Part shown: positions 1-31,897 of the stretch, in pieces
Layout: every line of letters starts with the position of its first letter
Position numbering within the stretch: position 1 is the stretch's first letter
Virus record (IMG/VR): IMGVR_UViG_3300028392_000206
Location: 1-31,897 of that record
Length of the DNA stretch: 31,897 bases
Direction: 5' to 3' (one strand)
Source of the DNA: a virus
The notes under the pieces: model-generated
Told to the model about the DNA's origin: nothing
Database searches by the model: none
The model's input: the letters and a program-made list of their open reading frames with translations, nothing else
Position numbers and translations under genes: made by a program

Positions 1-1
1 T

Positions 2-1219
2 GCTATCTATAATTTCTTTAGGGGCGACGCCTACGAAAGACAAAGAACTGATGCTATTTGGATAATGTCATCCTCTGTATCTGACGGGTTTGCTTCTCGT
101 GTATCAGGAATAGGTAGACCATTTGTTATAGACCCATTTGCAAGAGAGGTATACAACCCAACCTTGGTAAGATATGGGGGGAGCTATCAGCAAGGAACAC
201 TTGTAAATGATAGTAACAGATTCTACCCAATTAATTTTGAGGAGTACGATAGAAGCAAAGGTGACATACAAAGAATGAAACTTAGGGAGAAAGCCTTGAG
301 GGTATTTTTTAGTCGTGGCCAAGGGGTTATCAATGTGTATGCAACTGAAATGACGAACCAAGATGGCAGCTCAAATCTTATAGGCTCTACCCAAATATTA
401 AATCCTATTAACTACTATATGGGCAAATATGGTATTGGGAATCAATACTGTTCATTGGTATCTTCTGGAAGGGCTGATTACTATGTAGACCCTATTGCCG
501 GTTATCATATTAGGCTTTCTCAAGATGGCGTAACTCCTTTGACTGAACTTTACAAGGGTCAGTACTTCTTTCCGTCAATAGCTAATAATTATATAGATAC
601 TGGATACATAAGAACATCTGGTGGCAATGCTAAGATTTTAGGGGTATATGATGCCTTTGAGGAGGAGTACATAAGTATATTCCAAGCAGGAACTAAGAGC
701 CCAACAAGCCTAACACCCTATACAGTTGGTTTTAACGAGGCAAAAAACGCCTATACATCTTTTTATAGCTTTACCCCTGAGTGGGCTATATCTGCACAAA
801 ATACGCTTATAACGTGGAATAATGGGGGTCTGTATTTACACGACTCAGCTACCAAGAATAATTTTTATGGAACCCAATATAGTTCTTCTATAAGTTTTGT
901 ATTTAATAAGGACAATATAATTAAAAAGACATTTGATTATGTTACATTGGATGCCTCTGATTATTGGCTTTCAAGTACCAATGGGGATATAAATACCTCA
1001 TTAGGTCAGTCTAGTAATTTAGTACAAGGAGATTATGAGATTCACGAGGGATTATATCATGCAGCCTTGTTAAGAGATTACAATAGTCTTGGTGGGGTAA
1101 TCAATGGAGATTACCTTAAAGGCACGTGGTTAGAGGCAAAATTTACAAATAGTGCAACAAGTTTAGTATATTTGTCAGGGTTATATTTAGGATATTTAAC
1201 ATCAAACAGAAATTTATAA
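2..1219 (+). CDS. Virion neck/tail structural protein, 3' part (5' end outside window)
   Basis: The frame is open to the left edge of the window (codons from base 2 read AIYNFFRGDAYERQR before the first internal ATG at 65), so the gene starts upstream and the ATG at 65 is internal. The visible ~405 residues are rich in aromatic residues, Asn, Ser and Gly with predicted beta character, and contain a segment reading ILGVYDAFEEEYISIF. The GDAYxRxR stretch, the 'D-x-F-x-E-E' strand and an ending of the type 'YLKGTWLEAKFTN...' remind me of the large stabilisation/tail-hub structural proteins of crAss-like and related Bacteroidota phages; this is recognition from memory, not an alignment. Only 3 nt separate it from the Ala-rich ejection-type gene downstream, so it belongs to the virion block. 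The virion role is fairly sure, the exact role is not. Confidence 0.6.
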   Translation, partial: AIYNFFRGDAYERQRTDAIWIMSSSVSDGFASRVSGIGRPFVIDPFAREVYNPTLVRYGGSYQQGTLVNDSNRFYPINFEEYDRSKGDIQRMKLREKALRVFFSRGQGVINVYATEMTNQDGSSNLIGSTQILNPINYYMGKYGIGNQYCSLVSSGRADYYVDPIAGYHIRLSQDGVTPLTELYKGQYFFPSIANNYIDTGYIRTSGGNAKILGVYDAFEEEYISIFQAGTKSPTSLTPYTVGFNEAKNAYTSFYSFTPEWAISAQNTLITWNNGGLYLHDSATKNNFYGTQYSSSISFVFNKDNIIKKTFDYVTLDASDYWLSSTNGDINTSLGQSSNLVQGDYEIHEGLYHAALLRDYNSLGGVINGDYLKGTWLEAKFTNSATSLVYLSGLYLGYLTSNRNL

Positions 1220-1222
1220 TAT

Positions 1223-1822
1223 ATGTTACCAGCAATAGCAATGGGATTAGCCCAAGGAGCAATAGGAGGTATGCAAGCTCTTCTTGGTGCTTCAAAATTG
1301 AAAAAAGCCAAACAAACAGCTGATGCTGCTATAGCAGGTATGGAAACTAAAGAAGTTGACCCATTAGTAGCAGCAAGATACAATGCCCCAATGCCGGGAG
1401 AAACCGAGGCTGAGCAGGCTATAGGCCAAAGCGAAACAGCAGCTTTAAGTGCAGCAAAAACAAGAAAAGGCGGACTAGCATCTGTATCAGGAATTGTTGC
1501 CCAAACTAACAAGGCTAGAAGCGGATTAGCTACCCAAAAAGCACAATATAAATTAGGTGCTGAAAAGGCTTTAGTTGGGGAAAGAAATGCCGCCTTACAA
1601 AGCAGACAACAAAAACAACAATTACAAGCTAATATTGCTTTACAAGATGTTTCTGCTCAAAGGTCTATGGTTTCTCAAGGGTTAAGTGGATTAGCAGGAG
1701 GTTTAGCAAATACAGGGTATGCAATGTTTGGTATGGGTAAAAACCTATCTAAAACTAAAACGCCTGCTATTACTGCTCCAGCTTCTTATAATGAGGATAC
1801 TACAGAAAATACTTGGGGTTAA
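1223..1822 (+). CDS. Small Ala-rich internal virion (ejection) protein
   Basis: 199 residues. An N-terminal hydrophobic Ala/Gly stretch (residues 1-25, MLPAIAMGLAQGAIGGMQAL) is followed by a long Ala/Lys/Gln-rich helical region (25-150, with SRQQKQQLQ) and a second Gly/Ala patch (GLSGLAGGLANTGYAMFGMG, about 152-171). This composition and size resemble T7 gp14-type internal virion proteins, which are small, helical and membrane-active and are ejected before the genome. It lies directly upstream of two larger proteins, giving the small-medium-large order usual for podoviral ejection proteins. The function is inferred from composition and position; no catalytic motif is visible. The start ATG at 1223 has no Shine-Dalgarno but follows the previous stop closely. 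Confidence 0.55.
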   Translation: MLPAIAMGLAQGAIGGMQALLGASKLKKAKQTADAAIAGMETKEVDPLVAARYNAPMPGETEAEQAIGQSETAALSAAKTRKGGLASVSGIVAQTNKARSGLATQKAQYKLGAEKALVGERNAALQSRQQKQQLQANIALQDVSAQRSMVSQGLSGLAGGLANTGYAMFGMGKNLSKTKTPAITAPASYNEDTTENTWG

Positions 1823-1840
1823 TAATAAATAAAAAGAACT

Positions 1841-3160
1841 ATGCCGTTTGGAATATCTGAAAGTGCAATAAAGGGAGCGTATGGTCCATTAGATTTAAGT
1901 GGGGTATATAAGTCTATTGATGCTGTGCAAAAAAGAGCTGATGCAGAAGAAAAACAATTAAAACTTGCTCAGCAAAAAGAATATTATTCCTCATTAGCTT
2001 CTTTGACAAAAGATATTAATGGAATAAGGGGTGAGGATAATAATGATGTAATGGATGATTATAACAAATGGAGAAATATCCAACACAAAATGTTAGCTAA
2101 TCCTATGTTAATGCAAAGAGACCCAGAAACATATGGTAAGTTAAATGCAGAGGCTGAGGGGTATTATGGAAGTGCTATGGCTAAGGCTAATGCAAGTAAA
2201 ATTAAAAAACAAGCTTTACAAAAACTTTCTTCTCAAATTACCGCTAATCCAAAGAAATTTAAAAAAGGTTCTGCTCAATTATTTTCAGATGTTGCAAAAA
2301 AAACAACAAAAGAATTAGATGAGATGGGATTAGATGATTTAGATAATTTTGTTTATGATGGACCTGATTTTGAAAAGGTAGGAAAGGATTTTGACGAGAT
2401 AAGAAAAGTACCAAAAACACTAGGTAGGGTAGATACTTATTCAGATGATAAATTAGGTTATTCAGTTTTTTCTGAACATGAGATTCCTGATGTAAATGCC
2501 TTGCAGACTAAAATAGGAAATGTAATTAGCAAGTACGACCCACAAGATTTAGAGTCAATATTTGAAAGAATAAAACCTCAATACGATGCAGTAAGAAAAG
2601 CATATGAGGATATACCTAATGAGGTTTTTGATAAATATAAAACATCGGATGGTAAGTCAGATAGATTTTCATTGCATGATTCTCCTATTGGTCAAACTAA
2701 AAAACCCTATATAAATTTTGATGCTACAACAGATGCTGGAAAATTAAATGCTTATTTGCTTGCAAGCAATATGGTTAATATTCAAAATTCAGCACCTGCA
2801 AAAGGAAAATCAAGTCAAACAGATTATGGAGGTAAAGGAGAGGTTGGTAAAAAACAAATACTACAACAAGTTGGTGCCCCATTGCAAGAAAAAATGTTAT
2901 GGATAAAACAACAATACGCCTTAGCAAGACAAAAACAAGGTTATTTAGATAAAAGAGCTTTAGTTCAGTTAGATAAAGAAACACAAGCTCAAATAAGTCT
3001 TATTTTTGATTTAATAAAAGCTGAGAAAAAAATTGGTATAGGATATGGAGACCCTGTAACAGAACAGGTTGTTGATGATGTATTAGATGCAACATCTTCT
3101 GCTATTGGCAAAGCAAGGCCAAAAACAACTGAACCAAAAGGTAATAAAAAATTATATTAA
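1841..3160 (+). CDS. Putative internal virion protein, 439 aa
   Basis: A soluble, charged, mostly helical protein. Residues 25-60 are a coiled-coil-like Lys/Glu/Gln region (KRADAEEKQLKLAQQKEYY), the centre is acidic (around DEMGLDDLDNF), and the C-terminus is again Lys/Gln-rich and ends in a basic tail (PKGNKKLY). I see no transmembrane segment, signal peptide or enzyme motif. It is the middle member of a three-gene run of probable ejection proteins, 18 nt after the Ala-rich protein and 3 nt before the 1270-aa protein. T7 gp15-like proteins hold this position in podoviruses, but I cannot show sequence similarity. A scaffold or tail protein remains possible. Confidence 0.45.
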   Translation: MPFGISESAIKGAYGPLDLSGVYKSIDAVQKRADAEEKQLKLAQQKEYYSSLASLTKDINGIRGEDNNDVMDDYNKWRNIQHKMLANPMLMQRDPETYGKLNAEAEGYYGSAMAKANASKIKKQALQKLSSQITANPKKFKKGSAQLFSDVAKKTTKELDEMGLDDLDNFVYDGPDFEKVGKDFDEIRKVPKTLGRVDTYSDDKLGYSVFSEHEIPDVNALQTKIGNVISKYDPQDLESIFERIKPQYDAVRKAYEDIPNEVFDKYKTSDGKSDRFSLHDSPIGQTKKPYINFDATTDAGKLNAYLLASNMVNIQNSAPAKGKSSQTDYGGKGEVGKKQILQQVGAPLQEKMLWIKQQYALARQKQGYLDKRALVQLDKETQAQISLIFDLIKAEKKIGIGYGDPVTEQVVDDVLDATSSAIGKARPKTTEPKGNKKLY

Positions 3161-3163
3161 TTT

Positions 3164-6100
3164 ATGCCTAATGAGCCTCAAGATAATTTAAAGACTCTTC
3201 ATAGAAATCTTTTAAGAGAAGGTTATCAAATTCCTGCGGACTATAGTAAGTTTCAGATGGATATGAGAGATGACAACAAGATACAAAAACTATGGGGCAA
3301 TCTTAAATCTGAATATGATTTACCAGAATTTGATAAATTCAAATCTGATATGGGTATGACTGGACCAAAAGCCCCATTAATAAAAGGTAATATAGAGGAG
3401 GCTATGCTTGGTGATACTTTTAAAAAATCTAAAGATGATTCAAAAGAAGCTATAGATAGAAGTATAGATTTATATAACAGAGCTTATAATTTAAACCCAA
3501 ATAGTCCAGAATCAAAAAGTAAAAGAAAACAATATGAAGATGGATTGGCTAGTGGAGATTTTTCTGTTATAACAGGTCCTAGTGGCAGATTAAAATTAGC
3601 TAGAAAAGCAACAGCTGGTGAAGCCTTAACAAATTCATTAAAAAGTTCTAAAAAGTCTTACGATGAAAGTAAGAACCTTAAGGATATGTCTAACTATGAT
3701 GCTGTAAGGTATATGGAAGACAAATTTGGGAAGGAAGAGGTTATGCCATCAATTACCGAAGGAATACTTCCAAAAATAACAGAAACATTAGGTGGATTTG
3801 GCCGATTAGCTGCTAAACAAGGTGCAGGAGCTATGGCTGTTGAAAGTGCTGCTTTATTGTTAGCCCCAGAAACAGGTGGATTATCTTTAGCTGCCTTAGC
3901 GGCTATAGGCGGAATAGCAGGGGCTGGAGATGAACTATCTACCCAAGAATACGGAGGCAATTTGATGAAGTATTATATGCAAGGTAAGGCGGAAGGATTA
4001 GCCCCAAAAGATGCAATAGAAAGAGCAAGAACACAAGCAGAAAGAGCATCTAAAGTTGGATACGCAGAGGCTGTTGGTTATGAATTTGCTGGAAAGGCAG
4101 CTGGTAGGTTGTTCCCTAAAAATGTTACAGGTGAAGGTATAAAGGCTGCGGTTGGTAAATTCTTATTACACGCTGCACCAGAGATTGCAGGGGCTGCTAC
4201 TATTGCAGGTGGTTCATCATTAGCAAAAGACATATCAGCTAAGGAATTAGGATATAAGGTTTCAAATAAAGAAATGTTTGATAATGCTTGGAATGAGGCT
4301 AGCGACATAGGTAAATTTATGCTAGCTACTACCGCATTACATGGTGTTGCAAATGGTGTTACTAAAATGCCTAACTATGTAAAATCTCAATTAAAAAACT
4401 TTGTTACCTCTGTTCAAGAAGGTGTTCCAGAAAAAGTTTTAAATAACCTTAAAAATGCTGGTGTATTAAAGGCTGCTGATGTAGAAAAAACATTAGGCTC
4501 ATTAAAAGATTTTAAGAAGGCTAAAAAAGATATTGAACCTTTGAATGTAGAGGATGAAACTATTCAAGGCTCATTAGCAGGTAAACAAGAAAAGAAAAAT
4601 AAGCTTAAGACAGAGATTGAGGAGTTAAATAAAAATGGTGTTAAGGTTGGTGTAAAAAAGAAACAAGCTGAAATAGATAAGCTTGACAAAGAGATGGAGG
4701 CTATCCACGAAACAGGGGATGTAGATAAGCACGAGCACGATCAGGATTTTGGTATTAATGCAAGGGTAGAAGAAACTAAAGGTGGAAAAAAATTATTTAT
4801 AGATGACCTAGAGGTCACATCAGAGGAGTTTGAATATGTGACAGGTAAGAAGCCTGAAGAATATCCTACTGAAACAATTGAACCAACTAAAGAAGTTAAA
4901 CCAACTGAAGATGTTAATACAGAGTTAAAAGGTAAAAATCCTGAAGGTAGAAGTTATGATTCAGAAGTTTATGAAAAAAATGGAGTAAAATATACTAAAT
5001 ATACAGGATATAGAGAAAAAAATGGAGAAACTAGGGCTACTTCTGGTGGTGGTAGAGAAATGACATGGGATGAATTTACAAGTGAATACAAACCAAGTCA
5101 AGAACAATTGGAAATAATTGGAGATAGAAAACCTAATGTTATAATACATGAAATAAGGGAAGGAAAAGATGGCAGAAATGGCATGACTATTACATTTGAT
5201 TATGGAAAAGATGAGCGTGGAATAAGTAATAGACAAAGAAATGAAATATCATTTGAAAAAGCACAGCCTGAAGAAGTTAAACCAACTGAAGAGAAAGATA
5301 TTTCTTTTTCTAAAGACTATCAAGGTATAAAAACTATACAAGATATTGTAAGTGCTGATTCTAATAAAGAACTATTAAATGAGGTTGAATTTTTAAAAAC
5401 TCCAGAAGGTCAAGAGTTTCTTAATGATTTAAAAGAAGATTATAAAGGTAAAGGGAAAGAATTCCCAAGTATGAGTGATAAAGAGGCTTATGAAATAGAC
5501 AGAAGAGCTAAAATGGCTGATGACCTTATTGGTGCTATGGCAAAACAAGGGGTTGATTTAGATATGTTTGATGCCTTTAATATGGTTGATAAAATAGATG
5601 AGGCATATAAAAAGAAAGCAAAAAAACAAGAAAGACAAGGGTTAGAAAGACTTTCTCAAGAAATATTTGGAGAAGAACCAACCAATAAAACAGAGTCATT
5701 TTTTAATGATGCGGATGTTATGTTTCCAAATGATGATATAAGAGGTGGGTATGCTGTAACAGATAAAAGTGGTAAGCAGATTGGTAGGGTAAAAATGTCA
5801 GAAGTAGATGAGAATACAATAAAAATAGACGAAGTTGTTAGTGATAAAAAAGGGGAAAGAACTGGGAATGGTTCTGCAATAATGAAAATGGTTACAGATA
5901 ATGCAGATAAAAATAATGTAAAACTTATTCTTACTCCTAATATTATAGGAGAAATGAAAGCTAAAGGATTTGAAACTCCACAAAAATTACAAAAATTTTA
6001 TGAAAAATTTGGTTTTGTAAAAGATAAAGGAAAGGCTACAATGACTAGAGAGCCTAAATTAATTGAAAAAAAAGAAGTTACTCCAACTAAAAGAGTTATG

Positions 6101-6976
6101 CCAGTTGAATCTACTGAAGATTATACACAAAGACAAGAGCAATACAAGTTATCTCAATTGTCAGATAATGTAGAGAAGGCTCAACGTGAAATGGGTCGTG
6201 CTGATGATGTATATGAAGCTATGGCAAAATACAATGAAGCTAAAAAAGAATATCAAGATTTTAAGTCATCTATAGAAAAAAGACAAGATGATATTAGAAG
6301 AAATATTAATGTAAAAAATTTAGTTGAAGACGCTAAAGAAGATTATGAAAGTACTCGTTATGAATATAAATGGAAAGATTTATATGATAAAGACCCAAGA
6401 TTAGCTGCATTAGAAAATGCAAAAGATATGCTTGAATTTATAAAATCAGATGACAATAAAAATATAGAAATAGAGCAATATGGTAAAACTGAACAAGAAG
6501 CAAAAGAGCAGATGGAATCTAGTTCAAAAATTTACGAAGAGCAAATAAAAGACTTAGAGGCAGATTTAAAAGAAAATCCAATTACAACAGAAAAGCCAAA
6601 AGGGGAAAAAACTAAGGCGACTAAAAAAACAATTCCTAAAGTAAAGTTAACTGAAGAACAAAAACAATCAAATATTGATAAAGCTACTGCCGAACAAAGA
6701 GCAGAGGCTATTAAACAAACAGAACAAGAATATGGAAGCACAACAGACAAGGGAGTACCTACAGGGGAAACCACAGGAGTTTCAAGAGATGTTTCATCAG
6801 AACCTGCATCAAAAATTGAATCCATCAAATCAGCAACCACAGAGCAGTATACGCACACAGATGCAGGATTCAGAGATGAGTCAGATGCAAGAGATGCCTA
6901 TGAACAACGAGGAGACAAAGATGTCAACCAAACCTATGAAGAGTTCCTTTTCTCAAAAGCTTGCGGGGATTTTTAA
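3164..6976 (+). CDS. Giant ejection-type protein with embedded GNAT-like domain
   Basis: 1270 residues with a mosaic build. Residues 1-60 resemble a short repeated helical motif (FQMDMRDDNKIQKLW / FKSDMGMTG). Residues ~205-265 and ~330-360 are long Gly/Ala hydrophobic stretches (ALLLAPETGGLSLAALAAIG) of the kind that can cross a membrane. Residues ~440-520 are a charged coiled coil. About 560-840 is Glu/Lys/Pro-rich linker with repeated 'KPTE' segments. Residues ~842-962 look like a GNAT acetyltransferase fold: motif A RTGNGSAIMKM at ~899-909 (R-x-G-x-G/A type acetyl-CoA loop) and FYEKFGF at ~944-950. The rest is helical. The N-terminal layout fits an ejected virion protein, and the GNAT part may be enzymatic cargo released into the host. 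An overlapping +1 frame ends at 6998, but this frame is preferred because it is continuous and its C-terminus looks coherent. Confidence 0.6.
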   Translation: MPNEPQDNLKTLHRNLLREGYQIPADYSKFQMDMRDDNKIQKLWGNLKSEYDLPEFDKFKSDMGMTGPKAPLIKGNIEEAMLGDTFKKSKDDSKEAIDRSIDLYNRAYNLNPNSPESKSKRKQYEDGLASGDFSVITGPSGRLKLARKATAGEALTNSLKSSKKSYDESKNLKDMSNYDAVRYMEDKFGKEEVMPSITEGILPKITETLGGFGRLAAKQGAGAMAVESAALLLAPETGGLSLAALAAIGGIAGAGDELSTQEYGGNLMKYYMQGKAEGLAPKDAIERARTQAERASKVGYAEAVGYEFAGKAAGRLFPKNVTGEGIKAAVGKFLLHAAPEIAGAATIAGGSSLAKDISAKELGYKVSNKEMFDNAWNEASDIGKFMLATTALHGVANGVTKMPNYVKSQLKNFVTSVQEGVPEKVLNNLKNAGVLKAADVEKTLGSLKDFKKAKKDIEPLNVEDETIQGSLAGKQEKKNKLKTEIEELNKNGVKVGVKKKQAEIDKLDKEMEAIHETGDVDKHEHDQDFGINARVEETKGGKKLFIDDLEVTSEEFEYVTGKKPEEYPTETIEPTKEVKPTEDVNTELKGKNPEGRSYDSEVYEKNGVKYTKYTGYREKNGETRATSGGGREMTWDEFTSEYKPSQEQLEIIGDRKPNVIIHEIREGKDGRNGMTITFDYGKDERGISNRQRNEISFEKAQPEEVKPTEEKDISFSKDYQGIKTIQDIVSADSNKELLNEVEFLKTPEGQEFLNDLKEDYKGKGKEFPSMSDKEAYEIDRRAKMADDLIGAMAKQGVDLDMFDAFNMVDKIDEAYKKKAKKQERQGLERLSQEIFGEEPTNKTESFFNDADVMFPNDDIRGGYAVTDKSGKQIGRVKMSEVDENTIKIDEVVSDKKGERTGNGSAIMKMVTDNADKNNVKLILTPNIIGEMKAKGFETPQKLQKFYEKFGFVKDKGKATMTREPKLIEKKEVTPTKRVMPVESTEDYTQRQEQYKLSQLSDNVEKAQREMGRADDVYEAMAKYNEAKKEYQDFKSSIEKRQDDIRRNINVKNLVEDAKEDYESTRYEYKWKDLYDKDPRLAALENAKDMLEFIKSDDNKNIEIEQYGKTEQEAKEQMESSSKIYEEQIKDLEADLKENPITTEKPKGEKTKATKKTIPKVKLTEEQKQSNIDKATAEQRAEAIKQTEQEYGSTTDKGVPTGETTGVSRDVSSEPASKIESIKSATTEQYTHTDAGFRDESDARDAYEQRGDKDVNQTYEEFLFSKACGDF

Positions 6977-7007
6977 TCTTAAAAAGAAAAAACAGTAACT
7001 TTAACCC

Positions 7008-8309
7008 ATGGAAAAAATAACCCTAGGTAATGCTAAAGACAAAGTAATATTGTGTGTAGATAATGGTCTCTTTTTTGAGTTCTGTTTAAAACTTGCTGAT
7101 TACTTTAAGAAGGTGTATTATTACACAGAATGGAAAGACGCTTATCCCGGAATGGCTGAGGCTGTGGTAGGAACTGAGTGGAAAAATGGTAAAAGATTAA
7201 ACACATTTGACGGAAAGAATATAGAACGCATAGAGAACCTTTTTGAGGTTATGGGTCAAATAGATTGTTTCTTTACCCCAGATATTTACGATGGAGACCT
7301 TTTAGAACTTTTAGAGGAGTCTGGTATTCCTTGTTTTGGATCGGGAAAAGCCGAATGTCTTGAATTGAATAGATATGAGACAGCAGTAGAAATGAAGAAG
7401 TTGGGTATGGATGTAGCACCTACTGTCAAGGTAATAGGTGTAGCTGCGTTAAGAGACCATTTAAGAAAGAACAAAGATAAGTATGTAAAGATTTCTAAAT
7501 ACAGAAAAACCTTTGAAACATTCCATCACATAAGCTACAAGTTGTCAGAACCTCTTCTAGACAATTTAGAGGCCACCCTAGGCCCCTTAAAATACATTTG
7601 TGAGTTTGTGGTCGTTGACTCAATTGAGGCGATTGTAGAGGAGGGAATTGATGCCTATGCGGTAGATGGCAAATTGCCTAAAAATATGTTCACAGGATGC
7701 GAGATTAAGGATGTGGCTTATGCTGGCAAAATGATTAAGGAGGAAGACCTATCTATAGGTAACAAAAAAGTTAACGAAAAGTTCGGTATTCTTTTAAAAA
7801 AATATGACCATAATGGGTTCTTTTCTACAGAGGTAAGAACTACCAAGGATGGTAAACATTACTTCATTGACCCTTGTATGAGGCTAGGATTGCCTCCAAA
7901 TGCCCTTTATCAAGAGATTTACAAAAACCTAGGAGATATTGTATGGCAGGGTGCTAATGGTAATCTTGTAGAGCCTACTGCTGACAATGAGTACGGAATG
8001 GAGATACTTATCAGCTCAGGATGGCATAGTGGTAACCACCAAACAGTTTACTTCCCACCGGAGATTAGACAATGGGTTAAATTAATCAACCCTATTAAGA
8101 TAGACGGAACCTACCATGTATTAAGATTGGGTGATTCATCAACAATTGGTAGCTTAGTGGCTGTAGGAAAAAGCCACGAGGAGTGTAAAAAGAAGATTGA
8201 AAAAATGGCTGAGTTAATAGAGGGGTATGATTTGAATATTAAAACAGAAGGGGCTAATGAGGCTATAGAGGCTTTTGAGACAATGATTAAAATAAGTAAA
8301 CGTAAATAA
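7008..8309 (+). CDS. PurD-like ATP-grasp ligase
   Basis: 433 residues in the order of ATP-grasp enzymes. There is an N-terminal Rossmann-like pre-ATP-grasp domain (KVILCVDNG, then CFFTPD and GIPCFGSGKAECLELNRYE at ~100-120, matching the 'G...A..E.SK' entry helix of PurD-type proteins). The ATP-binding beta strand follows (YVKISKYRKTFE at ~154-165). A C-terminal acidic metal site reads STEVRTT and FIDPCMRLGLPP at ~285-300, where E-x-R and D-P-x-x-R replace the usual E...N-P-R. The family forms acyl-phosphate intermediates and joins carboxylates to amines. The substrate here is unknown, and neighbouring purine genes are absent, so a purine role is unlikely. Position inside the virion block, between the GNAT-containing protein and a 955-aa protein, suggests peptide or protein modification during assembly or after ejection. 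The fold is likely, the substrate is open. Confidence 0.65.
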   Translation: MEKITLGNAKDKVILCVDNGLFFEFCLKLADYFKKVYYYTEWKDAYPGMAEAVVGTEWKNGKRLNTFDGKNIERIENLFEVMGQIDCFFTPDIYDGDLLELLEESGIPCFGSGKAECLELNRYETAVEMKKLGMDVAPTVKVIGVAALRDHLRKNKDKYVKISKYRKTFETFHHISYKLSEPLLDNLEATLGPLKYICEFVVVDSIEAIVEEGIDAYAVDGKLPKNMFTGCEIKDVAYAGKMIKEEDLSIGNKKVNEKFGILLKKYDHNGFFSTEVRTTKDGKHYFIDPCMRLGLPPNALYQEIYKNLGDIVWQGANGNLVEPTADNEYGMEILISSGWHSGNHQTVYFPPEIRQWVKLINPIKIDGTYHVLRLGDSSTIGSLVAVGKSHEECKKKIEKMAELIEGYDLNIKTEGANEAIEAFETMIKISKRK

Positions 8310-8310
8310 T

Positions 8311-8463
8311 ATGCCACTTAAAAAATCAATGTCAGCTAAAAAGAAGGATGTTCAAAAAGCTATTAGCTCTAATATTCACGAATTAGTTCATAAAGGCACT
8401 AAACCAAGAAGTAAAAAACAAATTGTAGCTATAGCAATATCAGCTGCTAAAAAGAAAAAATAA
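8311..8463 (+). CDS. Small basic phage protein, 50 aa (DUF6496-like)
   Basis: Starts MPLKKSMSAKKKDVQ and ends with AIAISAAKKKK. This Lys-rich layout, with a central 'ISSNIHELVHKG' and a 'KKQIVAIAISAA' helix, is one I recognise from many phage genomes as the small family annotated DUF6496 (consensus of the type MPLxKSxSKKxISxNIxxxxxxGKPQKQAVAIALS). It begins one base after the ATP-grasp stop, and its stop overlaps the next start (TAATG at 8461-8465), implying translational coupling. It may be a nucleic-acid-binding or virion-packaged protein, but no function is established. Confidence 0.7.
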   Translation: MPLKKSMSAKKKDVQKAISSNIHELVHKGTKPRSKKQIVAIAISAAKKKK

Positions 8464-11330
8464 TGAAAGCCTGCCCAGATAAAAATAATGAAGACTACAT
8501 AAAGCTACAAGATGCTTTTGGTAAAGGTAAAGCTCAAATTGCTTTTTTTAGAAAAGGCGATGGGTCTATTCCTTCTATTAAGGAGGCTGAAAAATTATTA
8601 GGGGTAGAGGCTCAATATGATAAAAAAAGATTTGAAGAATTTTTAAAAGAGCAACCTTATACCATACCTACATTTGCCCAAACAATAAATGAAACAGCTG
8701 CTAAGGTTGTTAAATCCTTAAAAACTAATGCCAATTCTTTTATTCAAGGTGTCTTCCCAAGATTTAATGATAAAGTATTTGTTGATGGTCAAATTGTAGC
8801 TATGAAAAAAGGTCAGGCTACAGAAGGAATGGCCTTTAAAACTATTAGTGCAATAACTCAAAAAAGAGCAGAATTAAATCAAGAAAATAGAATAAAAGAC
8901 GAGGCTGCAAAATCATCTATGGATTTTTGGAATAAAGAAAAATATAATAATAAGGTTCACTTTATTATTGCGATGGAAAATCCAAAAAAGTATGACATAC
9001 AAGGATTCCCGCAATATCAAAAATTTATGGATGAATATAGGGGAAGAATGGATAATGTTTATAATACCCTTAATTCTATTAAAGATGTTCCATATTTAGA
9101 AGATTATTTTCCACATTTTTGGGAAAAGCCACAAGATGTAGAAAAGTTTTTTTCAAATTCATATGGAGGTAAAAATCCATTAGAGGGTAATAAATCATTT
9201 TTAAAGCAAAGATTTTTTTCTGATATTAAAGCAGGTATAGATGCTGGATATAGATTAGTTACAGACAATCCTGAAGAAATAGTTAGATTGGCTGAAATGA
9301 ATGCCCTTAAATTTAAAATGGGTAATGATTTATTTAACATTTGCAAGGAAGAAGGGTGGACTAAATATGTAAAAATAGGAGAAAAAGCACCAGAAGGGTA
9401 TAGTTTAGTTAATGACCCTATGTTTAAAAGAATGGCTGCCTTTGGTAAAAAAGTATCAGAAGAAGATGTTGCTATGGCGGCAGAAGAAGGGAAGGCTATA
9501 AAACCAGAAGCAGGTCTTGCTATGGGTGCGTATTATTTACCTAATGAGGTTGCTAAGATTTTTAATAACGATTTAAGTAAGGGTCTTGCCGGTGTTCCTA
9601 TAGTAAAAGATTTTCATAAGGCAATAACTAATTTTAATAACCTTAAAAATTCATTTCAGTTAGGACTTAGTGGATTCCACGGAGTTGGTACCTCTATAAA
9701 TGCAGGTATAGTTTCTTGGAGTATTGGTAAGGGTAAAATATTAACAGGCAACCCAAAAAACATGGTTGAGGGTGCAAGAATGATGGCTGAAGGTTTTACT
9801 ATATTACCTACCGTTATAAGAGATTATGCTAATTACAAAAAGGTTATAGGAGATTATTTAGGAGGTAGGTCTTCTGTTGAGGTAGAAAGACTTATAATGG
9901 CTAATATGAATCCCATAGCTGAAAAAAAATGGTCTATAAATGCTAATTATAATTTAAAAAAATCATTATATAAACTTAGGGGTGGGGATTTAAAATATGG
10001 ATTTAATGCCGCCTTCCATTTAGCTACCTTACCTATTGAACTTGCTGCAAAGCCTATTATGGAAATTCACGTTCCTAGGGTTAAAACAATGGCTTATTTA
10101 AAGATTGTTGAAAATGAATTATCCTTAAGACCCGGTCTTACAAATGGAGAAATACAATTAGTGTGTCAAAGAGCCTCAGCATCTGTGGATGATTTATTTG
10201 GACAGGTAAACTATGATAATTTATTTTGGGATAAGATAATTAAAGATTTAGGATTTACGTCTGTTCGTTCTTTGGGATGGACAGGTGGTACTATAAGGGC
10301 TATAGGTGGTGGTATTGCGGATATACCAGAATCAATTTCAAGAACTACAAAAGGACAAGGCCCAACATTTAGAACAAACTATTTAACCGGCTTAGTTACC
10401 ACTACAGGTTTATGGGGCGGAATGTTGTATTATATGTTTAATGGCAAATCACCTGATAAATTACAGGATTATTATATAATACCAACTGGTCTTAAAAATC
10501 CAGATGGAACTGAATTAAGTATTCCTCTTCCTACCTATATGAAGGATGCAGCCTCCTATACTAAGGATGTTTTAGATGCCAAATATGGAAGGACATTGTC
10601 TAAAAAAGCTTCTCCTTTTATTTCAGAAGCTGTGGAATTATTAAATAATCAAGATTTCTTTAAGCAACCTATATATGATGAGGAAGACCCATGGTATAAA
10701 CAAGGTAAGGATATATTAGATTATGAGTTTAAATCATTAGCTCCTTTTGGATTTAGGAAACAACCCGGCCCAGATCAGCCATTTTTTTCAGAACAATCAA
10801 TGTTGGCTAAGATTGGTTTAACAAAAGCCCCTTCAGAATTTACAAGAACTAGCCTAGAGGAGACTATAAATGAACAATTTGTAAAAGAATGGGATAAGTC
10901 AAGAAGAACAGCTGGATATGACCCTGAAAAGAGTGCGTATAAAAAGGTATTACAAGAACAAGCGGAAGAGGGTATACCATTTGGAGAAATGTCATTAGAG
11001 GATAAACAAAAAGCTGGATTGGTAGACAAACAAGGCAGAGTGATAGACCCCAAGAAGGTTAAGAATTTTATGTCTACTGCAAGGCTTACAAAGGCTCAGA
11101 GGTCATTTAAGGCATTAAGTTCTGAAGGTCAGCTAAAGGTTATAAGCAAACTTAAAAAAGAAGACCTAGATGAACTATTGACTAATAGAAGGGTTCTAAA
11201 AACAGGTCCTGCATTTGAGAAATTAAGAAGAGAGAAGCCAGAATTTTTCAAAAACAAACAACTTAAAGATGCCTATGAAATGGCTACAAAAAGAAAGTTT
11301 GTAGAAACAGAAGAAACTCCTAAGGATTAA
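8463..11330 (+). CDS. Large virion-associated (polyvalent-type) protein, 955 aa
   Basis: The N-terminus (MKACPDKNNEDYIKLQDAF) has the C-P-D...F pattern of a conserved phage internal protein. Residues ~208-220 read VPYLEDYFPHFWE, and ~390-410 read FNNLKNSFQLGLSGFH, two hallmarks I associate with the large polyvalent/LPD-type proteins of phages and conjugative elements. There are several hydrophobic patches (such as TTGLWGGMLYYMF at ~650), a Lys-rich C-terminus and no signal peptide or clear catalytic motif. Size, position at the end of the ejection block and the patches suggest it travels with the genome into the host. It is followed at once by a promoter, so it closes the upstream transcription unit. 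A virion RNA polymerase is possible, but I see no D-F-D-G-D-type motif. Confidence 0.55.
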   Translation: MKACPDKNNEDYIKLQDAFGKGKAQIAFFRKGDGSIPSIKEAEKLLGVEAQYDKKRFEEFLKEQPYTIPTFAQTINETAAKVVKSLKTNANSFIQGVFPRFNDKVFVDGQIVAMKKGQATEGMAFKTISAITQKRAELNQENRIKDEAAKSSMDFWNKEKYNNKVHFIIAMENPKKYDIQGFPQYQKFMDEYRGRMDNVYNTLNSIKDVPYLEDYFPHFWEKPQDVEKFFSNSYGGKNPLEGNKSFLKQRFFSDIKAGIDAGYRLVTDNPEEIVRLAEMNALKFKMGNDLFNICKEEGWTKYVKIGEKAPEGYSLVNDPMFKRMAAFGKKVSEEDVAMAAEEGKAIKPEAGLAMGAYYLPNEVAKIFNNDLSKGLAGVPIVKDFHKAITNFNNLKNSFQLGLSGFHGVGTSINAGIVSWSIGKGKILTGNPKNMVEGARMMAEGFTILPTVIRDYANYKKVIGDYLGGRSSVEVERLIMANMNPIAEKKWSINANYNLKKSLYKLRGGDLKYGFNAAFHLATLPIELAAKPIMEIHVPRVKTMAYLKIVENELSLRPGLTNGEIQLVCQRASASVDDLFGQVNYDNLFWDKIIKDLGFTSVRSLGWTGGTIRAIGGGIADIPESISRTTKGQGPTFRTNYLTGLVTTTGLWGGMLYYMFNGKSPDKLQDYYIIPTGLKNPDGTELSIPLPTYMKDAASYTKDVLDAKYGRTLSKKASPFISEAVELLNNQDFFKQPIYDEEDPWYKQGKDILDYEFKSLAPFGFRKQPGPDQPFFSEQSMLAKIGLTKAPSEFTRTSLEETINEQFVKEWDKSRRTAGYDPEKSAYKKVLQEQAEEGIPFGEMSLEDKQKAGLVDKQGRVIDPKKVKNFMSTARLTKAQRSFKALSSEGQLKVISKLKKEDLDELLTNRRVLKTGPAFEKLRREKPEFFKNKQLKDAYEMATKRKFVETEETPKD

Positions 11331-11361
11331 TTTGGTAGTTTAAAATAAATTACTAAATTTG
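11331..11361 (+). promoter_or_regulatory. Bacteroidota-type promoter for the intergenic RNA
   Basis: TTTG at 11331-11334 and TAAATTTG at 11354-11361 are separated by 19 nt. This matches the Bacteroidota primary sigma consensus (TTTG/TTG, about 19-21 nt, TAnnTTTG). It begins immediately after the stop codon of the 955-aa gene. Transcription should start near 11367. Confidence 0.7.
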
Positions 11362-11366
11362 TATAG

Positions 11367-11462
11367 CAACTCCAATAATGTAGTAGAGTATATTATTGGG
11401 CAATGCCCGCTCCTTAAAGAAGAGCAGATAAAGCCCACTAACTCTACTTGGTGGGTTTTTTA
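11367..11462 (+). ncRNA. Putative small RNA with kissing loops
   Basis: A ~95-nt transcript is predicted from the promoter to the terminator. Hairpin 1 is an 8-bp perfect stem, CCAATAAT (11372-11379) with ATTATTGG (11392-11399), around a 12-nt loop. Hairpin 2 is GCTC (11409-11412) with GAGC (11422-11425) plus two further pairs. Hairpin 3 is the terminator. The loop of hairpin 1 contains AGTAGAGT (11382-11389), the exact reverse complement of ACTCTACT (11441-11448), which is the whole terminator loop. Such an 8-nt loop-loop match suggests a pseudoknot or intermolecular dimer. No ORF of note lies here, and I do not recognise a known RNA family. It could be a free small RNA or an attenuator controlling read-through to the fibre genes. 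Confidence 0.6.
11431..11462 (+). terminator. Rho-independent terminator
   Basis: The stem is CCCAC plus weaker pairs (11434-11440) with TTGGTGGG (11448-11455, including one G-T pair), extended at the base by A-T pairs and followed by a T tract (TTTTTT from 11456). The loop is ACTCTACT. It ends the short RNA that starts near 11367. Confidence 0.75.
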
Positions 11463-11768
11463 TTGGATGTAGTCAAAGCAATATGGCTACTGCAACTGAA
11501 AGTTAGTTACAGACTAATGGAGGTAAAAGCATAAGGTCTAACTCTCCGATATTTTACTTTTAAATGAATGGTATAGCTTCACGACTTGCAGTAACCATTC
11601 AGCCTCACTTAACGAAGAGTTCACGCCTATTGGTTAGACGGTAAGATAATAAGTCAGTTCTCTATAGGGGGCAGGGGGCTGACTTACCATTTTACTTACC
11701 TTCTTTCTCTAGTTACAACCTTTGGTTAGGTGGATGTTTAGTGCTAATTTATACTCGCTATTTTTTGT
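11463..11768 (+). other. Structured non-coding leader before the fibre operon
   Basis: About 300 nt without a convincing ORF but with many inverted repeats: GTAGTC (11469-11474) with GGCTAC (11485-11490); GTCTAAC (11536-11542) with GTTAGAC (11633-11639), which encloses GAATGGT (11566-11572) with ACCATTC (11594-11600); and TAAGTCAG (11650-11657) with CTGACTTA (11679-11686). The last pair encloses AGGGGGCAGGGGG. A tRNA cloverleaf was looked for and not found. The density of perfect 6-8 bp stems suggests a second structured RNA or a long 5' leader. Confidence 0.4.
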
Positions 11769-11776
11769 TATATTTG
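11769..11776 (+). promoter_or_regulatory. -7 promoter element for the fibre operon
   Basis: TATATTTG fits the Bacteroidota TAnnTTTG element. The -33 region is weak (TTT at 11748-11750 instead of TTG). The expected start of transcription near 11783 leaves only ~8 nt before the ATG at 11791, a very short leader. This also argues that the in-frame ATG at 11722 is not the real start. Confidence 0.5.
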
Positions 11777-11790
11777 TACAAAATAGTTAT

Positions 11791-12330
11791 ATGTCGTTTA
11801 CAGCAAGTTTTACTGTCAGCCAAAGCGTAACAGGAACATCCTTAACAATTAATGATACCTCTAGTTATAGTTCAGAAGGGAAAGGAACATTTACTTCTAG
11901 ACAATTATATTTGTACAAGGTTGATGGTACAACAGTTAAATTCCCATCTGGTAGTACAACAGATTATATAAACTTTAGCTTTGCTAGTTACCCAAGTGAT
12001 TCTATTACTATCACAGGTTTTACCCAAGATTTATGTTTAAGAATTGATTTAGTATTAACGCCTGCTTCTCCTGTATCAGGAAGTACCTATTTAAAAGAGA
12101 GTATTGTAACAATGGTAGGTTTTACTAATAATCAAATCTATTCAGCTTGCCAAATACTTGCTAACAATCCTGCTAGACAGAATGATGTGGTGTTTACAAG
12201 CAATCTATTAACCTTGAATAGGGAAAAGAATATAGCTATTAATGCTGGGACATATAGTGACCAATTCTCTTCTCAGTCAGCCTTAAACAGGGCTAACAAC
12301 ATTATATTGACTTCTAATATTAGATTCTAA
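11791..12330 (+). CDS. Tail/baseplate-type structural protein, 179 aa
   Basis: The start at 11791 (MSFTASFTVSQSVTG) was chosen over an in-frame ATG at 11722, because the longer version would add a low-quality hydrophobic stretch and would begin upstream of the promoter element at 11769. The protein is rich in Ser, Thr and aromatic residues and reads as beta sandwich (residues 1-110, opening with alternating strands around 'LTINDTSSYSSEGKGTF'), with an Asn-rich C-terminal helical part (about 125-179). Similar small proteins open fibre operons in Bacteroidota phages and probably attach fibres to the tail. Its stop overlaps the next start (TAATG). The structural role is inferred from position and composition. 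Confidence 0.5.
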   Translation: MSFTASFTVSQSVTGTSLTINDTSSYSSEGKGTFTSRQLYLYKVDGTTVKFPSGSTTDYINFSFASYPSDSITITGFTQDLCLRIDLVLTPASPVSGSTYLKESIVTMVGFTNNQIYSACQILANNPARQNDVVFTSNLLTLNREKNIAINAGTYSDQFSSQSALNRANNIILTSNIRF

Positions 12331-12878
12331 TGTATACTAACGCACAAGTTACAGCGATATTGCAATATGCAAATATATCTTTGTATTTAGGTGGTCAGGA
12401 GTTGGCCCAAGAGAGGTATTACACTTGGGTAAATGAAAACTCAGAGTTAAATATGATACAGGTATTTACTGAAAGTGTTACTGCTAATCAGCCATATTAT
12501 TTAGGTACAAATGCCTTTGATTTGACGGTAAATTATTTAGTTAGTTTAATAGGAAGATGGAAACAAAGGGCTATAGAGGTATCTGGTAATACACAAGGGG
12601 TAATTGCTGGTCAGCCATCAACAAATGTTTTAGTTCCATCTACTGTTTTAAGGTTAACTTATACAGCAACTGGTGGTGAGTCTACTATTACATTTAGTGG
12701 TGGTATAGGAAGAAGTTGTTATGATTTAACAAGGGGTGGTATTGATGTACAAAGCATTTTAACATACGGAACTCCAGCAGCCGGTAGTAATGATATTTTA
12801 TGGGTAAGTTCTACCGGTATTGTAACATTTGGTAGGACACTATCAGCTGGGGAGTTTGTAGCAATATATCTACAATAA
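12330..12878 (+). CDS. Tail structural protein, 182 aa
   Basis: Coupled by a one-base overlap to the preceding gene. The N-terminal ~100 residues look helical (MYTNAQVTAILQYANISLYL, then LVSLIGRWKQRAIEVSG). The C-terminal ~75 residues are beta-rich (VLRLTYTATGGESTITFSGG and VSSTGIVTFGRTLSAGEFVAIYL), resembling a small capping or fibre-attachment domain. The next gene, a fibre, follows after one base. I do not recognise a named family; a fibre adaptor is the best reading. Confidence 0.45.
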   Translation: MYTNAQVTAILQYANISLYLGGQELAQERYYTWVNENSELNMIQVFTESVTANQPYYLGTNAFDLTVNYLVSLIGRWKQRAIEVSGNTQGVIAGQPSTNVLVPSTVLRLTYTATGGESTITFSGGIGRSCYDLTRGGIDVQSILTYGTPAAGSNDILWVSSTGIVTFGRTLSAGEFVAIYLQ

Positions 12879-12879
12879 T

Positions 12880-15800
12880 ATGAGCCAACAAGGATTTTTT
12901 ACAGGTGATGTCAAGATAAGAAATGAAAATGGGGTATTGGTTGCTAACAATGGTATTGTTACAGCCACTAGTGGTATAACATCAGGTACAACAGGTACAA
13001 GTGGTTCTAGTGGAACATCAGGGGTTGCAGGTACATCAGCTAGATATGTAGATACTATTACGGCTACTTCTGGTCAAACAAATTTTAGTTCTACCTATGG
13101 GTATAATCCTGATTTAGTTGATGTATATGTAAATGGGGTTAAATTAAATAAGAATGATTTTTCAAGACCTACTAATACAAGTATAATTTTAAATACCGGG
13201 GTAATTGCTGGAGACATTGTAGAGATATATAATTATATATCTTATTATACTGCCACATCAGGAACTACTGGTACTTCTGGAACAACTGGAACATCTGGAA
13301 CATCTGGTATAAATGGGGCTTTTTATTTTTCTTTATCTACCTCATCTTTTACCCTAGGTAATGCAGGTAGTTTAATAATAAATACTAATTTATCCTATAG
13401 TCCATCTCAGTCAATAGTTATTTCTCATGACAATTCAAATTATCAGCAAAGTGAGGTTTCAAGTTATAACTCTACTACGGGGCTGTTAACATTTGGTGCA
13501 CCTAATTTAGTTATTGGTGGTGGAACCTATTCAAGTTGGTCTGTTAACATTGATGGAAAAGCTGGTACATCTGGTACAACAGGTACTAGCGGAACAAGTG
13601 GTCTTACTGGAACAAGTGGAACCACGGGTATAAATGGTACGTCTGGTACAAGTGGAATTAATGGAACAAATGGTACTAGTGGAACTAGTGGAAGCACAGG
13701 GACATCAGGTTCTTCAGGAACAACTGGAACTTCAGGTACTTCTGGTGCTAATGGTTCTTCGGGTATTTCAGGTTCATCTGGAACAACAGGTACAAGTGGT
13801 ACTTCTGGAACATCAGGTTCTAGCGGAATAGATGGGACAAGCGGTACAAGTGGCAGCTCTGGTTTGACTGGGAGTAATGGTACTTCAGGTTCAACAGGTA
13901 CATCAGGTTCTTCTGGTTCAAGTACGGGTGGTACATCAGGTACATCAGGTATAAATGGCGCAGGCGGTGCACAAGGGTATTATGGTTCTTTTTATGATAC
14001 CTCAACTCAAACAGCTGCAGTTGCTAATACGCCATATGCAATGAAATTAAATAGCTTAGATATTGCTTCAGGCGTATCTATTGTAAATAATGGGGGTAGT
14101 AATCCGACAAGAATTACAATTGCAAATAGTGGAATTTATAATATTCAATTTTCTGCACAATTTTATAGAACTAATAGTGGAACAGATTTAATTGATATTT
14201 GGTTAAGAAAAAATGGTTCAGATGTATCCCAAACAGATACGCAATTAGTAATGACAGGTGGTTCCGTTGCTTCTCAAATAGTCCCAGCTTGGAATTTTGT
14301 TGTAAATGCAACATCTGGAGATTATTATGAATTAATGTGGGCAACACCAGATACTCATATAGAAATATTAGCTCAAGTAGCACAAACAACTCCATTTGTA
14401 CATCCTGCTATACCATCAGTTATTTTAACTGTTGCTCAGGTATTATATTTACAGGAATCTACATCAGGTACTACAGGTACTTCTGGAACTAGTGGTGTAA
14501 ATGGTACTTCTGGTACTAGTGGTACAAGTGGAGGCACAGGTAGTAGTGGTGCATCAGGAAGTAGCGGTACATCAGGTACTTCTGGAACAACAGGAACAAG
14601 CGGTACTTCTGGAACAACTACAATGGCAATAGGTGGAACAATTACAAGTGCAACAGCAGGTTCAGTTTTATATGCAGGTGCTAGTGGTGTACTTGCTCAA
14701 AATAATGCAAACTTCTTTTGGGATAATACTAATACAAGATTGGGTATAGGAACTGCATCACCTACTGCGAGATTAAATGTTACAGGTTCTACAACTGCAT
14801 CAAGTGGATTTGGCTTATCAACTGTTATAAATCCTACTTTAGTTGCTGCTGCAAATGGTGATAAACTTATTGCATTAGATGTTACAGGAACTTTTACAAC
14901 AGGTAGTTTTACAGGTACATCTTCATTAATTGCAAGATTTAATGGTAATGTAATTATGGGTACTATTCCTTCCGTTATTTCATCTTTTACTTATGTACCT
15001 TTAACATTATCAAATAGTGCGTTTGCTGCTACTAAAGTTCAATTAGCTTTAGTAAATGGTGGAGGAGGTGGTGGTGCTGCAAGTGCGATTGACTTTTTTA
15101 CTTATACAGATGCAGGTAATGGATTGCCGGGAGTTCGTATTATAGCAGTAGATGATGGTAACTATTCTGGTGATTATCAAATACAAACAAAAGCACAAGG
15201 TTCAGTTGGTGCTGGTGCGTTATCAACTAAGTTTGTAATAATAGGAGGTTCTGGTAATATTGGGATAGGGACAACTACAGTAGGTTCAAAATTACAAGTA
15301 AATGGAAATGCTGCCATAGGATATAGTGCGAGTACTGCTGCTCCTTCAAATGGTTTAGTAGTTAGTGGAAATATTGGAATAGGTACAACCACAATAGGTA
15401 GTCAGTTTCAAGTAAACGGAAACGCAGCAATTGGTTATTCAGCGAGTACCGCTGCTCCAACCAATGGATTGGTTGTATCAGGTAATATGGCAATAGGTAC
15501 AACTACTATTACAAATGCTACAACAGATGTATTAACAATTAGTAAAAACCAAAATGATATTACAAAATTAATTATTAGTAATACTACAAGTGGTACAATA
15601 TCAAATGCAAGATTAAGTTTATTATCAAGTAGTGCTGCAGGTGCTTTTGAAGTAGGTAAATTTTCAGCAGCTTCAACTGGATACAAAATTATTACCGCAA
15701 ATAGTGGATTTTTATATAATCCAACTGCAGGAAATATTGCAATACTTAATGATGTTGCTGCAGGTAATATAATTTTTGCAGCAGGTGGTTCATCTACTGC

Positions 15801-16002
15801 TCAATTAACAATAGCTTCAACAGGTGCAATAACTGCTACTTCAACAATAACTTCAACTCAATACAATATATCAGCATTAAATACTGCTCCTGCAACTGCT
15901 ACATCAACAGGGACATTAGGAGAAATTAGATTTGCAGCAGGTGCTATATATGTATGTACTGCAACAAACACTTGGGTAAGAACATTATTAATAACATTCT
16001 AA
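12880..16002 (+). CDS. Collagen-like tail fibre 1, 1040 aa
   Basis: Modules in order: residues 1-55 hold an N-terminal strand and the first Gly-X-Y tract; ~60-125 a small globular domain (YVDTITATSGQTNFSS...); ~126-146 a Gly-X-Y tract; ~147-227 a beta module that recurs twice in fibre 2; ~228-365 a long Gly-Thr-Ser-type collagen-like tract; ~365-525 a C1q/TNF-like jelly-roll (YGSFYDTSTQTA ... YNIQFSAQFYR ... DIWLRKNGSDV ... PSVILTV); ~526-580 Gly-X-Y; then a long beta region with near-identical 38-residue repeats and a small C-terminal domain ending NTWVRTLLITF. Such a trimeric fibre should bind the host surface. There is no S74 chaperone at its end. A 113-aa accessory gene follows 16 nt later. 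Confidence 0.8.
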   Translation: MSQQGFFTGDVKIRNENGVLVANNGIVTATSGITSGTTGTSGSSGTSGVAGTSARYVDTITATSGQTNFSSTYGYNPDLVDVYVNGVKLNKNDFSRPTNTSIILNTGVIAGDIVEIYNYISYYTATSGTTGTSGTTGTSGTSGINGAFYFSLSTSSFTLGNAGSLIINTNLSYSPSQSIVISHDNSNYQQSEVSSYNSTTGLLTFGAPNLVIGGGTYSSWSVNIDGKAGTSGTTGTSGTSGLTGTSGTTGINGTSGTSGINGTNGTSGTSGSTGTSGSSGTTGTSGTSGANGSSGISGSSGTTGTSGTSGTSGSSGIDGTSGTSGSSGLTGSNGTSGSTGTSGSSGSSTGGTSGTSGINGAGGAQGYYGSFYDTSTQTAAVANTPYAMKLNSLDIASGVSIVNNGGSNPTRITIANSGIYNIQFSAQFYRTNSGTDLIDIWLRKNGSDVSQTDTQLVMTGGSVASQIVPAWNFVVNATSGDYYELMWATPDTHIEILAQVAQTTPFVHPAIPSVILTVAQVLYLQESTSGTTGTSGTSGVNGTSGTSGTSGGTGSSGASGSSGTSGTSGTTGTSGTSGTTTMAIGGTITSATAGSVLYAGASGVLAQNNANFFWDNTNTRLGIGTASPTARLNVTGSTTASSGFGLSTVINPTLVAAANGDKLIALDVTGTFTTGSFTGTSSLIARFNGNVIMGTIPSVISSFTYVPLTLSNSAFAATKVQLALVNGGGGGGAASAIDFFTYTDAGNGLPGVRIIAVDDGNYSGDYQIQTKAQGSVGAGALSTKFVIIGGSGNIGIGTTTVGSKLQVNGNAAIGYSASTAAPSNGLVVSGNIGIGTTTIGSQFQVNGNAAIGYSASTAAPTNGLVVSGNMAIGTTTITNATTDVLTISKNQNDITKLIISNTTSGTISNARLSLLSSSAAGAFEVGKFSAASTGYKIITANSGFLYNPTAGNIAILNDVAAGNIIFAAGGSSTAQLTIASTGAITATSTITSTQYNISALNTAPATATSTGTLGEIRFAAGAIYVCTATNTWVRTLLITF
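13561..13975 (+). repeat. Collagen-like (Gly-Thr-Ser)-type repeat tract in fibre 1
   Basis: About 138 residues of Gly-X-Y triplets, mostly GTS, GTT, GSS and GIN. At DNA level the codons are mixed (GGT/GGA, ACA/ACT/ACG, AGT/AGC/TCA/TCT), so protein periodicity is strict while DNA periodicity is loose. Shorter tracts of the same kind lie at 12967-13038 and 13255-13317. Confidence 0.9.
14457..14622 (+). repeat. Collagen-like repeat tract in fibre 1, distal
   Basis: About 55 residues of Gly-X-Y triplets (GTTGTSGTSGVNGTSG type) between the C1q-like domain and the distal beta region. Confidence 0.88.
15259..15486 (+). repeat. Tandem 114-nt (38-residue) repeat in fibre 1
   Basis: Two units, 15259-15372 and 15373-15486, plus the start of a third at 15487. 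The proteins agree at 34 of 38 positions by hand count (differences V/I, K/Q, L/F, S/T), but many codons differ synonymously: 9 of 16 in the stretch VNGNAAIGYSASTAAP. Confidence 0.9.
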
Positions 16003-16018
16003 TATAAAATAAAATAAA

Positions 16019-16360
16019 ATGGCAAAAATTCAACCACTTACATTGTGGATTAACGGAGAAACAAAACAAGCAACAAATTTCACTTTAAGGTCTGTAGGAG
16101 ATAATTTATCTCTAGTTCAATCAGGAGGTTATGCATCTTTTTATTATGAATTGCAATCAACTACAACTGATGAGCAAGGCAATGAAACTTACCAAAATAT
16201 CATTACTGCTAACCTAGACATTTCAGGTGCTGATTATGATACTTGGAATAATGACCCTACTTCAAATGCTTGGATTTATAATTGGGCAGTTGAAAAATTG
16301 AAATTAACACTTGTTGATGGGCCAGCTAAAATGGTTGTGACAACAGCTACTACAGCATAA
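16019..16360 (+). CDS. Fibre-associated small protein, 113 aa
   Basis: MAKIQPLTLWINGETKQATNF opens a compact, mainly beta protein with a Trp-rich C-terminal half (YDTWNNDPTSNAWIYNWAVEKL). This kind of protein recurs next to fibre genes in Bacteroidota phages and is likely a structural or assembly partner of the fibre; the exact role is not known to me. A truncated paralogue lies at 22146 after the second fibre block, so the [fibre + accessory] unit seems to have been duplicated. No membrane segments or catalytic motifs are seen. Confidence 0.55.
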   Translation: MAKIQPLTLWINGETKQATNFTLRSVGDNLSLVQSGGYASFYYELQSTTTDEQGNETYQNIITANLDISGADYDTWNNDPTSNAWIYNWAVEKLKLTLVDGPAKMVVTTATTA

Positions 16361-16391
16361 AATATAAAAAAAGAGAAGTAAAAACTGAGTA

Positions 16392-19300
16392 ATGAGTAAA
16401 AATACAATATTAAGTGAAATACCTAATGTCACAGGACTTGTAAAAGGTTCAACAAGTGGGTTTTCTGCTGCCATAGCTGGCACAGATTATCAGCTACCAA
16501 TAACCCTAACAACAACAGGGATTACTGGACCTGCAACCTTCTCTGGTAATACATTAAATATTCCTCAATATGGTAGTGCTGGTACTTCAGGTTCTACTGG
16601 TACCTCAGGTACATCAGGAACAAGTGGCACTAATGGCTCATCAGGGACAAGTGGAACAAATGGTTCGTCTGGCACAAGTGGTACTAATGGCTCTTCAGGC
16701 ACAAGTGGTACTAATGGCTCTTCAGGAACAAGCGGTACTAATGGTTCTTCAGGAATAAGTGGCACATCAGGAACTACTGGAACATCTGGAACAAGTGGTA
16801 CAAATGGTGCCTCAGGCACAAATGGAACTAGTGGCACAACAGGAACAAGCGGAACGACTGGTACAAGTGGAACCTCTGGAACAAGTGGAACCAATGGTTC
16901 ATCTGGTACCTCTGGAACCTCAGGCTCCTCAGGAGTCTCTGTTTTCTATACAGGCACATCTACAACCTCTATATCAATACCAACCTCAGCAGGAATCACG
17001 GTAAATTTAACTACCCAAGCAAATCTTTCTTATACTACAGCACAGATTGTTAGAATTGTATATGATATAACTCATTATTTTGATGCTTCTATAATTTCTT
17101 ATAATTCATCTATAGGAAGTTTAAGTGTTACCTCTACTGCAAATGTAGGAACAGGAACCTATGCTTCTTGGACTATAAATCTTGCTGGGGCTTCTGGTGG
17201 TAATGGAACCTCAGGTACATCAGGAACCTCAGGAGTCAATGGAACTAATGGTACTTCAGGAACTAATGGTACTAGCGGAACATCAGGTTCTAGTGGTGCA
17301 ATGGGAAGTTCTGGAACAAGTGGCACAACAGGGACTTCAGGAACAACTGGTACATCTGGTACAACCGGTACAAGCGGAACCACAGGCACAAGCGGAACCA
17401 CAGGAACAAGCGGAACAAGTGGTGTTAATGGAACAAACGGAACATCAGGATTAAATGGAACGAGTGGAACAACTGGAACAAGCGGAACAACAGGTACCTC
17501 AGGTACTAGCGGAAATGCAGGTACCTCAGGTACTAGCGGAGCCAATGGCTCTTCAGGAACAACAGGCACTAGTGGTTCTACTGGAACAAGTGGAATTTCT
17601 GGTTCAAGTGGAACAAGTGGTACTAGAGGTACTTCTGGAACATCTGGAATTAATGGAACTAATGGAACATCAGGTACATCAGGTGTTAATGGTGGAAACG
17701 GAAGTAACGGAACCTCTGGTACAACAGGAACTAGTGGTACTAGTGGAACAACTGGGACTAGCGGTGTAAATGGTACCTCTGGCACATCTGGAACTACAGG
17801 TACGTCTGGAACAACTGGTACCTCAGGAACCACAGGCACAAGTGGAACAAGCGGAAGTTTAGGTCAAAGAGGTGGTGTGCCATATAATTGGTCAAGTTCT
17901 ATAACAAATGCAAATCCTGGTGCAGGCTTAGTAGCATATAATAGTGCTACAATAGCATCTGTAACTTCTTTATATATAAATACTGCTGATTTTTTAGGTA
18001 ATACTCAAACATCATGGTATACATCATGGAGTAATTCAACAAGTACAAATAAAGGATTTTTAACTTTATATAGCAGAGATACTGGTACAATAGTTAATAT
18101 ATTCAATGTTACTGCTATAACTAATAACACAACTTATTATACAATTACAGTAACATATGTATCTGGTACTCTACCAACCAATGGTGCATTATTAGCTACA
18201 GGATTTACTGCAACTGGAAATATTGGTACAAGCGGTACAACAGGTACTAGCGGGACCTCAGGAACAACAGGCATAAATGGTACAAGTGGAACTACCGGTA
18301 CATCTGGAGTCAATGGGACAAGTGGTACAACAGGAACATCAGGGGTCAATGGGACAAGTGGAACATCTGGAACTACAGGAACAAGTGGTACAACGGGTAC
18401 TTCTGGCACTACTGGTACAAGCGGTACTAATGGTTCTTCTGGAACAAGCGGTACTAGTGGAATAAATGGTAATAGATATGCAACAACTTCTACTACATCT
18501 TTTACATTAGGTAATAGTGGAACAATAACTGTAGGAACGGGATTGTCTTATACTCCTGCACAATCTATTATTATAGCATTTGATGCTTCTAACTATCAGC
18601 AATCTGTAGTTACATCTTATAATTCAGTAACAGGTTCTTTAGTATTTGGAACACCGTCATCAACAGTTGGTTCTGGAACATATACTAGTTGGAGTGTAAA
18701 TCTTGCAGGTGCAAGTGGTGGTAATGGAACAAGTGGTACAACAGGCACTTCAGGAACAAGTGGAATTAATGGTACTAGTGGTATTACTGGTACAAGCGGA
18801 ACTACTGGAACTTCAGGGACTACTGGTATAAATGGTACCAACGGAACATCAGGAACAACTGGTACTAGTGGAACCACTGGTACTAGTGGAACTAGTGGCA
18901 CAACAGGAACCTCTGGAACAACAGGGACTTCTGGTACAACAGGAACATCAGGAGTAAATGGAACATCTGGTATTAATGGAACATCAGGTATTAATGGAAC
19001 CTCAGGAACAACTGGAGCTAGTGGAACATCTGGCGTAAATGGGACATCTGGTGTAAATGGAACAAACGGAGTAAATGGAACATCTGGTATAAATGGAACA
19101 AGCGGAGTAAATGGAACAAACGGAGTAAATGGAACATCTGGAATAAATGGTACTTCTGGGGTATCTCCTTCTATAACAGGATTAGTACCATATACTGGTG
19201 CAACTACAGATGTTGATTTAGGATTAAATAGTATTAATTTATATAATATTACTTCTAATAATGTATTAATAGTAAAAAATACTGGTTCAGTAACAGGAAC

Positions 19301-20906
19301 AAATGGGTTTTCTAGTTTTTCAGGAAATAATACTAATGATGGATTTATTTTTGCACCAAATAATTCAACCTATCAAAAATTTATAGTACCAATAGGTACA
19401 AATTATACATATACCTTTCCAAGTGGAACAGGTACTTTAGCTTTAACTTCTCAACTAACAGCAGGAACAGTTACTTCGGTAGCGGCTTTAACTTTAGGTA
19501 CAACAGGAACAGATGTTTCTTCAACAGTAGCAACAGGGACTACAACCCCTGTAATCACTTTGAACATCCCTGATGCAAGTGCTGCGGCTAGAGGATTAAT
19601 TACAACAGGAACTCAAACAATAGCAGGTGCTAAGACATTTAGTTCATCTGTAACTTCTTCTAATGCTGGTGGTACTTATTTTAGTGCTATTAATAGTGCT
19701 GGTGGTTTTGCTAAATTAGAGATTTCAGCAAATGCTACATCTACTGCAACATTAAGTTTTACAAATTCATTATCAATTACAGGTGGACCAACTAGCTTTT
19801 CTAGTACTATTACAGCAGTACAAGGAAATTTCTTTCAAACTGCAACAAGTGGTTTTGCACTTACTATGAAAAATATAAATGCAACGCAACAATGGGGTCA
19901 AGTAGTTGATGTTAATGCAGTAGATGATAAATATTTTGGGTTATATGACATAACTAATTCTGCTTATAGATTTGTTGTTACAAATGGCGGGAATTGTTTA
20001 ATAGGAAATACATCAGATAATGGAAGTAAATTACAAGTAACAGGAACTTCTACATTTAGTTCAAATGCAATATTTAGTTCAACTTTACAATCTAATGGTA
20101 CTTTAACTGTAGGGAATCAAACTGTTGCAGGAAACTACTGTTTACAAATTACTCCATCTTCAAGTACTTATGCGACTATACAAGGAATACTAGCAGGTAC
20201 AGGTTCTTCTAACATAGTTTTACAACCAAGTGCAGCTAATATATTAATAGGTACTACATCAGATAATGGAAGTAAATTACAAGTTGCAGGAGGAGGAACA
20301 TTTACTTCATCGGTTCAAGCAACCACTTTAGCTTTAGGTTCAGTAGCTCCATCTACAAATGGAATATATTTAAACAATTCTACTGCAAACGCTGCAAACT
20401 ATGGTTATATAAGAACTAATGCTTCATCTATAAATACAACGCAATTAATATTAGGAACCACTTATGGATATAGCACTCCTGTTGATGCTCTAACTATATT
20501 TAATGGAACAGCTACTTTTGCTTCAACAGTTACAATATCTTCTTCTACTGCTTCAACTTCTACAACAACGGGTGCTTTAGTAGTAACAGGTGGTATTGGG
20601 GCAGGTGGTTCTATTTACGCTGCATCATTCTTTGAAAGTTCCGATAAAAGAGTTAAAACTTTAATTGAAGATAACTTCCAAGCTAAAGGCATAGAAACTA
20701 TTACTCCTAAACTTTATACTAAAAATGATAAAGTAGAATTAGGTTATTATGCTCAAGATGTTCAAGGTGTATTAGATAGTGCAGTAAGTGAAAGCGAAGA
20801 TGGGATGTTAAGTTTATCTTATCGTGAAGTTCATACTGCTAAGATTTACGCTTTAGAAAAGAAAATAGAACAATTAGAAACACTTATTAAATCCTTAATT
20901 AAATGA
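16392..20906 (+). CDS. Collagen-like tail fibre 2 with S74 self-cleaving chaperone, 1504 aa
   Basis: The N-terminal ~60 residues (ITGPATFSGNTLNIPQY) are followed by four Gly-X-Y tracts separated by globular modules: ~182-265 and ~694-773 (the beta module also found in fibre 1) and ~492-609 (starting QRGGVPYNWSSS, a domain seen in many phage fibres). From ~927 there is a typical distal region (LVPYTGATTDVDLG, ARGLITTGTQTIAGAKTFSS). The C-terminal ~90 residues are a Peptidase_S74 intramolecular chaperone: SSDKRVK at 1416-1422 gives the Ser-Lys pair (S1417, K1422), followed by ELGYYAQDVQ, LSLSYREVHTAK and a terminal coiled coil (YALEKKIEQLETLIK). In S74 proteins the domain trimerises the fibre and then cleaves itself off before that Ser. 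The stop overlaps the next start (ATGA). Confidence 0.9.
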   Translation: MSKNTILSEIPNVTGLVKGSTSGFSAAIAGTDYQLPITLTTTGITGPATFSGNTLNIPQYGSAGTSGSTGTSGTSGTSGTNGSSGTSGTNGSSGTSGTNGSSGTSGTNGSSGTSGTNGSSGISGTSGTTGTSGTSGTNGASGTNGTSGTTGTSGTTGTSGTSGTSGTNGSSGTSGTSGSSGVSVFYTGTSTTSISIPTSAGITVNLTTQANLSYTTAQIVRIVYDITHYFDASIISYNSSIGSLSVTSTANVGTGTYASWTINLAGASGGNGTSGTSGTSGVNGTNGTSGTNGTSGTSGSSGAMGSSGTSGTTGTSGTTGTSGTTGTSGTTGTSGTTGTSGTSGVNGTNGTSGLNGTSGTTGTSGTTGTSGTSGNAGTSGTSGANGSSGTTGTSGSTGTSGISGSSGTSGTRGTSGTSGINGTNGTSGTSGVNGGNGSNGTSGTTGTSGTSGTTGTSGVNGTSGTSGTTGTSGTTGTSGTTGTSGTSGSLGQRGGVPYNWSSSITNANPGAGLVAYNSATIASVTSLYINTADFLGNTQTSWYTSWSNSTSTNKGFLTLYSRDTGTIVNIFNVTAITNNTTYYTITVTYVSGTLPTNGALLATGFTATGNIGTSGTTGTSGTSGTTGINGTSGTTGTSGVNGTSGTTGTSGVNGTSGTSGTTGTSGTTGTSGTTGTSGTNGSSGTSGTSGINGNRYATTSTTSFTLGNSGTITVGTGLSYTPAQSIIIAFDASNYQQSVVTSYNSVTGSLVFGTPSSTVGSGTYTSWSVNLAGASGGNGTSGTTGTSGTSGINGTSGITGTSGTTGTSGTTGINGTNGTSGTTGTSGTTGTSGTSGTTGTSGTTGTSGTTGTSGVNGTSGINGTSGINGTSGTTGASGTSGVNGTSGVNGTNGVNGTSGINGTSGVNGTNGVNGTSGINGTSGVSPSITGLVPYTGATTDVDLGLNSINLYNITSNNVLIVKNTGSVTGTNGFSSFSGNNTNDGFIFAPNNSTYQKFIVPIGTNYTYTFPSGTGTLALTSQLTAGTVTSVAALTLGTTGTDVSSTVATGTTTPVITLNIPDASAAARGLITTGTQTIAGAKTFSSSVTSSNAGGTYFSAINSAGGFAKLEISANATSTATLSFTNSLSITGGPTSFSSTITAVQGNFFQTATSGFALTMKNINATQQWGQVVDVNAVDDKYFGLYDITNSAYRFVVTNGGNCLIGNTSDNGSKLQVTGTSTFSSNAIFSSTLQSNGTLTVGNQTVAGNYCLQITPSSSTYATIQGILAGTGSSNIVLQPSAANILIGTTSDNGSKLQVAGGGTFTSSVQATTLALGSVAPSTNGIYLNNSTANAANYGYIRTNASSINTTQLILGTTYGYSTPVDALTIFNGTATFASTVTISSSTASTSTTTGALVVTGGIGAGGSIYAASFFESSDKRVKTLIEDNFQAKGIETITPKLYTKNDKVELGYYAQDVQGVLDSAVSESEDGMLSLSYREVHTAKIYALEKKIEQLETLIKSLIK
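16577..16935 (+). repeat. Collagen-like repeat tract 1 in fibre 2
   Basis: About 119 residues of Gly-X-Y. The first part repeats a 12-residue block GTSGTNGSSGTS several times with partly different codons. The antisense strand reads as a Val-Pro-rich frame, which is an artefact of the repeat. Confidence 0.9.
17188..17873 (+). repeat. Collagen-like repeat tract 2 in fibre 2 (longest)
   Basis: About 228 residues of Gly-X-Y, dominated by GTTGTSG with inserted GVNGTNG, GSSG and GNAG. Short near-exact DNA repeats (such as GGAACCACAGGCACAAGCGG near 17385) occur and could allow length changes by slippage. Confidence 0.9.
18217..18471 (+). repeat. Collagen-like repeat tract 3 in fibre 2
   Basis: About 85 residues of Gly-X-Y between two globular modules. 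It contains a near-duplicate block around GTTGTSGVNGTSG (18288-18360) with almost identical DNA. Confidence 0.9.
18712..19170 (+). repeat. Collagen-like repeat tract 4 in fibre 2
   Basis: About 153 residues of Gly-X-Y. The last ~200 nt are more uniform in DNA: blocks coding GVNGTNG and GINGTSG recur in near-identical form from 18950 to 19155, the most DNA-repetitive part of the fibre. Confidence 0.9.
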
Positions 20907-22075
20907 GTTGGCCAGTAGCAGGTAATCAATGTGTATCTTGTAATAATTTACAAGCAGCGGTAACCGCAGGGGTATTTACTGCAAAAACAACTATTCCTGC
21001 AACTAATAAAGAGATTACTAAAACGGAAGCAGATACTTACGTTAATATTGATACTACCTATCCACCTTATGCTGCTAAAGCAACAAATCAATTAGTAGTT
21101 TCAAATGATTTAGTTTCTTCTACTACATCATCTCAAAAGATGATTTATTCAACACAATTTGGAGGAACAAATACTGGATTAATTAGGTTTTCAGCTAATG
21201 GTGGTACTTCATTTAGCACAATTAAAACAACGGCTAATATATCATCAGCAAGAATGTCGCCAAGTGGTAATCATATGATAGCTACTACCGACCAATCTTC
21301 TAATAATATTATATTTAGCACAGATGGTGGTTCAACTTGGAGTACAAATAATGCTACTGCTGGAGGAACATCTACTATAGCTGGTAGAAATTATGCTGAT
21401 ATTTCATATAGTGGGCAATATATGTTTGTATATACTAATAGTACTTTTTATCGTTCAACTAGCTATGGTGCTACATTTGCTTCTACAACAAGTATTTCAG
21501 GTGGAACTTTTACAGCCATGAAATGTTCAGGTAGTGGTCAATATGTGTTTTTATCAACTAGCGGTGGTACTTTGTTCCGTTCAAATGATTATGGTGCAAC
21601 TTTTTCATATTCAATGACATCCCCTATTTCAAGTGTATTTAGTATTGCAGTTTCTTATTTAGGTCAATATGTTAGCTTAGCAAGTACATCTAGTACTAAT
21701 GTTTATGTAAGTTCAAATGGCAATACTTCTAGTGTTACATTTACTGCAAAAAATGTTTTATCTGGCAATAATGGGTCTGTAATAGTAATGTCGCAAAATG
21801 GTCAATATTTAATTGCATTAAATTCATCATCTTATACTTCTTTTGCATATTCAACAGATTATGGAGTGAATTGGTCAACTTCAACAGTAGGTTCAGGAAT
21901 TACATATACTGGGTATATTGATATAAATTCATCTGGAAATTATATGGCAATGCAAGCATATACTAATATAGCTCCATCTGATTTGTACACTTATACAAGC
22001 ACAAACTTTACTACTTGGGTACAAAGAGAATTAACACCTAGTACTGTACTTATAACACAATTATCAATGCAATAA
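20903..22075 (+). CDS. Asp-box (BNR-like) beta-propeller tail protein, 390 aa
   Basis: Start overlaps the fibre stop (ATGA at 20903-20906). After an N-terminal segment with a C-x-x-C (NQCVSCNN, residues 8-15), the protein repeats sialidase-type Asp-box motifs S-x-D-x-G-x-x-W/F: SANGGTSFS, STDGGSTWS, STSYGATFA, SNDYGATFS and STDYGVNWS. Each sits in a ~45-residue blade-like unit with 'S.SGQYMFV'-type strands. Asp-box propellers occur in sialidases and in glycan-binding proteins; I do not see the Arg triad of a sialidase, so glycan binding is more likely than hydrolysis. It may form the tip or receptor-binding partner of fibre 2, or replace a cleaved tip domain. The N-terminal part resembles that of fibre-associated proteins. 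Confidence 0.7.
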   Translation: MSWPVAGNQCVSCNNLQAAVTAGVFTAKTTIPATNKEITKTEADTYVNIDTTYPPYAAKATNQLVVSNDLVSSTTSSQKMIYSTQFGGTNTGLIRFSANGGTSFSTIKTTANISSARMSPSGNHMIATTDQSSNNIIFSTDGGSTWSTNNATAGGTSTIAGRNYADISYSGQYMFVYTNSTFYRSTSYGATFASTTSISGGTFTAMKCSGSGQYVFLSTSGGTLFRSNDYGATFSYSMTSPISSVFSIAVSYLGQYVSLASTSSTNVYVSSNGNTSSVTFTAKNVLSGNNGSVIVMSQNGQYLIALNSSSYTSFAYSTDYGVNWSTSTVGSGITYTGYIDINSSGNYMAMQAYTNIAPSDLYTYTSTNFTTWVQRELTPSTVLITQLSMQ

Positions 22076-22076
22076 A

Positions 22077-22139
22077 ATGGACAAAGAAATATTAACAAGC
22101 ACTATTTCAGTAGAAATAGCATCAGAACCAATAAAATAA
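22077..22139 (+). other. 20-codon ORF between Asp-box gene and paralogue remnant
   Basis: ATG at 22077 to TAA at 22139 codes MDKEILTSTISVEIASEPIK, starting two bases after the previous stop. It may be a translated micro-ORF or debris of a decayed gene. No similarity is recognised. Confidence 0.2.
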
Positions 22140-22145
22140 AATAAT

Positions 22146-22217
22146 ATGAAAACAATTCAACCAATTCAAAGCTGGACCAACGGACAAGTAGTAGAAGCAA
22201 CTATCTCATATCTGTAA
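22146..22217 (+). pseudogene. Truncated paralogue of the 113-aa fibre-associated protein
   Basis: The ORF codes 23 residues, MKTIQPIQSWTNGQVVEATIS..., which line up with MAKIQPLTLWINGETKQATNF at the start of the 16019-16360 protein (shared M-x-x-I-Q-P, W-x-N-G and A-T). It then stops after 'SYL', and a promoter element follows directly. This looks like the 5' stub of a second copy whose remainder was replaced. Confidence 0.55.
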
Positions 22218-22227
22218 AATAATTTAC

Positions 22228-22235
22228 TATATTTG
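22228..22235 (+). promoter_or_regulatory. -7 promoter element upstream of 58-aa ORF
   Basis: TATATTTG matches TAnnTTTG and ends 20 nt before the ATG at 22256, a plausible leader. No TTG is found about 19 nt upstream, so the promoter is incomplete by consensus. Confidence 0.45.
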
Positions 22236-22255
22236 CATAATAAAAACATACAATC

Positions 22256-22432
22256 ATGAATCAAGAAAGCAAAAAATTGCCAATTCCTACTCTAACATCA
22301 GAGCAAGTTCAGGTATTAATCAACTATGTTAATGACCAACTACCAACTAAATATGGTACGGAAATCCTAGGTTTTATTGAAAAAATAGCTATTGAATTAG
22401 ATAAGGCTTTATCTGTTCAAGAACCATCTTAG
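22256..22432 (+). CDS. Small hypothetical protein, 58 aa
   Basis: MNQESKKLPIPTLTSEQVQV is followed by a helical region (LINYVNDQLPTKYG, then EILGFIEKIAIELDKAL). It has its own -7 element and an A/T-rich start context like other genes here. Its last 44 nt overlap the 3' end of the opposite-strand glycosyltransferase gene. No motif is recognised. It is likely a real small gene because of the promoter element and helical composition, but the function is unknown. Confidence 0.5.
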   Translation: MNQESKKLPIPTLTSEQVQVLINYVNDQLPTKYGTEILGFIEKIAIELDKALSVQEPS

Positions 22433-24416
22433 GAGTAATTGAGATTTGACATTCAAATTGATTTGGGTAGTCTTTCCAAACAGGGCACCAATTCCAATCA
22501 CCTTTGTCAAATTTAAAGTTTTTATTATTCCAGCATCCATGACAAACTGATTTGTTTGTGACTCTTATTGTGTCAAAGGTAAACTCATGCCCATCTTCAG
22601 AAAAGTTACAAATCATTACTACCTTCTTTTTTAAAGCCCAAGCCAACCAACTAACGCCACTACCTAGTCCTATAAAAAATTCACTATGATGTATTAGGGA
22701 CATGGTCTTTTTTATGTCGTGGTTTACTATTTGTTCAGCCCCATCAAATTGGTTTTCTTCTAGGGAAACATTTATAACTCTATATCCTAGTTCATTAAGT
22801 TTGTATATTACCACTTGCCAACCTTCTTTGGTCCAAAATTTACATCCAGATGTTGAATTGGTGGCAATAGTAACATACTTTTCTTTTATTGTTCTTTTAC
22901 CCCCATCAAAGTATAATAAAGGTCTAATTTCCTTAAAATCCAACCCTAATATATTTGTAGCCGTCTTTTGTAATGGTATTGTGTTGCATAATTCAGGTTC
23001 TCTATCTGTATCATAGTGCCAACCTATATTATATTGTGCATGAAGATTATTTACTATCACGCCTCTGCCTACAATTTCTAACTCAGGATAATCAAATAAA
23101 TCAGTTCTATTTGTGGCTACTATTACCTTACAATTGTGTTTATTTTGAAACTCTAAACAATATGGCATCCAAGCAAGATTGTCCCCTAGCGAATCGCTAT
23201 CTATAACTATTAACACTCTTTTATCGGATAAGTTAAGGATATTATCGTATATTATCGTACCTCTACAGGTAACTATGGTTCTCCATTTAGTAAACCATTG
23301 TCTATTCAGCTTAACCCAAGAGTTTGATTTTATTGTGTTTTCATAATATATACTACCATTTTCGTCAAAAAACCGAACTAAAAACTCTTCCTCTACAACA
23401 GAATTAATTTCTAAAAAAGGCTGATTAATAAAATACTGGGTAATAGAAACCTCTTGTTGCACTATAGGGTTACTTAATATTTCGTTGTATGCTTTTACAT
23501 GATTCTCCCTAAAGTTAGCTGAGGTATTATCTGTAGGAACCTCATAGTTAGAATGTATTGTATTTAGGTCTGTATCTATGGGTTGGATATACTTGGTAAA
23601 CATATCCTTATACTGAGGAAGATTATGGGCTATAATAGGAAGCCCGTAGCCAATTGCTTCTCTTAAAACTAAAGGATTGCACTCCCAAGTTGAGTTGAAC
23701 ATAAATATATCAGCCACCTCCATAAACTTATCTACATCACCTCTTTCACCCCATACCTTAACATTAGGTGGCAAATCTTTCATAAGTGGTTTCCAATAAT
23801 CAGCAAAATTACCAGCTTGATTTCCAACAAAATGGAATGTCATATTAGGGTATTTCCTAGCTATCTCAATACCCTCTCCTTGATTCTTCCCCTTGGTCCA
23901 TAGTCCTACATTTAAAACATTATTCCCATTCCTTACTCCATTTACTTCTTGTTTGTCTATAGGATATGTTATTACCTTGTAATTACTAACGCCAAACGTA
24001 TCTACATGGTAGGGGGTACAAAATAAATAAAAGTCTGGTTTAAATATTTTATCTGATGGTAAACAATCAACCCCGTGAAGTGTTTCTATTATCCTGTAGG
24101 CTCTGTTATTATTATAAAGCTTCTTAATCATTTCCCTATCTAGCCTTTCAGACATATCATCTATATGAATAATATTTGGCTTAACCTTGTCTATTATATC
24201 TATCAGCTCCATCTTGTTTTCGCCAAGTGAGTAAAAGTTTTCTAATAGCAAACTTTTTATAGCATCTCTTTGCACCACAAAATCAGCCCCATAGTAACTA
24301 TGTTCTACCACAAAAATTTCATTATCTGCATCTTGTATTAATACCTCTATTCTTTTTAAAAGAAATTGTGGCATCCCCCCAGTTGATAAGTGTGGTGCTA
24401 AGAATAATATTCTCAT
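22389..24416 (-). CDS. GT4 glycosyltransferase fused to TibC/BAHT-like O-heptosyltransferase
   Basis: 675 residues. Residues 1-~320 are a GT-B, GT4-type glycosyltransferase: N-terminal MRILFLAPHLSTGGMPQFLL, the 'NVGLWTKGKNQGEGIEIARKYP' centre and the donor-site segment MFNSTWECNPLVLREAIGYGLPII (E245, E253). Residues ~340-675 match the bacterial autotransporter heptosyltransferase family (TibC/AAH): a beta-rich part with W-x-K-W (~375-380), SLGDNLAWMPY (409-419), and an iron-finger with four Cys in C-x2-C-x15-C-x11-C at C625, C628, C644 and C656 (VCHGCWNN, WNWCP, QFEC). That family transfers ADP-heptose-derived sugar to Ser/Thr of surface beta-helix proteins and uses a bound iron. It overlaps the upstream gene by ATGA. 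The donor sugar here is unknown. Confidence 0.75.
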   Translation of the reverse strand: MRILFLAPHLSTGGMPQFLLKRIEVLIQDADNEIFVVEHSYYGADFVVQRDAIKSLLLENFYSLGENKMELIDIIDKVKPNIIHIDDMSERLDREMIKKLYNNNRAYRIIETLHGVDCLPSDKIFKPDFYLFCTPYHVDTFGVSNYKVITYPIDKQEVNGVRNGNNVLNVGLWTKGKNQGEGIEIARKYPNMTFHFVGNQAGNFADYWKPLMKDLPPNVKVWGERGDVDKFMEVADIFMFNSTWECNPLVLREAIGYGLPIIAHNLPQYKDMFTKYIQPIDTDLNTIHSNYEVPTDNTSANFRENHVKAYNEILSNPIVQQEVSITQYFINQPFLEINSVVEEEFLVRFFDENGSIYYENTIKSNSWVKLNRQWFTKWRTIVTCRGTIIYDNILNLSDKRVLIVIDSDSLGDNLAWMPYCLEFQNKHNCKVIVATNRTDLFDYPELEIVGRGVIVNNLHAQYNIGWHYDTDREPELCNTIPLQKTATNILGLDFKEIRPLLYFDGGKRTIKEKYVTIATNSTSGCKFWTKEGWQVVIYKLNELGYRVINVSLEENQFDGAEQIVNHDIKKTMSLIHHSEFFIGLGSGVSWLAWALKKKVVMICNFSEDGHEFTFDTIRVTNKSVCHGCWNNKNFKFDKGDWNWCPVWKDYPNQFECQISITPKMVLEQIKPYLIQ

Positions 24417-25996
24417 ATTTTATTATTTATATATATTATAACCTCGGTATAGTAATCAATAAAATGTTCATTAAACAAATCCCATTTAATGTCAACCCCA
24501 TCAATTGCTAGAACCTCGTAATTATTAAATTGTGGAAGATAAACATCCCTAAAATTTCTGAACTTATTTTTTAGTTCTTTGGTACCTAAATGCCACTCAC
24601 CGGCTATTTTTCTTACATTGTTTTTTATAAATTGTAAATTGTCTTGGGTAAATATGTCGTATTCCCCACCCTCGCAATCTGTTTTTATAAAGTCAATTTT
24701 ATCCAACCCATATAAGTCACATAGCCTTTTAAATGTTATGCCCTCCATTTTGGTATTATCATTTCCAAATAAATATTCAGTATCAGTTAGGCTATTAGCT
24801 GAGGATACCCCTTTAAATATTTGTGTAACAGGATAACCTATAGTATTTGATACTAGTGTTTTAAACTCTATATCACTTGGCTCAATACAAAATACGTGCT
24901 TAGGCCTTTTGGGTAAAATAGAATAGGTAAATGGACCAACACTACTACCAATATCAAGTACAATATCGTTTTCCTCTACCTCAAAAAATTGTTCATACAA
25001 TCTATTTTCAAATATTTCAAAGGTAATAGCTTGTTTATGAAATAATCCCTCTTCGCTATTATTCATCCAACCCCAATTAAAATCCTTAAGTTGCTCTGCT
25101 AATAATATTTTTTTAATCATTTGCTCCATTTTATCAATTCTTTTTTCGCCATGGAATAGCAGTAGGTTTTCTCTACTAGATGGTATTCTAAACCAAGTTG
25201 ATATATGTAAATCTTCTCCTGTGAATTTTAATTTATCATATACCTCAATTACCTTATCTAGTCCACCATTAACATATACATAAGGCAACCCATCTAGGTA
25301 ATTATATTTCCAAAGAAGAACATTGATTAATGTTTCCTCGTGGTATGGAGCATATAATGCGTGGTTGCCCATAACCTTAGGATGATGACACATTTCTTCC
25401 CATTCACTAATAAATGGTAAGGATTTTTGTCCCGCTATATATATATTGGTGGTTCTGTATCTTTGTCTAACATATTGATTCACCCCAAATAATTTACAAG
25501 CCGAATGTTCTAGAGTTGTACTTAAATCATCCCTACTAATTGCCCCACCTCTTCCATCTATTTGCAACCAATCGTATACTCCTTCTGTTATATATGGGTA
25601 TGGAGTATTAATATCATACATCTCAAATACCCTATCTATGTAAGGGGTAACCACCACATCACTATCAATGTATACAATAGTTTCTGCGTAATTTAAAAGA
25701 GCATCTTTGGTAACACTAGCTCTTTGTATTAATAGTTTGTATATGTTAATATGCTCTCTTTTGATATAGAAGTTGTCCTCATTGTTATACATACTTTTAT
25801 CAGCCTCCTCCACATCGCACTCCCATTTAATTGTGTTGGTGTTTTCTACATCTACCTGACTATTTGAGTTAATTATATAAACTATAATTGGTACCTTGCT
25901 AAATTGTCTAATAGATTTAGCACACATTGAAACTATATCAAGGTACTTTTCATTGGCACAAAGTACATATGCTTTTTCTAGTTTTTGTAATTTCAT
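24413..25996 (-). CDS. GT-A glycosyltransferase fused to FkbM methyltransferase
   Basis: 527 residues. The N-terminal ~290 residues form a GT-A-like domain with a DxD metal/sugar-nucleotide motif, VYIDSDVVV (D111, D113), preceded by 'KLLIQRASV' and followed by a W-rich acceptor region. Residues ~325-527 are a FkbM-type SAM methyltransferase: VLDIGSSVGPFTYSI (346-360, motif I), CIEPS (370-374), and DFIKTDCEGGEYDIF (435-449), the FkbM signature. FkbM enzymes O-methylate sugars or related hydroxyls. The fusion would add a sugar and then cap it by methylation. The gene lies 4 nt after the upstream methyltransferase stop and overlaps the heptosyltransferase start, forming one operon. Confidence 0.8.
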   Translation of the reverse strand: MKLQKLEKAYVLCANEKYLDIVSMCAKSIRQFSKVPIIVYIINSNSQVDVENTNTIKWECDVEEADKSMYNNEDNFYIKREHINIYKLLIQRASVTKDALLNYAETIVYIDSDVVVTPYIDRVFEMYDINTPYPYITEGVYDWLQIDGRGGAISRDDLSTTLEHSACKLFGVNQYVRQRYRTTNIYIAGQKSLPFISEWEEMCHHPKVMGNHALYAPYHEETLINVLLWKYNYLDGLPYVYVNGGLDKVIEVYDKLKFTGEDLHISTWFRIPSSRENLLLFHGEKRIDKMEQMIKKILLAEQLKDFNWGWMNNSEEGLFHKQAITFEIFENRLYEQFFEVEENDIVLDIGSSVGPFTYSILPKRPKHVFCIEPSDIEFKTLVSNTIGYPVTQIFKGVSSANSLTDTEYLFGNDNTKMEGITFKRLCDLYGLDKIDFIKTDCEGGEYDIFTQDNLQFIKNNVRKIAGEWHLGTKELKNKFRNFRDVYLPQFNNYEVLAIDGVDIKWDLFNEHFIDYYTEVIIYINNKI

Positions 25997-26000
25997 TATA

Positions 26001-26609
26001 TTATTTTTTTACTACCCAAGTGCCAAACCATTCATTTGTTATATCTACTTCGTATTTATGATTATTAAAAAACTCATCTACAGCCGGGTTTACGCCAAAT
26101 ACCCCATGGTAATGATTAGCTGAGTATATGTGTTTATCCTTGCCATTAGTGGCAAAGTTGGGGTCAGAATACCAATCTAGGTCTATATAATCATGACCTA
26201 ATACATAACCACCTTTTTTAACCTTAGGATACCATGTTTCAATATCTTTAATCACAAAATCATATGCGTGGTTTGCATCTATGTATACAAAGTCTAAAGA
26301 ATAATCAAGAAATAACTCAGCTGCTTGTATAGAATCAGCCCTAACCATAACAGACCTATTTTCATATCCTTTAATAGACTCCATAGCATCAGCATAAGCT
26401 GTTGTATGTATATTGTGATTACTTGAGTCTAAATACTCATCTCCCAAACCCCTCCAAACGTCTACCATATAAAGGTTGCCAGACCAAACTTGCATTATTT
26501 CCTTCGCGAACTCGCCTTTAAAAGAGCCAATCTCTACCCCAATGCCATTAGGGAATTCGGTTCCTAATTGTTTTATAAGCTCTACTCTGCCAATGTTTAA
26601 TTTAGACAT
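26001..26609 (-). CDS. SAM-dependent methyltransferase (Methyltransf_24-like)
   Basis: 202 residues, first gene of the decorating operon. Motif I is VEIGSFKGEFA (25-35). Further on there are MVDVWRG (48-54), DFVYIDANHAYDFVIKDIE (106-124) with D111 and H114, and GGYVLGHDY (133-141). This is the pattern of the small class I methyltransferases related to TylF/MacrocinOMT and Methyltransf_24, which often accompany surface-glycan genes and methylate sugars. A promoter element lies 19 nt upstream of the start. Substrate is unknown; sugar hydroxyl is likely by context. Confidence 0.75.
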   Translation of the reverse strand: MSKLNIGRVELIKQLGTEFPNGIGVEIGSFKGEFAKEIMQVWSGNLYMVDVWRGLGDEYLDSSNHNIHTTAYADAMESIKGYENRSVMVRADSIQAAELFLDYSLDFVYIDANHAYDFVIKDIETWYPKVKKGGYVLGHDYIDLDWYSDPNFATNGKDKHIYSANHYHGVFGVNPAVDEFFNNHKYEVDITNEWFGTWVVKK

Positions 26610-26627
26610 AGACTTTTTTGTGTTTTA

Positions 26628-26635
26628 CAAAGCTA
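26628..26635 (-). promoter_or_regulatory. -7 element for the decorating operon
   Basis: On the minus strand the bases read TAGCTTTG, a TAnnTTTG element, 18 nt before the ATG whose first base is 26609. No TTG is found at the usual spacing upstream. It stands back-to-back with the plus-strand promoter of the lysis genes. Confidence 0.5.
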
Positions 26636-26636
26636 A

Positions 26637-26666
26637 TTGAAATAAAAGATATTTTATGTATATTTG
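26637..26666 (+). promoter_or_regulatory. Promoter for the lysis operon
   Basis: TTG (26637-26639) and TATATTTG (26659-26666) are 19 nt apart, matching the Bacteroidota consensus. The start is expected near 26672, which places the ATG at 26686 just downstream and rules out the in-frame ATG at 26656, which lies inside the promoter. Confidence 0.7.
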
Positions 26667-26685
26667 TCATATAAATTTTAAAAAA

Positions 26686-26853
26686 ATGTATCAATTAACA
26701 GACGCTAATTTAAACCAAATTTCTGCTTGGTTCAATCAAGATTTGCCATGTAAAAATGGAATTAGTATTATTGACATGATAAAGATATTCTCAACTGATA
26801 ATACAACTGAGGTGGCTACTGCTGATGTTGCAGTAGCAGAAACCGCAGAATAA
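26686..26853 (+). CDS. Small hypothetical protein opening the lysis operon, 55 aa
   Basis: MYQLTDANLNQISAWFNQDL is followed by a short helix (GISIIDMIKIF) and an acidic Ala/Val-rich tail (TADVAVAETAE). No membrane segment or motif is seen. The start was chosen after the promoter element (26659-26666); a longer in-frame start at 26656 would lie inside it. The stop overlaps the next start (TAATG), so it is translationally coupled to the coiled-coil membrane protein. Function is unknown. Confidence 0.5.
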   Translation: MYQLTDANLNQISAWFNQDLPCKNGISIIDMIKIFSTDNTTEVATADVAVAETAE

Positions 26854-27161
26854 TGGAAAACTTAGAGACAGAAATTGCCCTAATGGAAAATCGCCTTAGT
26901 CAGATGGAAAACAAGCTTAATGATGTTGAGTCAAAATTAGACGCTCTTGATGGTAAAATGTCTCAAGTAATAGATGCCATAATAGGTAACAAACTTACCA
27001 AAAGCAATGGGTTGGCTGATGACATCCGTGAAATAGGCCAACTTGCTGATAAACACGAGGAGATTATTAAAAGAGCTAAATGGCTTTGGATAGGCATAGT
27101 TTCTGTTTCTACAATTATAGGATTTCTATTAAAACTTGTACTAGAGTTTTTTTCAAAATAA
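26853..27161 (+). CDS. Coiled-coil/transmembrane lysis protein, XhlA-like
   Basis: 102 residues: a long N-terminal coiled coil with heptads of Leu/Met and charged residues (MENLETEIALMENRLSQMEN, then KLNDVESKLDALDGKM) and a single C-terminal transmembrane helix (WLWIGIVSVSTIIGFLLKLV, ~76-95) ending in FFSK. This layout is that of XhlA/hemolysin-type phage proteins, which sit in the membrane with the coiled coil in the cytoplasm and act with a holin. It is followed 5 nt later by the holin candidate. An anti-holin is the alternative. Confidence 0.65.
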   Translation: MENLETEIALMENRLSQMENKLNDVESKLDALDGKMSQVIDAIIGNKLTKSNGLADDIREIGQLADKHEEIIKRAKWLWIGIVSVSTIIGFLLKLVLEFFSK

Positions 27162-27166
27162 ACACA

Positions 27167-27391
27167 ATGAGCAAGTTATTTTCAATCAATTGGCATGACC
27201 TTTTTAAGGGTCTAATAGTAACGATATTTACAACCTTTATTAGTTCTTTAATAACTGTGTTAGATACCCTGCAATTCCCTAATACAGAAGGGTTTAAGCA
27301 CATTGGATTAGCAGGTCTTTCAGCAGGTTTATCTTATTTATTAAAGAATTTCTTTACAAATAGTGAAGGGAAAATAGCCATAAAAAAATGA
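27167..27391 (+). CDS. Holin candidate, 74 aa
   Basis: Start at 27167 (MSKLFSINWHDLFKG) is preferred over an in-frame ATG at 27080, which would overlap the previous gene by 82 nt. There are two hydrophobic helices: LIVTIFTTFISSLITVL (~16-32) and IGLAGLSAGLSYLLKNFF (~44-61), then a short polar tail ending AIKK. Small size, two membrane passes and position between the coiled-coil membrane protein and the spanin/endolysin genes fit a class II holin. The opening W-x-D-x-x-K-G is typical of Bacteroidota phage holins as I know them. The stop overlaps the next start (ATGA). Confidence 0.65.
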   Translation: MSKLFSINWHDLFKGLIVTIFTTFISSLITVLDTLQFPNTEGFKHIGLAGLSAGLSYLLKNFFTNSEGKIAIKK

Positions 27392-27873
27392 GAAAGATAT
27401 TATTACTATCACTATTGCTTATTTCTTGCAGCCAAGAAAAAAAGCTCAATAAGGCAGTTAACACAGTATTATACAACGACAAGGCTTTTAACAAGGTTGG
27501 TTTACAATGGGCTAAACTAAATCCTATTGACACAACCATAACAAATACAATTATAAAGTCTGATACTATAACACTAAGAGATACGTTAGAGTTTCATTAT
27601 ATAGATGAGGTAGCTCACACAGATACTTTGTTTAAGATTGTTCAAAAGACTATGTACGTACACGATTCTGTACAAAAGTACGTACAAGATAATAGAGTTT
27701 TAAATGCCTATAGGGATACCATTCAGTTTTACAAGAATCAATTATTTATTACAAGCGTTCATCTTACAGAATCCCAACAAGAAACTTCAAAATATAAGTG
27801 GAGATTTTTTGGTTTATTGGGAATTATTGTTCTAATTTTGGGTATATCTATATACCTCAAGATTATAATATGA
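27388..27873 (+). CDS. Unimolecular spanin (u-spanin) candidate, lipoprotein with C-terminal TM
   Basis: 161 residues. The N-terminal signal MRKILLLSLLLISCS ends in a lipobox L-I-S-C with C14 as the lipidation site. The middle is a beta-rich, Thr/Asp-repetitive periplasmic part (SDTITLRDTLEFHYIDEV). The C-terminal transmembrane helix is FFGLLGIIVLILGISIYLKI (~139-158), preceded by KYKWR. A lipid anchor in the outer membrane at one end and an inner-membrane helix at the other is the topology of T1 gp11-type u-spanins, which fuse the two membranes in the last step of lysis. It is coupled by ATGA on both sides to the holin and endolysin. An ordinary lipoprotein is the alternative. Confidence 0.6.
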   Translation: MRKILLLSLLLISCSQEKKLNKAVNTVLYNDKAFNKVGLQWAKLNPIDTTITNTIIKSDTITLRDTLEFHYIDEVAHTDTLFKIVQKTMYVHDSVQKYVQDNRVLNAYRDTIQFYKNQLFITSVHLTESQQETSKYKWRFFGLLGIIVLILGISIYLKIII

Positions 27874-28391
27874 TAAAAAACGCATACCCAGAACTCCCAG
27901 AAATGCCGTACACAAAGACTTCCATTGATATGGATAGTGTTATTGCGTACATAAAAGACTCCCCCTACATTAAAGAGGTTAAGATTGCAACCTACATAAT
28001 TTTCCGTAATGAGGGGGCAAACGGGAAAAGTGGCATCTGTAATAATTATATAGGATTACAAACTGATGGCGGCAGATGGGATGGGGATATCAGCCATAAG
28101 ATTATAGGAACTACCTTAAAGGATGAGAACACGACTAATAAGCAAAGACGATTTGCTTGCTTTGCCTCATTTAAGGATTCGTTAGATATTTTGGAGTATG
28201 AGATTTTAGGTAGAGGATTATTTGTTGGGGGTACGGCACATCCGTACCATACAGGCTTGGTAACATCAGCTGATAATTTAGCTGTAGCATATTATAGGAA
28301 TTGGGTAATGGGCTCTAATGACGCATTGCCTGATAAGATTTTTATCAATAGTTTTGTCTCCATGTATAATCAGGGAGCGGCTAAATTCTAA
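27870..28391 (+). CDS. Endolysin candidate (lysozyme-like hydrolase), 173 aa
   Basis: Start at 27870 (MIKNAYPELPEMPY) overlaps the spanin stop and is preferred to an in-frame ATG at 27798 inside the spanin gene. The core reads FRNEGANGKSG (catalytic Glu candidate) and NNYIGLQTDGGRWDG, then RRFACFASFKDSLDILEYEILGRG and LFVGG. The Glu followed by N-Y-x-G-L/Q-x-D...R-W and the 'F-x-S-F-x-D-S' helix are typical of lysozyme-superfamily peptidoglycan hydrolases (transglycosylase/glucosaminidase type). It has no signal peptide, so it needs the holin to reach the cell wall. It closes the lysis cassette; the next gene begins 14 nt later. Confidence 0.65.
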   Translation: MIKNAYPELPEMPYTKTSIDMDSVIAYIKDSPYIKEVKIATYIIFRNEGANGKSGICNNYIGLQTDGGRWDGDISHKIIGTTLKDENTTNKQRRFACFASFKDSLDILEYEILGRGLFVGGTAHPYHTGLVTSADNLAVAYYRNWVMGSNDALPDKIFINSFVSMYNQGAAKF

Positions 28392-28405
28392 CCAACACCA
28401 TACAA

Positions 28406-29152
28406 ATGAAAAAAGAACTAGGCGTTACTAAACGTAGAAGACTCTTTTTTGACATTGAAGTTTCAGCAAACATTGGATTCTTTTGGCAATCTGGGTATAA
28501 GCTGAACATCGGACCGCAAAACATTATAAAAGAAAGAGCAATTATTTGCATATGCTATAAATGGGAGGATGAGAAACAAGTTCACGAACTTCATTGGGAT
28601 ACAAAACAAAACGATAAAAAATTACTTGAGGCTTTTATTAAGATAGCAAATTCAGCTGATGAGATGGTAGGGCATAATGGAGACAGATTTGATTTGTCTT
28701 GGATTAGAACAAGATGCTTATTTCACGGCATAGAAATGTTCCCTACATATACTACCATAGATACCCTAAAAGTAGCTCGTTCTAAATTCAAATTCAATTC
28801 TAACAAACTTAATTATATAGCTCAGTTCCTAGGGATAGGTCAGAAGATTAAAACTGAGTACGACCTTTGGAAAGACATTACCTTGTATAAGAGTAAGCCA
28901 GCAATGGACAAGATGATTAAGTATTGTATTATGGATGTTATTCTTTTAGAGAAGGTTTACAAAGCTTTAAGTCCTCATATTGCCCATAAGACACACTATG
29001 GAGTAATATTTGGTGGTGATAGAGGAACCTGCCCTGAATGTGGCTCTGATGAGTTAGTAAAGTCGTGTACAAGGGTAACAGCTAGTGGTATTAAGAAGAT
29101 TCAATATAAGTGTAAGACCTGTTTCAAAATGCATACAAAAACAGACAAATAA
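28406..29152 (+). CDS. DEDDy 3'-5' exonuclease with C-terminal zinc ribbon
   Basis: 248 residues. ExoI is FFDIEVS (D16, E18), ExoII is VGHNGDRFDLSWI (D96), and ExoIII is KYCIMDVILL (Y173, D177), the Y-x3-D of the DEDDy class, as in the exonuclease domain of family B polymerases and YprB-like nucleases. The C-terminus is a zinc ribbon with C-P-E-C (C209, C212) and C-K-T-C (C236, C239). No polymerase domain follows, so it is a stand-alone nuclease, perhaps for DNA end processing, recombination or host nucleic acid degradation. It sits after the lysis genes, with small genes next to it, in one strand-uniform block. Confidence 0.85.
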   Translation: MKKELGVTKRRRLFFDIEVSANIGFFWQSGYKLNIGPQNIIKERAIICICYKWEDEKQVHELHWDTKQNDKKLLEAFIKIANSADEMVGHNGDRFDLSWIRTRCLFHGIEMFPTYTTIDTLKVARSKFKFNSNKLNYIAQFLGIGQKIKTEYDLWKDITLYKSKPAMDKMIKYCIMDVILLEKVYKALSPHIAHKTHYGVIFGGDRGTCPECGSDELVKSCTRVTASGIKKIQYKCKTCFKMHTKTDK

Positions 29153-29154
29153 CT

Positions 29155-29355
29155 ATGAGCAAAGTATTAGACAAGGTTATATCCGACCTAGAGGATAGAG
29201 AGATATTAGGAATTAATAAATATGGAACTACTTGTGATAGAGAAGATTACGAGTTAGTTGATTGGCTACAAGAAGCCTACGAAGAGACGCTTGATAAGGC
29301 TATGTATTTGCAGGCTGCAATAAGAAAGCTGCAATCAGGGAATCAAGTTTATTAG
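29155..29355 (+). CDS. Conserved small phage protein (MazG-like helical), 66 aa
   Basis: Reads KYGTTCDREDYELVDWLQEA and YEETLDKAMYLQAAI. The KYGTT-x-D-R...WL-x-x-A-x-E-E-x-x-D-x-x-x-Y-L pattern is widespread in phages, including those of cyanobacteria and Bacteroidota. The acidic E-E-x-x-D helix recalls MazG/dUTPase-type all-alpha nucleotide hydrolases, but the protein is too short for a full domain, so activity is uncertain. It starts 2 nt after the exonuclease stop. Confidence 0.6.
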   Translation: MSKVLDKVISDLEDREILGINKYGTTCDREDYELVDWLQEAYEETLDKAMYLQAAIRKLQSGNQVY

Positions 29356-29379
29356 TATATTTACAGCTCAAATAAATCC

Positions 29380-29574
29380 ATGAAACTTAGTAAAAAATTT
29401 AATAAAATGTCGTTGCAAGAACAAGAGGCGTACCTAGTAAAAGAACTTCAAGAGATGTACATACAAGAGGATGCTATCAAAAAAATGCTAGGTAAGGTTA
29501 GAGGAGGACAAAAAGTAAACATACAAACAGAGCCAGATAGACCAGATGAAATCTTATTAAAAAATGCCGAATAA
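29380..29574 (+). CDS. Small charged hypothetical protein, 64 aa
   Basis: MKLSKKFNKMSLQEQEAYLV is followed by a coiled-coil-like helix (KELQEMYIQEDAIKKML) and a Pro/Asp-rich tail (TEPDRPDEILLKNAE). It overlaps the next gene by 11 nt, which supports translation. A weak TATATTTA lies 16 nt upstream of the ATG. No motif is recognised. Confidence 0.5.
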   Translation: MKLSKKFNKMSLQEQEAYLVKELQEMYIQEDAIKKMLGKVRGGQKVNIQTEPDRPDEILLKNAE

Positions 29575-29875
29575 AATTACCATACCTAGTGAGTTCAAAC
29601 TAAATGGTAAAAAAATTACCGTGCAATATGACGATGAGTATTGTGATGAAAACGGATTACTAGGTGAGGCTGATTTTACAGATAAGATTATAACCCTAAC
29701 ATCCAAAGACGGAAGTAAAAGATTGCCAAAGTCTGAAATACAAAAGACATTCTATCACGAATTAACGCATCTTGTTCTAGATGCCGCAAGCAGACATCAG
29801 CTAAAATATAACGAAGAATTTGTAGATGCAGTTGGTATGCTTCTATATGAATTTGAACGTACTAAAAAGTACTAA
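29564..29875 (+). CDS. Mini zinc metallopeptidase-like protein (HExxH), 103 aa
   Basis: The protein carries YHELTHLVLD with H-E-x-x-H at 65-69, and a downstream acidic segment NEEFVDAVG (E84/E85) that may give the third zinc ligand. The N-terminal half is beta (FKLNGKKITVQYDDEYC). This compact domain is common in phage genomes and resembles ImmA/IrrE or SprT-like minimal metallopeptidases. In ImmA-type proteins such domains cleave repressors; here the target is unknown. Its 3' end overlaps the end of the terminase gene on the other strand by 14 nt. Confidence 0.7.
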   Translation: MPNKITIPSEFKLNGKKITVQYDDEYCDENGLLGEADFTDKIITLTSKDGSKRLPKSEIQKTFYHELTHLVLDAASRHQLKYNEEFVDAVGMLLYEFERTKKY

Positions 29876-31817
29876 ACTGATTAGGGCTAAATGTTTCTAT
29901 CAAAGGAGTCTTCTTTTTTAATATAGCTTGAGATTTAGTCTGCCCAGTTAGCGTCAATAGCATAATCATAAAGGATACAGTTCTATCAAATTTAGTTCTA
30001 TTACTATGGTCATATCTTTTAAGTTCGTCTAATAAATCTGGATAGTTAATCAAATGAGAATAATGCTCTACATAGTTAATACAATATTCTAATTGCTTAG
30101 ACAATGCAAAAGCATCAGCTGAACTAACTCCCCTCTGCATTACATTTACCTTGGTCTTTCTTTGTGGGTCCACCACAGCATCTGGCTTCTTGCCAAGCAT
30201 AGGCAAACAATTCTTGCCAAAGTCATTGTCTGATTTAAAGTATTCGTAGTAATCATCCCCAGCATCCGACTCTATTGTTGCAGGCACTCCGTAGTACATG
30301 GATGCCATTAGCATTTCTTTCCAAAATAATTTCTTCATCTTAGGTCTCCCAAAGAAGTGAGCCACAGGAGCACCACTATCTTCTTTTGTGGAGTCTACTT
30401 TTTCCCCTATCCAAGCTGAGCCTTGAGAACCCTCTCCTGAGGTCATAGAGTGTCTAAATGGGTCAATACCAAATCCGTACTCTCCCGTATTCCTTGGGTA
30501 CATTACATTGCCCCTAAACTCAAAATTATTAGCCTTGTGAGGGAACTTATATATCAACCAATAGCCGGCAGAATCATCAGCAAATTGTACCTTATCTTCC
30601 CCATCTATATAAAACCTTCCCTTTCTTAATGTAATAGGTTTTTCTTTTAAATTCATCTCCTGTAAAAGAATATTGTCTAAATTAAAATGACAATCAGCTT
30701 GGTTAAACTTAAAAGCCTCCTCCTCGCTTAAAGGATAGTCTCTTGTATCCTGATCGTTATTTCTGTAGTTAGCAATGATAAACTCCTTAGCTTCTTCTTT
30801 TCTAGACATACCATAGGTATCTATAAATCCAGCTAACCCTTCAGAAGCTGGTGCAAAATATCTTACCAATTTACTTGGTGTTATTCTTCCGTGCTTGAAT
30901 TGATTAGACTCATCCCATAAATTTTTAAACTCTTGTCCACCATTATTAGGAGGATTAACAGTAGATACCATTAATGCAAAGCCTACTTTGTTAGCACCCT
31001 CAGTTAAAGTCTTTTTAACGATGTTCCAATATTCTGTAATAGGTACTTCTGTTGGAAATTTAGAGGCCTCATCTATTAGCAATCTACTCCATCTTCCAGA
31101 GTCAAATGAGTTCAAGGCGGTGTTACGCCATTCTATAAATGAATTAAGTCCTTCTCTCTTGTTGAAAAGGCCTTTGTTTGTTTTTTTTCTTTTAGATTGC
31201 TTTACCAATATCAATCTCTTCTTAGGGTCTTCTGTTCCGTCTGTTCTTGGCTGAAGAAACATTGGCATAGCCCTAAAACCATACACCACCATATTAGCAA
31301 ATAAGTCAGAGGCATCCCCTCCTGTCTTTGATATAATACCACATCTAGTGTTCTCTGTGTTGCTTGCCTCCTTGGTAAGAATGCAAGAAGCTTGTGAGGT
31401 TGCCCCCTCTCTACGCTTTTTAACCCTAATAACGCCTAGTATATTTTTGTCCTTGGAAATCTCCTCGTAGAATAAAAACCACTTTCTATCAGCATCTCTG
31501 TAATCAGGAAAGATACCTGACTCCAATGTCCAATAGTTAAGGTAAAAATAATGGTCTCCTGTAATAAAGGTAGGGAAGCCGTTGTTCATAAACCAATAGC
31601 CCTCTCTACATCTTGAAAATTCTCTTTTGATAAATTCTATTTGCTCCTCATTGTAACTTGGAACATCATCCTCATCCACCTCCACCTCCCAAAAAGAATC
31701 TGGTATCTCTATCCTAATAAACTTTTGTTTTTTAGTAGGCAGATTGCTTCCATCTATATCTTTTAATTGTGGTGCGTTAGGTAGATGACATTCAATGCCA
31801 TAGATAATATCTATCAT
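29862..31817 (-). CDS. terL: Terminase large subunit
   Basis: 651 residues. An N-terminal adaptor region contains GDHYFYLNYW (~87-96), a hallmark of Bacteroidota-phage terminases. A modified Walker A is KKRREGATSQ (133-142), Walker B with catalytic Glu is RLLIDEA (245-251; D249, E250), and motif C is MVSTVNPP (283-290). The C-terminal RNase H-like nuclease has FGIDPFR (D452), ATIESDAG (E516, D518) and SSADAF (D568) as metal-binding residues. It is the motor that pumps DNA into the procapsid and cuts it. It reads from the opposite strand to the lysis block, converging with the mini-metallopeptidase. No small terminase subunit is visible in the window; it may lie beyond the right edge. Confidence 0.93.
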   Translation of the reverse strand: MIDIIYGIECHLPNAPQLKDIDGSNLPTKKQKFIRIEIPDSFWEVEVDEDDVPSYNEEQIEFIKREFSRCREGYWFMNNGFPTFITGDHYFYLNYWTLESGIFPDYRDADRKWFLFYEEISKDKNILGVIRVKKRREGATSQASCILTKEASNTENTRCGIISKTGGDASDLFANMVVYGFRAMPMFLQPRTDGTEDPKKRLILVKQSKRKKTNKGLFNKREGLNSFIEWRNTALNSFDSGRWSRLLIDEASKFPTEVPITEYWNIVKKTLTEGANKVGFALMVSTVNPPNNGGQEFKNLWDESNQFKHGRITPSKLVRYFAPASEGLAGFIDTYGMSRKEEAKEFIIANYRNNDQDTRDYPLSEEEAFKFNQADCHFNLDNILLQEMNLKEKPITLRKGRFYIDGEDKVQFADDSAGYWLIYKFPHKANNFEFRGNVMYPRNTGEYGFGIDPFRHSMTSGEGSQGSAWIGEKVDSTKEDSGAPVAHFFGRPKMKKLFWKEMLMASMYYGVPATIESDAGDDYYEYFKSDNDFGKNCLPMLGKKPDAVVDPQRKTKVNVMQRGVSSADAFALSKQLEYCINYVEHYSHLINYPDLLDELKRYDHSNRTKFDRTVSFMIMLLTLTGQTKSQAILKKKTPLIETFSPNQFSTF

Positions 31818-31821
31818 ATAA

Positions 31822-31829
31822 CAAAGGTA
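31822..31829 (-). promoter_or_regulatory. -7 element for the terminase gene
   Basis: The minus strand reads TACCTTTG, which fits TAnnTTTG, 4 nt upstream of the ATG whose first base is 31817. Such a short leader would mean an almost leaderless message. No TTG is found at the usual upstream distance. Confidence 0.35.
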
Positions 31830-31840
31830 AGATAAAAAGA

Positions 31841-31871
31841 ATAGGGGATAAGAAAAAATCTTACCCCCTAT
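31841..31871. other. Long hairpin/inverted repeat upstream of terminase
   Basis: Arms ATAGGGGATAAGA (31841-31853) and TCTTACCCCCTAT (31859-31871) pair at 12 of 13 positions around a 5-nt A loop. It lies just upstream of the terminase start and could be a terminator for a gene entering from the right, an operator or a DNA recognition site. The TATAGGGGG in its arm also occurs at 11663-11671. Confidence 0.5.
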
Positions 31872-31897
31872 AAGTTAGTAATTACGGCCTAAGAAGG

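Follow-up and report, generated by a model that had tools for sequence, protein, structure and literature searches.

The window, by which we mean the whole 31.9-kb stretch of a viral IMG/VR record analyzed here, carries a phage terminase gene (phrog_6681) and, on its minus strand, a glycosylation island toward which two collagen-like fiber genes are convergent. The gene under study lies in this island at 22389..24416, with its ATG start at 24416, and encodes a 675-aa fusion of a GT4 glycosyltransferase with a TibC/Aah-like glycosyltransferase; an earlier note on this DNA, made from the sequence alone, had given correct coordinates but left the minus strand unstated. The GT4 domain (residues 1–330; 23427..24416, minus strand) was delimited by Pfam PF00534/PF13692, alignment, and structure matches, and the TibC-like domain (residues 322–675; 22392..23453, minus strand) by TIGR04414 and its fold match, with a beta-barrel, a thumbless GT-B core, and a Cys4 finger. 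The motif SLGDNLAWMPY spans residues 409–419 and the Cys4 (iron-finger) stretch runs from C625 to C656 (22449..22544, minus strand). Pfam GT4 and TIGR04414 matches in a viral record with a phage terminase bear out the proposal that a phage carries a GT4 domain fused to a TibC/Aah-type domain.

The fusion gene is coupled in an operon to the gene upstream (24413..25996, minus strand), whose stop overlaps the fusion start in the sequence ATGA and which encodes a 527-aa protein with a GT8 glycosyltransferase module (PF01501, weak) and an FkbM methyltransferase module (PF05050). The first gene of the island (26001..26609, minus strand) encodes a Methyltransf_24 methyltransferase (PF13578, E 1e-17). 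Residues 1–299 of the GT8-FkbM protein score 412 bits against a GT8 module found as an in-frame fusion in relatives, and a GT8-type module stands N-terminal and in frame with GT4 and then the TibC-like domain in 63 of 99 unique close relatives. Other relatives carry extra modules (methyltransferase, FkbM, pyruvyltransferase, or GT9) and reach 1495 aa. Judged by its modules, this layout of GT8, GT4, TibC-like, and methyltransferase domains is that of a glycan assembly line, not a lone transferase. The earlier idea of a two-step protein glycosylation is thus reasonable in kind but too short, as a cassette with at least three glycosyltransferase domains plus methyltransferases implies more than two steps.

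Several related loci illustrate the variety of these cassettes. The 1495-aa protein (L075, 100–4587) combines GT9, Methyltransf_24, GT4, and TibC-like modules with a 237-residue C-terminal extension, in an order unlike that of other relatives. In an isolated cyanophage, Microcystis phage Mel-JY01 (L153, 3421–7101), a 1226-aa protein whose sole annotation is FkbM methyltransferase ends in a TibC-like domain. A near relative of the window phage, G510 (L193 13900–16937; L397), has a terminase 73% identical to that of the window, GT8, GT4, and TibC-like frames broken by stops (two TGA and one TAA in the TibC-like match), and an open collagen-like gene, so it may hold a decaying or mis-assembled copy of the cassette. 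Scans for promoters and terminators found sites no more numerous than in shuffled sequence.

Two plus-strand genes of the window encode candidate acceptors. The larger fiber (1504 aa; 16392..20906; PF01391, E 5e-76) contains 198 Gly-X-Y triplets (GTS 91, GTT 32, GTN 16, GSS 12) in repeats nearly free of proline, and the second is a collagen-like tail fiber of 1040 aa (12880..16002; PHROG tail-fiber matches) with 78 triplets (GTS 35). Near the C-terminus of the larger fiber, residues 1417–1465 give a sub-cutoff match to an S74 intramolecular chaperone, which suggests a trimerizing and possibly self-cleaving fiber end. Between this fiber and the glycosylation island lies a plus-strand gene (20903..22075) that overlaps the fiber gene by 4 bases and encodes a 390-aa protein with BNR-like repeats (sub-cutoff matches) and 32% Ser+Thr, possibly a fiber tip or adhesin. 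A protein encoded in L193 (17485–18744) has a start resembling that of the 390-aa protein (MSWAGLGSNQIVSAANL).

Domain identity and conservation

The GT4 assignment rests on a Pfam PF00534 match to residues 163–276 (40.1 bits against a cutoff of 26.4, E 3e-10) and on the E-x7-E catalytic pair E245/E253, invariant in all 28 aligned sequences. An AlphaFold2 model of the fusion protein, built from a 28-member alignment (mean pLDDT 88.9), matched structures over residues 1–317 with Z 24.9 to 6eji and 24.7 to HepE (4xsp). Like the retaining GT4 enzymes HepE (4XSP), PimA (2GEJ), and BshA (3MBO), the domain has a complete GT-B fold over residues 1–317 with E-x7-E intact; unlike them, it is fused to a TibC-like domain, and its identity to the nearest structures is about 16%. 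T4 alpha-glucosyltransferase also appears among the GT4-fold matches at Z about 21, which could point to glycosyltransferases that add sugars to modified bases in the phage's DNA. We consider such DNA hypermodification very improbable: the resemblance is a generic GT-B one that ranks a long way behind TibC, the proteins scanned with Pfam and PHROG included no recognized base-modification genes, and the cassette adjoins tail-fiber genes.

The C-terminal half can be placed with confidence in the TibC/Aah enzyme class. TIGR04414 (NCBIfam), the model for autotransporter strand-loop-strand O-heptosyltransferases, matched residues 342–670 with 243.5 bits against a curated cutoff of 200 (E 3e-72), and phmmer matched TibC (4RAP) at E 7e-47. 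TibC is the only close relative with a solved structure. The structural comparison that the earlier note had called for gave Z 40.2 and rmsd 1.7 over 348 residues between TibC (4RAP_D, residues 21..391) and model residues 322..675, far above all other listed structure matches, which fall mainly on residues 1–317. The N-terminal beta-barrel is present as well, with model residues 323–393 mostly in strands and aligning from TibC residue 21.

The residues that serve catalysis and metal binding in TibC are retained. The four cysteines read from the sequence in the earlier note were confirmed (Cys625, 628, 644, and 656), and their spacing, C-x2-C-x15-C-x11-C, is the same as that of the TibC iron ligands Cys339, 342, 358, and 370 (PMC4358343). 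D412, T522, K526, and W590 are the equivalents of TibC D110, T226, K230, and W305, of which D110 is the catalytic base, T226 and K230 bind phosphate, and W305 contacts the sugar (PMC4358343). All eight positions are invariant, both in 81 of 81 aligned sequences and in 100 of 100 unique sequences of an enlarged set. A viral scan with the fusion protein returned 113 relatives, of which 80 with near-full-length matches at about 48–79% identity were kept, and one with the C-terminal domain alone returned at least 567; the homologue search proposed earlier thus found relatives in viral sequences, with the four cysteines kept in all close ones. A plain GT9 enzyme without the metal site, one of two outcomes named beforehand as telling against the iron-finger assignment, is ruled out by the TIGR04414 match above cutoff and the invariant Cys4; the other, cysteines that vary among homologues, is contradicted by the 81 of 81 count.

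A thumbless phage branch

Two features that the TibC paper terms highly conserved across the BAHT family, Arg286 and the thumb, are lost in the phage branch, with that statement as our single source for their retention in bacterial members (PMC4358343). Arg286 of TibC contacts the adenine of ADP-heptose, and the R286A change abolished or largely diminished heptosylation; the thumb tip, F265/V266, builds the active TibC dodecamer, and F265D/V266D mutants are dimers inactive on TibA (PMC4358343). The Arg286 position is Thr571 in the window protein and Thr in 97, Val in 2, and Lys in 1 of 100 unique sequences. The F265/V266 positions are gapped in 100 of 100, so the beta-hairpin thumb is absent. 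The position of Pro300, the TibC stereoselectivity residue, is Ser or Gly in the phage branch. With thumb and Arg286 lost, we call the domain TibC-like, not a standard BAHT; its sugar need not be heptose and its assembly need not be a ring. It would be unsafe to credit the phage branch with TibC activity, and loss of the thumb predicts that these enzymes would not form a dodecameric ring.

Stand-alone TibC-like proteins of about 390–400 aa occur in other phage records (L385, L390–L392, L396, L155), and most of them retain Arg286 and have a longer loop where the thumb would be; these may be true BAHT-type heptosyltransferases. Because some distant stand-alone relatives keep both features, the losses go with the fused branch.

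The missing thumb also bears on which domain would act first. The same fiber could be modified in the reverse order, with GT4 starting the glycan on Ser/Thr and the TibC-like domain adding a later sugar, an order favored by the loss of the thumb that TibC's protein-modifying ring needs and by the GT4-type protein O-GlcNAc transferases GtfA (4pqg) and SdgB (7vfl) among the GT4 structure matches (Z about 22.5). However, a Z of about 22.5 is common to GT4 enzymes generally, the GtfA and SdgB chains of about 500 residues exceed the 300 aligned, and several phage records have a TibC-like domain without this GT4, which suggests that it can act without GT4. We regard this reverse order as improbable and favor initiation by the TibC-like domain.

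Association with Ser/Thr-rich collagen-like fibers

We found that the fusion gene is associated with collagen-like genes beyond the window. Among 67 non-redundant loci of the fusion gene, 26 of the 40 with enough room had a collagen-like ORF no more than 6 kb downstream, always convergent, and 4 of 42 had one upstream; like all association counts given here, these include related phages, so shared ancestry inflates the counts and the p-values overstate independence. No collagen-like ORF was found within 10 kb in 19 of 52 loci with room. At the level of whole records, PF01391 was present in 43 of 48 fusion-bearing records (the other five had no collagen domain anywhere) vs 3 of 17 random viral records selected through a random AT-rich 16-mer (Fisher 1e-7). 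The share of Ser/Thr at X and Y positions ranged from 0.33 to 0.89 in the fusion set, typically about 0.75, and from 0.05 to 0.49 in four control collagen stretches.

The first loci, in which this association came to notice, also served to test it; a reciprocal test is cleaner. Among 45 viral records picked only for (GTS)4 DNA in a collagen-like ORF, 15 carried a TibC-like gene, most of these genes being divergent, some stand-alone, and many not fused to this GT4. A TibC-like gene was present in 2 of 31 control records, one of which is G510 with its disrupted copy and collagen-like gene; without G510 the comparison is 15 of 45 vs 1 of 30 (Fisher p 0.0015), and with only the 17 random records as controls p is 0.048. 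In the terminase lineage to which the window belongs, G510 has both genes and three records of 56–62 kb have neither. The convergent Ser/Thr-rich collagen-like fiber is thus a plausible best candidate for the substrate.

The remaining 30 of the 45 (GTS)4 records, in which no TibC-like gene was found, may be fragments or may use other enzymes. The same 30 records would also fit a cassette that glycosylates the host surface (LPS, capsule, S-layer, or a host adhesin) and blocks phage adsorption to the infected cell, as phage seroconversion enzymes do, and surface polysaccharide clusters typically contain GT4, GT8, and GT9-type domains and FkbM or pyruvyl transferases. Against this stand the TibC-type profile, the Cys4 site, and the beta-barrel, which point to a protein acceptor, and the position of the cassette beside fiber genes with which it co-occurs; in addition, no flippase-like gene was recognized in the minus-strand island. 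We consider a host-surface target unlikely and favor the phage's own fiber.

Proposed function and comparison with known systems

We propose, at a probability of roughly 0.55, that the product of the fusion gene is a soluble, multi-domain protein O-glycosyltransferase, which modifies the phage's own collagen-like tail fiber during virion production. TibC uses ADP-heptose to attach heptose to Ser of TibA, an autotransporter of repetitive sequence (PMC4358343); the TibC-like domain would, by analogy, prime the fiber repeats, transferring the first sugar from a nucleotide-sugar donor to Ser (or Thr) of (Gly-Thr-Ser)n. The next sugar would then come from the fused GT4 domain and a further one from the GT8 domain encoded upstream; FkbM and Methyltransf_24 would O-methylate or cap the glycan, with assembly taking place in the cytosol. 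The glycan would probably serve to stabilize a proline-poor collagen fiber, and to shield the fiber or tune adsorption. Two points make a stabilizing role attractive: sugars on the collagen-like helix of bacterial BclA have been proposed to strengthen its hydration network (PMC8968730), and the phage repeats hold almost no proline. More tentatively, many phages could rely on a thumbless TibC branch that forms no ring, fused into multi-enzyme proteins, to hyper-O-glycosylate proline-poor (Gly-Thr-Ser)n fibers in the cytosol, possibly with a donor other than ADP-heptose, the sugar replacing proline/hydroxyproline in holding the triple helix.

The donor for the TibC-like step would be heptose or a related sugar made by the host. 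Phage-made heptose was considered and set aside, as no SIS_2 match (the phosphoheptose isomerase type) was found in 38 records with the fusion or a TibC-like gene; a heptose donor would thus need to come from the host. The window terminase is nearest to those of Flavobacterium and Cellulophaga phages (about 29% identity), and our guess is a Bacteroidota host. RfaE domain II was above cutoff in 58 of 99 sampled genomes of the phylum of L082, a Bacteroidetes MAG, making host supply possible. One weak-pattern scan of bacterial contigs for the fusion turned up no more than a fragment, where a contig of L082 matched, and TIGR04414 was above cutoff in 0 of 395 sampled genomes of that phylum, so a bacterial origin of the fusion is not supported. 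With sampling confined to this phylum, the fusion looks phage-borne, and there is no obvious sign that the phages acquired it from hosts of this kind.

TibC/Aah enzymes are known for modifying bacterial adhesins, and published work links the family to a dodecameric ring. A branch that lacks the thumb, occurs in hundreds of phage contigs, and never varies in its active-site and metal residues would suggest that not every member requires the ring and that much of the family's diversity resides in phages. If the fiber is the target, this would be a concrete case of a phage glycosylating its own fiber, with consequences for adsorption, fiber stability, and collagen-like biomaterials, and the cassette and the Gly-Thr-Ser fiber form a named candidate enzyme–substrate pair. 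A literature search, mostly of papers from outside subscription journals, found nothing on phage TibC-like enzymes or the fusion, on the lost thumb and Arg286, on the pairing with Gly-Thr-Ser fibers, or on collagen-like fibers of Flavobacterium phages. The fusion is already in public databases under generic names: A0A7S9XE01 of Virus NIOZ-UU157 (985 aa) is 53% identical over a 714-column alignment, and A0A6J5SVC1 of an uncultured Caudovirales phage is named 'Glycosyltransferase Aah/TibC', both being database entries only.

Compared with the TibC/Aah BAHT enzymes (TIGR04414; PDB 4RAP, 4RB4; PMC4358343), the phage enzyme shares the beta-barrel, GT-B core, and Cys4 iron-finger with identical spacing, as well as the catalytic base and the phosphate- and sugar-binding residues, at about 32% identity and Z 40. 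Unlike them, it is thumbless, has Thr for Arg286 and Ser or Gly for Pro300, and is fused behind GT4, often with GT8 and a methyltransferase too; no partner autotransporter was recognized among the neighboring genes scanned with Pfam. Bacillus BclA, C. difficile BclA1, and mimivirus collagen are likewise collagen-like repeats of a microbe or virus that carry glycans, which in the window are a prediction. In bacterial repeats of the collagen-like type, X is commonly Pro and Y Thr (PMC8968730), whereas the phage repeats are nearly Pro-free Gly-Thr-Ser, and the candidate enzyme in the phage, unlike in BclA-type systems, is TibC-like. In the glycosyltransferase-encoding mycobacteriophages Che8 and Rita, as reported in PMC11256854, the phage glycosyltransferases have likewise been tied to glycosylation of a protein of the virion itself, a tie that is predicted for the window; their target is the major capsid protein, and that article mentions neither a TibC-like domain nor a collagen-like fiber.
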